Notes under the pieces: model-generated
Told to the model about the DNA's origin: nothing
Databases searched by the model: none
The model's input: only the letters and a program-made list of their open reading frames with translations
From: Caldicellulosiruptor morganii
Lineage (GTDB): Bacteria; Bacillota; Thermoanaerobacteria; Caldicellulosiruptorales; Caldicellulosiruptoraceae
Length of the DNA stretch: 64,000 nt
Assembly (NCBI RefSeq): GCF_026810225.1
Contig: NZ_CP113865.1
Coordinates: 1,942,001 to 2,006,000 of the forward strand
Direction of reading: 5' to 3'
Translations under genes and position numbers: made by a program
In this document: in pieces, positions 1 to 64,000 of the stretch
How positions within the stretch are numbered: the first letter of the stretch is position 1
Layout of the letters: every line of letters starts with the position of its first letter

Positions 1-846
1 TGTCACCGTTATACCTGTATTTGTTAATGACACTGGATTTGAATTAAAATTTTTATACTGCTTTAACTCTACTGTGTCCTCGGGCACACGAGTAACAACA
101 GTTGGCTTCTCAAGGGTTAATCCATTTAAATTGAATTTGCCATCAGGATCCCAATTTATTTTAATAAAACTCCTACCACCATCAATACTATATTCATAAA
201 TGCTACCATCATATCTCACTGTTAAATTTATATCACTTTCACCATTATAGGTTCCATATATTTTTATACCCGTTTTAGATAATAATATTTTCCCTATATC
301 AAATTCATTATTCAAATTACCACCAAACACTATTTTGGAAGTCGGCTCAGCACCCATTGGATTATAGTTTGTGATATTTATCTTGTCCAGTTTTTTGCTT
401 ATTTGGTCTGTCTTAGGATCATATGCATACCCCAGAACATACAATCCATTTGCCGTAATAAGATATCCTTCCTTATTTAAACTAAAATTCCCTGCCCTTG
501 TAAATCGTGGTGCTTTCCCATCACCACCAACCACAAAAAATCCATCACCCTCAATTGCCAAATCAGTTAAATTGTCTGTTCTCTGTAAACTACCTCTTGC
601 CATATTCAAATCAGTTGATGCAACATTTACGCCTAAACCAATTTGCATAGGGTTAAAACCGCCCCTGCCAGAGGTTGTATCGGGTGCAGAGGCTGCTTTT
701 ATAACAGACGCAAACACAGATGCAAAAGTCACTCTGCTTGATTTAAAACCAACTGTATTCACATTGGCAATATTATCACCTATTACATCCATCCTGGTCT
801 GGTGTGCACGAAGCGCTGAAATTGACGAAAACATTGACCTCATCAT
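1..846 (-). CDS. flgE: Flagellar hook protein FlgE (C-terminus beyond window)
   Basis: This is the N-terminal 282 codons of the hook protein, the subunit of the extracellular hook that joins rod to filament. The start MMRSMFSSISALRAHQTRMD and the following DNIANVNTVGFKSSR are the conserved N-terminal coiled-coil and rod/hook motif of FlgE/FlgF/FlgG-type proteins. Further on, GDGFFVV and a FlgE-type D2 region are visible. The reading frame stays open to base 1, so the gene is cut by the window edge, not broken. A purine-rich AAGGGGG lies 12 nt upstream. It is the last flagellar gene visible here, which fits the usual fliK-flgD-flgE order. FlgE is preferred over FlgF/FlgG because of that order. 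Confidence 0.93.
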   Translation of the reverse strand, partial: MMRSMFSSISALRAHQTRMDVIGDNIANVNTVGFKSSRVTFASVFASVIKAASAPDTTSGRGGFNPMQIGLGVNVASTDLNMARGSLQRTDNLTDLAIEGDGFFVVGGDGKAPRFTRAGNFSLNKEGYLITANGLYVLGYAYDPKTDQISKKLDKINITNYNPMGAEPTSKIVFGGNLNNEFDIGKILLSKTGIKIYGTYNGESDINLTVRYDGSIYEYSIDGGRSFIKINWDPDGKFNLNGLTLEKPTVVTRVPEDTVELKQYKNFNSNPVSLTNTGITVT

Positions 847-932
847 TTTTCCAAAAATCCCCCTTTTAAATTGCTTAAAATATCTACATCTCAAACCTTC
901 CCTCTGTCAGTCAGGAAGGCCTTTTTCTTCAC

Positions 933-965
933 GGGGGACCTCCCACCTGTCGGGTCCATCCCCCT
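933..965. other. GC-rich hairpin between flagellar genes
   Basis: The arms GGGGGACC (933-940) and GGTCC-AT-CCC (952-961, extending to 965) form a stem with a 2-nt bulge in otherwise AT-rich DNA. It lies in the 124-nt gap between the small flagellar-operon gene and flgE. A T-run follows only on the plus strand, where there is no gene to terminate. On the coding strand it is more likely an mRNA processing or stability element. Confidence 0.35.
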
Positions 966-970
966 CTTTT

Positions 971-1327
971 TTATAGCATCAAAACTCCATCTATGTTGGT
1001 GAATATGTTATCCCTCAGGCTGTTTACATTTTTTGCTGTCACAAGCACTCTGTTTTTTACATTAACAATGTATACAACATCTCCGTTTAGAACCAATACA
1101 TCATTCTTAAGACCTTTCTGCTCAGCTTTTTCAATGGCCTGCTCAAGCTTTGCCAAAATATTTTTGTCAATATTGATATTCTGGGTATTTATCCTGCTGT
1201 TTGCATGCTTTGAAATCTTGAGGTTTTGAGAAAGCAAATTTGCAAAACTTTGATGGTTATCTTTCTTTTCAGTCTTTGTATAGTTTGGTTTTTCAGAATT
1301 TATATTGCCAATTCTGTTTATGGTCAT
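971..1327 (-). CDS. Small flagellar operon protein (TIGR02530-like)
   Basis: This 118-residue cytoplasmic protein sits between flgD and flgE. That is the position of the short 'flagellar operon protein' family (TIGR02530) in Clostridia and Bacilli, sometimes labelled FlbD-adjacent. The features seen are a polar N-terminus with QSFANLLSQNLKISKHANSR, then an alternating Glu/Lys helix (AKLEQAIEKAEQKG) and a C-terminal beta-rich segment (VLVLNGDVVYIVNVKNRVLVTA), which matches the family layout. It has no signal peptide or membrane segment. Its ATG overlaps the flgD stop, so it is probably translationally coupled. Its exact role in hook assembly is not established. Confidence 0.75.
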   Translation of the reverse strand: MTINRIGNINSEKPNYTKTEKKDNHQSFANLLSQNLKISKHANSRINTQNINIDKNILAKLEQAIEKAEQKGLKNDVLVLNGDVVYIVNVKNRVLVTAKNVNSLRDNIFTNIDGVLML

Positions 1328-1833
1328 TTTGAACTCTCACCCTTTTGCAAAGAGTTCAAAATCTCAAGCAGGTCATCTTTTGTTGGAATTTTACCCATTA
1401 TATCGGCCAAAACTTCTTCTGCATATGTGTGGTAAATCTGCTTGACATTCTCTGTACTAACTTCAACCCCGTTTATATTTAAATACACTTTGCTACCATC
1501 TTTTCTTATGCTGTCAACTCTTCCTTCCAATGTTTTTGATGTATCAGAAGGGTTTGTGGCAACCACATACCTTCCAATTAGCCCCTGGGCTTTTACAAGC
1601 TCAAAAGATTCATTTAAATTCTGCATCTGTTCAAGCGCAGAAAACTGTGCAAGCTGTGCAACAAACTCTTTATCTTCCATAGGTTTTAGCGGGTCCTGGT
1701 ATCTTAGCTGTGTCACCAAAAGATTCAAAAACTCCTGCTTGCCAAGGGTATTTTTTGTAGCAGCCTGAGAAAAAGAGGTATTTGAGCTCTGCCTAAAAAC
1801 TCCTGTCAGATTGTTAATACCTGTCTCCGCCAT
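1324..1833 (-). CDS. flgD: Flagellar hook capping/scaffold protein FlgD
   Basis: FlgD caps the growing hook and guides FlgE assembly. The diagnostic stretch LGKQEFLNLLVTQLRYQDPL, followed by PMEDKEFVAQLAQFSALEQM, is the conserved FlgD N-terminal motif. The protein is short (169 residues) and lacks the C-terminal Tudor/Fn3 part of enterobacterial FlgD, as is usual in Firmicutes. A GTG lies three codons upstream but overlaps the ribosome site GAGGTG, which is correctly spaced for the ATG at 1833, so that start is used. It sits between fliK and the small flagellar gene. Confidence 0.93.
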   Translation of the reverse strand: MAETGINNLTGVFRQSSNTSFSQAATKNTLGKQEFLNLLVTQLRYQDPLKPMEDKEFVAQLAQFSALEQMQNLNESFELVKAQGLIGRYVVATNPSDTSKTLEGRVDSIRKDGSKVYLNINGVEVSTENVKQIYHTYAEEVLADIMGKIPTKDDLLEILNSLQKGESSK

Positions 1834-1843
1834 TTTTTTCACC

Positions 1844-3565
1844 TCAAGCTCTCAAGTTTAATACATTCTCGCTCATCTCATATATCAGATCTTCTATCAA
1901 GTAAGCGTCAGTCTCATGCACATCAAAAATAGAGTTTTGCTTCTGGAAAAATCGCTGCTGGTTTTGAAACTTCTGACCACTGCTATTATTTCCAAGGCTC
2001 ACATTCAACTGTGATATATTTATACCCTGGTCTTTTAAAATTGTAAGAAGATTGGAAAGCGAACTTTCAATAACCTCTTTTACCTGTGGATTTGTTACCA
2101 CAATATTCCCTGTAATATTACCGCTAAGGTCCTTATTTAGCTCAATCACAACACTGCCAAGCCATTCAGGTTTTATAGAAACAGTTAGAGTTGTCAGGTT
2201 CTGTTTGTGGCTCAGCAGAATCTTCTCTGCTATTTGATCAATCACTGTCACTCTTAAAGGCTTAATGGCATTTTCATCTGGTTTTATTTCCACTTTAAAA
2301 AGCGAATTTATATCAAACTTTGAAAAAACTTTACCTGAAATATCATTTACATCATCACTTGAGTCTTTTACATCATTTGAGTCTTTTGAACCAGCTTTCT
2401 CCATATTTTGAACCAAACTTTTCATATCAGTTTTCGCAGATTCTTTTAAGTCCTGCAGCAATGTTTGAAGATGATCGCTGCTGCTTGTGCTCTTATCTTC
2501 AGCGTAAGCTACACTTTCATAAAGACCATTTAATACATCAGTATGAAGATTTGCTGAATTGCCAAAATGCTCGGATAAAATCTCTGATAGCTTTTCTAAA
2601 ATGGCTGTCTTACTGTCAGTTAACTTCTCATCACCTGTTGCAAGAATATTATCTCTTTTAGCATCTAAAAAAATATTTTTTAGCAGTTCAAAAAAGCTGC
2701 TTTTGAGATTGGCTGTAGCATCAACATTTTCAAATACAAGTTTTGCAAAAGGCAAAGCCTTGTTTCCAAACTCAGCCGGTGCACTCTGAACCTGCTCTGT
2801 ACTTCTTAAAAATTCAGCTAAGGCTTTGGTTACTGCAGATGCAAGAATGTTACCGTTTTTAGCATCTAAAAAAATATTTTTTAGATGCTCAAAAAAGCTG
2901 CTTTTGAGATTGGCTGTAGTATCAACACTATAAAGCCTTTCATCACCGAGCCCCAGAGCATCAGCATTTTCAAATACAAGTTTTGCAAAGAGCAAAGCAC
3001 TTTTTTCAAACTCAGCCGGTGCACTCTGAACCTGCTTTGTACTTCTTAAAAATTCAGCTAAGGCTCTGGTTACTGCAGATGCATCAAAAGCAGTTTCAAG
3101 ATTTAATAATGCTTCTATCCTTTCAGAAGGCAAAGATGCACCTGTTTTTTTATCGTTCAAAGCCTGCTTTTCAAACTCAACTGTATTGCCTACTCTATTT
3201 TGCAGCAGGCTCAGTATCAGCTGCAGCATCAGATTAGAAACTTCTTCTTTTTCTGAAGCAGCCTTGGAAGATTCTTGCAGCATTTCAATATCAGGATTTG
3301 AACTTTCATCTGTCTCTTTGCAACTCTGTGCTATCATTTTTCTTACTTCGGGGTTTAAAACAGGTGCAAAATTTTTTCCTCCTTTCTCCCTATTTCCAGT
3401 TTCAGCCGGAGCACTGCTTTCCGTGTCCTTTTTTGATGCACTGTCAAAAACTTTTCTAAATGATACTCTGTCAGTTCCTCGAACATTTTGAAAGCTTTCC
3501 TCTGCTTTGCCTGATGCTGCTGCTGGGAAAAAAGCGCTTGCTATTCTTATCAAACCTGCATCCAA
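1844..3565 (-). CDS. fliK: Flagellar hook-length control protein FliK
   Basis: FliK is the secreted ruler that measures the hook and switches the export apparatus to filament substrates. The C-terminal ~110 residues (about 440-550: SIKPEWLGSVVIELNKD, then VKEVIESSLSNLLTILKDQGINISQLNVSLG) are the Flg_hook domain. The first ~420 residues are low-complexity, Ala/Ser/Lys/Glu-rich and typical of the variable ruler segment. Residues 162-241 and 242-308 are a near-identical tandem duplication. At 573 residues it is longer than many FliK proteins. It lies between the MotE-like gene and flgD. Confidence 0.92.
   Translation of the reverse strand: MDAGLIRIASAFFPAAASGKAEESFQNVRGTDRVSFRKVFDSASKKDTESSAPAETGNREKGGKNFAPVLNPEVRKMIAQSCKETDESSNPDIEMLQESSKAASEKEEVSNLMLQLILSLLQNRVGNTVEFEKQALNDKKTGASLPSERIEALLNLETAFDASAVTRALAEFLRSTKQVQSAPAEFEKSALLFAKLVFENADALGLGDERLYSVDTTANLKSSFFEHLKNIFLDAKNGNILASAVTKALAEFLRSTEQVQSAPAEFGNKALPFAKLVFENVDATANLKSSFFELLKNIFLDAKRDNILATGDEKLTDSKTAILEKLSEILSEHFGNSANLHTDVLNGLYESVAYAEDKSTSSSDHLQTLLQDLKESAKTDMKSLVQNMEKAGSKDSNDVKDSSDDVNDISGKVFSKFDINSLFKVEIKPDENAIKPLRVTVIDQIAEKILLSHKQNLTTLTVSIKPEWLGSVVIELNKDLSGNITGNIVVTNPQVKEVIESSLSNLLTILKDQGINISQLNVSLGNNSSGQKFQNQQRFFQKQNSIFDVHETDAYLIEDLIYEMSENVLNLRA
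2642..3082 (-). repeat. Two-copy tandem duplication inside fliK
   Basis: Copies at 2843-3082 (residues 162-241) and 2642-2842 (residues 242-308) are nearly identical at both DNA and protein level. Each begins ASAVT(R/K)ALAEFLRST and ends with KNIFLDAK. The upstream copy carries 13 extra residues (ALGLGDERLYSVD region). The low divergence points to a recent in-frame duplication in the ruler region. Confidence 0.9.
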
Positions 3566-3620
3566 ATCTTAATTTCCCCCCTTTCGTTTTAAAGTAATAC
3601 TGAAAACTTGATTTTTTAAT

Positions 3621-4454
3621 TTATTTCAATGCTGAAAGGTCAGAAGTGACCTTTGCAGCATTTTCAGGCTTCATGCTGGCAATTATCTGTGAAGATGTTT
3701 TTGTATCAAGGTTTTTTAAGATATTTAGCACAAGGTTATATTTTTCTTTATCACCCATCATGTTTTCAAATATAGAAGCTGCTATCCTTGAGTCAATGTT
3801 TTTATAAATATCAACAAGGATTGAGATATTCTGAGCCTGCAAAGCCCCCGACTGACCCGAAACTCCTAATAATTTTATCGTCTTATTCGAAGAAATATTT
3901 GATAGTATCTCGGATGCAGTTTCACCCGAAATGTTTTTCAAAACAGCTGACGCCATCTGTGAATCTGTATCTATCAGACTTTCCAGTATCTTTGCAGCTT
4001 TTTTTGAATCCATATTTTGAAGATAACCTGAAAAATCTTTCACCTTGTTTGAAATATCTGTCTGTTTTGCCACAATATCATTTAGCCTTGCTGTGACATC
4101 CTGCAGGTGTTTTTGCAAATTCGAATTTTCTGTCTGAAGCTGCTTTAGCTTGCTCTGTAAATCCCTGTTTTGCCTCTCAAGCTCAGCTATCTGCTGCCTG
4201 TAAACTTTTTCTAAGTCCACTTTCTGTGTTGACTGTGCAGTTTTTTTACCGGGCAAAGCCTTTTGAAGTAAACTGTCAAAAGCAGTCTTTGCACCAAAAA
4301 GATTAAAATACACCGCCGCAAAAGAAGCCCCACCCACAAAGAGTAAAATTAGCAGAAAGATCAGTCCCTTTTTGCCCTTTTTCTTTTTCTTACCTTCTTG
4401 ATTTCTTTCAAGCTTTGCTGAATCAACATTTCTACTTTCTGACACCATCATCAC
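3621..4454 (-). CDS. MotE-like flagellar protein (TM, coiled coil, MgtE-N-like repeats)
   Basis: This is a 277-residue bitopic membrane protein. Residues 1-30 are Lys-rich and cytoplasmic, and a hydrophobic segment (GLIFLLILLFVGGASFAAVYF) spans about 30-50. A strong heptad coiled coil follows at about 80-135 (QQIAELERQNRDLQSKL). The C-terminus has helical repeats of the MgtE-N type (SKKAAKILESLID, SQMASAVLKNIS, SRIAASIFENMM, TKTSSQIIASMK). This architecture, placed between fliJ and fliK, matches the MotE/FlbB class, proteins that chaperone the stator protein MotC in other bacteria. The start overlaps fliJ by 23 bases. The exact role in Firmicutes is inferred. Confidence 0.7.
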   Translation of the reverse strand: MMMVSESRNVDSAKLERNQEGKKKKKGKKGLIFLLILLFVGGASFAAVYFNLFGAKTAFDSLLQKALPGKKTAQSTQKVDLEKVYRQQIAELERQNRDLQSKLKQLQTENSNLQKHLQDVTARLNDIVAKQTDISNKVKDFSGYLQNMDSKKAAKILESLIDTDSQMASAVLKNISGETASEILSNISSNKTIKLLGVSGQSGALQAQNISILVDIYKNIDSRIAASIFENMMGDKEKYNLVLNILKNLDTKTSSQIIASMKPENAAKVTSDLSALK

Positions 4455-4890
4455 CCAGGTTCTTGTAGATTTTGTAAGAAATTATTCTATCAAGTTCTTT
4501 ATTTTCCATATGTTTTAGTTCATTTGCCAAACCTATCATAAACTTTTCTTTCAACCTCTCATATTTTTTCTTTTCAATCATGCTGTCTACAAGTTCTTTT
4601 CTTTTCTCCTCTACCTTCATCTGCTGATAATATATGAGTTGATTCTGAATATCTATCTTTTTTCTCAGACTTCCCATAAACCGAGAATAATACCTTGCTT
4701 CATCGGGTGAAAACACGCCATTATAAATAAATTTTAGCTGATTTTTGGTTTCACTGAGCTTGCTTTCAAATTCAAGTTTTTTTTCTATATATCCATTTAA
4801 AATTTGGTTCTGCTTTGCAAGTTCGCTTTTTCTAATTTCTTCCAGCTGCTTTTTAATCCTCAGAATCTGTTCGAACCTGAAGCTTTTCAT
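4432..4890 (-). CDS. fliJ: Flagellar export chaperone FliJ
   Basis: FliJ is a small coiled-coil protein of the flagellar export gate that couples the FliI ATPase ring to FlhA. The 152-residue sequence is almost entirely charged helix. It begins MKSFRFEQILRIKKQLEE, the usual FliJ start, and contains KKIDIQNQLIYYQQMKVEEKRKELVDSM. The order fliH-fliI-fliJ is canonical. The gene starts 17 nt after fliI and overlaps the MotE-like gene. The assignment rests on length, coiled coil and position. Confidence 0.9.
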   Translation of the reverse strand: MKSFRFEQILRIKKQLEEIRKSELAKQNQILNGYIEKKLEFESKLSETKNQLKFIYNGVFSPDEARYYSRFMGSLRKKIDIQNQLIYYQQMKVEEKRKELVDSMIEKKKYERLKEKFMIGLANELKHMENKELDRIISYKIYKNLGDDGVRK

Positions 4891-4907
4891 TCTTTATTCA
4901 ACCCTTT

Positions 4908-6215
4908 TTAAGATATAATACTCTTCAACATCTCAAGTTCCTGAGCAAACTCAAATTTCTCATCAATATCTTGCCTCAAAAACTCATTAATCCGTGGCAT
5001 AAGCTCAATTGCCCTGTCAATATCGCTATTTGTCCCTTTTGTATATGCACCAATTGTAATCAAATCCTCAGCTTCTTTATAGGTGGCCAAAATCCGCTTT
5101 GTCTCATTTGCCAGTGCCCTGTGCTCAGGACTTACAATATCATTCATTACCCTGCTGATGCTTGCAAGCACATCTATAGCAGGATAGTGATTCTTGTTGG
5201 CAATCGACCTTGACAAAACTATATGCCCGTCCAGAATACCCCTTGCTGTGTCGGTAATTGGCTCATTAAAATCATCACCATCCACAAGCACTGTATAAAG
5301 AGCAGTAATAGAACCTTTTTGGTTCTTGCCGGCACGCTCCAGAAGTTTTGGCATTATGCTAAAAACAGAGGGTGTATATCCTCTTGAAACAGGTGGCTCT
5401 CCAATTGCAAGCCCAATCTCTCTCTGTGCCATTGCAAACCGGGTAAGCGAATCCATCATGAAAAGAACATCCATACCCCGGTCACGAAAATACTCTGCAA
5501 TTGCCATTGCAACATAAGCAGCTTTCACTCTTTTTAGTGCTGACTCATCAGAAGTTGCAACAACCACAACAGACCTTCGCAAACCCTCTTCTTTTAAATC
5601 CTTTTCTAAAAACTCCTTGAGCTCTCTCCCTCTTTCACCAATCAGTGCCAAAACATTCACATCAGCCTTGGCATTCCTTGCTATCATACCAAGCAGTGTA
5701 CTTTTTCCAACACCACTTCCTGCAAATATCCCCACTCTTTGTCCCTTTCCAATTGTGAGCAGAGCATCAATTGCTTTTATACCCAGCGGCATTATTGAAT
5801 CTATCCTCGGCCTTTCAAGAGGGTTTGGCGCCCTGTTCTCTACAGGGTACTTTATTCTGGATTTTATCTCTCCTCTGCCGTCAATGGGTTGCCCGAGACC
5901 ATCCAAAATCCTGCCCAGGAGCTCTTCGCCAACTCTGACCTCAAAAATGTTATCCTGCGCAATAACCTTGCAACCAGGAAAAATGCCTATAAGGTCTGAG
6001 TATGGCATCAAAAGCACCTTGTTTTCCTTAAACCCTACAACCTCTGCTAAGGTCTCTGACTTTGCTGTTTTGATTTTGCATACTGTGCCGATGCTCACAG
6101 CAGGTCCTATCGACTCTATTGTCAGTCCTATAACTTGATTTACAAAACCTGTAAAATGATAAAAATTGGCACTTTCTATCTTTGTTATCAAGCCCTCAAA
6201 CATTTCAATCACCAA
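4908..6215 (-). CDS. fliI: Flagellum-specific ATP synthase FliI
   Basis: FliI is the ATPase of the flagellar type III export system and is related to F1-beta. Walker A AGSGVGKST is at about 165-173. The F1/FliI hallmark GERGRE follows, then the Walker B region VLFMMDSLTRFAMAQREIGLAIGEPP and SVFSIMPKLLERAG. Length (435) is normal. The first residue is uncertain, because MVIE-MFEG offers ATGs four codons apart. The start overlaps the end of fliH, suggesting coupling. Confidence 0.97.
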   Translation of the reverse strand: MVIEMFEGLITKIESANFYHFTGFVNQVIGLTIESIGPAVSIGTVCKIKTAKSETLAEVVGFKENKVLLMPYSDLIGIFPGCKVIAQDNIFEVRVGEELLGRILDGLGQPIDGRGEIKSRIKYPVENRAPNPLERPRIDSIMPLGIKAIDALLTIGKGQRVGIFAGSGVGKSTLLGMIARNAKADVNVLALIGERGRELKEFLEKDLKEEGLRRSVVVVATSDESALKRVKAAYVAMAIAEYFRDRGMDVLFMMDSLTRFAMAQREIGLAIGEPPVSRGYTPSVFSIMPKLLERAGKNQKGSITALYTVLVDGDDFNEPITDTARGILDGHIVLSRSIANKNHYPAIDVLASISRVMNDIVSPEHRALANETKRILATYKEAEDLITIGAYTKGTNSDIDRAIELMPRINEFLRQDIDEKFEFAQELEMLKSIIS

Positions 6216-6960
6216 TTATTGAAAAGACTATCTGTTGAAGTTTTTCAAGCCGTGTTTTTATACCTGTTTCCACAAACCCATAGGGTGTTTCAATCACAAT
6301 ATCACCGGACGCCAGCGCCTTGTCAATCCTGATTTCAACTCTGTCAATACCTTCAATTCCCCGCAAAATTTCATCCAGGTTTTGTTTTACATAATCAAAA
6401 TCCTCTTTACTTGTTCTTATAATAAGACTGCTCTTTATTGAAAGCTGAGAAATGGCATTTTTTATGAAGCTTTTGATAAACTCCTTATCGCTTACTTCTT
6501 TTTCCACAACCTTTTCCACAATCATGGGCACAAGCAGCAACAATTCATTCTGAGCATCTTTTAATATTCTTTCGCGCTCAGTTAAAACCTGCAATTTAAG
6601 GTTTTCTATCTCCTGAAGTGCTTTTTCATATTCTGCTCTGGCATTCATCTCTCCCCTGGCAAAACCCTCATTAAATCCTTTTTCAAAAGCCTCTTTTTTG
6701 ATTTTATCTGCCTGAATTTCTGCCTCTTTTACAATCCTTTCTGCTTCCTCTTTTGCTTTATTTAAAATCTCTTCTGCTTCCTTTCTAAATGCTTCATTCT
6801 GCTCCTGCTGACGTTTAAATTCCTCTTCCTGTTCCTTTAGCTTTCTTTCATAGTGTTCAATCTCGGCTTTTGCTTTTATTAGCTTTTCCAAAATCACCTT
6901 GTAGTTTGTCTCCACAGGGTTTTGAATCAGCACCTGATTGTGCCTTATCAAATTAGACAA
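6205..6960 (-). CDS. fliH: Flagellar assembly protein FliH
   Basis: FliH is the cytoplasmic negative regulator and anchor of FliI in the export apparatus. The 251 residues comprise a very long charged coiled coil (about 25-120, EEEFKRQQEQNEAFRKEAEEIL...) followed by a C-terminal domain of the FliH/V-type ATPase E-subunit type (LIIRTSKEDFDYVKQNLDEI, ASGDIVIETPYGFVETGIKTRLEKL). It overlaps fliG upstream by 8 nt and fliI downstream by 11 nt, so the three are probably translated as a coupled set. Confidence 0.93.
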   Translation of the reverse strand: MSNLIRHNQVLIQNPVETNYKVILEKLIKAKAEIEHYERKLKEQEEEFKRQQEQNEAFRKEAEEILNKAKEEAERIVKEAEIQADKIKKEAFEKGFNEGFARGEMNARAEYEKALQEIENLKLQVLTERERILKDAQNELLLLVPMIVEKVVEKEVSDKEFIKSFIKNAISQLSIKSSLIIRTSKEDFDYVKQNLDEILRGIEGIDRVEIRIDKALASGDIVIETPYGFVETGIKTRLEKLQQIVFSIIGD

Positions 6961-7963
6961 TTATCTCATCTCCCCCACCGCGAGCTATTACAATCTCACC
7001 AGCATCCTCAAGTTTGCGTATTATATTGACAATCTTTTGCTGCGCTTCCTCAACATCGCGTATTCTGACAGGTCCCATATACTCCATGTCTTCCTGTATC
7101 ATTTCTGCCATACGCTTTGACATATTGCTAAAAATAACTTTTCTGACCTCTTCTGTTGTGCCTTTGAGCGCAATTGCAAGCGTATTGTTCTCAACCTCAC
7201 GCAGAACTCTTTGAATAGACCTGTTATCAAGCTTGATAATGTCTTCAAATACAAACATTCTCTTTCTAATCTCTTCAACAAGCTCCACATCTTCTATCTC
7301 CAGAGCCTCCAGTATTCTCTTTTCTGTGCCCCTGTCAACAGCATTCAATATATCAACTATTGCCTGAATACCACCAACAACTGTGTAATCCTGCATTACA
7401 ACCGACGACAGCTTCTTTTCAAGCACCTTTTCAACCTCACGGATGACATCCGGCGAGGTCCTGTCCATAAGAGCAATTCGTCTTGCAACCTCAGCCTGCT
7501 TTTCCTGTGGCAGTGATGCAAGAACCTGTGCTGCCTGCTGGGGCTTCAGATAAGCAAGAACAAGTGCAATAGTCTGTGGATGTTCATTTTGTATAAAGTT
7601 GATTATCTGTGACGCATCAGCTTTGCGAATAAAGTCAAAAGGTCTAACCTGCAGCGACACCGTCAGTCTTTCAATAATTTCTTTTGCTTTTTCAGGACCA
7701 AGTGCCTTTTCCAGTACCTCTTTTGCATAGTCGATACCGCCTTCTGCAATATACTCCTGTGCAAGACACAGATTGTAAAACTCTTCTAATATGGCTCGTT
7801 TCTGTTCAGGCGAAACAGTCCTGATATTGGCTATCTCAAGGGTTAGCTCTTCTATTTCTTCCTCTTTTAAATATTTGAATACTCTGGAAGATCTCTCTGG
7901 ACCCAGCGCTATCAAAAGCATAGCGGCTTTTTGCTTGCCAGAAATTTCACCTGCTTTTGGCAT
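6953..7963 (-). CDS. fliG: Flagellar motor switch protein FliG
   Basis: FliG is the rotor protein that interacts with the stator and sets torque and direction. It has normal length (336) and the three FliG domains. These are the N-domain (KAAMLLIALGPERSSRVFKYL), the middle domain with EHPQTIALVLAYLKPQQAAQVLASLP, and the C-domain with charged torque residues (DIIKLDNRSIQRVLREVENNTLAIALKG). GPVRIRDVEEAQQKIV is the conserved C-terminal helix region. It lies between fliF and fliH. Confidence 0.98.
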   Translation of the reverse strand: MPKAGEISGKQKAAMLLIALGPERSSRVFKYLKEEEIEELTLEIANIRTVSPEQKRAILEEFYNLCLAQEYIAEGGIDYAKEVLEKALGPEKAKEIIERLTVSLQVRPFDFIRKADASQIINFIQNEHPQTIALVLAYLKPQQAAQVLASLPQEKQAEVARRIALMDRTSPDVIREVEKVLEKKLSSVVMQDYTVVGGIQAIVDILNAVDRGTEKRILEALEIEDVELVEEIRKRMFVFEDIIKLDNRSIQRVLREVENNTLAIALKGTTEEVRKVIFSNMSKRMAEMIQEDMEYMGPVRIRDVEEAQQKIVNIIRKLEDAGEIVIARGGGDEIIV

Positions 7964-7971
7964 TTTTTATA

Positions 7972-9666
7972 TCACTCCCAATCCTCATTGAGCCAGTTTC
8001 TTAGAAGCTGTGCAACAACCTCCGGCTTTTCGCGAAGAAGCTTATCTATCTGTTTTTCATACTGATTCACACCAAATTCCTCTAAATTTATTTCTTCCAC
8101 TTGAGCCTCTTCTTTTTCTCTCTTCTCCCTGGCCTGCTGCAAACCCTCCTGTGCAAGTTCTTCTCCAGAAGAAATGCTTACTTCCCCAATTCCTGCAAGC
8201 TCAAGCTGTTTTGCCGGTTTGACCCTGACAGATTTTATCAGTAAACTGAGCGCAAATATCATCAAAAGTAAAAATGCTAATGCAACATAAATATAATCAA
8301 GAGGAATCTGCTTCTCTGGTTTGTCAACAAATGTGGGAATTTCGTACCCCTCCACAGTTACATTTTGAATTCCAGTAGCGTTTTTTATAATATTTACAAT
8401 ATTCTCAATCTCTTTCTGATCTGTTAAAAAAGTTCTTTTATTGTTCTGATTCTGAAGTTTAAACTCATCCCAGCCAATTGTTTTTGCCTGGTTGGACTTT
8501 TCATAGTCTTCCTGCCTGTATGTAACATACCTGTAGAGCACAACCGCAATTGATGACTTATCATAGTTTATTGTTCCAGGTGCTTTGATTGTCTCAATCT
8601 TTTTTTCATTGTTCTGGTAATTTACAGTTTCATCAGTCTTTGAATAGGAAGACTGCCCGCCCTGAGTGGCAAGCGGGTACTGTGGAGCATTTTGAGTGGG
8701 GTTTGTATCGGTCCCTGGAACACCGCTTGTAGATGAATTGTTGCTCTGTGCCTCTTCCTTTGTGGTCTTTCTGGAAACAACTATACCACTGTCCTCTAAG
8801 ACAGGCGAATACCTTGTTTCACTGACTTTTTGCATATCAAAGTTCATATCCAGATTCACAGAAACTTTAACATCCTCAGGAGAACTAACGTAATTCCCAA
8901 GAAGCTCTTTGACCTTCCTTTCTATCTCATTCTTTGTTGCAATCTTTAGCTGAAGCTGCTTGCTTGAAAGACCTTCAGCAACATCAGTTGAATTTATAGA
9001 CAAATAATTTCCTTTATTGTCTATTATTACCACATTTTCTGGCAAAAGTCCCTCCACCGATGCAGCCACGAATCTCTGGATGCCCTCTATCTGGTCAGCC
9101 GACAGACTTTTTCTGAGAGTAAGTTTTACACTTGCCGTTGGCTTTGTAGATTCATCCTTTAGAGCAAATGTATAATCTTCGGGCACACTGAGATTCACAA
9201 CCGCATCTTCTATGTAATCGGTCATCTCTTTCAGGGCTTTTTGAATCTCACTTTCTTTTAGCTTTATAAATGTTCTTCTCTTATCAGCTTCTGTTGCTGT
9301 CATTGAACTTGAAAGTTTTAGAGCATCTTCAAATGTGATCTCACTGCTTTTGGGATAACCGGAAAGTGCTGCTGCCATTTTAGCCCTGTCAATATCGGTA
9401 TCCTTTACTAAAATGGTTGTTCCACTGTTTGTTATCTTTGAATCAATCTTCTGTTCATCTAAGGTTTTCTGGATTTCTGCTACATCCCTGGGATCAAGCC
9501 CCGAGAAAAGAACAACATAGTGTGGCCTTGTAGTAATATAAATAGCGACAATTACCGATAATAAAATTATAGAAGAAGAAATCAGCAGCATTGCTTTCTG
9601 AGACTTTGAAAGCTTGTCCCATTTTTCTTTTATATTCTTCAAAGAATCACTTAAAAATTGAGGCAA
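7972..9666 (-). CDS. fliF: Flagellar MS-ring protein FliF
   Basis: FliF forms the membrane-embedded MS ring, the base of the motor and export gate. A first transmembrane segment lies at about 23-47 (KAMLLISSSIILLSVIVAIYI) and a second near 445-470 (YIYVALAFLLLMIFALSLLI). Between them are the YscJ/FliF ring-building domains (YVVLFSGLDPRDVAEIQKTLDEQ; AASVEGLLPENVVIID). The Ser/Thr/Gln-rich insert before the second TM is typical. The cytoplasmic tail ends with the FliG-binding motif (VAQLLRNWLNEDWE). Length 564. Confidence 0.97.
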   Translation of the reverse strand: MPQFLSDSLKNIKEKWDKLSKSQKAMLLISSSIILLSVIVAIYITTRPHYVVLFSGLDPRDVAEIQKTLDEQKIDSKITNSGTTILVKDTDIDRAKMAAALSGYPKSSEITFEDALKLSSSMTATEADKRRTFIKLKESEIQKALKEMTDYIEDAVVNLSVPEDYTFALKDESTKPTASVKLTLRKSLSADQIEGIQRFVAASVEGLLPENVVIIDNKGNYLSINSTDVAEGLSSKQLQLKIATKNEIERKVKELLGNYVSSPEDVKVSVNLDMNFDMQKVSETRYSPVLEDSGIVVSRKTTKEEAQSNNSSTSGVPGTDTNPTQNAPQYPLATQGGQSSYSKTDETVNYQNNEKKIETIKAPGTINYDKSSIAVVLYRYVTYRQEDYEKSNQAKTIGWDEFKLQNQNNKRTFLTDQKEIENIVNIIKNATGIQNVTVEGYEIPTFVDKPEKQIPLDYIYVALAFLLLMIFALSLLIKSVRVKPAKQLELAGIGEVSISSGEELAQEGLQQAREKREKEEAQVEEINLEEFGVNQYEKQIDKLLREKPEVVAQLLRNWLNEDWE

Positions 9667-9699
9667 CTATTATACCTCCCCGCAAAAAATATAAAAAGG

Positions 9700-10011
9700 C
9701 TATACCTGCATCCTCATAATCTCATTGTAAGCATCTAAAATCTTGTTTCTGATCTGAAGTGTAAGTTGCAAAGCCAAGGAAGCCTTTTCGGATGCTACAA
9801 TCGCATCCTGGGGATTTGACGTAAGCCCGAGAGTAAAAAGCTGGTTCTGGTAGTCAGCCTCTTTTTGAAGATTATCAACGCCCTCTAAAGTTCTGTAGAG
9901 AAAATCCACAAACGAGGTGGAAGAGTTTCTATTTACATCTTTTCCTGTATCTGAAACTAATTTTTCGAAAGTTTTTGAAATACTGTCAAAATTAATACTT
10001 CCAACCATCAA
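9700..10011 (-). CDS. fliE: Flagellar hook-basal body protein FliE
   Basis: FliE is the adaptor between MS ring and rod. The protein is 103 residues. The C-terminal part (QNQLFTLGLTSNPQDAIVASEKASLALQLTLQIRNKILDAYNEIMRMQV) carries the conserved FliE features, with the aliphatic TLQIRNK helix ending at the invariant EIMRMQV. Two adjacent ATGs make the first residue ambiguous. It lies between flgC and fliF, as in Bacillus. Confidence 0.95.
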   Translation of the reverse strand: MMVGSINFDSISKTFEKLVSDTGKDVNRNSSTSFVDFLYRTLEGVDNLQKEADYQNQLFTLGLTSNPQDAIVASEKASLALQLTLQIRNKILDAYNEIMRMQV

Positions 10012-10039
10012 TGATCCTCCCTTTTAAAAAACATCCTCT

Positions 10040-10483
10040 TTACTTTCCTATCTCAAATGTTCTTGTAATCATACTCTTTGTAATGTTCATAGCAGTGATA
10101 TTTGCCTCATACGCGCGGGATGCCTCAATCATATTCACCATCTCGGTTACAATATCAACATTCGGATAGTTTACATAACCATTCTGATCGCTATCCGGAT
10201 GAGATGGGTCATAAACTCTTTTAAACGGACTTGGGTCTTCAATTATAGCTTTTACTCTCACACCACCGTATGTATTGGTGTTTGCAGCATTCAATTTTTC
10301 ATTTAAAATATCGCTAAAACTTTGCTTTCTTTCCTCGAAAACAACAATCTTTCTTCTGTAAGGTGTACCGTCTTCTGTGCGGGTTGTATTGGCATTTGCA
10401 ATGTTTTGGGCAATTACATCCATCCTCACCCGCTGTGCATGCAAAGCCGAACTTGAAATATTTATAGCATCAAACATACCCAT
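10040..10483 (-). CDS. flgC: Flagellar basal-body rod protein FlgC
   Basis: FlgC is a proximal rod component. The N-terminus MGMFDAINISSSALHAQRVRMDVIAQNIANANT is the FlgC rod motif, and the C-terminal NVDIVTEMVNMIEASRAYEANI is the paired helix that completes the rod coiled coil. Length 147 is standard. It sits between flgB and fliE. Confidence 0.97.
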   Translation of the reverse strand: MGMFDAINISSSALHAQRVRMDVIAQNIANANTTRTEDGTPYRRKIVVFEERKQSFSDILNEKLNAANTNTYGGVRVKAIIEDPSPFKRVYDPSHPDSDQNGYVNYPNVDIVTEMVNMIEASRAYEANITAMNITKSMITRTFEIGK

Positions 10484-10492
10484 TTTCTAATC

Positions 10493-10903
10493 TCACCTGC
10501 CCTCTTTTATAACCATCTTCCACTTGTTTATCTCTCTGGACAGCTGAAGGCTTACACCGTCAAAGTACAAAGAGTTCTGTAAAAGTTTTCCCATTTCCTG
10601 TTCAATATCCACTGTATTGCTATCAAGTCGCATCTGAAAGCTACTGTCCAAAACCTCAAGTGAAGTATCAGCACTGCTATCATCCGCCTTGTCTGACTTT
10701 ATATGCCTTCTGTCGGTTGTTATGAGATTCAATTCATCCTTATTTGCCAGGTATTCCTGCAAAAATGCTTTGAAATTCAAATCTTTTGCTTTATAGCCGG
10801 GTGTGTCGGCATTCGCAATGTTGTTCGATATAAGCTCATTTCTTTTCCATGCATAATCCAGAGCTTTTTTGTAAAAGTCTATTCTGTCAAACATATTAAT
10901 CAT
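10493..10903 (-). CDS. flgB: Flagellar basal-body rod protein FlgB
   Basis: FlgB is the rod protein next to the MS ring. The motif ISNNIANADTPGYKAKDLNF is the rod-protein signature, and NTVDIEQEMGKLLQNSLYFDG is the C-terminal partner helix. A TTG ten codons upstream is open. I chose the ATG at 10903 because a purine-rich GAGGGAG precedes it and the family starts near FDRIDFYKKALD. It is the first gene of the flagellar block. A hairpin and codY lie upstream. Confidence 0.95.
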   Translation of the reverse strand: MINMFDRIDFYKKALDYAWKRNELISNNIANADTPGYKAKDLNFKAFLQEYLANKDELNLITTDRRHIKSDKADDSSADTSLEVLDSSFQMRLDSNTVDIEQEMGKLLQNSLYFDGVSLQLSREINKWKMVIKEGR

Positions 10904-11000
10904 TTTTCTCTTACTCCCTCTGTATTTCGACAATCTTTTATTTTATTTTACAAAATTTTTGATAAAAATACCATACAAAATTTTTTTAGAAATAAAGATA

Positions 11001-11036
11001 GAGAGGACAGCAGGTACTATCCTTTACTGTCCTCTC
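11001..11036 (-). terminator. Hairpin terminator or attenuator between codY and flgB
   Basis: A perfect 10-bp stem GAGAGGACAG/CTGTCCTCTC encloses a 16-nt loop and is followed on the minus strand by a T-rich stretch (TATCTTTATTTCT). It could end codY transcripts or partly limit read-through into the flagellar operon. Confidence 0.6.
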
Positions 11037-11081
11037 TTAAACCCTCTTTTTTATATATTATTTTCTTTAAACTGTAAAATT

Positions 11082-11876
11082 CTACTTTACTTTCAGCTTA
11101 TGCTTATAATTTTCTATCTCATTTCTCACAAGATCATTTAATACCTTTATATACGTCCCTTTTAATCCTAAGGACCTTGTTTCAATAAGCCCTGCACTTT
11201 CAAACTTTCTCAATGCATTTACAATTACAGACCTTGTTATTCCCACCTTATCTGCAATTTTACTTGCAACCAGCAACCCCTCATTTGTTTTAAGCTCTTC
11301 GAATATGTGAATCAGAGCTTCAAGCTCTGAAACCGAAAGTGTATCTATTGCCGACTTTATCATCTCTCTCTTTTTCTTTTCCTCTTCATCCTCTTCCTTG
11401 GTAAGGTTTAAAAGTTCAAGCCCTACAACTGTGGCAACATATTCTAAAAGAATTACATCCTCTTCTGTAAAATCGGTATGGCTCTTCAAAGAAACAACTG
11501 TTCCAAATCGCCTTGTGCCACCCACAATAGGTATTATTGTACAGAATATATCTTTTATATCAACCCTTTTGCTCTCTACCTCCACAATCTTTGCTATGTC
11601 AGAAAGCTTCAAATTTATCCTTGTATCAATAAAAGACCAGAAGAATTTCTGAACATCCTCTTTCAAAGTCCCATCCTGATTGGCTTTAATCTCTGCACTG
11701 ACAAACGGCATTATATACTTAGAAAATATTTTACCGTTTGCATCAACAAAGAAAACGGTTGAGTCTGTAACATCACCCACAATGCAGCACAGCTTGTTAA
11801 AGTCCAGAATTTCCTTTTCTTTGCTCTGAACAATCCTGTTTATTTTCCTGACCTTTTCGAGAAGACTTTGCTGCAT
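11082..11876 (-). CDS. codY: GTP- and branched-chain-amino-acid-sensing repressor CodY
   Basis: CodY is the global nutrient-sensing repressor of low-GC Gram-positives. The N-terminal GAF domain (LEKVRKINRIVQ; CCIVGDVTDSTVFFVDANGKIF) and the C-terminal winged helix (EGLLVASKIADKVGITRSVIVNALRKFESAGLIETRSLGLKGTY) are both clear. A TTG seven codons upstream would place the ribosome site AAAGGAG inside the gene, so the ATG at 11876 is chosen (264 residues). The hslV-hslU-codY-flgB order is the classic Bacillus/Clostridia arrangement. CodY often regulates motility, but no operator was searched here. Confidence 0.96.
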   Translation of the reverse strand: MQQSLLEKVRKINRIVQSKEKEILDFNKLCCIVGDVTDSTVFFVDANGKIFSKYIMPFVSAEIKANQDGTLKEDVQKFFWSFIDTRINLKLSDIAKIVEVESKRVDIKDIFCTIIPIVGGTRRFGTVVSLKSHTDFTEEDVILLEYVATVVGLELLNLTKEEDEEEKKKREMIKSAIDTLSVSELEALIHIFEELKTNEGLLVASKIADKVGITRSVIVNALRKFESAGLIETRSLGLKGTYIKVLNDLVRNEIENYKHKLKVK

Positions 11877-11908
11877 GTATCTTTGCTCCTTTCGCAAAGT
11901 TGCTAAAA

Positions 11909-13306
11909 CTAAATAATAAACCTGTTGAGGTCCTTATCTTTTATCATGTCTGAAACTTTGGAATACACATAGTCCTTGTCAATTACAATGTCAACCGGCT
12001 TCTCAACGCTTGCATATTCAAAAGAAATGTCCTCCATTATCTTCTCAACAACAGTATGAAGCCTTCGCGCACCAATGTTTTCACTTTGCTCATTTATCTT
12101 CACCGCAACCTTTGCAATAGCCTCAATGGCATCATCTGTAAATGTTATATTAACCCCCTCTGTCTTCATAAGCTCAATATACTGCTTTGTAATAGCATTC
12201 TTTGGCTGTGTCAAAATCTTTTTAAAGTCCTCTTCTGTCAATGGCTGCAGCTCTACAACAACAGGGAACCTTCCCTGAAGCTCAGGAATCAAATCCGAAA
12301 CTTTTGCAACATGGAAAGCACCGGCAGCAATAAATAAAATGTGGTCTGTCTTTACAGGTCCGTACTTTGTCATGACAGTAGAGCCCTCCACAATGGGCAA
12401 AATATCCCTTTGCACACCCTCTCTTGACACATCCGGACCTGCCCCAGAGCCCCTGCCGGCTATTTTGTCTATCTCATCAATAAATATTATTCCATGCTGC
12501 TCAGCACGGTTTATTGCTTCTTTTATAACCTCATCCATATCAATGAGTTTATTGTACTCTTCCTGCTCCAGGACCTCGCGCGCTTCCCTTATGGTCATCT
12601 TTTTTCTTTTCTTCTTTTTGGGAAACAGCGAACCAAATACATCCTGGAAGGATATCCCCATCTCATCAGAAATTGTGCCCATTATCATCTCAAACGGTGG
12701 TTTTACTGTATCCTCCACCTCAACCTCAATTACTCTGTCTTCAAGCTCACCAGATCTTAACTTTTCTCTTAAAATCTCTCTCTGTGTTCTGATATAGTCG
12801 TCTGTTGTTTGATAACTTTGCTGCACTTCCTGCTCAGCCCCGCCAAAAAGAGCTTCAAAAGGATTCTTAAATCCAGCCCTCTTTGACTGAGGCTCAGGGA
12901 TTAATATCTCCAGGATCCTATCCTCAACAAGCGCCTTTGCCCTTTCTTTCATCTTTTCCATGTATTCGCTTTTCACAAGCGAAATTGCATTTTCAACAAG
13001 GTCCCGAACCATTGAGTCAACATCTCGTCCAACATATCCAACCTCAGTAAATTTGGTGGCTTCAACCTTCACAAAAGGCGCATTTACAAGCTTTGCAAGT
13101 CGTCTTGCAATTTCTGTCTTGCCAACACCTGTTGGCCCCACCATCAGGATATTCTTCGGTGTTATCTCATCCTGAAGCTCTTTCGGAAGCTTTGCACGTC
13201 TGTACCTGTTTCTCAGTGCAATGGCAACACATCTTTTTGCCCTATCCTGCCCAACTATATATTTGTCAAGCTCTTTTACTATTTCCTGAGGTGTCAATTC
13301 ATTCAT
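11909..13306 (-). CDS. hslU: ATP-dependent protease ATPase subunit HslU (ClpY)
   Basis: HslU is the AAA+ unfoldase that feeds the HslV peptidase. The start [20 protein letters not shown] is canonical. Walker A GPTGVGKT is at 57-64, and [22 protein letters not shown] carries the pore loop GYVG. The I domain is visible as the charged middle, and Walker [15 protein letters not shown] follows. Length 465 is normal. It starts 11 nt after hslV, so the two are co-transcribed. Confidence 0.98.
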
Positions 13307-13317
13307 TTTACTATCAC

Positions 13318-13848
13318 CTACAATTCCAAAACTGTAATATTGTTATTTGTGTACACACAAATAGATGCCGCAATCTCCAGTGCTTTTTTAGCAATCTCGG
13401 CAGGCTCAAGGTCGGTATTATGAACAAGCGCTCTGGCTGCTGCCAGCGCATACGGTCCGCCAGAGCCAATTGCTGCTATGCTGTCATCGGGTTCAACAAC
13501 CTCGCCACTTCCAGAAACTATAAACAAATGTTCGAAATTTGCAACAATCATTAGAGCCTCAAGCCGCCTTAACACCTTGTCCTGCCTCCACTCTTTTGCA
13601 AGCTCAACAACGCTTTTTTGCAGATTACCGCTATTTTGTTCAAGCTTTTCTTCAAACTTTTCGCACAATGTTATGGCATCAGCCACAGACCCGGCAAAAC
13701 CCACCAGAACCTTACCATTGTATACCTTTCGCACCTTTTTAGCAGTCTGTTTCATTATCATATTCTGTGAAAAAGTAACCTGCCCATCACCGGCAATGGC
13801 AACCTTTTCACCCTTTTTCACAGCCACAATTGTTGTTGCATCAAACAT
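13318..13848 (-). CDS. hslV: ATP-dependent protease peptidase subunit HslV (ClpQ)
   Basis: HslV is the proteasome-like peptidase of the HslUV complex. The sequence begins [25 protein letters not shown]. Processing after MFDA would expose a Thr nucleophile in TTIVAVK, unlike the Ser of Bacillus subtilis CodW. The proteasome-fold residues GDGQVT and GFAGSVADA are present. Length 176 is standard. It lies between trmFO and hslU. Confidence 0.97.
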
Positions 13849-13871
13849 ATTTAACCTCCATAAATTTTAAA

Positions 13872-15182
13872 TTATTCAAAAATCTGATTGGCAATTTGAC
13901 TGCACAAACTCAGTGACCTTTCAGCAATCAAAAGTTTCTTTTTTTCCTTATCTTTTATCCTTGCAATTTCATCATCAATTGATATTATACCATAGTTTGC
14001 ATTCATTGGCTGAAAATCTTTTTTTGGTGTTGTGATATACTCAATCAAAGCACCAATGCAGGTTGCTGGAGGAAGAGTAATTTGAGGTTTGCCAAGTACA
14101 TACCTTGCAGCGTTTATACCTGCCACAATTCCAGTTGCAGCAGACTCCAGATACCCTTCAGCACCTGTTATTTGGCCTGCAAAGAAGATATTTGGGTATT
14201 TTTTGAGTGAAAGAAACTTTGTCAAAACCTCTGGTGAGTTTATATAAGAGTTTTTGTGCATAACGCCAAATCTTACAAACTCTGCATTCTCAAGTCCCGG
14301 AATCAGTCTGAAAACCCTCTTTTGCTCACCCCATTTGAGCCTTGTTTGAAATCCCACCATATTATAAAGCCTTCCATCCTGAGTATCTTTTCTTAGCTGA
14401 ACCACTGCATATGGCATCCTGCCAGTTTTGGGGTCAACTATGCCAACAGGTTTTAGCGGTCCAAACCTCATAGTATCAATTCCTCTTCTTGCCATTTCCT
14501 CAATTGGCATACATCCCTCAAATAACAGGTCCCTTTCGAAATCCTTGACCTCAATAACCTCAGCATTTACAAGTTCATGGTAAAACCTTTCATATTCTTC
14601 CTTTGTCATAGGACAGTTTATATAATCATCCGAGCCCCTGTTATAGCGCGATGCAAAAAAAGCCTTTGAAAAGTCAATGGAGTCTTTTAACACAATGGGC
14701 GCTGCTGCATCGAAAAAATAAAGATTTTTACTATTGCAAAGCTTTGATATATCCTCAAGAAGACTTTCTGATGTCAAAGGACCTGTGCTGACAACTACAA
14801 CCTCATCTCTTGGAATTTCTGTCACTTCCTCGTGGATAATCTCAATCAGAGGATTTTGTTTAATCTTTTCTGTTATATACTCAGAAAACAGAAACCTGTC
14901 AACTGCCAAAGCCTGTCCTGCCTCAACCTGTGTGCGGTAAGCTGCTTCCATAACAATTGAACCAAAGAGTTTCATCTCTTCTTTCAAAAGTCCAGAGGCA
15001 TTTGTCAGAAGCTTTGACTTTAAAGAGTTGCTGCACACAAGCTCAGCAAACCCCTCTTGCTTGTGCGCAGGTGAAAACTTTCTGGGTTTCATCTCGTACA
15101 GTCTTACTTTAATACCATACCTGGTAATAGCATTTGCAGCTTCAACACCTGCAAGTCCAGCTCCAATTACTGTTATTTCCAT
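13872..15182 (-). CDS. trmFO: Methylene-THF-tRNA(uracil-54-C5)-methyltransferase TrmFO
   Basis: TrmFO is a folate- and FAD-dependent enzyme that makes ribothymidine-54 in the tRNA T-loop. An N-terminal dinucleotide-binding fold ([17 protein letters not shown]) is followed by the family motifs [19 protein letters not shown] and [19 protein letters not shown]. The longer GTG start at 15194 is possible, but family members begin at MEITVIG, so the ATG at 15182 is used (436 residues). It is directly downstream of topA, as in Bacillus. Confidence 0.97.
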
Positions 15183-15190
15183 TTTAGTCT

Positions 15191-17275
15191 TCACTCACCT
15201 TTTTCATTTAGCTTTACTTCATACCCGCAGGACTCATTTGAACATACAAGTTTTTTGCTACCTTTTTTGCCCTTTTCAAACATAAGCTGATTGCATTTAG
15301 GGCAGTTACCGGCCGGCTTTTCCCATACAATCAAGTCACATTCAGGGTAATTTTCGCATGTATAGTATTTTTTGCCCTTCTTTGATTTCTTTTCAACAAG
15401 CTTTTTGCCACACCTGGGGCATAAAACATCCAGATAGTCAAAATAAGGTTTTGTGTTTTTACATTCAGGATATCCCGGGCAGGCCAGGAATTTGCCATAT
15501 CGACCTTTTTTAATAACCATATTTCTCCCACAATTTTCACAGACAATGTCTGTTTGCTCATCCTCAACTTTAATCTGCTGCATGGTATTTCGTGCAATTT
15601 CAAGCTCCTTTTCGAGCGGCTGGTAGAACTTTTTTACAATCTCCACCCAGTCAGCTTTACCTTCCTCTATTTTGTCAAGGTTTTCCTCAAGTTCGGCAGT
15701 AAACTCAATATCGATTATGTCCTTGAAGTATTCTTTTAAAATATTGGTAACAACTCTTCCAAGCTCTGTTGGTTTTAAAAATCTATCTTCTTTTACAACA
15801 TACCCCCGCTCCAGAATGGTCTGGATGGTTGGAGCATATGTGCTTGGCCTTCCTATTCCTTTTTCTTCTAACGCTCTTATAAGTGTTGCTTCTGTATAGC
15901 GCGAAGGTGGCTGTGTAAAGTGCTGCTTTTTTTCAAGCCCAACCGGCTTTAACATCTCACCTTCGACAATCTCCGGAAGCTGGTTTTCTTCCTCCTCCTC
16001 AGTATCTGAATCCTTCCCCTCAACATATACCACCATAAAACCTGGAAATTTCAGCTTTGAACCTGTGAGCTTGAAAATATAGTCCTGGACTTCAAGCTCA
16101 GCAGTCAGAGAGTCATATACACTGCTTTCCATCTGTGATGCTAAAAATCTATCATAGATGAGCTTGTAAAGCCTGTACTGGTCAGGTGTTAGAGAATCTT
16201 TTATGCTCTCAGGGTCCTTCTCAATATATGTTGGACGGATGGCTTCATGCGCATCCTGAGCATCCTTTTTTGTTTTGTATACTCTTGGATTTTCAGGCAC
16301 ATATTCCTTGCCAAACTTTTGCAATATTACTCTTCTTGCAGCCTCCTGCGCTTCCTGAGAAACCCTTGTTGAATCTGTCCTCATGTAGGTAATTAAACCT
16401 ACGCTTCCCTCACCCTTTATCTCAACACCCTCATAGAGCATCTGGGCAATCATCATGGTCTTGGCTGGTGTAAACCTTAACTTTCTTGAAGCTTCCTGCT
16501 GCAGAGTGCTTGTTATAAAAGGTGGGGGCGGATTTTTCTTCTTTTCAGAGATTTTAAGCTTTGCAACCCTGAATTCCTTATCTTTGAGTTGATTTACAAT
16601 CTCATCCACCTGCTGTTGATTTTTAAACTCAATTTTGTCTTTTTTGGTGCCATAAAATTTTGCCTTAAACTCCTGATTGTCTTTTTTGAATATTGCCTCT
16701 AAGGTCCAGTATTCTTCTGGCTTGAAGTTTTCTATTTCCTCTTCACGCTCAACCACAAGTCGTGTGGCAACAGACTGCACACGCCCTGCAGAAAGCCCAC
16801 CTTTCACCTTTTCCCACAAAAATGGACTTAGCTTGTATCCCACAAGCCTGTCAAGCACTCTTCGTGCCTGCTGTGCGTTTACAAGATTCTGGTCAATAGG
16901 TCTTGCATTCTTTAAAGACTCCTGGACAGCCTTTTTTGTGATTTCATTAAAGGTAATTCTAACACTGCTATTTATATCCAGCCCCAAAATATTTGCCAGA
17001 TGCCATGAAATTGCCTCGCCCTCCCTGTCAGGGTCGGTGGCAAGGTAAACCTTTTCAGCCTCCATAGCAGATTTTTTGAGTCTGTTTATAACATTTGCCT
17101 TTCCGCGAATGTTTATATACTTTGGTGTAAAGTTATTTTCTATATCAACACCTAAGTCGCTCTTTGGAAGGTCTCTTACATGGCCCATTGAGGCTTCTAC
17201 CTTAAACTCTTTCCCAAGATACTTTGCAATTGTTTTGGCTTTGGCCGGTGATTCAACTATGACAAGCTTTTTCAA
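15191..17275 (-). CDS. topA: DNA topoisomerase I
   Basis: This is a type IA topoisomerase that relaxes negative supercoils. The TOPRIM domain starts at [21 protein letters not shown], with the acidic DPDREGEAI. The active-site tyrosine is Y297 in [12 protein letters not shown]. Three C-terminal four-cysteine zinc ribbons follow (CENCGR...CPGYPEC; CPRCGK...CENYPEC; CPKCNQ...CSNESC). Length 694 is typical for Firmicutes. The stop is close to the start of trmFO. Confidence 0.98.
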
Positions 17276-17304
17276 CGAGCATTTACCTCCTGTATTGGGA
17301 AATT

Positions 17305-18411
17305 TTATATTTTAACAATTATATTGCCTCTCTCCCGAACAACCCTGCCCTTTATCTCAAGCGAGGTTATAACGCTTGCAATTTTTGATGGTGACCAGTT
17401 TGTCAGCAAAATCAATTTCTCAATATGAGCTTCACCAATATTGTCCAAAAGCTTTAAGATGGTATTTTCTTCTTCAGAAAGTTCCTCTTCAAAACCAAAC
17501 AAACTCATTTGTCTTGGAACAAGATTATAAATCTCTTTCAAATCATCCAGAAAATCCTGATATGAGCATACTATCCTTGCCCCTTCTTTTATTAACCTGT
17601 TTGTGCCGCTGCTCTTTTGCGAAAAAATATTGCCAGGTACAGCAAAAACCTCTTTTCCCATCTCAAGGGCAAAGTCAACTGTTGAAAATGTCCCGCTTTT
17701 CTCTGCTGCCTCTATCACAACAAGGCATGGTGAAAGCATTGCAACAATCCTGTTTCTCTGCGGAAAGTTCATTCTGTCCGGCAAAGTTTTTGGTAAAAAC
17801 TCAGAAATCACACATCCTTTTTCTGTAATCTGGTTATAAAGCCTGTAATTTTCTTTTGGATATACAACATCCACCCCACACCCTAAAACAGCAATTGTTG
17901 TTCCTTTTTCCAGAGCTCCAATATGACAGCATGTATCAATTCCGCGTGCCATACCACTTACCACAACCATCCCCTGCTCAGCAACAATGCTTGCAAGCTC
18001 TTTTGCAACTTTCCTGCCATAATATGTGGGTTCTCTTGTGCCAACCATTGAAATTCTATTCTTATCTTTTAGAACATTTAAATTACCCTTTGCAAAAAGT
18101 ATTACAGGTGAGTGATCAAAATTTTTAAACTCGGGCGGGTAAAACTCATCATCTTCAAGAATTATATTTATACTATTTTTTATACAAAATTCAAGAAGTT
18201 TTTCTGCCTCATACAAATCTGATTTTCTAATTAGCTGTGTAATGGATTGAGAAAAGCCATCTAAATTAAATTCTTTTCTGCTAAAGTAGGCATTTTCTAA
18301 GCTTTTAAACTCCTGTTTTATCTGTCTGAATTTTTTAGGTCCTATACCTTTTATTGTATAAAGCCAGAGCCAGTAAAGCTTTTTCTCTTCACTCATCTTC
18401 CAAACTCTCAT
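17305..18411 (-). CDS. dprA: DNA-processing protein DprA (Smf)
   Basis: DprA protects incoming single-stranded DNA and loads RecA during transformation. The Rossmann-fold core is clear (ISMVGTREPTYYGRKVAKELASI; GMARGIDTCCHIGALEKGTTIAVLGCGVD; SGTFSTVDFALEMGKEVFAVPGN). A SAM/HhH-like N-terminus (IKGIGPKKFRQI) and a C-terminal winged-helix-like domain (ENTILKLLDNIGEAHIEKL) flank it. An ATG five codons in (MSEEKK) is an alternative start, and neither has a perfectly spaced ribosome site. It lies between rtcB and topA. Confidence 0.95.
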   Translation of the reverse strand: MRVWKMSEEKKLYWLWLYTIKGIGPKKFRQIKQEFKSLENAYFSRKEFNLDGFSQSITQLIRKSDLYEAEKLLEFCIKNSINIILEDDEFYPPEFKNFDHSPVILFAKGNLNVLKDKNRISMVGTREPTYYGRKVAKELASIVAEQGMVVVSGMARGIDTCCHIGALEKGTTIAVLGCGVDVVYPKENYRLYNQITEKGCVISEFLPKTLPDRMNFPQRNRIVAMLSPCLVVIEAAEKSGTFSTVDFALEMGKEVFAVPGNIFSQKSSGTNRLIKEGARIVCSYQDFLDDLKEIYNLVPRQMSLFGFEEELSEEENTILKLLDNIGEAHIEKLILLTNWSPSKIASVITSLEIKGRVVRERGNIIVKI

Positions 18412-18420
18412 CCTTTTTAT

Positions 18421-19776
18421 TTAATCTTTCCCTTTGATAACACCAAGCGGTGTCATTTTTGCAACAGGCACAGCAAGTCTTGAGGTAATAACCGAGTTTA
18501 TAACAGTATCAATGTCTTTGTAGCTTTGCGGACTTTCGTCCAAAAAGTCTTTAAGATTTCTGGTATTTATTAGTATCTCATTTTCCTGACCCTGTCTCAA
18601 TGCTTTTGAAAACTCTTCAACCGAAATTGTTTTTTTAGCCTTATTTCGAGAAAGAACCCTTCCCGCTCCATGGTTGACTGTGTGATAGCTAATTATATTA
18701 TCCTCAATCCCTCTCATAAGATATGAGCTTGAACCCATGCTTCCCGGCAAAATCACAGGATGTCCTGTTTTTAAAAACCTCGGATTTGGAATTAAATAGT
18801 GATCCGGCGGCAAAGCCCTGGTTGCACCTTTTCTTATCACAAGCTTTTCTCTGTTTGCAAATCTTTCCATATACGCTATATTGTGTGCGACATCATAAAG
18901 TACCCAGACATCAATACCATGCTTATCCAGAACCGAGATTATGAAATTGCTCATATAATGGCGATTTACCTTTGCATAAATTGCTGCTGACTGCATAGCT
19001 TTAATATAGTCCTTTGCAACTTTGTTGTCAATTGGTAAAAAGGTAAGCTGCGGGTCAGGAGTTGCAATGCCTCTTGATTTCATTACATCTTTAAATTTTT
19101 TTTGATAGTAATCACCGATAACCGCCCCAAACCTTCTTGAGCCTGAGTGAATCATCACAACAAGCTGACCTTCAAAAAGCCCCCACTCTTTTGCAACCTC
19201 ATCATCTATTACATGAAGTTTTTGAAACTCAATAAAATGATTACCGCCACCGAGGGTTGCAAACTGCTCCTTGCCAATTTCATACGCCTCATCTGGAATT
19301 GTGTCAAGGTCAAACTCATGAATCAAAACCATCTTATCCGATATGTCTTTGTCAATCTCTGTGTTTTGCAGGTACTCTTCATACTTTGAGCGTGAAAGAG
19401 AAATCTTCTTGTTCTTCTTCCCCACACCTGTCGGAATCAGCTCTTCTATCTCGTTCATCATCTTCTTTAGAAGATTTTTATCTATATCATCTGCATATGA
19501 TTTTGTAAGTATAAGTCTCATGCCACAGCCTATATCAACACCCACAATTGTAGGTGAAATCCAAGCCTTTGACATGTCCCAGACAATTATAGTCCCGATC
19601 GATGTGCCTTTACCAATATGTGCATCTGGTGTGTAGCCCAAAAACTCAACGTTTGGAATCTGAGATGCATTCTTTGCCTGCTGCAAAACTCCCTCGTCAA
19701 GGTCTTTTAAAATCTCCTCTGTCATGAAGAATATCGCATAGTCGTTTGTATAAACACCATCTCTTATCTTTTTCAT
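18421..19776 (-). CDS. rtcB: RtcB-family RNA ligase
   Basis: RtcB joins RNA 2',3'-cyclic phosphate or 3'-phosphate ends to 5'-OH ends using GTP and Mn2+. Metal and guanylylation motifs are all visible: GVDIGCGM with the metal-binding Cys, GGGNHFIEFQ, MIHSGSRRFG, YDVAHNIAY, and NHGAGRVLSR carrying the guanylylated His. A TTG seven codons upstream is open, but GGTGAT spaced 7 nt from the ATG at 19776 sets the start (451 residues). It lies 9 nt upstream of dprA in the same orientation. No archease gene is seen. Confidence 0.93.
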   Translation of the reverse strand: MKKIRDGVYTNDYAIFFMTEEILKDLDEGVLQQAKNASQIPNVEFLGYTPDAHIGKGTSIGTIIVWDMSKAWISPTIVGVDIGCGMRLILTKSYADDIDKNLLKKMMNEIEELIPTGVGKKNKKISLSRSKYEEYLQNTEIDKDISDKMVLIHEFDLDTIPDEAYEIGKEQFATLGGGNHFIEFQKLHVIDDEVAKEWGLFEGQLVVMIHSGSRRFGAVIGDYYQKKFKDVMKSRGIATPDPQLTFLPIDNKVAKDYIKAMQSAAIYAKVNRHYMSNFIISVLDKHGIDVWVLYDVAHNIAYMERFANREKLVIRKGATRALPPDHYLIPNPRFLKTGHPVILPGSMGSSSYLMRGIEDNIISYHTVNHGAGRVLSRNKAKKTISVEEFSKALRQGQENEILINTRNLKDFLDESPQSYKDIDTVINSVITSRLAVPVAKMTPLGVIKGKD

Positions 19777-19816
19777 AGACCCAATCACCACTTTCAAGAG
19801 ATTTTTCTTTTATGGT

Positions 19817-19845
19817 TTGAAGTACCTCATAAGATGATGTAAAAT
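19817..19845 (+). promoter_or_regulatory. Sigma-A-type promoter for the PlsY-like gene
   Basis: The hexamers TTGAAG (19817-19822) and TAAAAT (19840-19845) have a 17-bp spacer. Transcription from here would start near 19852, which excludes the open TTG at 19846 as start codon and supports the ATG at 19888. Confidence 0.6.
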
Positions 19846-19887
19846 TTGTTTAAACATCTTTTCAAGCAGGATTTACAAAAAACGACT

Positions 19888-20479
19888 ATGGTATTTGCTC
19901 TTATTTCATTTTTGATCGGAAGCATTCCCTTTTCGTATATTATCACAAAGAAGTTTTTCAATAAAGACATAACAGATTCACCTGACAGAAATCCCGGCGC
20001 AACCAACGCATTTAGAATAGCCGGAGTAAAAGCAGGTGTGCCTTCGCTTATTCTGGATATTTCAAAAGGATATTTTGTGGCTTATATAGCCAAATACGTG
20101 CTTTTTTTGAAAGGACCGAACCTTTATCTTGTTGTTTTTATGGTCATATTAGGTCATGCATACTCTGTTTTTCTTCACTTCCAAGGTGGAAAGTCGATTG
20201 CTGCAACCACAGGAGTATTATTTGCCTTCTGGGGCATATTTCCTGTTGTGTTTTTTTGCACTTTTTACATTTTTAGGCCTTTTGATGTACAAGAAAGACA
20301 ATCTTGGAACAGTGGTTGGAATTTGGTCACTCATGATTTGGGCAAGATGCGTGTACTTGCCAGTTGATGGTTTGATATTTTTGCTTGTGCTGTGCACATT
20401 TTTGACATACAGGCAGCTGAGAACCAAAACTATTGAGATGGATTTAATAAAAGTAGCAAAAAATATCTTTAAAGCATAA
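19888..20479 (+). pseudogene. plsY: PlsY-like glycerol-3-phosphate acyltransferase, frameshifted
   Basis: PlsY-family membrane enzymes transfer acyl groups from acyl-phosphate to glycerol-3-phosphate. The three family motifs are present: GSIPFSYIITK, DRNPGATNAFRIAG and GHAYSVFLHFQGGKSIAAT. The frame breaks at a run of seven T (20251-20257). With six T, the sequence would continue VVFFALFTFLGLLMYKKDN to a stop at 20479, giving about 196 residues, the normal PlsY size. The defect may be a sequencing error, a real mutation or a slippage site. A consensus promoter is present upstream and a terminator downstream. The second motif (DSPDRNPG, not GSGNPG) suggests a divergent paralogue. Confidence 0.75.
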
Positions 20480-20485
20480 TTCAAA

Positions 20486-20521
20486 AAGGGCAAGCTTCAA
20501 AATATACCAAAGCTTGCCCTT
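20486..20521. terminator. Bidirectional rho-independent terminator
   Basis: A perfect 12-bp stem AAGGGCAAGCTT/AAGCTTGCCCTT with a 12-nt loop lies between the converging PlsY-like and radical SAM genes. It is flanked by A-rich DNA on one side and T-rich DNA on the other. Confidence 0.85.
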
Positions 20522-20549
20522 CCTTTCTATATCTTTGGCTCTGTATTTT

Positions 20550-21947
20550 TTAGCTCTTTACTTCTTCTAACACCGACAGGTCAACCTTGTTCTGAGGAAT
20601 CCCTTGTTTTCTTTGCTCCCAGAGCTTGTCTGCAACCTTGCCCCACGCCTCTGAATATTCAAGTAGCTTGTTTGCAAGCTCTTCAGCTGTCTCTGTCTCA
20701 CCACCAATTTGGGTGGGATGTGCACCAGATTCTTCAACAATCTTTTTGAGCTTGAGCGGATTGTCAATCATCGGACACGGTCTTAAATGGTTTTCACTGA
20801 AAGGAATATTCCTTCTGTATGCCATAAACAGCGGTGATTTTAGCGCATCAAGCAGTGAACATTCTTTTATATTGACATTTGAGAAATGTATAAATGCGCA
20901 GGGCTCAACATCGCCGTTTGCGTTTATATGAAGGTATCTCCTTCCACCTGCAATGCACCCACCGGCAGGCTCACCATCGTTCCAGAAGTCAAGAACAAAT
21001 ATTGGCTTTGACCATCTAATCTCTTCAATCCTCTTGTACATGTAAGCTCTTTGCTCCGGTGTTGCCATGAAAGATACATCAGCGTCCTTGCCGACAGGCA
21101 CATATGTGAAGTACCAGCCAAATTTTGCACCCTTTTCTATCAAGAAATCTATATACTCATTAGATGATACCTCTTCTACATTGTACCTGTGATATGTTGT
21201 TGAAAATCCAAATACAACACCTGCTTCTTTGAGTTTTTCCATTGCTGTTACAACCTTCTTGAACACACCCTGACCACGTCGCTCATCAGTCGACTTTTCA
21301 AAACCATCAATACTGATTGCAAAAGCCAGGTTACCCACTTTGGCAACCTTTTCAATGAACTCATCATCCATTAATGTGGCATTTGTGAACGACAGGAACA
21401 CTGTGTCCTCGTACTTTTCGCAAAGCTTTAATATGTCGTCTTTTCTCAGAAGAGGTTCTCCACCTGAAAAGATTATAAAGTACACTCCAAGATCCTGAGC
21501 TTCTTTTACAACTCTATCAAGCACTTCACAGTCAAGTTTTGCTGCTTTATGGTATTCTCCTGCCCAGCATCCTTTGCAGTGGAGGTTGCAAGCAGCTGTC
21601 GGGTCAATCAAAATAGCATATGGAATGTTTATATCGTATTTCTTGATGAGCTCCAACTGCTTTGGAACACCGATAAAACCTGCATTCAGGAAAAAGTTGA
21701 TAAGAATTCTCTCTCTTACCTTTGGATTTGTCTCCTTTATTATCCTCATGGCATAGTGATGCCAGGAACTGTTTGGATCAAGCAAATACTTTTTGGCATT
21801 TTGAATATACCACTTGTCCCTATCACGTCTTACTATCTTTTCTGTAAGGTCCAAAATCTTACCCATATTCTCCTCGGGGTTATTTGCAAGGTATCTTATA
21901 ACCTGTTTTAACACTGCCTCGCCTATTACTCTCTTTGGAAGTTCCAT
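20550..21947 (-). CDS. Radical SAM/SPASM-like enzyme
   Basis: This is a radical SAM enzyme. DPTAACNLHCKGCWAGEY contains the CxxxCxxC triad that binds the SAM-cleaving 4Fe-4S cluster, and IIFSGGEPLLRKDD is the GGE SAM-binding motif. A cysteine-containing C-terminal part (GGCIAGGRRYLHINANGDVEPC..., RPCPMI) resembles a SPASM-type auxiliary cluster domain. The first ~100 residues are an extra helical domain. Length 465. The substrate is unknown. Related Clostridial proteins are usually left unnamed. It has its own consensus promoter and is divergent from an ArsR gene. Next to it is a phospholipid acyltransferase-like gene, so a role in lipid modification is possible but unproved. Confidence 0.85.
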   Translation of the reverse strand: MELPKRVIGEAVLKQVIRYLANNPEENMGKILDLTEKIVRRDRDKWYIQNAKKYLLDPNSSWHHYAMRIIKETNPKVRERILINFFLNAGFIGVPKQLELIKKYDINIPYAILIDPTAACNLHCKGCWAGEYHKAAKLDCEVLDRVVKEAQDLGVYFIIFSGGEPLLRKDDILKLCEKYEDTVFLSFTNATLMDDEFIEKVAKVGNLAFAISIDGFEKSTDERRGQGVFKKVVTAMEKLKEAGVVFGFSTTYHRYNVEEVSSNEYIDFLIEKGAKFGWYFTYVPVGKDADVSFMATPEQRAYMYKRIEEIRWSKPIFVLDFWNDGEPAGGCIAGGRRYLHINANGDVEPCAFIHFSNVNIKECSLLDALKSPLFMAYRRNIPFSENHLRPCPMIDNPLKLKKIVEESGAHPTQIGGETETAEELANKLLEYSEAWGKVADKLWEQRKQGIPQNKVDLSVLEEVKS

Positions 21948-21979
21948 TTCCTCCCACTCCCTCTTTTTTATTCGCTCTT

Positions 21980-22008
21980 ATTATAACTCCAGCAAACTGA
22001 TGTGTCAA
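21980..22008 (-). promoter_or_regulatory. Consensus sigma-A promoter for radical SAM gene
   Basis: Read on the minus strand, TTGACA (22008-22003) and TATAAT (21985-21980) are both perfect consensus and are separated by exactly 17 bp. A palindrome lies 4 bp upstream of the -35. Confidence 0.85.
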
Positions 22009-22012
22009 TATT

Positions 22013-22034
22013 TATATATGCATATGCGTATATA
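22013..22034. promoter_or_regulatory. Near-perfect 22-bp palindrome, candidate ArsR operator
   Basis: The sequence TATATATGCATATGCGTATA followed by TA reads almost identically on both strands, with one mismatched pair around the GCATATGC core. It sits between the -35 regions of the divergent radical SAM and arsR genes. AT-rich imperfect palindromes are typical ArsR/SmtB operators, so control of both genes is plausible. Confidence 0.65.
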
Positions 22035-22109
22035 ACTATGTTTATTTTTTTTTGAAAACGTGCTATAATGTTAATTGTCATCATCTTTATAGCACAAAGG
22101 GGAGAGAAA

Positions 22110-22427
22110 ATGACAAGGCTAAATGAAATACTCTATGCACTTTCAGACACAACAAGGCTTAGAATACTGAACATACTGGCTCATCGCGAGCAAAATGTAA
22201 GCAATCTGGTAAAGCTTATTCAAGAAAGTCAGCCCAAAGTTTCGCGCCATCTTGCTTACCTTAAAAATGTGGGACTTGTTGAAGCAAAAAGCCATGCTCA
22301 GTGGAAGATTTATTTAATAAGAAATGATGTTTTTGATAAATATCCTTTTCTAAAGGCATTGATACAAGACCTCTCTAAATTAGAGCTTTTTGCTAACGAC
22401 TTAAAATTGCTATCTTCTCTTACTTAA
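22110..22427 (+). CDS. ArsR/SmtB-family transcriptional regulator
   Basis: This is a 105-residue winged-helix repressor. ALSDTTRLRILNILAHREQNVSNLVKL and SQPKVSRHLAYLKNVGLVEAKSHAQWKIYLI give the ArsR helix-turn-helix and beta-wing. It contains no cysteine, so it lacks the classic ELCVCDL metal site and probably senses something other than As/Cd/Zn thiolate ligands. An in-frame ATG at 22068 overlaps the extended -10 TGCTATAAT (22061-22069), so translation must start at 22110, which has AAGGGGAG just upstream. It is divergent from the radical SAM gene and shares a palindromic intergenic site. Confidence 0.9.
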   Translation: MTRLNEILYALSDTTRLRILNILAHREQNVSNLVKLIQESQPKVSRHLAYLKNVGLVEAKSHAQWKIYLIRNDVFDKYPFLKALIQDLSKLELFANDLKLLSSLT

Positions 22428-22466
22428 AGGTTTGAAATTTACTGTTATTTAAAAAACCGTGCATCC

Positions 22467-22498
22467 AAAAAGACCTCCTTTATGAAGGAGGTCTTTTT
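22467..22498 (+). terminator. Rho-independent terminator after arsR
   Basis: A perfect 14-bp stem AAAAAGACCTCCTT/AAGGAGGTCTTTTT with a TATG loop ends in a T-run. Confidence 0.9.
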
Positions 22499-22513
22499 TA
22501 CTTTGTGACTATG

Positions 22514-22542
22514 TTGACTTTTTTATACTGCCGCTTTATAAT
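22514..22542 (+). promoter_or_regulatory. Sigma-A promoter of the zur-znuACB operon
   Basis: The hexamers TTGACT (22514-22519) and TATAAT (22537-22542) have a 17-bp spacer. The predicted start near 22549 lies just before the palindrome at 22557-22573. Confidence 0.8.
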
Positions 22543-22556
22543 ATCATCATAAGTTG

Positions 22557-22573
22557 TTGCAAATTATTTGCAA
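22557..22573. promoter_or_regulatory. Perfect 8-1-8 palindrome, candidate Zur box
   Basis: TTGCAAATTATTTGCAA is a perfect inverted repeat around a single central base, the geometry of Fur-family operators. It covers the transcription start and early leader of the Fur-family/znu operon. Binding there would block the operon, so autoregulation by zinc is inferred. Confidence 0.65.
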
Positions 22574-22588
22574 GTAGGTGAAAATAGA

Positions 22589-23008
22589 ATGCAAACATCC
22601 AATATAAAAGAGCTATTAAATTCTAACGGTATAAAAGCAACATGGCAAAGAGTAGAGATACTCAAAGTTTTGCAGTCTTCAAACGAATGTCTGAGCGCCA
22701 GCCAGATTCATCAAAAGCTCTCAGCCAAAAATATAAATATTGATCTTGCAACAGTCTACAGAGTACTCGAACTTTTCGACAAAAAAGGAATTACTCAAAA
22801 GTCTGTCATAAACAGAAAAAGCTTTTTTGAACTTAAAAAATATGAACACTGTCATTATTTTGTCTGTATAAAATGTCAACAAAAAACCAATATTGTTGAC
22901 TGTAAGATAGACCTGATAAAAGAAGAATTAAGAAAAAGAAACTTTAAGGTTCTGTCACACAATTTAGAGGTATATGGAATTTGCAACAAATGCTGTGGAG
23001 GTGATTAG
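22589..23008 (+). CDS. zur: Fur-family regulator, probably zinc uptake regulator Zur
   Basis: This is a 139-residue Fur-family metalloregulator. The N-terminal winged helix (LLNSNGIKATWQRVEILKVLQ; NIDLATVYRVLELFDKKGI) is followed by a His/Cys dimerisation domain. YEHCHYFVCIKCQQK gives the HxHxxC-type site, and two CxxC pairs (CIKC and CNKC) form the structural zinc site. AGGTGA is spaced for the ATG at 22589, not for an in-frame ATG seven codons earlier. It is the first gene of an operon with ZnuA, ZnuC and ZnuB homologues, three bases upstream of znuA, so Zur is favoured over Fur or PerR. Confidence 0.88.
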   Translation: MQTSNIKELLNSNGIKATWQRVEILKVLQSSNECLSASQIHQKLSAKNINIDLATVYRVLELFDKKGITQKSVINRKSFFELKKYEHCHYFVCIKCQQKTNIVDCKIDLIKEELRKRNFKVLSHNLEVYGICNKCCGGD

Positions 23009-23011
23009 AAG

Positions 23012-23872
23012 ATGAAAAAATGGATACACTTTCTGGTTTTAATAACAATTATGTTTTCCTTTTTGCTCGGTGGTTGCAGCCTGCAAAGCAAATCCACAAA
23101 TACTGTATACACTACCATCTACCCTGTGTATTCACTCACAAAACTCATAGCAAAGGATAAAATCAAAGTTGAGAAAATAGTGAAAGATGGTGCGGAAATT
23201 CACTCATTTGAACCATCTTCACGTGATATTGCCAAGCTCACATCATCAAAAGCAGTTATCTATCTGGGGCTTGTTGATGAATGGGTAAAAAAGCCCCTTG
23301 AGGGCACCAAAACAAAAATTTTCAAAGCATCTGATGGTATAGTATTCCAAAACAGTGACCCACATATATGGACATCGCCAGAGCTTTTAAAAAAGATGGC
23401 AAAAAACATTAAAGATGCATTGACAAGGATAGACCCAAAAAACAGACAGTACTATGAAACCAACTATAATTTTGTTATTTCAAAATTGGATGAGCTTGAT
23501 AAAAAATTTCAAGATGTTGTCAGCAGGGCAAAGAGAAAAGAGTTTTTGATATCCCACCCGGCATTCGGATACTTGGCAAAGCAATATGGACTTTTGCAAT
23601 ACTCAATCACAGGAGTGAACGAGGAAGAAGAGCCTTCCGCTGCAAAGATGAAAGAAATAATTAAACTAATCAGGAAGAAAAATATAAAATACATTCTTGT
23701 TGACCCAAACGAAAATTTGCCTGCTGTCAAATCGCTGGCAAAAGATACAGGCGTAAAGATAACATACGTATATGGCATGGGAATTGTGAGCAAAGAACAA
23801 TCAGAAAGAGAGACCATTTTAAGTCTTATGGAGAAGAATCTAAAAGCATTTGAAATTGTTCTGAACAATTAA
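23012..23872 (+). CDS. znuA: Zinc/manganese ABC transporter substrate-binding lipoprotein
   Basis: This is a cluster A-I (ZnuA/TroA) metal-binding lipoprotein. A signal peptide ends in lipobox LGGC, with Cys22 as the lipid site. The three His ligands are recognisable at H64 (AEIHSFEPS), H118 (DPHIW) and H182 (ISHPAFGY), with a late acidic ligand expected near LVDPNENLP. The His-rich loop of Gram-negative ZnuA is absent, as is usual in Gram-positives. Zinc is favoured over manganese because the operon opens with a Zur-like regulator, but the sequence alone does not settle the metal. Confidence 0.9.
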   Translation: MKKWIHFLVLITIMFSFLLGGCSLQSKSTNTVYTTIYPVYSLTKLIAKDKIKVEKIVKDGAEIHSFEPSSRDIAKLTSSKAVIYLGLVDEWVKKPLEGTKTKIFKASDGIVFQNSDPHIWTSPELLKKMAKNIKDALTRIDPKNRQYYETNYNFVISKLDELDKKFQDVVSRAKRKEFLISHPAFGYLAKQYGLLQYSITGVNEEEEPSAAKMKEIIKLIRKKNIKYILVDPNENLPAVKSLAKDTGVKITYVYGMGIVSKEQSERETILSLMEKNLKAFEIVLNN

Positions 23873-23899
23873 AAATCTTTCAGGAGAGCGATTTTTAAG

Positions 23900-24655
23900 A
23901 TGATTGAGTTAATTGATATCAACTATTTTACAGACCAAAAGCAGATATTAAAAGATATCAATCTTAAAATTCAAAGAGGCGAATTTGCAGCAATTGTAGG
24001 TCCCAATGGGTCCGGCAAAACTACGCTTTTAAATATAATAGCAGGGATACTTAAACCGACAGGGGGCAAACTTTTGATATTTGACAAAAGTGATATTTCA
24101 GCAAAGGATAGAATGAGAATCTCATATGTTCCCCAAAAGGTTACAAGCTTTAACCAGAGCTTTCCCATCAGCGTTATAGAAACAGTGCTCCTTGGACTTT
24201 GTCCAAAAAAAAGACTTTTAGAAGGCTACTTGCGTGAGGATTTAAAAAAAGCTGAGGAGATGTTAAAACTTCTTGAAATAGAAAACCTGAGAGACAGGCT
24301 AATAGGTCATCTTTCAGGCGGGCAGCAACAGAGAGTGTTTTTAGCACGTGCTCTAATCTCAAATCCGGAAATCCTGATTTTAGATGAACCCACCGTTGGA
24401 ATAGACAGCAGATCCGAAGAGCTTCTGTTTGAAATTTTGGCTCAAAAAAAGAAAGAAGACACAACCATTTTGATGGTAACACATGATGTCTATGCTGTCA
24501 CACACCATGCAGACAAGATAATCTGCATGGGCGATGGCATGATTTATACAGCCTGCAGTGCTAAGGACTTTTCTCCCTCAAAGTTTGAAAGTGTGTATAA
24601 ATACAGGATAAAGAAGATTGAACACAGACATTTTTACTCTGAAAAAAAAGATTAA
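23900..24655 (+). CDS. znuC: Zinc/manganese ABC transporter ATP-binding protein
   Basis: This is the ATPase of the metal importer. It contains Walker A GPNGSGKTT, the signature LSGGQQQRVFLARAL, Walker B ILILDEPTVGID and the switch histidine in MVTHD. The length is 251, with the usual short C-terminal extension. It begins 27 nt after znuA and couples to the membrane protein that follows. Confidence 0.95.
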   Translation: MIELIDINYFTDQKQILKDINLKIQRGEFAAIVGPNGSGKTTLLNIIAGILKPTGGKLLIFDKSDISAKDRMRISYVPQKVTSFNQSFPISVIETVLLGLCPKKRLLEGYLREDLKKAEEMLKLLEIENLRDRLIGHLSGGQQQRVFLARALISNPEILILDEPTVGIDSRSEELLFEILAQKKKEDTTILMVTHDVYAVTHHADKIICMGDGMIYTACSAKDFSPSKFESVYKYRIKKIEHRHFYSEKKD

Positions 24656-24689
24656 AGTCTACATTATTTAAAGGCTGGGATGTGAAAAA

Positions 24690-25511
24690 ATGCTTCAGTA
24701 TGAATTTATGCAAAGAGCTTTAATTGCTGGAATCTTGGTGTCTGTTATGACATCTTTAATCGGCAACTTTCTGGTATTAAAAAGATTCTCGCAGATAGGA
24801 GATTCTCTTTCTCACACAGCCATTGTGGGTGTTGCAGCAGCGCTTCTTTTAAATTTCAGTCCAACAGCCGGTGCTGTTCTGGCAACAATTGTATTTTCAT
24901 TACTGTTAGAATACTTCAAAATAAGGTTTAAAAGGTTCGAAGAAATCTCTCTTTCTCTTGTTTCAATCACCGCACTTGGCATTGCTGCTGTTTTGTTCGG
25001 GGTTTTGAAAAGCAGTGCAAATCTCATGAGTTACCTTTTTGGAAGTATTGTAACAATTGGAAATGAAGACATCTGGATAATAGCTGCAATAGCAATTGCA
25101 ACGGTGTTTTTTTTAACCGGGTTCAAAAATCAGCTTCTTTACACAACATTTGATGAGATAAGTGCAAAAGTCTCGGGAGTCAATACAGGACTTCTGGATT
25201 TTATCCTGAGCGTACTTGCTGCTACAATAATAGCTGTGTCACTCAAGATTGTAGGCGGACTTTTGATATCCAGCATGATTGTTTTCCCTACAGCAATAGC
25301 CATGAGATTTTCAAAAAACTTTAAAATGCTTCAGATAGCATCTTTGATTGTATCTTTGATCTCTATAATATCAGGCTTGAGCCTCTCTTACTATGTAGAT
25401 GTTCCACCCGGTGGTGCAACAGTTCTGGTCTTTGTTGTAATTTTCTTACTATACGAGGCTTTTTCCAAGGTATTGAAGAAAATTAAAATAAATTGGCTCT
25501 TTGTCAAGTAG
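24690..25511 (+). CDS. znuB: Zinc/manganese ABC transporter permease
   Basis: This is an ABC-3 family permease of 273 residues with about eight hydrophobic segments. The family features seen are FLVLKRFSQIGDSLSHTAIVGVA near the N-terminus, SLKIVGGLLISSMIVFPTAIA in the middle, and LSYYVDVPPGGATVLVFVVIFLL near the end. It is the last gene of the operon, followed directly by a terminator and the IS element. Confidence 0.95.
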   Translation: MLQYEFMQRALIAGILVSVMTSLIGNFLVLKRFSQIGDSLSHTAIVGVAAALLLNFSPTAGAVLATIVFSLLLEYFKIRFKRFEEISLSLVSITALGIAAVLFGVLKSSANLMSYLFGSIVTIGNEDIWIIAAIAIATVFFLTGFKNQLLYTTFDEISAKVSGVNTGLLDFILSVLAATIIAVSLKIVGGLLISSMIVFPTAIAMRFSKNFKMLQIASLIVSLISIISGLSLSYYVDVPPGGATVLVFVVIFLLYEAFSKVLKKIKINWLFVK

Positions 25512-25515
25512 TGGG

Positions 25516-25549
25516 GTGGGTATTCTGAATGCCCACCTTTTTAGTTTTT
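25516..25549 (+). terminator. Terminator of the znu operon, overlapping the IS end
   Basis: The stem GTGGGTATTC/GAATGCCCAC (one wobble pair, single-base loop) is followed by CTTTTTAGTTTTT. Its right half contains the 13-bp sequence that reappears inverted at the far end of the IS element. Confidence 0.75.
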
Positions 25550-26931
25550 CAAGCATACATTAAATGTTATACATACCTATTATAGGTAAGCTACTGCAAA
25601 AAACCAATACTACACCCGCCCACTCATATAGTGGGTTTTTAAATATTCAGCTTTTTCAACTTATCTACTAAAGCTTTACAAAATCCTCTTCCTGAATCTC
25701 TCAAAATTCCTGCATCCAAATCCATTCCTCTTAAGTAACCTTTTATCTTGTTGTTAAAACCCTCTGTCGTACTATTCGTATACGGAACATCAAATGCATT
25801 TTACTATCTCAGAAAACCAGCTTCTAAAAACCTTTACACATCTCATAAATTCAGAAAGTCCACTTCGCTCTGCTCTCTCTATCCACCTTTTTAACACAAG
25901 TCTTGCTTCTTCAGAATTACTGCTCTTTAACACTTTCTTAAATTCTTCTTTGAGTTGATGGGCTTTCCTCAAATCTTGACTATACCAAAACATTACTTCT
26001 AATTCTTCTCTTTGCTCAGGCTCAAGTTCTTCATAATTCTTCAATAACAACTTCCTACTCCTCTTAAAATATCTCCTCAAATTACTTCCTAATTCCTTTT
26101 GTACCCTTTTCCTCACATTTTCTAAAGCCCAATAAACGTATCGGGTAAAATGAAATTTGTCTATCACTATTTTAGCGTTTTTAAAATATGTTTTTGCTAC
26201 CTCTACAAATGGTCTCCACATATCACAGATAAAATATTTTACTTTATCTCTACCTTTCAGCCTCTTAAAATACTCAATTAAAATATTTTGCTTTCTATCT
26301 TTCAAAATCTCGATTATTTGCCCTTTTACAGGATCTACAATTATACATTGATATTTTGCTCCACCTGCATTGCCTTTAAACTCGTCTACACATATTGCTT
26401 CAGAAGAAAACTCATCTACAGTTTGACCTGGATTTACTTTATCAAACAATCTCATAACTGTTGTCACTGAAACATTTGTGTGTTTTGCTATCTCTTTCAT
26501 ACTTGTTAAACTTCCAAGTTGACTTATAATATATGCTGCAAGTCTATTTGTCATCCTTTGAGATTTGCCTAAAAAACTTATGTGTTCAAAAAACTTCTTC
26601 CCACATGCTTTGCAGACATATCTTCTCTTTCTTATAATCAAATATGTTTTCTTGCCCATTATAGGTACGTCTTTTACCTTCTGTGTGTGATAATCATGTA
26701 CCTTACTTGTAATATTACCACATTTAGGACATTTGTGAGGCTTTTGTACCTGACTTATGTGAAGTTCTATTTCATTTTCATTCTCATTCATTTGGTGAAG
26801 AATAATATCTTTCGATTTTAAAAGTTCAGTGATATAATTAGATTTAAGCACTTATTCTGGATGCCTCCTTTCTTTTTGAGTGTTTTTTTTTTGTCATAAA
26901 ACAGTTTCTATTATAGCAGGCATTCAGAATA
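25521..26931 (-). mobile_element. ISL3-family insertion sequence, degenerate
   Basis: The element carries an ISL3-type transposase (frameshifted) and is bounded by 13-bp inverted repeats, TATTCTGAATGCC at 25521-25533 and its complement at 26919-26931. No target duplication is evident, so the boundaries are provisional. Inside, at 25574-25588, is a perfect palindrome TACCTATTATAGGTA. At 25619-25640 a hairpin followed by T5 would stop plus-strand transcripts entering from znuB. Confidence 0.65.
25676..26851 (-). pseudogene. ISL3-family transposase, two frameshifts near the C-terminus
   Basis: This is a DDE transposase. It has an N-terminal four-cysteine zinc finger (CPKCGN...CKACGKKF), an HTH (SMKEIAKHTNVSVTTVMRLFD) and the catalytic core with VDEFKG and CDMWRPF. 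Translation stops prematurely at 25790 after EIVKCI. The expected ending continues in another frame (NAFDVPYTNSTTEGFNNKIK) and then in a third (LKRNGFGCRNFERFRKRIL, stop at 25676). Removing one A near 25795 and adjusting near 25735 would restore it, so the copy is probably dead. The GTG start lies inside an inverted repeat, with AAAGGAGG upstream. Confidence 0.85.
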
Positions 26932-26937
26932 AGTGCT
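26847..26937. repeat. 20-bp inverted repeat flanking the transposase start
   Basis: Arms 26847-26866 (AGCACTTATTCTGGATGCCT) and 26918-26937 differ at one position and enclose 51 bp that include a minus-strand -10 TATAAT. One arm covers the GTG start and the spacer after the ribosome site, so read-through RNA would fold and hide the transposase start. Such sequestration is known for other IS families and is an inference here. Confidence 0.6.
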
Positions 26938-26987
26938 ATATTTTCCCCTTTTCCCCCCACCCCAATATTTATTATAGAGCCGAAAAT

Positions 26988-27113
26988 CAAAGATATATTG
27001 AGAGAGGTAAATGTAAAATGAGATACCTCTTATTAAACACCATACTTACGAAATCTTACAGTTTTTTAATTTATGCTATGAATTGGATACTCAAAATTCT
27101 TGACAAGTCTCCA
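26988..27113 (+). pseudogene. 3' fragment of an IS256-type transposase (copy 1 of inverted repeat)
   Basis: This ~125-bp segment matches 40529-40652 in inverted orientation. In the right copy the same sequence is the decayed C-terminal end of an IS256/mutator-type transposase, with the stop close to the presumed IS end (TTCTTGACAA). Here only that end survives, cut off on its left by the ISL3 element. Confidence 0.6.
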
Positions 27114-27597
27114 TAAGTAATTTCTTCAATCTTATGAGTGAAAACCTTATTTACTTCCTTCTCCATCAATACCAATAAAAGTGCTTGTTCACTTCGCTGA
27201 TAACGTTCAAAAAGACCCTTAGTCAATTTACCATTATGACGTTTTACTACTTTTAAAGTCTAAGTTTCTACTTTAGTAATCAAACTCTTGGAATAATAAA
27301 TGTTACAATAATTTTGTTTTTTCTCTGTCCTCCAGATAGGTTTACGCCTTAACTTGTTCAGGAGCAAAGATCGGCTAAAATTTGATTAAATATCGATTCT
27401 TATAACTTAGTTAATTTTCTTGTCTTTTGTGCCTGTTGTAAAAAGGTAATGCAAAATTTTTGAATCTAATAGTTACATTATCGTATTGAGCCATTTCCTA
27501 TTCCCTCAGTTAGATTTTTGGTTTGTTTCTATTTCTATTCTAACCAGAGAGTGGGAAATGGCTCAAACCTTTTTACACAATCATATAGACTTAACTT
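27114..27597 (-). pseudogene. Second IS256-type transposase remnant with one terminal repeat
   Basis: Read on the minus strand, a terminal-repeat-like TGATTGTGTAAAAAGG (near 27573-27595) is followed by a decayed reading frame with many stops. Near 27130-27250 it still reads HNGKLTKGLFERYQRSEQAL and LMEKEVNKVFTHKIEEIT, the N-terminal part of IS256-family transposases (usually LLERYQRSEKAL...). It breaks off exactly where the 125-bp repeat starts. Short inverted repeats GAGCCATTTCC/GGAAATGGCTC lie at about 27490 and 27555. No intact gene occupies 26932-27597. Confidence 0.65.
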
Positions 27598-28539
27598 TTA
27601 TCCCTTTATTAATTGTGCTTTTAAAATAGATTTTAAATAAAATAGTGCATCTTCTAAATATTGTAAATATCGTGGTCTCAGTTCAAGCATAAGTACACCG
27701 TTATAATTATTAACAACAGGTAATATTTGGTCAAATGGTATTAATCCCCAACCAAGTGGCATATGACAGTCCCCTTTACCAACTGCAAGTAGTTCTGTCT
27801 GATCTTTTTCATAAGAAGCACTTAATCTGCCAAAATTGTCATGTAAATGTATATGCTTAATTAAAAGAGAAATGTTTCTGATGCTTTCTATTAAATTAAA
27901 ATTGTATCTTTTCGAAGCTAGATAGGCATGACCCAAATCAAGTGTAACTCTAATATTTTTGTGATTAATAGCTCTTACTTGTTCTGCTAATAGGTTCAAC
28001 TTCTCTCCGTAACAATAAAAATCACTATCAAGATATGGTCTTGCATTTTCAAGGCATATTACAACCCCATACTTTTCAGCGTAGTGTGCCATTTCAATAA
28101 GTAACTCTCTTTCTCTTTTCATCATAATCTTTTGTTTGTCAGTTGAAATATAACTATTTCCTAAATTTATTAAAAATTTTTCTTCTGGTATAAATCTGCC
28201 ACAATGATATACTAATATTTCAGATTCTATTGCATTTGCAAATTCAATGCATGATTTAAACAATGTTATGTGTAAACTTTCTTCTTCAAAATTCATCAAG
28301 TTAAGATAAGTTGGAGCATGAACAGTGTATTTGAAAGGAAATTGTTTAATTAATTTTAAAACGTTTTTTAAATTATTTAATTGAAGTTTTCCATTAAAAA
28401 TAATATCTAATCCATGAATTGGTAATTCAATATATTCTAATCCAATTCGTTCAAAATAACTCAAATCGTTTTTCAAAATTTCATGATTCCCATCAATTCT
28501 TTTAGCACTTACATTTATTCCAATGCCTTTAATGTTCAT
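27598..28539 (-). CDS. TIM-barrel (xylose isomerase-like) protein at the end of the phn operon
   Basis: This is a 313-residue protein of the AP-endonuclease-2/xylose-isomerase-like TIM-barrel superfamily. Barrel strands and metal-type motifs are visible: YTVHAPTYLNLMNF, ILVYHCGRF, VVICLENARPYLDS, RVTLDLGHAYLA, IKHIHLHDNFGR, GWGLIPFDQILP and GVLMLELRP. The spread His/Glu/Asp ligands suggest an isomerase, epimerase or phosphodiesterase-like hydrolase. AAAGGAGA is spaced for the ATG at 28539, which overlaps the end of phnM by 11 nt, so it is part of the phn operon. The function is unknown. It may supply a late ribose-phosphate step, since phnP and phnN are not seen. Confidence 0.8.
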   Translation of the reverse strand: MNIKGIGINVSAKRIDGNHEILKNDLSYFERIGLEYIELPIHGLDIIFNGKLQLNNLKNVLKLIKQFPFKYTVHAPTYLNLMNFEEESLHITLFKSCIEFANAIESEILVYHCGRFIPEEKFLINLGNSYISTDKQKIMMKRERELLIEMAHYAEKYGVVICLENARPYLDSDFYCYGEKLNLLAEQVRAINHKNIRVTLDLGHAYLASKRYNFNLIESIRNISLLIKHIHLHDNFGRLSASYEKDQTELLAVGKGDCHMPLGWGLIPFDQILPVVNNYNGVLMLELRPRYLQYLEDALFYLKSILKAQLIKG

Positions 28540-29716
28540 CTTGTTTGATCTCCTTTCTATATTGGATTGAATATACAAGACACCCATCAACAAATGTTTT
28601 AACTATAAGTGGAATGTTTTTAAAACAATCTACTATTACAAGATCCGCTTTCTTGCCTATCTCTATAGAACCAAAATATCTATCTATCCCTACTGCCTTT
28701 GCAGGATTAAGAGATACCATGTTAACAGCATCTGTTAGAGAAATACCTTCTTTTACCAGTTTAAATATTGCATGTAGTATAGCGTTTGGGTAATAATCTG
28801 AACAAATTATTTGTACATAATTTTTCTTAATTGCTTCAATTGCTGATAAGTTATTGGTTAAGGAACCTCCTCTCAAAATATTAGGAGCACCTACACACAC
28901 ATTCATGCCCTCTTCATATGCCGTTTTTGCTGTCTCAATATTTACTGGAAATTCGCATATTTTTACTCCTAATTTTTTCATTTCTTTGACTTTCTGCGGT
29001 GAATCGTCATCATGGGATACTAATATAATATTATTTTCCAAAGCTTGGTTTGCTAAATAAGATAAATCATTGTAGATATCTGACCAAGATGTCCTTTTCT
29101 TAGTTATAATTCCCTTTACCTTCTCGCTGGAAAAACCAAATTTAAAAGCCATGTATCTTTCATATTCTTCTATGTATTTGAACTGACCTTGCCCTGGAGT
29201 GTGGTCCATAAATGATAAGATATCTACCATTTTTTTTGTTACGAATTGCATTATTGTATCAATTGCCTTAGTGTTAGTTACTTCAAATCTAAGATGAATC
29301 CTATTTCTAATCAAAGAAAATTCTTGTGACTGAGTATATATTTTTTCAATTATATTTTTTGCTACTTCCGATTTTCTTAAATCTACTTCCCTGTCTGAGA
29401 AAGATATTGAATGAAAAATAGTGGTTATCCCATTACCCGCAATTTTCTTTTCTAACTCTCTAAACGCCAAATCAATTGAGAAATTTGCCTTTGGTCTTGG
29501 TTCTATCTCTGCTTCTATGGCATCACTATGAAGATCAATAAATCCTGGTAAAACAAAATTTTCGTTAACATTTAAGATGTTATTACCACTAGTATTATTT
29601 ACTATTTTTTTACTTATATCATAAATCCAGCCATTCTTTATAAATATACTACCTTTATTAATAATTCTATCAGGCATGACAATTTTAGCATTAGTTATAA
29701 CAAAGCTATTATTCAT
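28529..29716 (-). CDS. phnM: RPnTP diphosphatase PhnM
   Basis: PhnM hydrolyses alpha-D-ribose 1-methylphosphonate 5-triphosphate to the 5-phosphate, releasing pyrophosphate, before C-P bond cleavage. It is an amidohydrolase-fold enzyme of 395 residues. VLPGFIDLHSDAIEAEIEPRP carries the HxD metal motif, followed by DHTPGQGQF, LVSHDDDSPQKV and IICSDYYPNAILHAIF, all characteristic of PhnM. The ATGA start overlaps the phnL stop, indicating translational coupling. Confidence 0.96.
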   Translation of the reverse strand: MNNSFVITNAKIVMPDRIINKGSIFIKNGWIYDISKKIVNNTSGNNILNVNENFVLPGFIDLHSDAIEAEIEPRPKANFSIDLAFRELEKKIAGNGITTIFHSISFSDREVDLRKSEVAKNIIEKIYTQSQEFSLIRNRIHLRFEVTNTKAIDTIMQFVTKKMVDILSFMDHTPGQGQFKYIEEYERYMAFKFGFSSEKVKGIITKKRTSWSDIYNDLSYLANQALENNIILVSHDDDSPQKVKEMKKLGVKICEFPVNIETAKTAYEEGMNVCVGAPNILRGGSLTNNLSAIEAIKKNYVQIICSDYYPNAILHAIFKLVKEGISLTDAVNMVSLNPAKAVGIDRYFGSIEIGKKADLVIVDCFKNIPLIVKTFVDGCLVYSIQYRKEIKQDEH

Positions 29717-30432
29717 ATGTTCAACACCTCAGCTCCTTCACATATATGTTCTGGTATCTTATAAACTTTATCAACAAGTCTTTTCATAGAATCAGTATCA
29801 TGGAAGACACCAACAATACTTGTTCCCTCATCTTTCAGTTCCAAAAGCAAATCAATAACTTTATTCTTACTGTATCTATCTAATGACGCAGTCGGTTCAT
29901 CAATTAATAAAAGTCGCGGTTTTACAATAATTGCCTTTATAATATTAAGACGTTGTTGTTGACCACCACTGAAAGTAGCAGGATAAGCATCCCATAAATC
30001 TTTTGGTATATCAAGTCTTTCAAGATATTGACTCGCAATATAATATGCTTCTTCTTTCTTTTTCCCTCTTTTCAGAAGCTCGCTACTTACTATTTCAATA
30101 GCTGATACTCGTGGAATTACTTTGAAAAATTGTGATACATAACTAATCTCTTTATTACGGAGTACCAGAATTTTATCTTCAGATGCAGAAGCCAAATCAA
30201 TGGGTCCAAATATCTTAGAATTAAATATTACACTACCAGATGTCGGTATATAGGTTCTATAAATGCATTTTAACAGGGACGACTTTCCAGAACCGCTTTT
30301 GCCAATGATTCCAATAGCTTCTTTCTCCTTTAAAGAAAATGAGATATTTTCAAAGCCTTTTATTTTTTTCTTTTGCAGCATATGAAGAACAAAATGTTTG
30401 CTTAAATTTTTCACTTCTAATATTGATTCCAT
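29713..30432 (-). CDS. phnL: C-P lyase subunit PhnL (ABC-type ATPase)
   Basis: PhnL is an ABC-like nucleotide-binding protein. With PhnI, PhnG and PhnH it is needed for attaching the phosphonate to ATP ribose. It shows Walker A GKSGSGKSSLL, signature FSGGQQQRLNIIKAI and Walker B RLLLIDEPTASLD, plus the PhnL-like FFKVIPRVSAIEIVSS. A start 12 codons upstream is open, but AAGGAGG spaced 10 nt from the ATG at 30432 decides the start (239 residues). There is no partner permease next to it, as expected for PhnL. Confidence 0.94.
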   Translation of the reverse strand: MESILEVKNLSKHFVLHMLQKKKIKGFENISFSLKEKEAIGIIGKSGSGKSSLLKCIYRTYIPTSGSVIFNSKIFGPIDLASASEDKILVLRNKEISYVSQFFKVIPRVSAIEIVSSELLKRGKKKEEAYYIASQYLERLDIPKDLWDAYPATFSGGQQQRLNIIKAIIVKPRLLLIDEPTASLDRYSKNKVIDLLLELKDEGTSIVGVFHDTDSMKRLVDKVYKIPEHICEGAEVLNI

Positions 30433-30505
30433 CTTGGTTTGACCTCCTTCTAATCTTCTAACAGGCATAAAATCAATTACATGTTTAAATGAGTTCAGGA
30501 AAAGC

Positions 30506-31363
30506 TTATAATATTGAACTTATCAATAATTGAGTATAAGGATGCTGAGGATCTTCAAGAATCTGATCTGTTAGCCCCATTTCTACAATCTTGCCATTTT
30601 TCATTACGATTGTCCTATCTGCCAACATGCGAATAACACTCATATCGTGTGAAACTATTAACATTGAAATTTTGAGCTCTTGTTGTATGGATTTAATTAA
30701 ATCTAAAACTTTTGCCTGAACAGAAACATCTAAACCAGATGTTATTTCATCTAAAAACAAGATCGGGGGATTATTTGAAAGTGCCTTTGCAATTTGGACT
30801 CTTTGTTGCATGCCTCCACTAAAATTTTTGGGAAAGTCATCTATTCTCAGTAATGGAATTTCTGTTTTATTAAGAAGTTCACTGGCTCTTTTTCTTATCT
30901 TAGATATGCTTATGTAACCACTATTAATTAATTTTTCAGCAATATTTCCTCCGCATGAAATATACATATCTAGTCCTAAATGAGGATATTGGTAAACCAT
31001 ACCAAGCAGGTTGTTTTTAATATATCTTTTTTCTTGAGAATCGAGTTGAAAGATATTTACCTTTCCTTCTTTATAGTAATTTAGATAGTACTCACCATCA
31101 GTAGGTTGCTGCTCTAAATATAGACACTTTAAAAGTGTACTTTTACCTGACCCACTTTCGCCAACTATCCCTAAAATTTCACTTTTGAACAGTTTAAACG
31201 AAATATTTGAACATGCAACTATTGATTTGCAATAAGGACATATATTTGTATTGTAATCAGGACCAGTACCTTCTACACATGAAGGACAACCTTTTCCGAA
31301 TATTTTTGTCAATCCTTTGACTTCAATAACTGTTTCTATAAAATTATTCATATTCATCACCAC
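30506..31363 (-). CDS. phnK: C-P lyase subunit PhnK (ABC-type ATPase) with Cys-rich insert
   Basis: PhnK is the ABC-type ATPase that docks on the PhnGHIJ core. Walker A GESGSGKSTLL, signature NFSGGMQQRVQIAKALS, Walker B PILFLDEITSGLD and the C-terminal extension of oligopeptide-type ATPases are present. Unlike enterobacterial PhnK, residues about 23-50 insert CPSC...CPYC plus a further Cys between the first strands and Walker A, which looks like a zinc-ribbon loop. The first ATG overlaps the phnJ end by 20 nt, and MNNFIET four codons later is an alternative start. Length 285. Confidence 0.94.
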   Translation of the reverse strand: MVMNMNNFIETVIEVKGLTKIFGKGCPSCVEGTGPDYNTNICPYCKSIVACSNISFKLFKSEILGIVGESGSGKSTLLKCLYLEQQPTDGEYYLNYYKEGKVNIFQLDSQEKRYIKNNLLGMVYQYPHLGLDMYISCGGNIAEKLINSGYISISKIRKRASELLNKTEIPLLRIDDFPKNFSGGMQQRVQIAKALSNNPPILFLDEITSGLDVSVQAKVLDLIKSIQQELKISMLIVSHDMSVIRMLADRTIVMKNGKIVEMGLTDQILEDPQHPYTQLLISSIL

Positions 31364-32228
31364 TTAATTTATGTTTTAATCGCATAGTACAATAAGAAGT
31401 ATCAGAACATACCCAAGTTTTCTCACCAGTTTCTCTATTATAATACTCTACAAGGAAACTATTACTACTCCCACAACGACTACATTTTTTGCCATTAAAA
31501 TTTTCAACATGAAATTTATAATCTTCAAATTCAAGTGGTTTCACTTTTGTATAAGGTGGAACTGCATATATTCTCTTTTCTCGACCTGCACCAAACAAAA
31601 ATAATGCTTTAGCCATATTTAGCTTGGGTATATCCCATCTTGGAATAGGTGAAGGATCCATAATATATCGATTATTTACTAATACAGGATATCTGTAACC
31701 AATTGTTATATCTCCCCACTTAATAATATCTTCATAAAGGTAAACCCACATTTTGCCGTAATCCATTTCCGCATGCATTCTCCGAGTTTCAATTTCACTA
31801 GGTTCTATAATTCTTAAAGGTTCAGGAATTGGTACTTGAAAAACTAGAATTTGATTTTCATTAAGCTCAATTTCAGGTATTCTGTGTCGTGTCTGAATTA
31901 TTGTTGCCTGGTAAGTATCAGTAGTTACCTTTACTCCTGTTGTTTTTACAATTAATCTCTTTAAATTAACAGCATTTACACTCTCATCACAACCTTGATC
32001 AATAATCTTTACAATATCGTCACGTCCGACCAGAGAAAATGTTATTTGAAGTCCACCTGTTCCCCAGCCTTTTGCAATTGGAAGTTCCTGAGAGGCAAAA
32101 GGAACTTGATATCCGGGAATAGCAACTGCTTTTAATATTTTTCTTCTAATTTCTTTTTTAATTTCTTCATTTAAAAATCCAAAATTATACCTTGATGTAT
32201 TTAAATAAACATTAACTTTGTTCTCCAT
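31344..32228 (-). CDS. phnJ: Carbon-phosphorus lyase PhnJ (radical SAM)
   Basis: PhnJ cleaves the C-P bond of ribose 1-methylphosphonate 5-phosphate by radical SAM chemistry. The C-terminal cysteines are C249-x2-C252-x21-C274-x5-C280, the same spacing as the Escherichia coli cluster ligands and thiyl-radical cysteine. IAKGWGTGGLQITFSLVG and MHAEMDYGKMWVYLYEDI are conserved PhnJ segments. Length 294. It overlaps phnI and phnK, as in other C-P lyase operons. The exact conservation of the cysteine spacing argues the enzyme is functional. Confidence 0.98.
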   Translation of the reverse strand: MENKVNVYLNTSRYNFGFLNEEIKKEIRRKILKAVAIPGYQVPFASQELPIAKGWGTGGLQITFSLVGRDDIVKIIDQGCDESVNAVNLKRLIVKTTGVKVTTDTYQATIIQTRHRIPEIELNENQILVFQVPIPEPLRIIEPSEIETRRMHAEMDYGKMWVYLYEDIIKWGDITIGYRYPVLVNNRYIMDPSPIPRWDIPKLNMAKALFLFGAGREKRIYAVPPYTKVKPLEFEDYKFHVENFNGKKCSRCGSSNSFLVEYYNRETGEKTWVCSDTSYCTMRLKHKLSGDEYE

Positions 32229-33321
32229 TTTTGAACCCTCCTTCTTGTTGTAAAGCTCTTAGTCTATCAAGCTCTGCCTGGAAAGTTACATAGTGTGGAA
32301 GTTTATAGTGAAGAGCAAATCCTGATAATTCAATTCCATCTATGTGATATAAAACAAATTCCTGGTTTTCGGCAGGATTTTTGGGATTCTCTGACATCAT
32401 AGACCTGTCTAAAACTGCCATACATATTGCTTTAAGTTCGTTGTGTCCAAAACAAAGTCCATACCCCAGTGTAAATTTTGGGACACTTTCATCATCTTTT
32501 TTAACACTAGCAATAATTTCTGCCTCGGTCACCATTATCTCTCCTAAATATAAAGTACCCTTCCCCCCAGGATGAGGTATAATCAATGGAACGTAACCTA
32601 CTCTCAGCTCACCAATTGTAGGGTGAATATCCCCAAACCCTCGCATACTACTATATGCTAAAGCCAAAAGTCCCCCTGTTTCGCCTCGTGCCAAAATTTG
32701 TAATCTTCCTGACCTTGGACATGGAAACTTAAGCGCCTCTTTTGTTATGTCAAATATTTGCGAGTCTGATTTTTTAGAACCAATTAAAAGACCTTCTCGT
32801 TTTAGATACTCAACAATCTTAGGAAATGAAGGAATGGCACTGTCTTGAAAATCGTTTTTTATTTTTATTTGATTTAAAAGCTCCTCAATATATTTGCTAG
32901 CTGAACCAGTATCTTCATTCATAAGATCAAACTCCAAAAGTCGTGTTGTATAATCACGAGTCGGACCAAGAATCTGCCCTCCTGGTATATCTCTGAAAGC
33001 TGCAGATATACGTCTAATTATTCTCATTTTAGAAGTATCAATAGGCAATGAATAATATTTTCTTGATAAAGTAGAACGATATGACCTTAGTAAAAATGAA
33101 GCTTCAATAAGATCTCCTTCTGTCTGTTTAATTGCAAGCGCAGCATATTCAGGACAATATAAAGCGCCTTCTCCCATAACTTTGTCAACTGCAAAACGAA
33201 GTTGGTCAACTATTTGTTGTATTTGCAACAGTGGAGAACCACCCTTTAATCGGTAAAAATGAACAAGCTTTTCGGCATTTTCAATTGCTTCAATACCACC
33301 TTTTACAGCCACATATCCCAT
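32212..33321 (-). CDS. phnI: C-P lyase core subunit PhnI
   Basis: PhnI is the nucleosidase-like subunit of the C-P lyase core that, with PhnG/H/L, forms ribose 1-phosphonate 5-triphosphate. The start MGYVAVKGGIEAIENAEKLV is canonical, and ALKFPCPRSGRLQILARGETGG and LGYGLCFGHNELKAICMAVLDR are typical PhnI segments. Length 369 is normal. The start overlaps phnH by 19 nt and the end overlaps phnJ by 17 nt. Confidence 0.97.
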   Translation of the reverse strand: MGYVAVKGGIEAIENAEKLVHFYRLKGGSPLLQIQQIVDQLRFAVDKVMGEGALYCPEYAALAIKQTEGDLIEASFLLRSYRSTLSRKYYSLPIDTSKMRIIRRISAAFRDIPGGQILGPTRDYTTRLLEFDLMNEDTGSASKYIEELLNQIKIKNDFQDSAIPSFPKIVEYLKREGLLIGSKKSDSQIFDITKEALKFPCPRSGRLQILARGETGGLLALAYSSMRGFGDIHPTIGELRVGYVPLIIPHPGGKGTLYLGEIMVTEAEIIASVKKDDESVPKFTLGYGLCFGHNELKAICMAVLDRSMMSENPKNPAENQEFVLYHIDGIELSGFALHYKLPHYVTFQAELDRLRALQQEGGFKNGEQS

Positions 33322-33935
33322 TGACTCTCACCACCCACTATTTTAACTTTAACACTTCTTGGTATTCCTACTAATCGACCTTCTAAGTCCACAATGAAAG
33401 TGTCAACCCCTTTGGGATATTCTTTGTTACAGTTTAACAACCATTCAATATTAAAACTATGTATTCCCTCAATATATATACTTGTAGCAGAAAAAATTCC
33501 CGGACCACTAAGTTCTAGTTTTACACCCCTAAAATTCTCACTTTTATTTGCTAATATTTTTCCAACTAACATAATGACGGTCGCACTTTGTTCAGGAAAA
33601 AAAAGACTTCCTTGTTTTGCTAAATATAAATTTTTATTTTCTTTTCTTCCATCACAGAAAATATAATCGGCTTTGTCTATAGGTGCTGTTGATGAACCCG
33701 TATCTTGCTTAATTTGGTACTCTAAAAAATTGTTTTGAGGAAGAAAGCAAAAGGTAACCTCTATATCCAAAAGAGTTTTTGCTATTAAATAAAGAAAGTT
33801 CTCATCTTTGCGCAATAAATAAATTGAGGGAAGTACATTAATTTTACCAGGTCTAGCCATACTATCAAGCATAATCCTGAATATTTTTTGAGTATCGTGG
33901 ACATCATCAAAACTATATATGGGATGAATACTCAT
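33303..33935 (-). CDS. phnH: C-P lyase core subunit PhnH
   Basis: PhnH is a PLP-transferase-fold subunit without PLP that scaffolds the PhnGHIJ core. The N-terminus SFDDVHDTQKIFRIMLDSMARPGKIN is diagnostic, followed by a Gly/Pro-rich middle (LELSGPGIFSATSIYIEG) and PKGVDTFIVDLEGRLVGIPRSVKVKI. Length 210. It begins 5 nt after phnG. Confidence 0.96.
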   Translation of the reverse strand: MSIHPIYSFDDVHDTQKIFRIMLDSMARPGKINVLPSIYLLRKDENFLYLIAKTLLDIEVTFCFLPQNNFLEYQIKQDTGSSTAPIDKADYIFCDGRKENKNLYLAKQGSLFFPEQSATVIMLVGKILANKSENFRGVKLELSGPGIFSATSIYIEGIHSFNIEWLLNCNKEYPKGVDTFIVDLEGRLVGIPRSVKVKIVGGESQWDMWL

Positions 33936-33940
33936 AAAAA

Positions 33941-34363
33941 TTATCCCTCCATTTCCTCAAATTCGACCATTGATGTTTTCACTAAGCAAAATTCCTCCAG
34001 CTTCTTTTTACTTATTTCTCTATATTGTTGTGCAAATAAAGGGATAATTTTTTCTACAATTGGAAGTTTAGCATTAATTGCAGCATCAATAATAGCTATT
34101 GACAAGGCAAGTTGAGGCTTATCACCAATTATATAACCCCAACCTCTCTGTGAATTTATTTCGACAACGCATTCTGTAATCAGAATATCACCTACATTAA
34201 ATGTTAATTCTTCGACAGATTCCTTTGCTCGCATCATCACAAGAACAACAGCCGGCGGTTTTATTACATTTACTTCATACTTTTTTTGTATATCTTCTGC
34301 TAAATTGTTCCATATGGTTGGATCACCTTCTACTAATATTTGATACTTATAATCCAGAATCAT
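33941..34363 (-). CDS. phnG: C-P lyase core subunit PhnG
   Basis: PhnG is the small subunit of the C-P lyase core. Segments such as PPAVVLVMMRAKESVEELTFNVGDILITECVVEINSQRGWGYIIGD match the family. A longer ORF runs into phnF, but AGGAGG (inside the phnF end) is spaced 9 nt from the ATG at 34363, which overlaps the phnF stop as ATGA. The chosen product is 140 residues. Confidence 0.95.
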   Translation of the reverse strand: MILDYKYQILVEGDPTIWNNLAEDIQKKYEVNVIKPPAVVLVMMRAKESVEELTFNVGDILITECVVEINSQRGWGYIIGDKPQLALSIAIIDAAINAKLPIVEKIIPLFAQQYREISKKKLEEFCLVKTSMVEFEEMEG

Positions 34364-35094
34364 TTGATGCAACCTCCTACATCTCTGAAATCTATCTCTA
34401 CTCTGCATAAATCACTTCGATATTTTGACTTTGTAAATTCAATCTTCCTGTTTTTTTCGTCTCTAACAATACTAGTTATCTGTAAAAGTGGGATAGAGCC
34501 TGATATTTTAAGATGATAGGATTCTTTATCGGTGGGGTAGACAACCTGTATAATTGAGTTCATTCTAAAAGGCTTTATATTATAAACGTTTTCTATAATT
34601 TCGTAAAGAGAGAAAAATGAATTTATATGATATAATAGATTATGAAATTTCTCAGTTGGGAGCCAGGTATAACTATATGCTAAGGGTAAATTATTAGCAA
34701 ATCTTAAAATTTCAAGTTGATAAACAAGTTCCTCTGAAGATAATTCGAGCTTTTCTTTAACCTCATTGGGAGGATTTGTTTCACCTGCCTTTATGAGTTT
34801 TGCATGAGGTATATAACCCATATCCTTCATCATTTTTGAAAATCTGCTTACTGGTGAGAGCCAATATCTTACATAAAGTGGCTTTTTTACCACAAAATAT
34901 CCTTTTCCGTGTTTTGGATATATAAGTCCCATTTGAACTAAGCGTGAGAGAGCTTTTCTTATAACATACCTGGTAGCACCAAACCTATCACATAGCTCCA
35001 ACTCCGATGGTATCCTTTCTCCTTCCTCATATTTCTCTTCAATCTCTTTTCTTAATTCCTCTGCAATCTTCAAGTCAAACAAAATTTCTTGCAT
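34360..35094 (-). CDS. phnF: GntR/HutC-family regulator PhnF
   Basis: This is a transcriptional regulator of phosphonate genes. The N-terminal winged helix (RIPSELELCDRFGATRYVIRKALSRLVQMGLIYPKHGKGYFV) is GntR-type. The C-terminal UTRA domain (about 85-240, LAYSYTWLPTEKF, SIIQVVYPTDKE) would bind a small ligand. Length 244. It lies inside the operon between the acetyltransferase and phnG and is coupled to phnG. PhnF proteins in other bacteria repress their operons, and the same is inferred here. Confidence 0.93.
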   Translation of the reverse strand: MQEILFDLKIAEELRKEIEEKYEEGERIPSELELCDRFGATRYVIRKALSRLVQMGLIYPKHGKGYFVVKKPLYVRYWLSPVSRFSKMMKDMGYIPHAKLIKAGETNPPNEVKEKLELSSEELVYQLEILRFANNLPLAYSYTWLPTEKFHNLLYHINSFFSLYEIIENVYNIKPFRMNSIIQVVYPTDKESYHLKISGSIPLLQITSIVRDEKNRKIEFTKSKYRSDLCRVEIDFRDVGGCIK

Positions 35095-35120
35095 AATACC
35101 ATCTCTCCTTGTTAGTAAAG

Positions 35121-35570
35121 TTAACTCAAAATATCAATTTTAAAACTTATTCCATGTATGGCAAATCCTAAGTTTTCGTAAAATTTGTGCGCCTCAGTTC
35201 TTTTTTCATTACTTGAAAGCATAAGCTTGTAACAACCATTTTCTTTTGCAATCTCAATAGCCTTTAAAATCATGTATCTCCCAATACCCTGCTTTCTGTA
35301 TTCTGGACGAACTACAACATTTTCAAGTATTGCTAATGAGGCTCCCCCATGACCGATATTTTCTAGGATATAAAGAGTAAAAGTCCCTACAATTACAGGT
35401 TTCTCATCTGACAAAATAACAACATATACTTTGCTAAACGAACTTTCTTGTAAACGTACAAGTTTTTTTTTAAGCTGATCCTCTGAAATCAGATGTTCCG
35501 AATCTAATTCTCTAAGTAATTCCATGATTTCTTTAACGTCATTTTCATCTGCCAATCTTATTTGATACAT
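35121..35570 (-). CDS. GNAT acetyltransferase, PhnO-like
   Basis: This is a 149-residue acetyl-CoA-dependent acetyltransferase. The GNAT core is clear: NVVVRPEYRKQGIGRYMILKAIEIAKENGCYKLMLSSNEKR, with the QGIGRYM pyrophosphate-binding loop, and AHKFYENLGF near the end. Sitting between phnF and the acyltransferase gene in a phn operon, it may acetylate aminoalkylphosphonates as E. coli PhnO does. The sequence does not prove the substrate, so no symbol is given. Confidence 0.88.
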   Translation of the reverse strand: MYQIRLADENDVKEIMELLRELDSEHLISEDQLKKKLVRLQESSFSKVYVVILSDEKPVIVGTFTLYILENIGHGGASLAILENVVVRPEYRKQGIGRYMILKAIEIAKENGCYKLMLSSNEKRTEAHKFYENLGFAIHGISFKIDILS

Positions 35571-35604
35571 TATCTACCCACCCCTCCCTTTGCAAAATTG
35601 TTAA

Positions 35605-36243
35605 TTATTTACAATACTTTTCTATAAAAAGATTAATATCGTTAAAATCAGACAATCTCTCTTTAATTAAATTCCACTCCCAATCCCACCACGAACTTTT
35701 AATAATTTTTTCTGCTATCTCTTTTGGAAACCTTTCTTTAATTTTTTTCCCAGGAACACCAACAACCACTGAATACGGCTCAACATCTTTTGTAACAACT
35801 GCTCCTGCTCCTATCACAGCTCCAATCCCAACCTTCACTCCTGGTAATATAATTGCTCCATGACCTATCCACACATCATGTTCTATTATAACTTTGTTTT
35901 TCATACGCCAGTTGAAAAAATCTTCGTCATCATTTTCAGCAACTCCGTACATTTCTTTTCGATATGTGATATGATGTTGAGTAACTCTCCAAGTCGGATG
36001 ATTCACAGGATTTATCCTTACATGAGACGCAATGGAACAAAATTTGCCAATCTCTGCATAAATTATTTCTACATCTGACGCAGTGTAACTAAAATCGCCT
36101 ATACTCGATTTTATAACTTTTGTTCTCGGTCCTAAATATACCCATGAACCTATTTCACTCTCTTCAATTTCGCACGTCTCATGAATAAATGGAGTAGGTG
36201 TCAACCTGGGAAGGTTATTATAATTTTTGTTCTTTATATACAT
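35605..36243 (-). CDS. Phn-operon hexapeptide-repeat acyltransferase (TIGR03308-like)
   Basis: This is a left-handed beta-helix acyltransferase of 212 residues. Hexapeptide repeats run from about 20 to 160 (IGSWVYLGPRTKVIKSSIGDFSY; HDVWIGHGAIILPGVKVGIGAVIGAGAVVTKDV), with the loop containing NPVNHPTWRVTQHH and the acyl-CoA end VVGVPGKKIKERFP. The WWDWEW C-terminus matches the phosphonate-linked family TIGR03308. The substrate is unknown. A role in modifying an imported phosphonate or a C-P lyase intermediate is inferred from context. Confidence 0.88.
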   Translation of the reverse strand: MYIKNKNYNNLPRLTPTPFIHETCEIEESEIGSWVYLGPRTKVIKSSIGDFSYTASDVEIIYAEIGKFCSIASHVRINPVNHPTWRVTQHHITYRKEMYGVAENDDEDFFNWRMKNKVIIEHDVWIGHGAIILPGVKVGIGAVIGAGAVVTKDVEPYSVVVGVPGKKIKERFPKEIAEKIIKSSWWDWEWNLIKERLSDFNDINLFIEKYCK

Positions 36244-36267
36244 TTAAAGCACCTCTCTCGAGTCATA

Positions 36268-37140
36268 TTAATGAAGTCTCAGCACTTTGCTTTTTATATA
36301 TACGTTTAATCTCTCTATTAAAAATAGCATCGAAAATATAACAATAACAATAAACAATGCTTTTTTAAATTGATACATCCTCATTGCTCTTGTTAATAAC
36401 CATCCAATTCCACCTGCACCAACTATCCCCATAACAGAAGAATAACGAAGATCAATATCCAATCTCAGCAAAAACCACCCCAATAAAGAAGGCCAAATAG
36501 CAGGTAAAACACCCCTTGAAATCATTTGAAACCAATTTGCTCCAGATGCTTTTAATGCTTCAAGTATTCCTGAATCAATCTCTTCAATCGAATCAGAAAA
36601 AACTCTTATTTGCATCCCTGTTCCATGAATTCCTATTGCCAGTATTCCTGGCAAAGGACCTAACCCAAGAGCAGCAACAAAGATGAGAGCCCATACAAGT
36701 GCTGGTATCGCCCTCATAATTGCTGCAAAACCTCGAACAATCATGACTAAAAGTGGCATTGGTGATACATTAGCAGCACCCAAAAAACAAAGTAAAAATG
36801 CTATTATACTCGCAATAATTGTCCCCAACCATGCTATTTGGAATGTTTCTAATAACCCTTCGAAAACGTCCCGCCATTCAGTCAAATCTGGAGGAATCAT
36901 TAACTTAAAGATTTTAAACATTTCGAACGTTCCTTCAACTAACCGTTGGTAATCAAATTGTAGATAATCAGTTCCCCACAAAACAGAGACAATAATTAAC
37001 ATAAATACTAATATTGGTAAAAATCCTTTTTTGTGTATATTTGAATCATTAGAGGCTATATTATCTAACTTTTTTCCTAAGTCCTCATTTAATTGTTGCT
37101 TTTTGCCGCCATTGAATTCTGGCATAGATTTTTTTTTCAC
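36268..37140 (-). CDS. phnE: Phosphonate ABC transporter permease PhnE (second copy)
   Basis: This is an inner-membrane permease of 290 residues. After a polar N-terminus of ~38 residues there are about six membrane segments. The EAA-type coupling loop EALKASGANWFQMISRGVLPAIWPSLLGW precedes the conserved FLLRLDIDLRYSSVMGIVGAGGIGWLL. Translation starts at GTG, overlapping the TGA of the upstream permease, with AGGAGAG spaced 7 nt. It pairs with the other PhnE as a heterodimeric channel. Confidence 0.95.
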   Translation of the reverse strand: MKKKSMPEFNGGKKQQLNEDLGKKLDNIASNDSNIHKKGFLPILVFMLIIVSVLWGTDYLQFDYQRLVEGTFEMFKIFKLMIPPDLTEWRDVFEGLLETFQIAWLGTIIASIIAFLLCFLGAANVSPMPLLVMIVRGFAAIMRAIPALVWALIFVAALGLGPLPGILAIGIHGTGMQIRVFSDSIEEIDSGILEALKASGANWFQMISRGVLPAIWPSLLGWFLLRLDIDLRYSSVMGIVGAGGIGWLLTRAMRMYQFKKALFIVIVIFSMLFLIERLNVYIKSKVLRLH

Positions 37141-37937
37141 TTAAGAACTCTCCTCCTAATAAAATTGGATACATAATCTAAAAACATAAACAATAATGCC
37201 ATCAGTATTATCGTCATTGTTACTATTTCAAAGCGATATAACTTTAACCCAAATTGTAAAAGGAAGCCCAAACCTCCTCCACCAACCATTCCAATAATAA
37301 ATGAACTTCTTACATTTGTATCAAAACCAAAAAATGACCAGCTTATTAAGCCAGGGAAAAATTGTGGCATAACTCCACGGCCAATTATTTGTAACCAACT
37401 TGCTCCACATGCCCTTATTGCATTTAATTTTTCCAAATCAATAGATTCAAGTACTTCGGAAAAAGATTTAACTAGAAAACCTGTAGAAGTCAGAAACAAC
37501 GCTATTGTTCCGGTCATTGATCCAATTCCATATGCCGGAACAAGAATTATTACCCAAACCACATCTGGAACTGTTCTTAAGATAGCCGCAATAGCTCGTG
37601 AAATAGTCATGAAAAAAGGAAAAGGAGAGGTAGTAGATGCTGATAATAAAGCAAATATAAAGGAGATTAGAATTGAGAACATTGTCGCCACATAACTTAT
37701 AATAATGGTTTCCACTGTATACTTAGTAATATTTAAGATAACGGAAAAATTAACTACTAACATTTCTTTGAATAAAAATCTATATACTTCATTCAAATTC
37801 GAAATAACATTTATAATATAGAATTTTGTATTAATAGCAGACCATATTGTTAAAGATAGAAAAATAATAAAAATCAACAATCTTTTTAATAATTTCCTTC
37901 TCGAATACGTTTTAAAATCATCAGTAAGTAATTTCAC
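37137..37937 (-). CDS. phnE: Phosphonate ABC transporter permease PhnE (first copy)
   Basis: This permease has 266 residues and about six transmembrane segments. The coupling loop NAIRACGASWLQIIGRGVMPQFFPGLISW is followed by FFGFDTNVRSSFIIGMVGGGGLGFLLQ, which is the PhnE signature. It overlaps phnC by 17 nt and the second permease by 4 nt. Two different PhnE subunits in tandem are common in Firmicutes. Confidence 0.95.
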   Translation of the reverse strand: MKLLTDDFKTYSRRKLLKRLLIFIIFLSLTIWSAINTKFYIINVISNLNEVYRFLFKEMLVVNFSVILNITKYTVETIIISYVATMFSILISFIFALLSASTTSPFPFFMTISRAIAAILRTVPDVVWVIILVPAYGIGSMTGTIALFLTSTGFLVKSFSEVLESIDLEKLNAIRACGASWLQIIGRGVMPQFFPGLISWSFFGFDTNVRSSFIIGMVGGGGLGFLLQFGLKLYRFEIVTMTIILMALLFMFLDYVSNFIRRRVLK

Positions 37938-38739
37938 TTGTAAACACCTTCATATCCATTTGTGTTGTATTACTAATACTAATTTTGCTCTTTTCTTCAT
38001 TTTCATAAATGTTGTTAATTATATCTTCAGAAAGGAAATACTGAACATTATCAAATATTTTTATTCCTTTTTTAATACCTATAATGCGATCTGCGTATTT
38101 TTTAGCAAATTCTACTTGATGTAGATTTACAACAAACGCAATATTGTCTTTTTTACAAATATCAAACATATATTCCATGATGTTATCAGCTGTGACTGGA
38201 TCTAAACTCGCAACCGGCTCATCAGCGAGTATTAATTTTGGAGTCTGAGCGAGGGCACGGGCAATTGCCACTCGCTGTTGCTGCCCTCCACTCAACTCCT
38301 CAACCTTTTTTAAGGCTTTGTCAGAAAGTCCAACTCGCTCAAGAAGCTCAAACGCAAACTCCTTATCTTTTTTTGAAAAAAGACCACAGCAACTTCGTAA
38401 TGTTCCCACATATCCTAATCGACCATTCAAAACATTGTCAATAACAGTTGTTCTTGGTATTAAATTGAAATTTTGAAATATCATTCCTATCTCTCTTCTA
38501 ATATTTCTCAACTCTTTTTTAGATGCTTTTAAAATATTATAACCGTTGAAGTAAACTTCTCCTTCAGTCGGCTTTACTAGTAAATTTATACATCTCAGTA
38601 ATGTACTTTTACCAGCTCCACTGGGCCCAATAATTGCCACAAATTCACCTTTTTTCACTGACAAATCAATTCCTTTTAATGCTTCTGTCCCATCTTTATA
38701 AACTTTTTTTAGTCTACGCACCTCAAGGAGAAAATCCAT
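37921..38739 (-). CDS. phnC: Phosphonate ABC transporter ATP-binding protein PhnC
   Basis: PhnC is the ATPase of the phosphonate importer. Walker A GPSGAGKSTLL, LSGGQQQRVAIARALAQ and Walker B LILADEPVASLD are intact. LIPRTTVIDNVLNGRLGYVGTLRSCCGLF is a PhnC-specific stretch. Length 272, with a ~20-residue C-terminal tail beyond the usual end. It follows phnD by 15 nt. Confidence 0.96.
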   Translation of the reverse strand: MDFLLEVRRLKKVYKDGTEALKGIDLSVKKGEFVAIIGPSGAGKSTLLRCINLLVKPTEGEVYFNGYNILKASKKELRNIRREIGMIFQNFNLIPRTTVIDNVLNGRLGYVGTLRSCCGLFSKKDKEFAFELLERVGLSDKALKKVEELSGGQQQRVAIARALAQTPKLILADEPVASLDPVTADNIMEYMFDICKKDNIAFVVNLHQVEFAKKYADRIIGIKKGIKIFDNVQYFLSEDIINNIYENEEKSKISISNTTQMDMKVFTSEITY

Positions 38740-38754
38740 ACCTTTTCGCTCCCT

Positions 38755-39963
38755 TTATTTCTTTTTTAATATACTTTCTGGAGTAATGTTTAATGTTTTT
38801 ATAACATTTCGTATAACATTATATGAACTATCATCCATTGGATAGTAGCCGCTTACTCCTAACTCATCAAAAAACTTCTTATCTTTAAATGTAATGAAAA
38901 ACTCTTTTATTTTGTCTTTCAAATCACGAGGTAAGTCTTTACGGTAGCAAACAGGATCTTTTGGAATTGGATCAGATTTTTTAATAATCCTTATATCTGC
39001 TTCTTTTATCATTCCCGCTTTTATCATTTTCTCTAAAGTGTCACTTGCAACCCCTGCAGCATCTGCATCGCCTCTGGCAATTGCAAGAATTGATGCATCA
39101 TGACCTCCTGAAAATGCCACATTAGAAAATATCTTATCCACTTGATCAGAAGATGATAACCCAAAATGTTTAGCTAACATATATCTAGGAAACAAATTTC
39201 CAGATGTTGATGCAGGGTCCACAAATAAAAACCTCTTGCCCTTCAAATCGTCTAAACTTTTTATATCAGACTTTGAATTCACTATTATTAAACTATAGTA
39301 ATAAGCTTTTTGAGGACTTTTAGCAGGAGTTGCAAAAGCTTCTGCCCCACTTCTATCATGAGCAATTACATATGAAAAGGGGCCAAATTCTGCCACATCA
39401 ATTTTCTTAGTTCTCATTGCTTCAATCACTGCCGTATAGTCTGTTGCCATATACATTTCTACTTTTATCCCTAAATAGCTACTCAAAGCATCTACTAATG
39501 GTTTATATGTTTTTGCAATTTTTTCCTGACTTTCATATGGAATTACTCCATATCTTATAATGTTCGGCCAATCTTTCAACTGGAACGAAAATTCTATTAG
39601 TTTATTTGTTATGTTTTTCTTGTTTTGTAGGGCACCGGCTGGGATAACTACTTTGTAAGTAATCTTCTTTTGTAATTTATCATTGATAGTAATAAGTAAT
39701 TTCGTACCTGACAGAGTTTTTGTTATTTTCAGCTTTTTATTATTCATAAAAACAGAGATATTATTGAAATCTTTGCCTTTTGTAAGTTGGTCACTGAATT
39801 CAATCAGTATTTTGTTTTGATTAGATGTTAGAGGAACTGTTTTTGACCTTATCTGAAAAGCCTCCGAAGCTAAGACGGATAAATTTACAACAGCTAGCAT
39901 TATACTCATCAAGATTCCTATTGTTGTCACAAATTTTAGCATACTCAAACCGGTTTTTCTCAT
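38755..39963 (-). CDS. phnD: Phosphonate-binding protein PhnD with N-terminal Ig-like domain
   Basis: This is the substrate-binding protein of the importer. Residues 130-402 are a PhnD-type periplasmic-binding fold (IRYGVIPYESQEKIAKTYKPLVDALSSYLG; VAEFGPFSYVIAH; VDPASTSGNLFPRYML; FSGGHDASILAIARGDADAAGVAS). Residues 1-33 are a signal peptide ending LASEA, without a lipobox cysteine. Between them, residues about 38-125 form an SbsA/Big_5-like Ig domain (IEFSDQLTKGKDF, YKVVIPAGALQNKKNITN), a fusion unusual for PhnD. It is the first gene of the operon, with GGAGGT spaced 9 nt from the ATG. Confidence 0.93.
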   Translation of the reverse strand: MRKTGLSMLKFVTTIGILMSIMLAVVNLSVLASEAFQIRSKTVPLTSNQNKILIEFSDQLTKGKDFNNISVFMNNKKLKITKTLSGTKLLITINDKLQKKITYKVVIPAGALQNKKNITNKLIEFSFQLKDWPNIIRYGVIPYESQEKIAKTYKPLVDALSSYLGIKVEMYMATDYTAVIEAMRTKKIDVAEFGPFSYVIAHDRSGAEAFATPAKSPQKAYYYSLIIVNSKSDIKSLDDLKGKRFLFVDPASTSGNLFPRYMLAKHFGLSSSDQVDKIFSNVAFSGGHDASILAIARGDADAAGVASDTLEKMIKAGMIKEADIRIIKKSDPIPKDPVCYRKDLPRDLKDKIKEFFITFKDKKFFDELGVSGYYPMDDSSYNVIRNVIKTLNITPESILKKK

Positions 39964-40261
39964 CTCAAATCAACCTCCCCGAAATAGTTTTTTAAATTTC
40001 ATTTTCATTCTAACTTGTCGACGTCAAAATCAAATTAAATAAATGTTAAATTTATGTTAAATTTTTAAATTTAAGATTTTGACTATTTGTTTCTTCCACC
40101 TTACAAAATAAAGAATATATCGAGGTTGTTGTGTTAATGATAAAATAAAGTCATTAGAAATGACATCAAAAATTCCCCACGTGTTATTTAAAATGAAGCC
40201 TTCTGTAGTGTAAAATCAAAAGTATGTAAAAACTAAAGAAGCAGAAGATATCAGGAAATGT
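39964..40261. other. Leader and upstream region of the phn operon
   Basis: There is no gene here. On the minus strand a plausible -35/-10 pair is TTTGAT and TAGAAT, 16 bp apart, just downstream of the three-hexamer repeat at 40033-40060. The rest is AT-rich and unremarkable up to the start of the IS21 remnant. Confidence 0.5.
40033..40060 (-). promoter_or_regulatory. PhoP-box-like direct repeats upstream of phnD
   Basis: On the minus strand TTAACA (40060-40055), TTAACA (40049-40044) and TTAATT (40038-40033) are spaced exactly 11 bp apart. This is the hexamer, spacing and orientation of Gram-positive PhoP boxes (TT[A/T/C]ACA, 5-bp gaps). It sits directly upstream of the presumed -35. Phosphate-starvation control is inferred. 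Confidence 0.6.
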
Positions 40262-40529
40262 TGGGGGGTGCTATTCATATTACAATATATGCACTTTTTA
40301 AACAAGGACATAACAAAAACTAAATAGCAAGAATGTTAAACGTGAATAGAAAAACTATTAGAAAAGTAATACAAGAGATTGAAGAAAAAGGAGAAGTTGA
40401 AAAGAAATAAAAAAATTTATTATTAGATAACTACAAAGAATTCATTGAAGCAAAGGTTAACGAAAACATTTTAGCAAAGAGGATACATCAAGACTTACAG
40501 GCGGAATTTGATTTTGAAGGAAGCGAGAT
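40262..40529 (+). pseudogene. IS21-family IstA transposase, N-terminal remnant
   Basis: The translated remnant reads HALFKQGHNKT/NK, IARMLNVNRKTIRKVIQEIEEKGEVE and DNYKEFIEAKVNENILAKRIHQDLQAEFDFEG, the N-terminal HTH part of IstA. It has internal stops and ends where the IS256-type remnant begins. The rest of IstA and IstB is absent. Confidence 0.75.
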
Positions 40530-41330
40530 TTGTCAAGAATTTTGTGTATCCAATTTATAACGCAAATTGAAAAGCTGTAAGATTTCGTAAGTATGGTGTT
40601 TAATAAGAGGTACCCATTTTTCCATTTACCTCGCTTAAAGTTATATCTTTGAAAGCAAATTTCTCAAGAATTTTTGTTGATTGAAAATATCCGCCCGATT
40701 TTACTCTTTTTTCAATTATGCTATTTATGCCATCAAACCGCACAAGTAGCGTAAATATGCTTTCTAATTTCCTCAGGATATCTTATATGAGCAAAGTAAT
40801 ATTCAGCTTTACCTAAAAGTCCTTTTAAAAAGTAAGAATATTTTAGGTGTGTATTCATTGCAAAGTTTGTTAAAAGCAGAAACAGCCTCAATCAATATCA
40901 AAATAGAATAATCTTCTTCTCTCTAATTCTTTATTGAATTTTGAACTATCTTCTTTTGCCATATGCCGTTTTGTGTTACACTGCAGGTGTGCAAAAGCAA
41001 ACTCAGGGTCGGCACAAGGATAAGCAATTTTGACAGCAACTATGATATCAGAGAAGTCGTCACTTACAATTTATTTTTGACTTTTTTCAGCCCCTTGAGA
41101 TTAAATCTTCAAAAATTTTCACTTCTTTCAGCTTTGTTTTCTTTGCCTGAGAAGGTGTAAATGCCAAAGATATCTTTTTGCTTATCAAAAATCGATGGAA
41201 AGAAACAACATAGCAGGTAACCTGTTTGACTTTTAAGCTCACCCTGACTTCACAGTGATAGCCATCAATTGAAATTAAAATCAAAGGCTTCTCGTAATAC
41301 AATTGCATCTCTGGTCTAAAATTCTATATT
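40530..41330 (-). pseudogene. IS256/mutator-type transposase, decayed
   Basis: On the minus strand, disrupted frames give IDGYHCEVRVSLKVKQVTCY, IFEDLISRG, DFSDIIVAVKIAYPCADPEF, AFAHLQCNTKRHMAKEDSS, GINSIIEK and RVKSGGYFQS in order, which is the catalytic core and C-terminus of an IS256-type transposase. Many stops and frameshifts are present. Its last ~125 bp (40529-40652) are repeated inverted at 26988-27113. Nothing else coding is seen between here and the ComM gene at 41450. Confidence 0.7.
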
Positions 41331-41449
41331 CTACAAGTATCTATTTTCACCTTTAAATTATTTTTCATAATTTTTATGTGAATTTTACTTAAAAAATTTT
41401 TTCTATACCACAATTCAAATTATTTTTTGATTACTTTAAATTTACATTA

Positions 41450-43021
41450 TTATATAATAAGCCTTCTTTCTAAAAGCCTGTATGAGATAGCCTCGTGAAG
41501 ATGATCTGCTTTGATCTGGTCACTTTCTTCCAAATCGGCAATTGTTCGTGCCACCTTTAATATTTTAGAATAACCTCGCAAAGACAGATTCAAGCTGTTA
41601 TAAGCCCTCTCAAGCAGGGCTTTTTCTTTCTGTGAAAGTTTACAGAATCTGTTTATAAGACTTCCTTTCATCTGTGAATTATAGTAAATCCCCAGCCCTT
41701 TAAACCTTTCAAGCTGAATCTGCCGTGCTCTTTCTATTGCCTCTCTCATACTTTTTGAGTCCCTGCAAGAAGAAGAATCTAAATTCTCAAGCTTTACAGC
41801 CTTTACCTCAACCTGGACGTCAATCCTGTCCAAAATAGGTCCTGAAATTCTTCCAAGATACTGTCTTATCTGTGCTGGGGTACATGTGCACTGACGATCC
41901 TCAGAAAGATAATAACCACATTTGCATGGATTCATACTACATACAAGCATAAATTTGGCAGGATATTCAATAGATGCATTTACCCTTGAGATTGTTATGT
42001 AACCATCTTCAAGTGGCTGTCGCAGAACTTCAATTGTTTTTTTATCAAACTCAGGAAACTCGTCCAAAAACAACACCCCATTGTGTGCAAGTGAAACCTC
42101 ACCCGGCTTTGGAATTTTACCTCCACCAATTATGGCAATTGAAGAAGCTGTGTGATGCGGACTTCTAAAAGGCCTTTTCTGTATTAAAGCTTCACCTTCT
42201 TTTAAAAGCCCCGCGCAGCTGTAAATCTTTGTAACCTCCAAACTTTCCTCAAACGTCATTGGTGGTAAAACTGTTGGTATTCTCTGTGCAATCATTGTCT
42301 TTCCGGCACCCGGTGGACCAATTAAAAGTAAATTGTGCATACCAGCAACAGCCACTTCAACAGCTCTTTTTACATACTCCTGCCCTTTTACCTCACTAAA
42401 ATCAATGTCGTATATGTAATTACTTGAATTAAGATTATCCAAATCAATTCTATATGGCACAATCTCTTTAATTCCCTCCAATACTTCAATGGCCTCTTTC
42501 AATGTGCTGACAGGATAAACATCTATTCCTTTTACAACCGCGCACTCAGCCCTGTTTTCATACGGCACAATTATCTTTTTTACATTATTTTCAAGTGCGG
42601 CAATTGTCATCAAAAGCGCCCCATTTACCCTCTTGATACTGCCATCTAAAGAAAGCTCACCAATAATTGCAATTTCGTCAGGATTCAGCTTTGGAATAAT
42701 CTGTTCAGATGATTTTAGAATTGAAATGGCAATTGGAAGGTCAAATGATGAACCTTCTTTTTTGGTGCTGGCAGGAGCAAGATTAACAATTATCCTCCTG
42801 TTGGGAAACTCAAAACCACTGTTTTTTATGGCAACCTTTATTCTCTCTTTGGACTCTTTTATAGTAACATCGGGTAATCCCACAATATCAAAATTGGGAA
42901 GTCCGTTTGTCATATCAGTCTCAACAGTAACAACAAAACCTTTTATCCCCATATATGAAGATGTCAAAACCTTTGCAAGCACCTTTTTCTTTCCCTTTCG
43001 CTTTTTAATAAAATTTATCAT
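41450..43021 (-). CDS. comM: ComM/YifB-family Mg-chelatase-like AAA+ ATPase
   Basis: This is a hexameric helicase-type ATPase that promotes branch migration during transformation in organisms where it has been tested. The order is N-terminal Lon-protease-like domain (FVVTVETDMTNGLPNFDIVGLPD; RIIVNLAPASTKKEGSSFDLPIA), then the AAA+ core with Walker A LLIGPPGAGKT, PFRSPHHTASS and NGVLFLDEFPEF, then a Cys-rich motif MNPCKCGYY...CTCTPAQI and a C-terminal helical domain. Length 523. The extra N-terminal ~15 basic residues could reflect an earlier start than the real one. With dprA it hints at natural competence. Confidence 0.93.
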   Translation of the reverse strand: MINFIKKRKGKKKVLAKVLTSSYMGIKGFVVTVETDMTNGLPNFDIVGLPDVTIKESKERIKVAIKNSGFEFPNRRIIVNLAPASTKKEGSSFDLPIAISILKSSEQIIPKLNPDEIAIIGELSLDGSIKRVNGALLMTIAALENNVKKIIVPYENRAECAVVKGIDVYPVSTLKEAIEVLEGIKEIVPYRIDLDNLNSSNYIYDIDFSEVKGQEYVKRAVEVAVAGMHNLLLIGPPGAGKTMIAQRIPTVLPPMTFEESLEVTKIYSCAGLLKEGEALIQKRPFRSPHHTASSIAIIGGGKIPKPGEVSLAHNGVLFLDEFPEFDKKTIEVLRQPLEDGYITISRVNASIEYPAKFMLVCSMNPCKCGYYLSEDRQCTCTPAQIRQYLGRISGPILDRIDVQVEVKAVKLENLDSSSCRDSKSMREAIERARQIQLERFKGLGIYYNSQMKGSLINRFCKLSQKEKALLERAYNSLNLSLRGYSKILKVARTIADLEESDQIKADHLHEAISYRLLERRLII

Positions 43022-43050
43022 ACATAATCCTTCTTTTCAATATATAACAA

Positions 43051-43075
43051 AAAAAGCCCTTTTAAAAGGGCTTTT
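43051..43075 (-). terminator. Terminator of tRNA-Lys
   Basis: A 12-bp perfect stem AAAAGCCCTTTT/AAAAGGGCTTTT is followed on the minus strand by a T-run. It lies 10 nt after the tRNA and upstream of comM. Confidence 0.85.
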
Positions 43076-43085
43076 ATGTTTTAAC

Positions 43086-43161
43086 TGGTGAGCCATCCGC
43101 GACTCGAACGCGGGACACCCAGCTTAAAAGGCTGGTGCTCTGCCTACTGAGCTAATGGCCC
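43086..43161 (-). tRNA. trnK: tRNA-Lys (TTT)
   Basis: A 76-nt cloverleaf with encoded CCA. The acceptor is GGGCCAT/ATGGCTC, the D-arm is AGCTCAGTAGGCAGAGC, the anticodon arm CCAGC-CTTTTAA-GCTGG has anticodon TTT, and the T-arm is GCGTTCGAGTCGC. Confidence 0.97.
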
Positions 43162-43180
43162 ATATTTAAGATGCATTGTT

Positions 43181-43209
43181 ATTATAGCTGATGTCGACCA
43201 TCTCTACAA
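43181..43209 (-). promoter_or_regulatory. tRNA-Lys promoter
   Basis: On the minus strand TTGTAG (43209-43204) and TATAAT (43186-43181) have a 17-bp spacer. The start would be about 12 nt before the tRNA. Confidence 0.65.
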
Positions 43210-43488
43210 TACCAAACTTTTGTTCGAAATATTTGGACAATTAGCTTAGATGATTATATTGTAAATACCTATGAGACGCACCCTTTAAGATTTCATTCTC
43301 CATATATTCCTTGAAATCAAATCTTTCCTGTAGTGATTCAAAGCATTTTTATTTTATCAAAGATTCCCAAGTTGCACAATAAAAGAGGATGTCTTTTGCA
43401 AGCACATTCTCTTTTTATTATATTTATTCCTGTTAGTATCAAATTTTACTTTTGTCTTCTGTAGAATAATCCCCAAATGCACACCATG
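43210..43488. other. Intergenic region without recognised content
   Basis: AT-rich DNA between the tRNA-Lys promoter and the TetR gene. I see no gene and no convincing repeat or RNA structure in it. The TetR gene ends at its right edge without a clear hairpin. Confidence 0.5.
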
Positions 43489-44082
43489 TCAAGTTTTGGG
43501 ATCAAAAAAGCTGTGTGACATATTTTTAAATATTGAAGTAATAATTGAAGCCAATTCATAAGGGGTTTCTTTCATACCTGAACTCAGCCATTCATTAATA
43601 ATGCTTGTATGTCCCCCTATAACAAATGCAATAGCATATTTTTCAGGTATTTTAAGCTTATCCATCAAATTTTTGCTCAGCATGACACTTTTGATGGTTT
43701 CATGGAGCTTGCGATAAAATGCAGGGTCCCCATTTTTACCTATAATCAAAGAGAAGAAATACCGATTCTTCTGGATATATTCCAAAGCCTGTAAAATGAC
43801 AGCAAACATCTTATCGTCCGCAGAACCTTCTGTTATTTGTACTTCAATAGGCAAATCCATCGCTAAACTTTTTAATCCATCCAGAATTTCATTTTCAAGC
43901 TGCTCTAACAAGTCAAATTTATCTTTATAGTGAAGATAGAATGTATTGCGACTTATAGATGCCTTCTTAGTAAGATTTTTTACAGTGATTTTGGAAAATC
44001 CAATGGTATCCATCAACTCTAAAAAAGCATCTTTGATCATTTGACGGGTACGAACTACTCTTAAATCGTTTTGCTTTTGCAT
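43489..44082 (-). CDS. TetR/AcrR-family transcriptional regulator
   Basis: This is a 197-residue regulator. The N-terminal HTH (RTRQMIKDAFLELMDTIGFSKITVKNLTKKASISRNTFYLHYKDKFDLLEQ) is classic TetR. The C-terminal part (AFVIGGHTSIINEWLSSGMKETPYELASII) resembles the TetR_C_33/DhaS-like effector domain. It is divergent from the SDR fusion gene and probably controls it. The ligand is unknown. Confidence 0.92.
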   Translation of the reverse strand: MQKQNDLRVVRTRQMIKDAFLELMDTIGFSKITVKNLTKKASISRNTFYLHYKDKFDLLEQLENEILDGLKSLAMDLPIEVQITEGSADDKMFAVILQALEYIQKNRYFFSLIIGKNGDPAFYRKLHETIKSVMLSKNLMDKLKIPEKYAIAFVIGGHTSIINEWLSSGMKETPYELASIITSIFKNMSHSFFDPKT

Positions 44083-44230
44083 TTCTTACATCCTTCCTTA
44101 TCACAGTATATTTCGCACAGTATGACATATAAACAGATGATGAACTATTGCCAACTCTATAGTTCAGGTTATTCCCTAACAAATCAGTATAATGGGCACT
44201 TTTAATAAAATTGACCATTGAGAGATATAT

Positions 44231-44240
44231 TACACGTGTA
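44231..44240. promoter_or_regulatory. Palindrome between tetR and SDR gene, candidate operator
   Basis: TACACGTGTA is a perfect 10-bp palindrome in an AT-rich context, next to a TATAAT at 44242-44247. Its place between divergent genes suits a TetR operator. Confidence 0.45.
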
Positions 44241-44327
44241 TTATAATTAACTTGAGTTTAAAAGTCAATGTTTTGCAAGGTTACTTATACAGAAATAAAT
44301 ATTAATAAACGAAAGGGTGATATTAAA

Positions 44328-45581
44328 ATGAGCCAATCATTATTTTCTATTCCTGAGCCCGAGCCTTTGCAGAACTTGCTGTCATTGCAGGGTAAATGTG
44401 CCGTGGTCACCGGGGGCACAAGAGGGATTGGCAAGGCAATCGTAAGACGCTTTGTGGAAGCAGGGGCCACAGTGGTATTTACCGGCAGAAATCCTGATGC
44501 ACTGAAGCGTGCCGAAGAAAAGTTTACAGCCGCAGGCGGGAAAGTACTGGGTGTTCAGGCAGATTCAGGCCGTATTGAGGATGCCAAAAGAGTAATCAAT
44601 CTTACAGTGGAAAAGTTTGGACATATTGATATTCTGGTAAATAATACTGCAGTATTCCCGGCAAGCACAGCAATGGATATGACCGAAGAAATTTGGGATG
44701 AAACGTTTGACGTCGATACCAAAGGTGCATTTTTCTTTGCCAAGTTCGCTGCAGAAGCAATGATAGCTTCCGGTCGCGGTGGTCGTATCATTAACATATT
44801 ATCCACAGCTGCATTTCAAATTGCTTCGCCTTTGATTGCCTATGGTGCAGCAAAAGCCAGTTTATGGTATATTACTCAGGCGATGGCACAAGAACTTGCC
44901 AAATATCATATCTTGGTAAATGCAGTAACACCCGGAGCAACTCTGACAGCCGAGCGCATAGCTGCGCTAATTAATGGAAATCTGGTTGAATCTACTCTGG
45001 GCTCCAATGTTTCTGAAACAATGAAGAAGATGGAAAGCACTCTGAAGAACAAAGGTATTGCCAGAATGCTATCTAAACTAACACCTCTTGGTCGTCCCGG
45101 TTATCCAGATGATATTGCCAAGGCGGTACTGTTTCTTGCTTCTGATATGGCTTCCTATATCACCGGTGTCAATATCATTGTTGATGGTGGTCAAACTTTG
45201 AAAAACGAAAGATTTGATGTAGATGATGACGATGAAAGTACCACAAACACAATAACACATGAGCAAAGTACAGGGGGTTCGGACAAATTGTTAGAAGGTA
45301 CCTACAAAGCCATAATAAAAACTCCAATGGGCGCTCAAGAAGTAATCTTTACTTTCCATGTTGAAGACAACATACTTACCGGGACTGTTTCCGCTCTTGG
45401 AAACTCGTTTGAAATTGAAAATGGAAAAGTGACAGCCGACGGATTTTCTTTCCAGTACACAATAAAAGCACCGATAGGAAAGGTAAAGGTCCATGTTAAT
45501 GGCAAATTAGACGGTGACAAAATTCTATGCAATCTGAAAACATTCATGGGCAGTATACCTTTTGAGGGAACAAGGGTATAA
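44328..45581 (+). CDS. Short-chain dehydrogenase fused to a C-terminal beta-rich domain
   Basis: Residues 20-290 are a complete classical SDR. NAD(P)-binding VTGGTRGIG is at 27-35, then ILVNNTAVF, the catalytic Ser in NILSTAAF, YGAAK with catalytic Tyr/Lys, and the C-terminal YITGVNIIVDGGQTL. An acidic, Thr/Ser-rich linker (about 295-318) then leads to ~95 residues of alternating strands (GTYKAIIKTPMGAQEVIFTF, GTVSALGNSFEIENG, GKVKVHVNGKLDGDKI) that look like a small lipocalin-like beta-barrel. The whole is one uninterrupted frame of 417 residues. AAGGGTGA is spaced for the ATG at 44328. Base composition seems slightly GC-richer than its neighbours. The substrate is unknown. Confidence 0.88.
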   Translation: MSQSLFSIPEPEPLQNLLSLQGKCAVVTGGTRGIGKAIVRRFVEAGATVVFTGRNPDALKRAEEKFTAAGGKVLGVQADSGRIEDAKRVINLTVEKFGHIDILVNNTAVFPASTAMDMTEEIWDETFDVDTKGAFFFAKFAAEAMIASGRGGRIINILSTAAFQIASPLIAYGAAKASLWYITQAMAQELAKYHILVNAVTPGATLTAERIAALINGNLVESTLGSNVSETMKKMESTLKNKGIARMLSKLTPLGRPGYPDDIAKAVLFLASDMASYITGVNIIVDGGQTLKNERFDVDDDDESTTNTITHEQSTGGSDKLLEGTYKAIIKTPMGAQEVIFTFHVEDNILTGTVSALGNSFEIENGKVTADGFSFQYTIKAPIGKVKVHVNGKLDGDKILCNLKTFMGSIPFEGTRV

Positions 45582-45659
45582 ATTTTTTCTCAAGAAATTA
45601 CCATCACTTCAAATGAAATTTTTGCCTGAGACATACCAGTTTGAGAAAAAAAGTCTACT

Positions 45660-45687
45660 GCCTCCAAAATAAACCATTCTTGGAGGC
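45660..45687 (+). terminator. Terminator downstream of the SDR fusion gene
   Basis: Stem GCCTCCAA/TTGGAGGC with a 12-nt loop, followed by ATTTTTGTTG. Confidence 0.85.
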
Positions 45688-46070
45688 ATTTTTGTTGCTT
45701 TATAATAAGTATCGAAGTGAAAAAATGAAGCAATTATCCCAAATATCTGCTATATTAGAAACTTTTAATGACTAAAAACACTAAAAAACGTCAATTCGCT
45801 TCTACCTTCAGCACGTTTGTAAAACAAGAATTGCTGCGGGGCATCTTGCCATCTTGTCTTAAAGGTCTTTTTGGACATAATAAAACCACCTCACGCAAAA
45901 TTTTAATTGCGTTTGGTGGTGGCAGCTTGTGATTAAAAATCCTGCAGCCTTCTTAAAATCCTGCACCCTGTTTTGCTTAAAAATTGGCTGCTGGACTTGA
46001 TGTTTTTGTCTGCCATTTACATTTTTTAGCATCTCCCTGTAACCCTTGAAAATACCCCATAAAACAAAAA
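45688..46070. other. Intergenic region between SDR gene and tRNA cluster
   Basis: Apart from the two terminators at its ends I see no gene. The only open frames are short, and none has a convincing ribosome site. Confidence 0.5.
45885..45920 (-). terminator. Candidate terminator of the tRNA-His/tRNA-Gln transcript
   Basis: Paired arms ACCACC/GGTGGT and CGCAA/TTGCG are separated by 3-nt internal loops and followed on the minus strand by TTTTATTATG. It lies about 150 nt past tRNA-Gln. Confidence 0.55.
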
Positions 46071-46146
46071 TGGCTGGGGTGGGTGGATTCGAACCACCGG
46101 AATGCAGGAGTCAAAGTCCTGTGCCTTACCGCTTGGCGACACCCCA
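46071..46146 (-). tRNA. trnQ: tRNA-Gln (TTG)
   Basis: A 76-nt cloverleaf with encoded CCA. Acceptor TGGGGTG/CACCCCA, D-arm region GCCAAGCGGTAAGGC, anticodon loop CTTTGAC (anticodon TTG) on stem CAGGA/TCCTG, and T-arm GGTGGTTCGAATCCACC. Confidence 0.97.
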
Positions 46147-46164
46147 AATTATTTGTATTAAATA

Positions 46165-46242
46165 TGGGGTGGATAATGGGACTCGAACCCATGACCTCCA
46201 GGGCCACAACCTGGCGCTCTAACCAGCTGAGCTATATCCACC
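46165..46242 (-). tRNA. trnH: tRNA-His (GTG)
   Basis: Acceptor GTGGATA/TATCCAC with discriminator C and an extra encoded G(-1) at 46242, the identity element of tRNA-His. The anticodon arm CCAGG-TTGTGGC-CCTGG gives GTG, and CCA is encoded. It is transcribed with tRNA-Gln, 18 nt away. Confidence 0.97.
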
Positions 46243-46266
46243 ACCTCTTTTGAACAGGCAGATTAT

Positions 46267-46295
46267 ATTATAAAGACATTAAGCCTGTCAGTCAA
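46267..46295 (-). promoter_or_regulatory. Promoter of the tRNA-His/tRNA-Gln unit
   Basis: On the minus strand TTGACT (46295-46290) and TATAAT (46272-46267) have a 17-bp spacer. The start would fall some 15-20 nt before tRNA-His. Confidence 0.8.
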
Positions 46296-46301
46296 TAGCG
46301 A

Positions 46302-47477
46302 TTATATGTTTGTTATGTATAATGTCAGGCTTTTAAAAAACATTGTTGCAAATGAACCGGCAGGAAGATGGAATTTCAATTTTAGTTTAAAATATCCACT
46401 GTAAAAGTCATCCTCTTCAAAGTCTGAAAACTCAAGGTTTTCCGGAAAGACTATTGCGGGTCTTAAAAAGGACTTATAAAAAGATTTTTTTATCTTTTTC
46501 AGTTCAAAGTCAGAGGGCTTGAGACCTCTTTCATTCAATATCTCCAGGATGGTGTTGTTTACAAGACTATTTACAAAAGGTATCCTTGAAGATACAGTCG
46601 GAATCTGAAGTCCTTTTAATTCACTCAAAGCCCTGTCTGAAAGGGTTGTGTAGATAAGATAGTCCATAATCTTTCCCTTAACAGGTTTTAGCAAATCCGC
46701 ATAATACGGTAAAATCAGACTCAGGGTTTTGTTCCAGATATAGCTCTGGTAGGCTGAGAAAAACATCGACATCTCTTCTTTTGGAATAAGATTTACAGCC
46801 TCGATTAAATAATGCCTGCTCTTGCCCTTCATTAAAGTCTTTATTATTTCTTTCTCAACCTTTGTTTTGCAAAGAGGAAGTATTTTTTCAAACTCTCCCC
46901 AGAGTTCAAATATAGCTTTTTTTCTTTCCTTCTCTTCTTTCTTATCTTCGGGGTGAATTACTGTGAAATAGAGTTTCAGAGCCCCATTGTAGTGCTTTTT
47001 TGCTATCTTTTCACCAATAAATTCTTCTTCCCTCTCAACACTCCCAAACCGCTGGTCATCAAAATAATTTGGAAAGCCAAACTTCTCTATTTCGCCAATT
47101 CTGTTGAAAATTCTCTCATCCCTGCTCTTTATTTTCCTTATTACCATTTCAAAATAATTGCCTTTCAGAAGCAGAGGGGAAACAAAGTCATCTGAATATC
47201 CAACAAATTCAACTTTTACATTCTCTCTATTAAAATTTATGTCATATTCCCTTGGTACCGAAATATACTGAAAAGTAAGAGCATGTCTGTCTTTTCTTCC
47301 TGCACAGCCTATTTTCTCAAATGGTATTTTGTTTTCCTTTGATATAAACCTTAAAGCGTCAATTGTATTCCAGTGTTTCTTTTTCAAAAGATAAATTTTG
47401 TACCTTCCGCTTGGCTTTATCTCAATGTCAATTTTTTCTCTGACTATAAAATCCTCCGGCAAAACCTTAATCTTCAA
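46302..47477 (-). CDS. truD: tRNA pseudouridine-13 synthase TruD
   Basis: TruD makes pseudouridine 13 in certain tRNAs. The catalytic aspartate is D63 in GCAGRKDRHALTFQYISV. Other family segments are NYFDDQRFGS, FFSAYQSYIWNKTLS and the N-terminal VLPEDFIVRE. Length 391 matches the archaeal/TruD range. TruD is widespread in Gammaproteobacteria and Archaea but patchy in Firmicutes. It is divergent from bpsA and ends just before the tRNA promoter. Confidence 0.93.
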   Translation of the reverse strand: MKIKVLPEDFIVREKIDIEIKPSGRYKIYLLKKKHWNTIDALRFISKENKIPFEKIGCAGRKDRHALTFQYISVPREYDINFNRENVKVEFVGYSDDFVSPLLLKGNYFEMVIRKIKSRDERIFNRIGEIEKFGFPNYFDDQRFGSVEREEEFIGEKIAKKHYNGALKLYFTVIHPEDKKEEKERKKAIFELWGEFEKILPLCKTKVEKEIIKTLMKGKSRHYLIEAVNLIPKEEMSMFFSAYQSYIWNKTLSLILPYYADLLKPVKGKIMDYLIYTTLSDRALSELKGLQIPTVSSRIPFVNSLVNNTILEILNERGLKPSDFELKKIKKSFYKSFLRPAIVFPENLEFSDFEEDDFYSGYFKLKLKFHLPAGSFATMFFKSLTLYITNI

Positions 47478-47518
47478 AGCTTTTTCACCCTTTTAAATTA
47501 CAATTTGTAGTGTTGTTA

Positions 47519-47546
47519 TTGACACCTTTTTTTATTATGATATCAT
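47519..47546 (+). promoter_or_regulatory. Promoter of bpsA
   Basis: TTGACA (47519-47524) is perfect. TATCAT (47541-47546) follows after 16 bp. The GTG start lies ~55 nt downstream. Confidence 0.6.
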
Positions 47547-47608
47547 TATATATTGTTGTCAACAAACTATTAAAAAACTGCACCAAATCTTTCAAGGAGG
47601 TGGTAGAA

Positions 47609-48673
47609 GTGGATAGCTTAAAGAGCGCAGTTGAATTTGTAAAGTCCAGAACAAAAGTCAATGTAAACGAAAGAGATATTGAAAAGGTAATAGCAGCATT
47701 GAACTCGACAAATCACTTCTGGGAAGTAATATTTCTTTCACAAAAGCCATTTGCCGTTGTGAGGGAAACAATTAACTATCTTATTTCAATAGATTTTGTA
47801 AAATCAGATGAAAACGGCAATCTGCAGCTTACACAAAAAGGAAAAGAATTTGTAAAGCAGAATAACATTCCTGCTGTAAAAAACTATACATGCCAGTACT
47901 GTGAAGGCCGTGGGATTGTATTTACCGAAATAAAAGATGCTTATGAAAAGTTCAAACAGATAGTAAAAACAAGACCTGAGGCAATAGTGGAATATGACCA
48001 GGGGTACGTTACTGAAGAAACAGCCTTTTCAAGAATTGCTATGATGATTAAAAAAGGTGACCTTGTCAAAAAGAGACTTATTGTTTTTGGCGATGACGAT
48101 TTGGTATCAATTGCAGCAGCTTTGACAGAACTTCCAGCAGAAGTAGTAGTATTGGAAATTGACAAAAGGCTTGTGGATTTCATAAACCAGGCTGCAAAAG
48201 AATACAACCTGAATCTAAAGGCAATTGAATATGATTTTAGAAATAAGCTCCCCGATGAGTTTGTAAAGAGCTTTGATACATTTACAATTGACCCGCCAGA
48301 AACAATTGAAGCCCTGGATGTGTGTTTTACAAGAACAATGTCAAGCTTAAAAGGTGCAGGCGGTGCAGGATATTTTGGACTTACAAACATAGAAGCATCA
48401 CTTTCAAAATGGCACGAATTCCAGAAACTTCTTTTAAATAAATTCAACGCAGTTATCACAGATATCATTGAAAACTTCAATCATTATGTCAATTGGAATT
48501 ATTTGCTTCCTTCTTTGGAAAGCAATCTTGATTTTGTAAATGTTCAGCCAAGACTCAACTGGTATACCTCCAGTATGTACAGAATAGAACTTGTAAAAGA
48601 CATAGAAATTCCAAACGAATATATTAATTGTGAGCTCTATATAGACAATGAAGCAATTTTGTATAAAGAATAA
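47609..48673 (+). CDS. bpsA: N4-bis(aminopropyl)spermidine synthase (branched polyamine synthase BpsA)
   Basis: BpsA adds aminopropyl groups to the N4 of spermidine, giving the quaternary branched polyamine of thermophiles. An N-terminal winged-helix-like part (residues 1-95) with a CQYCEG zinc-type motif precedes a Rossmann aminopropyltransferase domain. Its features are KKRLIVFGDDDLVSIAAAL with the acidic GDDD, VVVLEIDKRLVDFI and DTFTIDPPETIEALDVC. The longer ATG start is rejected because AAGGAGGT is spaced 7 nt from the GTG at 47609 (354 residues). Confidence 0.92.
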   Translation: MDSLKSAVEFVKSRTKVNVNERDIEKVIAALNSTNHFWEVIFLSQKPFAVVRETINYLISIDFVKSDENGNLQLTQKGKEFVKQNNIPAVKNYTCQYCEGRGIVFTEIKDAYEKFKQIVKTRPEAIVEYDQGYVTEETAFSRIAMMIKKGDLVKKRLIVFGDDDLVSIAAALTELPAEVVVLEIDKRLVDFINQAAKEYNLNLKAIEYDFRNKLPDEFVKSFDTFTIDPPETIEALDVCFTRTMSSLKGAGGAGYFGLTNIEASLSKWHEFQKLLLNKFNAVITDIIENFNHYVNWNYLLPSLESNLDFVNVQPRLNWYTSSMYRIELVKDIEIPNEYINCELYIDNEAILYKE

Positions 48674-48679
48674 AGTAAC

Positions 48680-48708
48680 TTGCCTTTTTTCTTTTTTTTA
48701 TGTTAAAA
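48680..48708 (+). promoter_or_regulatory. Promoter of rpmB
   Basis: TTGCCT (48680-48685) and TAAAAT (48703-48708) with a 17-bp spacer. Confidence 0.65.
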
Positions 48709-48760
48709 TAGGTTGTGTCTTTGTACTTGCTTTTATCACTTTTTAAGGAGGGAAACAAAA

Positions 48761-48946
48761 ATGGCTATGTGCGAAATCTGCAACAAGAAAGTATCATTTG
48801 GAAACAAAGTTAGCCACTCAAATAAAAAGTCAAGAAGAACATGGAAACCGAATGTAAAAAAGATTAGGGTAATTATAAATGGAACAAGAAAGAGAATTTA
48901 TGTATGCACAAGCTGCATTAAAGCGGGTAAGGTTGTCCGCGTATAA
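48761..48946 (+). CDS. rpmB: 50S ribosomal protein L28 (zinc-binding form)
   Basis: A 61-residue ribosomal protein. MAMCEICNKKVSFGNKVSHS and the C-terminal RIYVCTSCIKAGKV carry two CxxC pairs, so this is the C+ zinc-binding paralogue. The conserved HSNKKSRRTWKPNVKKIRV is intact. AAGGAGG is spaced for the ATG at 48761, not for an open ATG 16 codons earlier. It is monocistronic with its own promoter and terminator. Confidence 0.98.
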   Translation: MAMCEICNKKVSFGNKVSHSNKKSRRTWKPNVKKIRVIINGTRKRIYVCTSCIKAGKVVRV

Positions 48947-48950
48947 AATA

Positions 48951-48987
48951 AAAAAGTTCAAGATAAAGTGTTTATCTTGAACTTTTT
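48951..48987 (+). terminator. Terminator of rpmB
   Basis: A 17-bp stem AAAAAGTTCAAGATAAA/TTTATCTTGAACTTTTT with a GTG loop. It could also end the minus-strand small genes. Confidence 0.9.
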
Positions 48988-48993
48988 CTTTTT

Positions 48994-49071
48994 TCATTCT
49001 TCATTGATTTTAAATAGTTTCTTAATTAACCTGCTTAAAAACCTCGGCATCCTGAATACCATTATTTTCAT
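48994..49071 (-). CDS. Very small basic protein, function unknown
   Basis: A 25-codon ORF, MKIMVFRMPRFLSRLIKKLF then KINEE, with an amphipathic basic helix that could lie on the membrane surface. GGGAG is about 10 nt upstream inside the end of the preceding small gene, so the two may be co-translated. It ends just before the rpmB terminator. I do not recognise the family. The coding call rests on the ribosome site and placement only. Confidence 0.45.
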   Translation of the reverse strand: MKIMVFRMPRFLSRLIKKLFKINEE

Positions 49072-49077
49072 TTTATT

Positions 49078-49251
49078 TCATCTCCCATCTTTAAAAAAGA
49101 TATAGATTCCACAGCCAATTAAACCAAGTGCGACTACAAATGCCAGAAGCCATGGTGGTATTATGATTGAAATCAAAATACCGGTGCCAAGTAACAGAAG
49201 AACAAGACCTATTTGTTTTTTGTTTTTATTCTGTAACAAATGCTTGCTCAT
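49078..49251 (-). CDS. Small membrane protein (57 aa), function unknown
   Basis: The ORF begins MSKHLLQNKNKKQIG and has two hydrophobic segments, LVLLLLGTGILISIIIP and LLAFVVALGLIGCGIYIFF, joined by PPW, giving a helical hairpin with a short basic N-terminus and KDGR at the end. The upstream region (49265-49310) has a TATAAT and a TTCACA 18 bp apart on the minus strand. The ribosome site is weak (TTAGGT). The family is not recognised. Such double-TM miniproteins are frequent next to sporulation or ribosomal genes in Clostridia. Confidence 0.5.
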   Translation of the reverse strand: MSKHLLQNKNKKQIGLVLLLLGTGILISIIIPPWLLAFVVALGLIGCGIYIFFKDGR

Positions 49252-49315
49252 AACCTAATATATTCTCTTTAGAAGTAGTTTTATTCTATTATATTCGTTT
49301 AAAAAACTCAGTGTG

Positions 49316-49376
49316 AAAAAAGGCCGGGGAAATGCTTTTTTAAAATACCAGAAAACTACATCCCCAGCCTTTTTTT
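49316..49376. terminator. Long hairpin terminator after the hydrolase gene
   Basis: The arms AAAAAGGCCGGGGA (49316-49330) and TCCCCAGCCTTTTTT (49361-49376) pair across a 30-nt loop, with T-runs on both strands. It ends the lacI-hydrolase transcript. Confidence 0.8.
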
Positions 49377-50133
49377 ATTCCTTTAAAAACTCAACCGTTT
49401 TGTCCAGCACAATTCTTTCCCACTCATATTTGTTAAAGGTGTGGTCTGCACCTTCTATCTCAACAAGTATTGCCTTGTTACCCAAAATCTCTTTGTACTT
49501 TCGCCCAACTTCAATCGGAACTGCTGTATCGTTTGTACCATGCAAAATTAATACTTTATTTGGATACTTCTTTATTGACTCAAAAAAGTCGTACTTTTGC
49601 AAATCATAATAAAAATCCTCGGATAAAAGAAGCCCTCCTAAATCAATATATCCTTTTTCCTTTATTTGAGGGTTATTTTCTACCACATTTTTTGCAATAT
49701 CTCTCATATTCCCGGCAGGAGCCCAAAGCACAACCTTATTAAGCTTTTCTCTAAATTCACCGGCAATATACGAAGCAATTGCTCCCCCAAGAGATAAACC
49801 CACAATCGAAATCTTTTGCCTGTCAACAAAGTCAAGTGAAAACAGATACTCAAGTATGCATCTTGCATCGTCAATCTCACGGGTTACCGTCATATCATAA
49901 AATTCCCCGTCTGATTCACCGGAGCCTGCAAAGTCAAACCTGACACTTGCAATACCCTGGCTCTCAAGTAATCGAGATAGTTTTACAAATATAAAATGCG
50001 GCTCCATTTTATTCCCTGTAAAACCATGGAAAATAGCAACTGCAGGCACTTTTGAATCATATTCATCCGGTACATGCAGATATCCTCGCAGAATCTGACC
50101 AATTTTATTCTTTATTTCGACATGCTTTTGCAT
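49375..50133 (-). CDS. Alpha/beta hydrolase, feruloyl/cinnamoyl esterase-like
   Basis: This is a 252-residue cytoplasmic serine hydrolase. VPAVAIFHGFTGNKMEPHFIF carries the oxyanion HGFTG, and ISIVGLSLGGAIAS holds the nucleophile Ser. VLILHGTNDTAVPIEVG carries the acid, and GADHTFNKYEWE the His. The sequence pattern (RFDFAGSGESDGEFYDMTV) resembles the Est1E/LJ0536 cinnamoyl esterases, but the substrate is not proved. AGGAGGGG is spaced for the ATG at 50133. It follows lacI by 37 nt, so it may act on plant-derived esters under LacI control. Confidence 0.82.
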   Translation of the reverse strand: MQKHVEIKNKIGQILRGYLHVPDEYDSKVPAVAIFHGFTGNKMEPHFIFVKLSRLLESQGIASVRFDFAGSGESDGEFYDMTVTREIDDARCILEYLFSLDFVDRQKISIVGLSLGGAIASYIAGEFREKLNKVVLWAPAGNMRDIAKNVVENNPQIKEKGYIDLGGLLLSEDFYYDLQKYDFFESIKKYPNKVLILHGTNDTAVPIEVGRKYKEILGNKAILVEIEGADHTFNKYEWERIVLDKTVEFLKE

Positions 50134-50170
50134 AGGAAAACCCCTCCTGTATTTGTTTATGCATAACATT

Positions 50171-51184
50171 TCAAATAGCCCTGCATGTCTCCCCTTCTAT
50201 AATTGAGTGCTGTACTATAAGTCTTTTATAAGTTTTATATGGCTCTTCCAACTCTTTCATAAGCATCTCAGCCGCATAATAACCAAGATAATACACATTG
50301 GTGTCAACTGTGGTAAGCCTTGGTGAAGAAAGCTTGGAAAAGATTGACTCATTAAACCCTATTATGGACACATCATAGCCCACTTTCAGTTCAAGCTCTT
50401 TGCAGACTTTTATTGCTGCGTATGCAACAACCTCGTCAATGCAAACAACGGCGGTTGGTCTGTTTTTTAAAGTCAACAGCTGCTTTGCCTTCTCATATGA
50501 ACTTTGCTCATCAAACTGTGTAAACAGAATATACTGGTTTTCAACTGGAATCTTATATTTGCTCAAAGCCATTTTGTAGCCAGACAGTCTATCCTGTGTC
50601 AAGACAAGATTTTCCATACCGCCCAGAAAGCCTATTTGAGTGTGCCCGAGCTTGATTAAATACTCTGTTGCGTCAAACCCGGCTTTTTTGTTGTCATTGT
50701 CAACCCAGTTAACATACTCTTTGTCTTTATCAGGTGAACCTATCAAAACGAAAGGAAACTTGATAGAGCGAAGATATTTGATAGCATAGTCATTTATACG
50801 GGAGGTAAGAAGAACAAACCCATCCACCTTTTTGCTCTTTATAAGCCTTTCCAAGCTTTCTTTTTCCTTTTCGGGCGGCACAATGGTCAGTACAATCTCA
50901 TATTCTGTATTGTTAATATAGCTGCAAATTCCCGATACAACCTGGTCAAAAAAGGTGCTGGTAAGTGTCTGTTCAAGTCTTCGCGGCATAAAAATCCCAA
51001 TAGAATATGCCTTTTTCATAACAAGGCTTTTGGCACTTGCATTGGGAATGTATCCAAGCCGCTTGATGGCATCCATCACTCTCTTTGTTGTCTCAGGTGA
51101 AATCTTTGCCTTGCCTGAAAGTACCCTTGAAACTGTTGAAGGTGATACCCCTGCTTCTTTGGCTATATCCTTTATGGTTACCAT
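50171..51184 (-). CDS. LacI-family transcriptional regulator
   Basis: A 337-residue sugar-type repressor. The N-terminal HTH MVTIKDIAKEAGVSPSTVSRVLSGKAKISPETTKRVMDAIKRLGYIPN is textbook LacI. The remainder is a periplasmic-binding-protein-like effector domain (SIGIFMPRRLEQTLTSTFFDQVVSGI; GHTQIGFLGG; VVCIDEVVAYAAIKV). It is the first gene of a unit with the esterase-like hydrolase and probably represses its own promoter. Confidence 0.95.
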   Translation of the reverse strand: MVTIKDIAKEAGVSPSTVSRVLSGKAKISPETTKRVMDAIKRLGYIPNASAKSLVMKKAYSIGIFMPRRLEQTLTSTFFDQVVSGICSYINNTEYEIVLTIVPPEKEKESLERLIKSKKVDGFVLLTSRINDYAIKYLRSIKFPFVLIGSPDKDKEYVNWVDNDNKKAGFDATEYLIKLGHTQIGFLGGMENLVLTQDRLSGYKMALSKYKIPVENQYILFTQFDEQSSYEKAKQLLTLKNRPTAVVCIDEVVAYAAIKVCKELELKVGYDVSIIGFNESIFSKLSSPRLTTVDTNVYYLGYYAAEMLMKELEEPYKTYKRLIVQHSIIEGETCRAI

Positions 51185-51224
51185 TTCACATTCATCCTAT
51201 TCCTTCTTACTTTGTTTTTGAGCT

Positions 51225-51261
51225 TATTATCAATAATACTAAATTTTTTAAAATTATTCAA
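51225..51261 (-). promoter_or_regulatory. lacI-hydrolase promoter with overlapping palindrome
   Basis: On the minus strand TTGAAT (51261-51256) and TATTAT (51238-51233) have a 17-bp spacer. The -10 is half of the 6-2-6 palindrome TATTATTGATAATA (51238-51225), a candidate autoregulatory operator. Confidence 0.55.
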
Positions 51262-51294
51262 ACATAATAACAACCTGAGCCAGTCATACTGAAC

Positions 51295-52209
51295 CTATTT
51301 TGTCGAAGTCTCAATTATTGGAATGGAAATCTCAATTACAAAGTGGTTGTCCCCTGACAAATAATTGACAGCATATGTACCCTCAGGATAGTAAAGTGAA
51401 AGATTCTGCTTTAAACTGTTCAGCACATTCTCAATCTCATTTAAGTTCTCAATGGTATTGTTGTAATAGAGACGTAAACTTAAATGTCCGGATAAGTTCA
51501 TTGCCGAAATCTGAAGAATATTCTTAATAGGAACCTGTCTTTCTGCACAATCGCCAAAAAGCTTTGCAAGTGATGTCAAAATGCCTCTGAGAATAAGAGA
51601 TTGTTTTAAATCTTCATCTTGAACATTTACTATTATTTCAAAGCCGCTGCCTTCCGGGTATGCATATCCTGCCAAAAACATTTGAAAACACATAATCTCA
51701 TACCACAGAGGAACAAATATGCGTCCAGAATATATACTTGCCTCAACAATGTTCAAAAGTGACTTTGCAAAACCTTCAATCTCTTTTTCATTTTTGCTCT
51801 TGGCTATATCATAGATAAGTTTTACATTCCGGATTATCATCTCTTTGTACTGGTCAAAAATTTCACCTTCTCTTTGTTTTTCGCTTTTTAAAAGTTCCAA
51901 TCGATTTTTTACAGCTTTCAGACAGTTCTCAAACTCCACCTCATTTTCTGCGCAAGTTTCAAAACCTTCATCAATTTCTCTCAATATCTCCTGCATCTTT
52001 TCAATACGGCTACATACCTGCCTCATGTAGGGCATGATTCCAAAAATATAACCCGCTACTGTTATCAAAGCCAAGCTCAAACAAATCAAAACCCAGGCTA
52101 CAAAATCGTATGTACCAGTCTGAAACTGTATATACATAACAAGCACACAAAATAATAAAAATTCTGTAAATAATACTATACCAAGTATCCTACCAAATTT
52201 CTCTTTCAT
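51295..52209 (-). CDS. Membrane-anchored protein of unknown function (sensor-like)
   Basis: 304 residues. Two transmembrane helices (about 8-28 and 38-60) with a very short external loop are followed by a coiled-coil segment (MRQVCSRIEKMQEILREIDEGF..., KNRLELLKSEKQREGEI). A cytoplasmic globular part follows, ending in a beta-rich region (SLRLYYNNTIENLNEIENVL; GDNHFVIEISIPI). The layout recalls histidine kinases of the LytS/YehU type with a degenerate HATPase-like end, but I see no phospho-accepting His motif and no N/G boxes. It is likely a sensor or scaffold. No partner gene is evident. Confidence 0.55.
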   Translation of the reverse strand: MKEKFGRILGIVLFTEFLLFCVLVMYIQFQTGTYDFVAWVLICLSLALITVAGYIFGIMPYMRQVCSRIEKMQEILREIDEGFETCAENEVEFENCLKAVKNRLELLKSEKQREGEIFDQYKEMIIRNVKLIYDIAKSKNEKEIEGFAKSLLNIVEASIYSGRIFVPLWYEIMCFQMFLAGYAYPEGSGFEIIVNVQDEDLKQSLILRGILTSLAKLFGDCAERQVPIKNILQISAMNLSGHLSLRLYYNNTIENLNEIENVLNSLKQNLSLYYPEGTYAVNYLSGDNHFVIEISIPIIETSTK

Positions 52210-52366
52210 TTATTTCACCAACACCCTGTTTACTTTTGTTTTTATTGCATATTTTGTAAATATATACAACCTCTTTACTCGGCAATGCAAAGTCTTCTTT
52301 TCAACGTTAATTCAATTTTAATATTTCTGCAATGATGTTATCAATACCTTATTTTCTGTACAAAAA

Positions 52367-53584
52367 TCACAAAAATTTAAACACAACTTTTATGCTCTTT
52401 TCTATCCCCTTTGAAGAAGCAACCTCTATCGCCTTTTGATAATCTTCTATTCTAAAATAGTGAGTAATTAGCTTCTCATATGGAATGCCAGATTGCTGAA
52501 TAAGATTTAATGCAAGCTGATATGTTGAGATTCTGTACTCGTTCAAGTATTCTGTGCTGTAGCAATAAGCCCCTCTGATGTTCAGCTCTTTGAACCAAAC
52601 AGGTGTCAGGTCCAAATCCTTTACAACCGATGCAAGCCCCACCATAATATAGCTTCCACGCTGTTTGGTAAGCCACATACCATCTCTAATTGTCCTGCTT
52701 GAACCAACACAGTCAAAGACCTTATCAAACCCACCGAGCAGGACTTTTTCTCCAATCATTGGTTTGAACACTTTAGCCCCGCTCACTTTTGCAAGTTTGT
52801 CCAGATAATCATCAGATGGATTTACAACTCTATTTGCACCAAACTCAACTGCTAAATCTGCCTGAAATTTGTATTTTGCAACAACTGTAATGTCTGCCAT
52901 GCAGCCAAGCTTCCTCAGGCTCCAGACTACCAGAAGCCCTATTATCCCCGCCCCGTATACCAGGACCTTATCAGAATCCTTCGGAAAGTTTCTCATAACA
53001 GGGTGAAGTGCTGATGCCAAAGGGTCTACCAAAATAGCTTCTTCATCTTTGACAGAATCAGGCACCTTTATGACCTGTGATTTGTGAGCAACAAAATACT
53101 CACCCCACGAACCGCCTGTTGAACTGCAGGCACCCATGATAGTACCGGGTTTGAGCTTCCCTTCGGTGATATTTAAACAGGTTGAAAATTCTTCTTCTTT
53201 GCACGAATCACATCTTGGAAGCTCTCTCGCATCACAGTCTAAAACCGGGTCCACAATCACCCTGTCACCTATTTCAAACTCTGTTACATTCCTGCCCTTC
53301 TCAACTATTACACCAAGGTTTTCATGCCCAATTACAAACGGAAACGAAGCAAACGGTGAGGTTGAGGGTGAGTCATGCAAAAAGATAAGGTTTAAGTCAG
53401 AGCCACAAATCCCTGCATATGTTGTCTTTACCTTTACATAGTTTTCAGATGGAAGCTCGGGTTCGGGTATATTTGTAAGCCTTACACATGATAGCTTATT
53501 ATAGAAAAATCTCTTTGAAATCCTGCCCAGGATCAAAGTCCTTACGTATTTTCCCACACTTGCATCAAAGACAACTGCTTTCAT
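52367..53584 (-). CDS. Zinc-dependent medium-chain alcohol dehydrogenase family protein
   Basis: A 405-residue MDR-superfamily dehydrogenase. The catalytic zinc site is in YAGICGSDLNLI and PFVIGHENLGVI. The structural zinc lobe is modified (CDARELPRCDSCKEEEFSTC). NAD(P) binding is at KVLVYGAGIIGLLVVWSLRKLG. The N-terminus has ~25 extra residues compared with typical threonine or sorbitol dehydrogenases. The neighbouring kbl gene suggests threonine 3-dehydrogenase, but a terminator separates them and the sequence is atypical, so the substrate is left open. Confidence 0.85.
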   Translation of the reverse strand: MKAVVFDASVGKYVRTLILGRISKRFFYNKLSCVRLTNIPEPELPSENYVKVKTTYAGICGSDLNLIFLHDSPSTSPFASFPFVIGHENLGVIVEKGRNVTEFEIGDRVIVDPVLDCDARELPRCDSCKEEEFSTCLNITEGKLKPGTIMGACSSTGGSWGEYFVAHKSQVIKVPDSVKDEEAILVDPLASALHPVMRNFPKDSDKVLVYGAGIIGLLVVWSLRKLGCMADITVVAKYKFQADLAVEFGANRVVNPSDDYLDKLAKVSGAKVFKPMIGEKVLLGGFDKVFDCVGSSRTIRDGMWLTKQRGSYIMVGLASVVKDLDLTPVWFKELNIRGAYCYSTEYLNEYRISTYQLALNLIQQSGIPYEKLITHYFRIEDYQKAIEVASSKGIEKSIKVVFKFL

Positions 53585-53630
53585 ATTACCTTTCTCTCCT
53601 TTCCAATACCCGGTTAAAATAAAATTTTAA

Positions 53631-53659
53631 GAGGCTGCAAGATTAAATTTTGCAGCCTC
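53631..53659 (-). terminator. Terminator after kbl
   Basis: A 10-bp stem GAGGCTGCAA/TTGCAGCCTC with a 9-nt loop, followed on the minus strand by TTAAAATTTTATTTT. Confidence 0.8.
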
Positions 53660-53679
53660 ATACACTAAAGCCTTTCTCT

Positions 53680-54930
53680 TTATATTATACCGTATTTTTT
53701 GCCCAAGTGTTCAAGAACATCAAGTGTCCTGTCAAGATGCTCTTTTGTGTGTCCTGCTGTCAGTGAAATTCTAATACGCGACAGCCTTCTTGGAACAGCC
53801 GGGTAGAATACAGGGTTAACATAGATGCCCGCCTCATGAAGCTCCCTGCACATCTCTTTTACTTTATAATCGTCCCCAATTATGATGGGGAATATTGCCG
53901 TCTGCTGATTGCCAATATTAAATCCAAGCTTGAGTAAGTTTTCTCTAAAGTATCTTATATTATCCCAGAGTTTTTGCCTCAGCTGTGGCTCTTCTTCAAT
54001 AACGTTCAAAGCCTCAATCAGTGAAGCGGTTGCCTGTGGAGTTGGTGCTGTTGAAAACATATATGCTCTTGAGTAAAAGTGCAGATAGTTCACAAGCTCT
54101 TTGTTTGTTGCAATAAATCCTCCAACTGCTCCCAGTGCCTTTGAAAGCGTGCCTGCAACAATATCAACCTTTCCTTCAACATTGCAGTGCTCAGGTGTAC
54201 CACGTCCGTTTTTGCCAATCACACCTGTTGCATGCGCCTCATCAACCATTACAAACGCGCCGTAGGCATGAGCTATCTCAACAATCTGGTCAAGCGGTGC
54301 AATGTCACCATCCATTGAATAAACACCATCAACTATTACAAGTTTTGTATTGTATTTATCCTTTACCTTTTTGAGCACCTTTTCAAGAGAATCCATATTG
54401 TTGTGTCTGAAAAACTCAACATTTGTATTTCTGCACCCGTCAATTATACTTGCGTGAACATACATGTCCAAAATAGCAACATCATTTTCATGCAAAATTG
54501 CAGAAATTGTACCCAGATTTGAACCATATCCGCTTGTGTAAATCAGCGCATCCTCACAACCTTTGAACTTTGCAAGCTTTTTCTCAAGCTCAACGTGTAT
54601 ATCAAGTGTCCCACCCAAAAGAGGTACAGAACCAGCACCTGTACCATACTTTTTAACAGCTTCTATTCCTGCTTTAATTGTCCTCGGATGCTTTGTAAGA
54701 TTCAAATAGTCATTTGAGGCAAGGTTTATCATCTCTTTAATTTCACCTGTGTAATGGTCAATTATCTTCATAGTCGGACCAGAACCAGTAATAGAAACAC
54801 GTCTGTACTGATAATGTCTTCTTCTAACATAATCCTCTTTGTATTCCCAGAACTCTTTTGCAAGTTCCATTATGTTTTTGTCTGCACTCTTCACAAAATC
54901 GGCGAGCGAAAACTTTGTTGTGTCAATCAT
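53680..54930 (-). CDS. kbl: Glycine C-acetyltransferase (2-amino-3-ketobutyrate CoA ligase) family
   Basis: A PLP-dependent alpha-oxoamine synthase, 416 residues. The PLP lysine is K264 in VAGTLSKALGAVGG. Other family motifs are NLASNDYLNLTKHP, GTGAGSVPLLGGT, VDEAHATGVIG and RIRISLTAGHT. KBL, BioF and serine palmitoyltransferase-like enzymes are hard to separate by eye. KBL is favoured because the gene follows fhs in one operon and a zinc dehydrogenase lies next to it, both consistent with glycine/threonine and one-carbon metabolism. An N-terminal extension of about 20 residues is present. Confidence 0.82.
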   Translation of the reverse strand: MIDTTKFSLADFVKSADKNIMELAKEFWEYKEDYVRRRHYQYRRVSITGSGPTMKIIDHYTGEIKEMINLASNDYLNLTKHPRTIKAGIEAVKKYGTGAGSVPLLGGTLDIHVELEKKLAKFKGCEDALIYTSGYGSNLGTISAILHENDVAILDMYVHASIIDGCRNTNVEFFRHNNMDSLEKVLKKVKDKYNTKLVIVDGVYSMDGDIAPLDQIVEIAHAYGAFVMVDEAHATGVIGKNGRGTPEHCNVEGKVDIVAGTLSKALGAVGGFIATNKELVNYLHFYSRAYMFSTAPTPQATASLIEALNVIEEEPQLRQKLWDNIRYFRENLLKLGFNIGNQQTAIFPIIIGDDYKVKEMCRELHEAGIYVNPVFYPAVPRRLSRIRISLTAGHTKEHLDRTLDVLEHLGKKYGII

Positions 54931-54991
54931 CCAAAATACTACCTCCTTTGATCACAATTTTGTGCACATATTTTGTAAAAAAATTTCACAC

Positions 54992-56665
54992 TCACACCCA
55001 CAGCACATTTCCATCTTTATCTATATCGAGGTGAAGAGCAGCATAGTCTTTTGAAAGCCCCGGCATTGTCATAATATTGCCACAGATTGCTACAATAAAG
55101 CCAGCTCCACTGTTAATTCTTATTTCATTAACATTCAAAATAAAATCTTTTGGTCTCCCAAGAAGCTCTGGATGGTCTGACAGTGAATACTGGGTTTTTG
55201 CCATACAAACAGGAAAATGTTCAATATTGAGCTTTCTTATGAGTTCCAAAGTTGAAAGTGCTGACTTTGAAAACTGTACATCCAAAGCCCCGTAAATGGT
55301 CTTTGCAACCTTTTTTATCTTCTCCTCGACCGGGTCCTGATCTTGATATACAAAATTGATTTTTCTCCTTTTGTCTGCTATTTCAATTACCTTTTCTGCA
55401 AGCTCCAAAGCCCCTTCTGAACCCAGATCATAGGCTCTTGAGACAGCAAATTCAACTCCCTGCTTTCTACAAAAAGACTCTATCATAGAAATTTCTGAAG
55501 GAGTGTCATCCGGAAACATATTCAGCGCAACAACCATCTCAAGCCCCATCATCTTCAAATTTTCTATATGCTTCGATAAGTTTTCAAAACCTTTCAAAAG
55601 CGCATCCATACCTTCATCTGTGATGTTTGTCTTCGCAACCGAAGAGCCATGGTATTTGAGTGCTCTTGTTGTAACAACCACAACAGCCGCCGATGGATAT
55701 ATACCCGTCTTTCTTGAAACTATATTGACAAACTTTTCTGCGCCCAGGTCTGACCCAAAGCCTGCCTCAACAACAACATAGTCTGAAAGCTTTTGTGCCA
55801 TCTTCGTAGCAATAATACTGTTTGTACCATGTGCAATGTTTGCAAACGGACCCCCGTGAATTATTGCAGCAGTTGCTTCTGATGTTTGAACAAGATTAGG
55901 TTTTATAGCATCTTTTAGCAAAAGCGCCATCGCACCATGGACATTTAAGTCTTTCGCATATACAGGCTTTTTGTCATAAGAGAATGCAACCAGTATATTT
56001 CCAAGCCTTTCTTTTAGCTCTTCCAGGTCATTTGACAGGCAAAGTATTGCCATTACTTCTGAGGCAACCGAAATAACAAATCCGTCTTCACGCACAGCAC
56101 CTTTCTGCCCATCCCCCAGCCCAATGACAATATTTCGCAAAGCCCGGTCATTCATATCCATTGCTCTTTTTATCATTATCGCCTTTGGATTGATGTTAAG
56201 TGTGTTACCATGATAGATGTGATTATCAACTGCAGCGCAAAGCAAATTGTTGGCAGCCGTCACCGCATGAATATCACCTGTAAAGTGAAGGTTTATATCA
56301 GTGCCCGGCAGGACCTGAGAAGCTCCACCTCCTGTTGCACCACCTTTAATTCCTAAGTAAGGTCCCAGGGAAGGTTCTCGAAGCGTCACAATTGATTTAA
56401 AGCCGAGCCTGTTTATTGCCATAGAAAGACCTATTGCTGTTGTTGTCTTACCCTCGCCGTATGGTGTTGGATTTATGGATGTGACCAGGATTACTTTGCC
56501 TTCTGATTGCCGGGTTTTTTTCTCAAGCACATCCAGGTTTATTTTTGCTTTGTACTTTCCATAAAGTTCTAAATCGTCTTCATCAAGACCTATGCTTTGT
56601 GCTATCTCAACAATATGCTTTAGTTTTACTTCCTGGGGTTTTGATGTGGTTTTCAAAAGTATCAC
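54992..56665 (-). CDS. fhs: Formate-tetrahydrofolate ligase
   Basis: Fhs forms 10-formyl-THF from formate, ATP and THF, the entry to the methyl branch of one-carbon and acetogenic metabolism. The ATP-binding TSINPTPYGEGKTTTAIGLS is intact, with REPSLGPYLGIKGGATGGG, FTGDIHAVTAANNLL and the C-terminal GAGFIVAICGNIMTMPGLSK. Length 557 is normal. Translation starts at GTG, overlapping the thioesterase TGA (GTGA). Confidence 0.98.
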   Translation of the reverse strand: MILLKTTSKPQEVKLKHIVEIAQSIGLDEDDLELYGKYKAKINLDVLEKKTRQSEGKVILVTSINPTPYGEGKTTTAIGLSMAINRLGFKSIVTLREPSLGPYLGIKGGATGGGASQVLPGTDINLHFTGDIHAVTAANNLLCAAVDNHIYHGNTLNINPKAIMIKRAMDMNDRALRNIVIGLGDGQKGAVREDGFVISVASEVMAILCLSNDLEELKERLGNILVAFSYDKKPVYAKDLNVHGAMALLLKDAIKPNLVQTSEATAAIIHGGPFANIAHGTNSIIATKMAQKLSDYVVVEAGFGSDLGAEKFVNIVSRKTGIYPSAAVVVVTTRALKYHGSSVAKTNITDEGMDALLKGFENLSKHIENLKMMGLEMVVALNMFPDDTPSEISMIESFCRKQGVEFAVSRAYDLGSEGALELAEKVIEIADKRRKINFVYQDQDPVEEKIKKVAKTIYGALDVQFSKSALSTLELIRKLNIEHFPVCMAKTQYSLSDHPELLGRPKDFILNVNEIRINSGAGFIVAICGNIMTMPGLSKDYAALHLDIDKDGNVLWV

Positions 56666-57060
56666 CTTGCCTTCTGATATGTCTTTTGCAAAAACCTCTC
56701 TGCATTCACTACAAACCTCTCGTGAATACCCTCTCCTATTTTTTCAAACCGGTCATAAGCTTCGACTCTAAAAATGAGTTTTCTGTCCTGAATATCAATT
56801 AGTTCAGCAACAGCCCGCACTTCCATTCCTTTTGGACTTGGTGCTATGTGAGAAATTTCAACTTTGCTTCCCACTGTTGTATACCCGTCTTCTAAATGCT
56901 CCTGAGCACACAAAAGTGCTGCTTTTTCCATCAGCGTTATCATTGCAGGCGTTGCAAACACATCCAGAAAACCATTTTGAAAATGCGAAGCAAGCATGTC
57001 ATCTGTTACAGTTGTTGTTATTTCTTTTTTCAGCCCGGCTATAAGCCCTGCATTTTCCAA
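56662..57060 (-). CDS. Hotdog-fold thioesterase, FlK-like
   Basis: A 132-residue single hotdog domain. FATPAMITLMEKAALLC and VGSKVEISHIAPSPKGMEVRAVAEL place Thr, Glu and His where the fluoroacetyl-CoA thioesterase FlK has its catalytic triad. Most relatives are uncharacterised acyl-CoA thioesterases. A TTG start is set by GGGGAGG spaced 8 nt. It is the first gene of the fhs-kbl operon, so it may trim an acyl-CoA connected with glycine or acetyl-CoA turnover. Confidence 0.85.
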   Translation of the reverse strand: MENAGLIAGLKKEITTTVTDDMLASHFQNGFLDVFATPAMITLMEKAALLCAQEHLEDGYTTVGSKVEISHIAPSPKGMEVRAVAELIDIQDRKLIFRVEAYDRFEKIGEGIHERFVVNAERFLQKTYQKAR

Positions 57061-57161
57061 CTTTTGCGCCTCCCCAAATAGTTGTCGGGCAGTAAAACCC
57101 TTCTATCTATTAGTATTCGCTGTGGTGCACAATTTTGTTCACAATATTCACCTTAATAAAT

Positions 57162-57190
57162 ATATTACTTCTATTTTGTGGAATTGTCAA
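57162..57190 (-). promoter_or_regulatory. Promoter of thioesterase-fhs-kbl operon
   Basis: On the minus strand TTGACA (57190-57185) and TAATAT (57167-57162) with a 17-bp spacer give a leader of roughly 95 nt. I see no known riboswitch in that leader. Confidence 0.65.
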
Positions 57191-57211
57191 TTTAAAATTA
57201 AAATCTTTATC

Positions 57212-57240
57212 TTGAAAAAGAGCAGAATATAGATTATAAT
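57212..57240 (+). promoter_or_regulatory. Promoter of tRNA-Ser
   Basis: TTGAAA (57212-57217) and TATAAT (57235-57240) with a 17-bp spacer, 25 nt before the tRNA. Confidence 0.8.
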
Positions 57241-57265
57241 CGATAGTGCAAAATAAAAAAAAGGC

Positions 57266-57358
57266 GGAGAGATGGCCGAGTGGTCGAAGGCACGCGACTC
57301 GAAATCGCGCGTACCGCCACAAGCGGTACCGTGGGTTCGAATCCCACTCTCTCCGCCA
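57266..57358 (+). tRNA. trnS: tRNA-Ser (CGA)
   Basis: A 93-nt class II tRNA with encoded CCA. Acceptor GGAGAGA/TCTCTCC, anticodon loop CTCGAAA on stem CGCGA/TCGCG (anticodon CGA), long variable arm TACCGCCACAAGCGGTA and T-arm GTGGGTTCGAATCCCAC. Confidence 0.97.
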
Positions 57359-57401
57359 TTTTTGTTTGCGTTTAAAAAACTACAGGTAAGTAAAATATAT
57401 C

Positions 57402-58649
57402 TTAAATTTGTATAAATGGTTGAACTAAAAGCATCAAAGTTAAAAATATTATAAATACAACAGTAACCCATGCAATTATATTAAATGTTTTTGAATTTAC
57501 ATATTCTCCCATAATTTCTCTGTCATTTGTGAGTTTAAGCATATAAATCAGAATTATTGGCAGCAATATCCCATTTATCTCCTGAGCAATTATCATAAGT
57601 TTTATTAGTGGAATATTTGGAAGCAATATAACTCCGGCACCTATTACAATAAATAAAAGTATCAAACCATAAAAAACAGGCGCTTCTTTTAACTTTTTGT
57701 TAAGTCCATTTTCAAACCCAAATGCCTCAGTTATCGCATAAGCAGTTGAAAGCGGTAAAATGTGTGCTCCCAAAAGTGATGCCCCAAAAAGCCCGATTGC
57801 AAAAAGTGCTGATGCATATTTTCCCGCAAAAGGCTCCAAAGCTTTTGCAGCATCCTCTGCTGTCTCAATGACAATCCCATGTTTATACAAAGTTGCGGCT
57901 GTCGCAACCACAATAAAAAATGCAATAAAATCTGTCCAGAACGCCCCCAAAAATACATCCCATCTCTGATATCTGAGTTTTTTTACATCAACACCCTTGT
58001 CAACAACAGAAGATTGTAAGTAAAACTGCATCCATGGAGTGATTGTGGTCCCTATCATCGCAATAAAAATCAAAACAAAGCTGGTCTTAAAACTGAATGA
58101 AGGCACAAATGTGTTTTTTAATACATCCTTCCAATCAGGTTTTGCTAAAAATCCCGAAATAATGTAACTAATATATATTATCATTAATCCAAGGAAAAAC
58201 TTTTCTGTTTTTTTGTAAGAACCTTTATTGATTATATACCACACAAATATAGCAGTGAGCGGAACAGAAATATACTTTGAAACTCCAAAAATTTCAAGGC
58301 TTGCCGCAATACCTGCAAATTCACCAATTGTTGTTGTAAGATTGGCAATTAATAAGGTAACCATTGCAAAAAAAGTCATCTTAACACCAAAATTTTCTCT
58401 TATAAGGTCAGAAAGACCTTTTCCTGTTACAACACCCATCCGTGCAGCCATCTCCTGTATGACTGCCAAACTTATTGTTATCAGGAAAAGTCCCCACAGC
58501 ATCTTATATCCAAACATAGAACCTACCATTGCGTATGTTGCGATCCCTGATGCGTCATTGTCAGCTGTAGCGGTAACAAGCCCCGGACCAATTACACTTA
58601 AAATGAGAAGAATATTCCTTAGCCTCTGTTTTTTTGACGTCTGTGGCAT
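57402..58649 (-). CDS. NRAMP-related magnesium transporter (NRMT type)
   Basis: An SLC11/NRAMP-superfamily carrier, 415 residues with about 11 membrane helices. Canonical transition-metal NRAMPs have DPGN in helix 1 and a Met-containing motif in helix 6. Here helix 1 reads GPGLVTATADNDASGIATYA (D30-N31-D32) and helix 6 reads IGTTITPWMQF. These are the substitutions described for NRAMP-related Mg2+ transporters, which lost the metal-binding Met. The M-box riboswitch upstream of its operon independently supports magnesium. AGGGGTG is spaced for the ATG at 58649. It lies 40 nt downstream of the MgtE-N/CBS gene. Confidence 0.88.
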   Translation of the reverse strand: MPQTSKKQRLRNILLILSVIGPGLVTATADNDASGIATYAMVGSMFGYKMLWGLFLITISLAVIQEMAARMGVVTGKGLSDLIRENFGVKMTFFAMVTLLIANLTTTIGEFAGIAASLEIFGVSKYISVPLTAIFVWYIINKGSYKKTEKFFLGLMIIYISYIISGFLAKPDWKDVLKNTFVPSFSFKTSFVLIFIAMIGTTITPWMQFYLQSSVVDKGVDVKKLRYQRWDVFLGAFWTDFIAFFIVVATAATLYKHGIVIETAEDAAKALEPFAGKYASALFAIGLFGASLLGAHILPLSTAYAITEAFGFENGLNKKLKEAPVFYGLILLFIVIGAGVILLPNIPLIKLMIIAQEINGILLPIILIYMLKLTNDREIMGEYVNSKTFNIIAWVTVVFIIFLTLMLLVQPFIQI

Positions 58650-58689
58650 AATCTTTTCACCCCTTTTTTTTGCATATAAAAACAATAAA

Positions 58690-59940
58690 TTATGCTAATT
58701 TTTTTCGCACCTTTAAAAGCTCATAAACTATATCGTTAATTATTACAACCCCTATAAGTTTCTTTTGGTCATCAACAACTGGAACAGCTAATAAACTGTA
58801 TTTTGAGATAATTTCAACAAGAGAGTTTACATTGTCCATATCTTTCACATATACAACATCCCTGCTCATAATCTCATAAAGAGGTGTTTGCGGTTCTGAA
58901 ATTACAAGATCGCGCAAAGACACAACTCCACAGAGTCTTTCTTCATTGTCCACAACATAAAGATAGTAAATCTCATCCGGCTCGGGCTTCAGTCTCCTTA
59001 GCTCCTGTATTGTCTGCTCAACGGTAAAATGAGTTTTGAACGAGATAAAATCTGTCGTCATAATACTTCCGACAGTATTTTCGGGATATTCCATAAGCTC
59101 TTTTACTTCTTCGGATGCTTCTTTTTCCATCTCATTCAGGAGTTCTTCTGCTCTTTCTTCTTTTATCTCATCCAGGATATCTGCAACCTCATCTGCCGGC
59201 ATTTTTTCAAGCACATCTGCAACCTTTTCAACTGGAAGGTTTTCGAGGACGTTTCGCTGTGCCTCAACATCAAGCTCTTCCAGAACATCCGCTGCTTTTT
59301 CTTCATCCAGAGCTGAAAATACATATGCCTGGGTTTTTTTGTCAAGCTCCTCAATAATATCTGCCAGATCAGAAGGATGCAAAGTTGAAAGCTTGGAGTA
59401 TGTTGTTGAAAGTTTCAGGTCAAGCCGGGGTGAGGCAAGCGGCTCAACATCGTCCCAGAGAATAAGTTTAGAAGGAATACTTTTCCCAAGAGGTTTTAAG
59501 ATTTTCTTAACAGGCTTTGCAAGTCCAAGCCTTCTGAGCAAGCCCTCAAGCCCGATATCAACAGCAATTACATAAACTCCTGTTGACAAAACGGCAAGTC
59601 GAATATCATTTACTCTTACAACCTTTCTCCCGTTTATGTCAACTATTTGCTTGTCTAAAATATGTTTGACAAGCATTATTGTGTCTTCTTTTTGAACTTC
59701 TATTGGTTTTAAACTTCTGGTTTCAATCACATACTGCCCTTTTTCCTTATAAATTGCAAAAAACGAAAAATCTACTATCTGAATGCCTTTTCCACTTTTG
59801 ATTTTAGCAGCAATTACCTTAGGTCTTATATTCTTTGCATCGACAATTAAATCAAGCAGCCTGCCCAGAACCTTTCTGTCTTCAGAATATACTCTGTTAC
59901 CTATCACCCTGGAAAGGTAAAAACTTGTTACATTTGCCAT
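58690..59940 (-). CDS. Soluble PRC-barrel/MgtE-N/CBS protein, probable Mg2+ sensor for the transporter
   Basis: 416 residues with no membrane segment. Two PRC-barrel-like modules lie at about 5-80 and 90-175 (GNRVYSEDRKVLGRLLDLIVDA; VDINGRKVVRVNDIRLAV). An MgtE-N superhelix follows at about 190-285 (HPSDLADIIEEL, DEEKAADVLEELD, PVEKVADVLEKMP, DEVADILDEI), then two CBS domains at 290-410 (IMTTDFISF, VVSLRDLV; IMSRDVVYV, VVIINDIVYELL). This is the cytosolic sensor half of MgtE without its channel. It is followed by an NRMT-type carrier and preceded by an M-box, so it probably gates or senses Mg2+ for that carrier. GGAGGGG is spaced 7 nt from the ATG. Confidence 0.9.
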   Translation of the reverse strand: MANVTSFYLSRVIGNRVYSEDRKVLGRLLDLIVDAKNIRPKVIAAKIKSGKGIQIVDFSFFAIYKEKGQYVIETRSLKPIEVQKEDTIMLVKHILDKQIVDINGRKVVRVNDIRLAVLSTGVYVIAVDIGLEGLLRRLGLAKPVKKILKPLGKSIPSKLILWDDVEPLASPRLDLKLSTTYSKLSTLHPSDLADIIEELDKKTQAYVFSALDEEKAADVLEELDVEAQRNVLENLPVEKVADVLEKMPADEVADILDEIKEERAEELLNEMEKEASEEVKELMEYPENTVGSIMTTDFISFKTHFTVEQTIQELRRLKPEPDEIYYLYVVDNEERLCGVVSLRDLVISEPQTPLYEIMSRDVVYVKDMDNVNSLVEIISKYSLLAVPVVDDQKKLIGVVIINDIVYELLKVRKKLA

Positions 59941-59941
59941 A

Positions 59942-60073
59942 TTAGCACCCCTCCTTTATAAAATTATTTTCTCCCTGCGGAGGGGTGCTAAATGGTTTTA
60001 CAAAAGCAATTTATATAAAAGGACAAAATCCTCCTGTTTTTGGCTAAAAATATAAAAAAGTTAGCACCCCTCC
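59942..60073 (-). promoter_or_regulatory. Three-copy switching hairpin that can hide the ribosome site
   Basis: In mRNA sense, copy A GGAGGGGTGCTAA (60073-60061), its exact complement B TTAGCACCCCTCC (59991-59979) and copy C GGAGGGGTGCTAA (59954-59942) occur in order. B can pair over 13 bp with either A (69-nt loop) or C (24-nt loop), but not both. C contains the ribosome site of the PRC/MgtE-N/CBS gene, so B:C closes it and A:B frees it. Copy A ends in the stop codon of the 27-codon leader ORF. The alternation is seen in the sequence; the regulatory role is inferred. Confidence 0.75.
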
Positions 60074-60144
60074 ACACATTTGAAAAACAGCTCTTTAGTT
60101 TTTCTCTTACCCAATCCTGCTGCCCTCACAGGACCAGAATCCAT
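60061..60144 (-). CDS. Candidate 27-aa leader peptide of the Mg transporter operon
   Basis: A short ORF in the transporter leader, past the M-box terminator. It starts MDSGPVRAAGLGKRKTKEL and ends CVEGC, with AAAGGAG 12 nt before the ATG. Its TAA stop is the last three bases of copy A of the switching repeat. A terminating or stalled ribosome would therefore cover copy A and leave B free to close the downstream ribosome site, whereas early drop-off would let A:B form. I do not recognise the peptide. Expression is not proved. Confidence 0.55.
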   Translation of the reverse strand: MDSGPVRAAGLGKRKTKELFFKCVEGC

Positions 60145-60201
60145 CTTTTTTCTCAACTCCTTTGAACACAGGTTTTTTTGAAAAGTTTTTATCTGAGAAA
60201 C

Positions 60202-60243
60202 AAAAAGTGCTTTCACCCAAAGCTTAAAACGAGGTGAAAGCAC
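60202..60243 (-). terminator. M-box expression-platform terminator
   Basis: The stem GTGCTTTCACC/GGTGAAAGCAC with an 18-nt central part is followed on the minus strand by TTTTTGTTT. It lies directly 3' of the M-box aptamer, as expected for Mg2+-induced termination. Confidence 0.9.
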
Positions 60244-60259
60244 CTATTTACCCTTTAAA

Positions 60260-60412
60260 AACTTACCTCGTACAAGCTTTGGCACTACACGGCATAAAAA
60301 GCTGCATTAGGTTATGCCTTGGATTCGGCAAAACCTGTTCACCAGCTCAGATTGTCTCCAATCTTTCGCGGCAGCAGCCTATATCCCTGTAGGAGCCTCG
60401 CCTACCGAGATA
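60260..60412 (-). ncRNA. M-box (ykoK) magnesium riboswitch
   Basis: On the minus strand the conserved M-box core is present: TAGGCGAGGCTCCTACAGGG, ATATAGGCTGCTGCCGCGAA and, near the 3' side, GTAGTGCCAAAGCTTG. The closing helix pairs CTCG (near 60409) with CGAG (60270-60267). At high Mg2+ this RNA favours the terminator that follows, which reduces expression of the MgtE-N/CBS and NRMT-type genes. Confidence 0.93.
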
Positions 60413-60442
60413 TCCACGAAATATTTACTTTTTTCAACTTCT

Positions 60443-60470
60443 ATTTTAGCACAAATTTTTCGTTTTTCAA
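60443..60470 (-). promoter_or_regulatory. Promoter of the M-box/Mg transporter operon
   Basis: On the minus strand TTGAAA (60470-60465) and extended -10 TGCTAAAAT (TAAAAT 60448-60443) with a 16-bp spacer. The start falls about 25 nt before the aptamer. Confidence 0.7.
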
Positions 60471-60521
60471 CCCTTTTTAGTCTAATTTTTTATAATTTTA
60501 TGCATCTTTTTTAAATTATCT

Positions 60522-62003
60522 TTAACTATCTTTTATTTTCTCTAATATAAATTCAAACATTTTGTCCTTCTCAATCACATCAGGGTGCAAAACCGGTTTT
60601 GACAGAATATCTCTTATACCTTTTGGCACCTCAACACCGGTAGTCTTGAGCAGCATTTCAATTGCTTCAAACGGGTCAATATCATTATATTCATCATCAG
60701 TCAGCGCGTTTAGCACATCTTTTGCAAACTTGTAAGGGTTTGCGGTCTGCAAAAGGACCGTCTTTGTCATGTCAGATGTTTTTTCTTTGTATTTTCTGTA
60801 TACATCAAATCCAACCGCTGAGTGCGTATCAATAAGATAAGAATACTCTCTGTAAACCCACTTTATAGCCTGTCTGGTTTCAAAATCTGTTGAAAAATCT
60901 CCCCAGAAATTCGACTGTATTGATTTTAAAACATCATCTTCAACCTTAAAATACCCATTTTCTTTCAAATCAGACATGTATTTTTTTACCCTTTCAAAAC
61001 TCTCTGTCACCAGATACAGAAGCCTTTCCAAATTGCTTGCAACCAGAATATCCATAGAAGGCGAGATTGTTTTGTAAAACTCTCTTCTTCTATCATAAAT
61101 ACCTGTGTTAATAAAATCCGAAACAACCGAGTTTATATTTGAAGCAACAATTAGCCTGTTTACAGGCACTCCCATAACCTTTGCAAAATACCCCGCCAGG
61201 ATATTCCCGAAATTGCCGGTTGGTACAACAAAATTTATCCTTTCTCCTTCTTTCAAAAACCCTTTTCTCAAAAGCTCAAGATAGCTCCATATATAGTAAA
61301 CAATTTGAGGTAAAAGTCTTCCAAAGTTAATGGAGTTTGCAGAGGTAAAAAAGTAGCCCTTTTCATTGATTATCTTTACATATTCGGTATTTGTGAAAAT
61401 CTCCTTTACTCCACTTTGCGCATCGTCAAAGTTACCAATTATACCTGCAACATGGGTGTTTTTGCCTTCCTGAGTGGTCATCTGTCTTTTTTGCACATCA
61501 GAGACACCTTCAGATGGATAGAAAACAACAATCCTGGTCCTCTCAACATCCCTGAAGCCTTCTAAAGCAGCCTTTCCCGTATCACCTGAGGTTGCAACAA
61601 GTATAAGTGCCCTTTTATAGCTATCCGGCATTGATCTTATTAAAAGATGTGGGAGCAGTTGCAGTGCAATGTCTTTAAAGGCATATGTTGGACCATGCCA
61701 GAGCTCAAGTGCAAACAGATTGCTGTCAAGTTTTTTTAAACCAACCACATTCTCTGTATCAAACCTGTCAGTTGCATAAGCCTTATTTACACAATCTGTA
61801 ATCTCTTCTTCAGAAAAGTCAGTAAGATAAAGTGAAAAAATATACTTTGCAAGGTCTTTATAGGAATTTAGACCTTCTAAATACTCAAAATCCATCTTTG
61901 GTATTTTAACCGGTGTAAAAAGCCCACCATCATTTGCTATTCCCAGATAGATGGCTTCTTTTGAATGAACATTCTGTCCTCCTCGCGTACTTGTGTACTG
62001 CAT
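60522..62003 (-). CDS. thrC: Threonine synthase
   Basis: A PLP enzyme converting O-phosphohomoserine to threonine. The N-terminal MQYTSTRGGQNVHSKEAIYLGIANDGGLF is typical, and the PLP lysine is in WHGPTYAFKDIALQLL. ILVATSGDTGKAALEGF and FVVPTGNFGNILAGY are further signatures. GAGGTG is spaced for the ATG at 62003, excluding the longer ORF that overlaps rex (493 residues). It is just downstream of rex. Confidence 0.97.
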   Translation of the reverse strand: MQYTSTRGGQNVHSKEAIYLGIANDGGLFTPVKIPKMDFEYLEGLNSYKDLAKYIFSLYLTDFSEEEITDCVNKAYATDRFDTENVVGLKKLDSNLFALELWHGPTYAFKDIALQLLPHLLIRSMPDSYKRALILVATSGDTGKAALEGFRDVERTRIVVFYPSEGVSDVQKRQMTTQEGKNTHVAGIIGNFDDAQSGVKEIFTNTEYVKIINEKGYFFTSANSINFGRLLPQIVYYIWSYLELLRKGFLKEGERINFVVPTGNFGNILAGYFAKVMGVPVNRLIVASNINSVVSDFINTGIYDRRREFYKTISPSMDILVASNLERLLYLVTESFERVKKYMSDLKENGYFKVEDDVLKSIQSNFWGDFSTDFETRQAIKWVYREYSYLIDTHSAVGFDVYRKYKEKTSDMTKTVLLQTANPYKFAKDVLNALTDDEYNDIDPFEAIEMLLKTTGVEVPKGIRDILSKPVLHPDVIEKDKMFEFILEKIKDS

Positions 62004-62025
62004 TTCACTTTTCACCTCAACAAGA

Positions 62026-62685
62026 TTATTTTTGATCCGCATTCTCCTTCTCAATCAACTTCTCATTGAGTCTGTACGAAAGTACCATAAGACTGTCAAT
62101 CAAATGAACATTCTCCACAACAACATCATCTTTTACATCAATCTCTTTGGCAGTGAAATTCCAGATACCTTTTATTCCGCCTTCCATCATAAGATTTGCA
62201 ACCTCCTGAGCAACATCGGCCGGGACACACAGAACTCCTATATCTACATCATTTTTCTTTATAAATTCCCTCATTTTATTAATATGCTTAATTTCTACAT
62301 TTCTGATACTTCTTCCAACCTTTTGAGGGTCAACATCAAATAACCCTACCAACCTGAAACCCTTTTTATAGAAATTGGTGTAGTTTGCCAGAGCCTGTCC
62401 AAGATTACCAACACCGGCAATGATCATCTTAAAGTGCCTGTCAAGTCCCAGTATCTTTACAAGATTCTCATATAGAACCTGAGTATTGTATCCATATCCC
62501 TGTTGCCCAAATCCACCAAAGTTGTTAAAGTCTTGTCTTACCTGTGAGGCTGTATATCCCATCCTCTGGCTAAGCTCCGACGAGGAAATTCTCATAACGT
62601 CATGATTTAGTAAATCCTCCACATATCGTAGATACCGTGGTAATCTCCTTATTACTGCAAGAGAGATGTTCTTCTTTTTAAACAA
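62026..62685 (-). CDS. rex: Redox-sensing transcriptional repressor Rex
   Basis: Rex senses the NADH/NAD+ ratio and represses fermentation and respiration genes. The N-terminal winged helix (LPRYLRYVEDLLNHDVMRISSSELSQRMGYTASQVRQDFNNFGGFGQQGYGY) and the Rossmann domain (MIIAGVGNLGQALANY; LVGLFDVDPQKVG) are canonical. Length 219. Translation starts at TTG, with GGGGAGG spaced 7 nt. The thrC start lies 22 nt after its stop. Confidence 0.98.
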   Translation of the reverse strand: MFKKKNISLAVIRRLPRYLRYVEDLLNHDVMRISSSELSQRMGYTASQVRQDFNNFGGFGQQGYGYNTQVLYENLVKILGLDRHFKMIIAGVGNLGQALANYTNFYKKGFRLVGLFDVDPQKVGRSIRNVEIKHINKMREFIKKNDVDIGVLCVPADVAQEVANLMMEGGIKGIWNFTAKEIDVKDDVVVENVHLIDSLMVLSYRLNEKLIEKENADQK

Positions 62686-62740
62686 TCTTTATCCTCCCCA
62701 TCTTATTTGATATTTTTTTGACATACTCACTCAAATTAAA

Positions 62741-62766
62741 AGCCTGTTTTTATTTTAAAACAGGCT
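62741..62766 (-). terminator. Terminator after divIC
   Basis: The 10-bp stem AGCCTGTTTT/AAAACAGGCT with a 6-nt loop is followed on the minus strand by TTTAATTT. It separates the sporulation/division cluster from rex. Confidence 0.8.
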
Positions 62767-62825
62767 ATGTCACTTTGATCTGCCTTCAATAAAACTGTTT
62801 TATTTATTTGACAAAAAGAAGCCTC

Positions 62826-63125
62826 CTATTCTTTTTTCTTTTTATTTCTATCAATAAATACAATCTCATTTTTCCCAACAAGCCCAAGCTTTTCACGTGC
62901 AACCTGCTGAATATACTCTTTTGTGTCAATATATTGGGCAAGTCTTTTCAGATGTTCATTTTCTTTCTTTATTTTTTCAATTTGCTGGACTACCTCTTTT
63001 TGCTGGGCTTTTACCTGGTTTAAAATCATCTGCTGCTTTACAATTGTCGTTATGGCATATATTGAAAAGAATACTACAAATGCCAATACAAAAAGCCTTT
63101 TTACAACTTTAAAAAATTTTTTCAC
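62826..63125 (-). CDS. divIC: Septum formation initiator, FtsB/DivIC family
   Basis: A bitopic division protein. A basic N-terminus and one transmembrane helix (LFVLAFVVFFSIYAITTIV) are followed by an extracellular leucine-zipper-like coiled coil (QMILNQVKAQQKEVVQQIEKIKKENEHLKRL) and the family end EYIQQVAREKLGLVGKNEIVFID. An ATG at 63176 is open, but it has no ribosome site and adds odd residues. GAGGA spaced for the GTG at 63125 is preferred (99 residues). The yabP-yabQ-divIC order is as in Bacillus subtilis. Confidence 0.9.
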   Translation of the reverse strand: MKKFFKVVKRLFVLAFVVFFSIYAITTIVKQQMILNQVKAQQKEVVQQIEKIKKENEHLKRLAQYIDTKEYIQQVAREKLGLVGKNEIVFIDRNKKKKE

Positions 63126-63179
63126 GGCCTGTCTTCCTCTTGGGTACCCCCAGAAAATGTAGTTATATTTTATCATAAA

Positions 63180-63497
63180 TCATCTTTTGTTAAAAGATAA
63201 AATTTTGTTCACCTTTTTTAAAATTCTTATGTACAAAAAGGAAATTGAACTTTTGTAAAACCAGAAGCCACTGCAAATTGCTAAAAATGTATACCATCGG
63301 ATTGTATAGTAATTGATATGATACAGTCCCAAAATTATTATCACGGTTGACAACGTAGAAGATATAAAAAATATCAGATCTCTTGTCCGCCTTTTTAATA
63401 TCTTTTTGAAAAAGAAGGTGTCATATATTAATCCAACAACCATCCCAATAATTGAACAATAGAAAAAATCTGAAAGTTGCTTAAAAACATCCTGCAT
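63180..63497 (-). CDS. yabQ: Spore cortex biosynthesis protein YabQ
   Basis: A membrane protein of 105 residues with about four hydrophobic segments (FFYCSIIGMVVGLIYDTFFF; DLIFFISSTLSTVIIILGLY; WYTFLAICSGFWFYK). YabQ is needed for spore cortex formation in Bacillus. GAGGAAAAAAG precedes the ATG at 63497, which is chosen over an upstream start. It lies between yabP and divIC. Confidence 0.92.
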   Translation of the reverse strand: MQDVFKQLSDFFYCSIIGMVVGLIYDTFFFKKILKRRTRDLIFFISSTLSTVIIILGLYHINYYTIRWYTFLAICSGFWFYKSSISFLYIRILKKVNKILSFNKR

Positions 63498-63510
63498 CTT
63501 TTTTCCTCTT

Positions 63511-63792
63511 TTATTTGAATAGTTTCCCGAATAGTCCCTTTTTAGGCGGCTCACCATACTCAAGTGAATAAATCTGCCCTTCTATAAATACCTCTCCTGT
63601 TTCAGTATTGATTTTGTTTACCTTCAAATTAAACCCTTTTATGATGAGAAGTTCCTCGTCAATAACCAGGATAACATTGTTCTCATCAAAACTTTCAACA
63701 TCGTCAACGCCATTTATTGAAATTCTTTCTCTGTTTTCTATAAGAATATTGTGAACCTTTGTTTTTGTATTCTTTCTATCTTCTGCTATCAT
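63511..63792 (-). CDS. yabP: Sporulation protein YabP
   Basis: 93 residues of the YabP/YqfC family. HNILIENRERISINGVDDVESFDENNVILVIDEELLIIKGFNLKVNKINTETGEVFIEGQIYSLEY shows the conserved beta-rich core. In Bacillus it is sigma-E controlled and works with YabQ in coat/cortex assembly. It is upstream of yabQ. Confidence 0.95.
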   Translation of the reverse strand: MIAEDRKNTKTKVHNILIENRERISINGVDDVESFDENNVILVIDEELLIIKGFNLKVNKINTETGEVFIEGQIYSLEYGEPPKKGLFGKLFK

Positions 63793-63870
63793 CTTCCCAA
63801 GACCCTTTAAAAATTTACAAGTTACATAATAAACTATATTCTCTTTACCGCTGAAATATGAAAAATCCTC

Positions 63871-64000
63871 TTACTCTATTATCTCATACATATTGCTTGC
63901 AAGATTTTTCTGTACCTTCTCATCAACACTTGTAACTCTGCATTTAAAAACCCTATCACCAAAATGCACTTCAATAATATCTCCAACTTTTACCTCTGTT
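63871..64000 (-). CDS. rqcP: S4-domain RNA-binding protein RqcP/YabO (partial)
   Basis: The last ~43 codons of a gene cut by the window edge. VKVGDIIEVHFGDRVFKCRVTSVDE is the C-terminal half of the small S4 (Hsp15-like) family, named RqcP in Bacillus for its part in ribosome-associated quality control. It lies upstream of yabP as in Bacillus, which supports the assignment. Confidence 0.8.
   Translation of the reverse strand, partial: TEVKVGDIIEVHFGDRVFKCRVTSVDEKVQKNLASNMYEIIE

Follow-up and report, generated by a model that had tools for sequence, protein, structure and literature searches.

Sequence comparison suggests a tiny leader gene as a second, ribosome-based and widespread magnesium sensor

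Why would an operon leader that begins with an M-box magnesium riboswitch also carry a very short gene and a 13-nt sequence that occurs three times, once as its complement? This question was raised by the leader of a magnesium transporter operon of Caldicellulosiruptor morganii, located within a stretch of 64,000 nt (contig NZ_CP113865.1, positions 1,942,001 to 2,006,000), here called the window. As set out below, comparison of sequences from many bacteria suggests that the tiny leader gene serves as a second magnesium sensor, one that is ribosome-based and widespread.

All features of the locus lie on the minus strand. A consensus scan gave a promoter-like site, as a candidate only (TTGAAA, 16 nt, TAAAAT, with TG before the second hexamer; 60443..60470), located 27 nt 5′ of the M-box aptamer. 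The M-box (RF00380; 60260..60416) was matched over its full length by cmscan, with 126.4 bits against a gathering score of 44 (E 8e-29), and was the sole family reaching threshold in the Rfam scan of the leader. It is followed by an intrinsic terminator (GGUGCUUUCACC...GGGUGAAAGCAC, U5; approximately 60202..60244), detected in the sequence and by its fold (z −3.55). As read in the sequence, CCUCGUUUUAAGCUU, the 5′ half of the terminator, is complementary to the 3′ strand of M-box P1, forming a predicted antiterminator; at the level of sequence and fold, a terminator competing with the P1 strand, as in an M-box expression platform, is therefore predicted. Next comes the Shine–Dalgarno (SD) site AAAGGAG (60157..60163), an SD site being kept in the congeners, and an open reading frame (ORF) of 27 aa (MDSGPVRAAGLGKRKTKELFFKCVEGC; 60061..60144, with ATG at 60144 and TAA at 60061), recognized in both the window and the congeners. 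The order of M-box, terminator and short ORF with its own ribosome site, proposed in an earlier sequence-only reading of this DNA, was found in full.

The same reading had placed one 13-nt sequence at the ORF stop, its exact complement further on and a second copy over the ribosome site of the next gene, and this arrangement was confirmed. Segment A (GGAGGGGUGCUAA, 60061..60073) carries the leader stop codon at its end, segment B (UUAGCACCCCUCC, 59979..59991) is the exact complement of A and C, and segment C (GGAGGGGUGCUAA, 59942..59954) contains the ribosome site of the first operon gene. The leader stop lies 120 nt upstream of the operon, B is a further 69 nt on, and the arms of B and C are separated by 24 nt. 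The 13-mer is unique to this locus: A, B and C are its only exact copies in the genome of 2.48 Mb, and one site elsewhere matches with 1 mismatch. The first operon gene encodes a protein of 416 aa with PRC-barrel, MgtE_N and CBS domains (58690..59940; Pfam), and the second encodes an Nramp-related magnesium transporter of the NRMT type (57402..58685; Pfam Nramp, 349 bits). The nearest solved relative of the latter is 7qia (415 bits versus 121 for the next), which we take to be the Eggerthella magnesium NRMT. The PRC-barrel/MgtE_N/CBS protein is soluble and resembles the Mg2+-sensing gate of MgtE, detached and paired with an Nramp-type transporter; it is possibly a third magnesium check, at the protein level.

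The helices A:B and B:C share B and are mutually exclusive, as had been proposed. When C was fixed and the middle was shuffled with dinucleotides kept, the pairing energy in the window (−29.6 kcal/mol) was reached by 0/300 shuffles (mean −11.2 kcal/mol; p = 0.0033). A chance origin of A, B and C was ruled out by these shuffles with the ribosome site fixed. The fold of the window leader also exceeded 200/200 shuffles (z −4.2). In window foldings, which are illustrative since the helices were chosen for pairing, the probability of A:B was 0.97 in a transcript ending after B, and C was 2% open with the leader ORF masked and 56% open with A:B formed. At free equilibrium C was closed in the window leader, indicating that the on state must be kinetic.

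To follow the leader ORF beyond the window, orthologous operons were taken from the genus, the class, the phylum and other phyla, giving 130 upstream regions. Most of these operons proved to carry such an ORF: M-[D/E]-x-x-P ORFs were present within 300 nt upstream in 94/130 operons (Bacillota and Bacteroidota), against an expectation of 1.24 from shuffled sequences and a reverse-strand count of 2. The strict ORF was absent from 36/130 operons, which counts against the explanation that we prefer below. Among 31 divergent representatives (<75% identity), codon 2 was Asp in 31/31 (GAC 26, GAT 5), codon 5 was Pro in 28 (CCT 18, CCG 9, CCC 1), and codon 3, when Ser, alternated between TCT and AGT. 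These synonymous changes at the conserved codons 2, 3 and 5 indicate that selection acts on the peptide. The leader starts with MDSGPVS in Caldicellulosiruptor, MDSGPYS and MDSSPYY in other members of the class, MDTDPDGR in Desulfosporosinus, MDSGPE and MDGDPHYK in Clostridium, and MDDGPA, MDEGPA and MDPYPAK in Bacteroidota; MDAGPS, MDPDGSN and MDPVPRA were further examples. One genome (G187) has three paralogous PRC/MgtE_N/CBS operons, each with its own M-box, of which two carry MD leaders (MDTDPDG and MDAGPEQ) and the third carries MGSGPYH; this Asp2-to-Gly change could be a natural mutant.

Conservation is limited to the beginning of the ORF. Entropy climbs after codon 5–6 to the background level, the conserved part in the window being codons 1–6 (60144..60127). 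In the genus alignment, the window has one extra base after codon 7, after which its frame differs from that of the congeners; ORF lengths range from 22 to 42 in the congeners, with the later frame and stop varying within the genus, and from 9 to >40 residues across relatives. The late frameshift and the variable lengths indicate that the peptide tail is not what is conserved. Conservation of the leader peptide, a check named in the sequence-only reading, was thus borne out for the first five or six codons, and failed for the 27-aa peptide as a whole.

The alternative helices also recur in relatives. In each representative, C was placed at the main ribosome site and the best combination of A:B and B:C with a common B was sought; the result was set against 300 dinucleotide-shuffled versions in which C and the leader start were kept as they were. 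Pairing went beyond the shuffles (p≤0.05) in 10/13 Bacillota (Fisher 1e-12) and in 6/17 Bacteroidota (Fisher 4e-7). The letters of the arms differ among groups (GGAGGGGUGCUAA, GGAAGGAUGUAUG, GGGGGGAAUUUUGAC, UUAGGGUGUAC and others), and complementarity is retained. Segment A lies inside the leader ORF in most Bacillota, and in the significant Bacteroidota cases it lies between about −22 and +16 nt of the leader stop, at the position of a terminating ribosome. Covariation was measured after aligning 47 Bacteroidota leaders with MAFFT, unconstrained, and was compared with slid and shuffled controls. It reached 0.349 for B:C (slid, ≤0.19) and 0.338 for A:B (slid, ≤0.23), with no shuffle as high in either case; the helix columns were picked on the same alignment, so the slid control is biased towards them. 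RNAalifold gave a weak consensus on this alignment (−1.35 kcal/mol) because two exclusive helices share columns, and this was resolved by counting each helix apart. In Caldicellulosiruptor, variation falls between the arms, which are themselves almost invariant. One compensatory change was found in A:B (in L010, where a G-to-A change in A is matched by C-to-T in B) and none in B:C; with so little variation in the arms, these intragenus pair counts are hardly informative. Recurrence and covariation of A, B and C in relatives, a test set beforehand, were therefore found, with both helices covarying in Bacteroidota.

The leader is associated with Mg2+ transporters and with M-boxes, and also occurs without the latter. 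Among 20 loci scanned with Rfam, leaders without an M-box were found at the Bacteroidota loci, at the Bacillota loci L018 and L102, and at L082. L018 and L020 have a promoter-like sequence immediately 5′ of the leader ORF. The loci without an M-box mark the leader as an independent device, for which the M-box is optional.

Leaders rich in acidic residues and proline have been described as Mg2+ sensors for a few enterobacterial genes, MgtL and MgtQ (PMC11282234, PMC11552253, PMC8092293). In the Salmonella mgtQ, an 8-codon ORF before mgtB, the acidic codons at positions 2 and 5 free a ribosome site that is otherwise hidden (PMC8092293). The leader studied here resembles it in having a short ORF with Asp2, followed in mgtQ and in relatives such as those with MDTDP by a second acidic codon, and in its alternative hairpins. 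Destabilisation of the ribosome by acidic residues, with an Mg2+ transporter's concealed ribosome site being opened as output, would likewise be common to both. The exclusive hairpins of the mgtQ type, one hiding the ribosome site and one overlapping the ORF, were found. The sequence-only reading knew of no described case, a statement that needs correction, since mgtQ has the same output, its Asp2 and Glu5 codons releasing the hidden mgtB site (PMC8092293). The two systems differ in several respects. The mgtQ ORF lies between two genes of a PhoP-controlled enterobacterial operon and has four pairing segments (PMC8092293), whereas the leader here has three segments, is located in a 5′ leader, often behind an M-box, is found in Bacillota and Bacteroidota, and precedes a different gene family. 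The four-segment topology of mgtQ (1:2 / 3:4 / 2:3) was absent, and the genus alignment gave no conserved fourth segment.

The peptide is closest to MgtL, whose early acidic and proline codons (EPDP) destabilise ribosomes, more so at low Mg2+ (PMC11282234, PMC11552253). Both leaders begin with Met followed by acidic or proline residues (EPDP versus MDSGP, with MDTDP, MDPDG and MDGDP in relatives), the likeness lying in the residue type at the N-terminus. The earlier view that the sequence is unrelated to the mgtA leader does not hold in this respect, as both start with Asp/Glu and Pro, the ribosome-destabilising signature. MgtL also stands before an Mg2+ importer gene (mgtA; Salmonella, E. coli), and its translation opposes importer expression, as is proposed here; its output is Rho-dependent transcription termination, whereas here a ribosome site is hidden (PMC11282234, PMC11552253). 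As to context, one study on M-boxes before NRMT genes deals with the same aptamer family and transporter class as here, and a term search of it gave neither a leader ORF nor a further hairpin switch behind the terminator (PMC4072509). At the M. tuberculosis pe20 locus, according to passages of another study, an M-box is likewise followed by short translated ORFs; that M-box acts on uORF translation together with Rho, uORF2 encodes a small protein that is conserved but has no assigned role, and these passages describe no acidic/Pro start motif or A/B/C switch (PMC12810186). The nearest known system is thus mgtQ in mechanism, MgtL in peptide, and the M-box/NRMT and M. tuberculosis M-box loci in context. 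A search of the openly licensed literature turned up no account of acidic leaders that follow M-boxes or occur in Bacteroidota and, apart from the works cited here, none of the motif itself or of an M-box combined with a leader peptide.

We consider it probable that two magnesium checks act here in series, namely, the M-box and a ribosome-destabilising leader of the MgtL/MgtQ type that switches the transporter ribosome site. At high Mg2+, the M-box would halt transcription at the terminator. The leader ORF, presumably translated, would open with a ribosome-destabilising Met-Asp-x-x-Pro, and by analogy with the enterobacterial leaders Mg2+ would govern the drop-off of ribosomes at these early codons. 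When Mg2+ is sufficient, ribosomes would get past the early codons to the stop and cover A; B:C would then form, hiding the transporter ribosome site (off). At low Mg2+, ribosomes would pause or drop off within codons 2–6, leaving A free to pair with B during RNA synthesis, and C would remain open, early abortion presumably being the on signal. With the M-box in front, Mg2+ would gate transcription and translation alike. The early acidic and proline residues of a ribosome-destabilising leader were found (Asp2 and Pro5, with a single acidic residue in the window), as was the position before an Mg2+ transporter gene (MgtE_N/CBS plus NRMT). The single acidic residue of MDSGP counts against this reading, being on paper weaker than EPDP of MgtL; acidic pairs alone are often insufficient (PMC11282234).

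The same architecture could operate with a leader ribosome that stalls rather than drops off, the signal being perhaps other than Mg2+, for instance a nascent-chain effect or a limiting tRNA (Asp- or Pro-tRNA, or EF-P dependence). The output geometry would be the same, since A is also free when a ribosome is held at codons 2–6. Position 5 has one conserved Pro codon, and the signals sensed by mgtM and mgtP of Salmonella are ATP and charged Pro-tRNA (PMC8092293). However, there is a single Pro and no Pro-Pro, and codons 2–5 mix Asp, Glu and Pro (MESEEGD, MEYDDWD, MDDPDAD), which fits acidic destabilisation better than the shortage of one tRNA. Such ORFs also occur at 42/97 M-boxes versus 0/52 SAM/TPP riboswitches, pointing to Mg2+ as the signal, and we regard stalling as rather unlikely. 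The opposite sign, in which translating the leader turns the operon on because ribosomes open B:C (translational coupling), draws on L022, L087/L091 and L160, whose ORFs end 7–20 nt before the main start codon. In these loci, the ORF runs over B or reaches the main ribosome site (−127 to −7 in L022), a layout for which the simple masking model does not account and which suggests coupling there, replacing or added to the masking of A. In the window, by contrast, the stop is 120 nt upstream and B is 69 nt on, so that A is covered by a ribosome terminating there and B remains available to close C; as a general account, coupling appears highly improbable.

Two further explanations were considered. 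In one, A, B and C form an ordinary ribosome-site hairpin or a protein-bound inverted repeat of the CIRCE kind and the leader ORF is incidental, which would agree with their near invariance within the genus; TTAGCAC...GTGCTAA in A/B/C recalls a CIRCE half site. However, CIRCE needs a 9-nt spacer and the spacing here is at least 24 nt, at the corresponding position the letters in other genera are unrelated, complementarity alone being retained, and a protein site would not be expected to follow a leader ORF and its stop codon, as A does. The CIRCE/HrcA operator (TTAGCACTC-N9-GAGTGCTAA) was rejected on the 24-nt B–C spacer and the lack of letter conservation outside the genus, and we judge this explanation very unlikely as a whole. 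In the other, the ORF encodes a micropeptide acting on the transporter or elsewhere, for which the conserved start and SD site, suggestive of translation and selection, could speak. A functional micropeptide was rejected because conservation ends after codon 6, lengths vary from 9 to >40 residues, and the frame and stop vary within one genus, the window ORF itself being frameshifted relative to its congeners; its probability is minimal.

Finally, we analysed leaders behind M-boxes in general. M-boxes were sought in Bacillota genomes drawn evenly across the phylum, yielding 97 downstream regions for inspection. MD..P ORFs were found behind 27/97 M-boxes (2.1 expected). Under a wider rule, set after viewing the ORF list, that takes the first short ATG ORF with an SD site 40–330 nt behind the M-box, an ORF was found in 52/97 regions, compared with about 12 in shuffles. 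Codon 2 of the SD-preceded ORF was Asp or Glu at 42/97 M-boxes, compared with about 1 in shuffles; Asp, Glu and Pro are enriched mainly at positions 2–7, and Lys and Arg predominate later. The same rule applied to the SAM and TPP riboswitches of Bacillota gave 0/52 (Fisher 2e-10). The p-values are overstated, given that the sequences lack independence, but the matches stem from many genera. Based on these controls, the acidic ORF as a general habit of riboswitch leaders was rejected. The genes behind the M-boxes, recognized from their start sequences only, include CorA, MgtE, MgtA-type ATPases and others. The A/B/C test was significant in 6/27 MD..P M-box leaders (p≤0.05; most before other transporters), and this weak showing, a further point against the preferred explanation, indicates that the outputs probably differ.

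On balance, we lean towards destabilising leader peptides being a general second magnesium sensor, present behind about two fifths of Bacillota M-boxes, whatever the transporter, and alone before Bacteroidota NRMT operons. The signature behind 42/97 Bacillota M-boxes, its absence behind SAM and TPP riboswitches and its occurrence alone in Bacteroidota would make this a widespread sensing principle. If so, the M-box would often not be the sole magnesium check, and reporters built with the whole M-box leader may be reading out two sensors. Sensing through ribosome stability, hitherto known from enterobacteria, would then be ancient and widespread, and its outputs would be interchangeable.

Two further groups of loci were noted among the M-boxes. 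At L178, L259, L263, L265, L266 and L268, an M-box and ORFs of the MDDPEADL, MDDPDADL or MDDPRLC type, with GGAGGTG-type ribosome sites, precede CorA-like genes. About a dozen of the 97 Bacillota M-boxes precede an ABC-transporter permease-like gene and no known Mg2+ transporter (L170, L219, L176, L177, L238 and L257; also L244, L245, L250, L253, L258 and L264). L170 has one BPD_transp_1 match and an MDADPEP leader ORF, and several of these genes look by length like two-domain fusions. The position of the M-box before these permease-like genes suggests an ABC-type Mg2+ uptake system.
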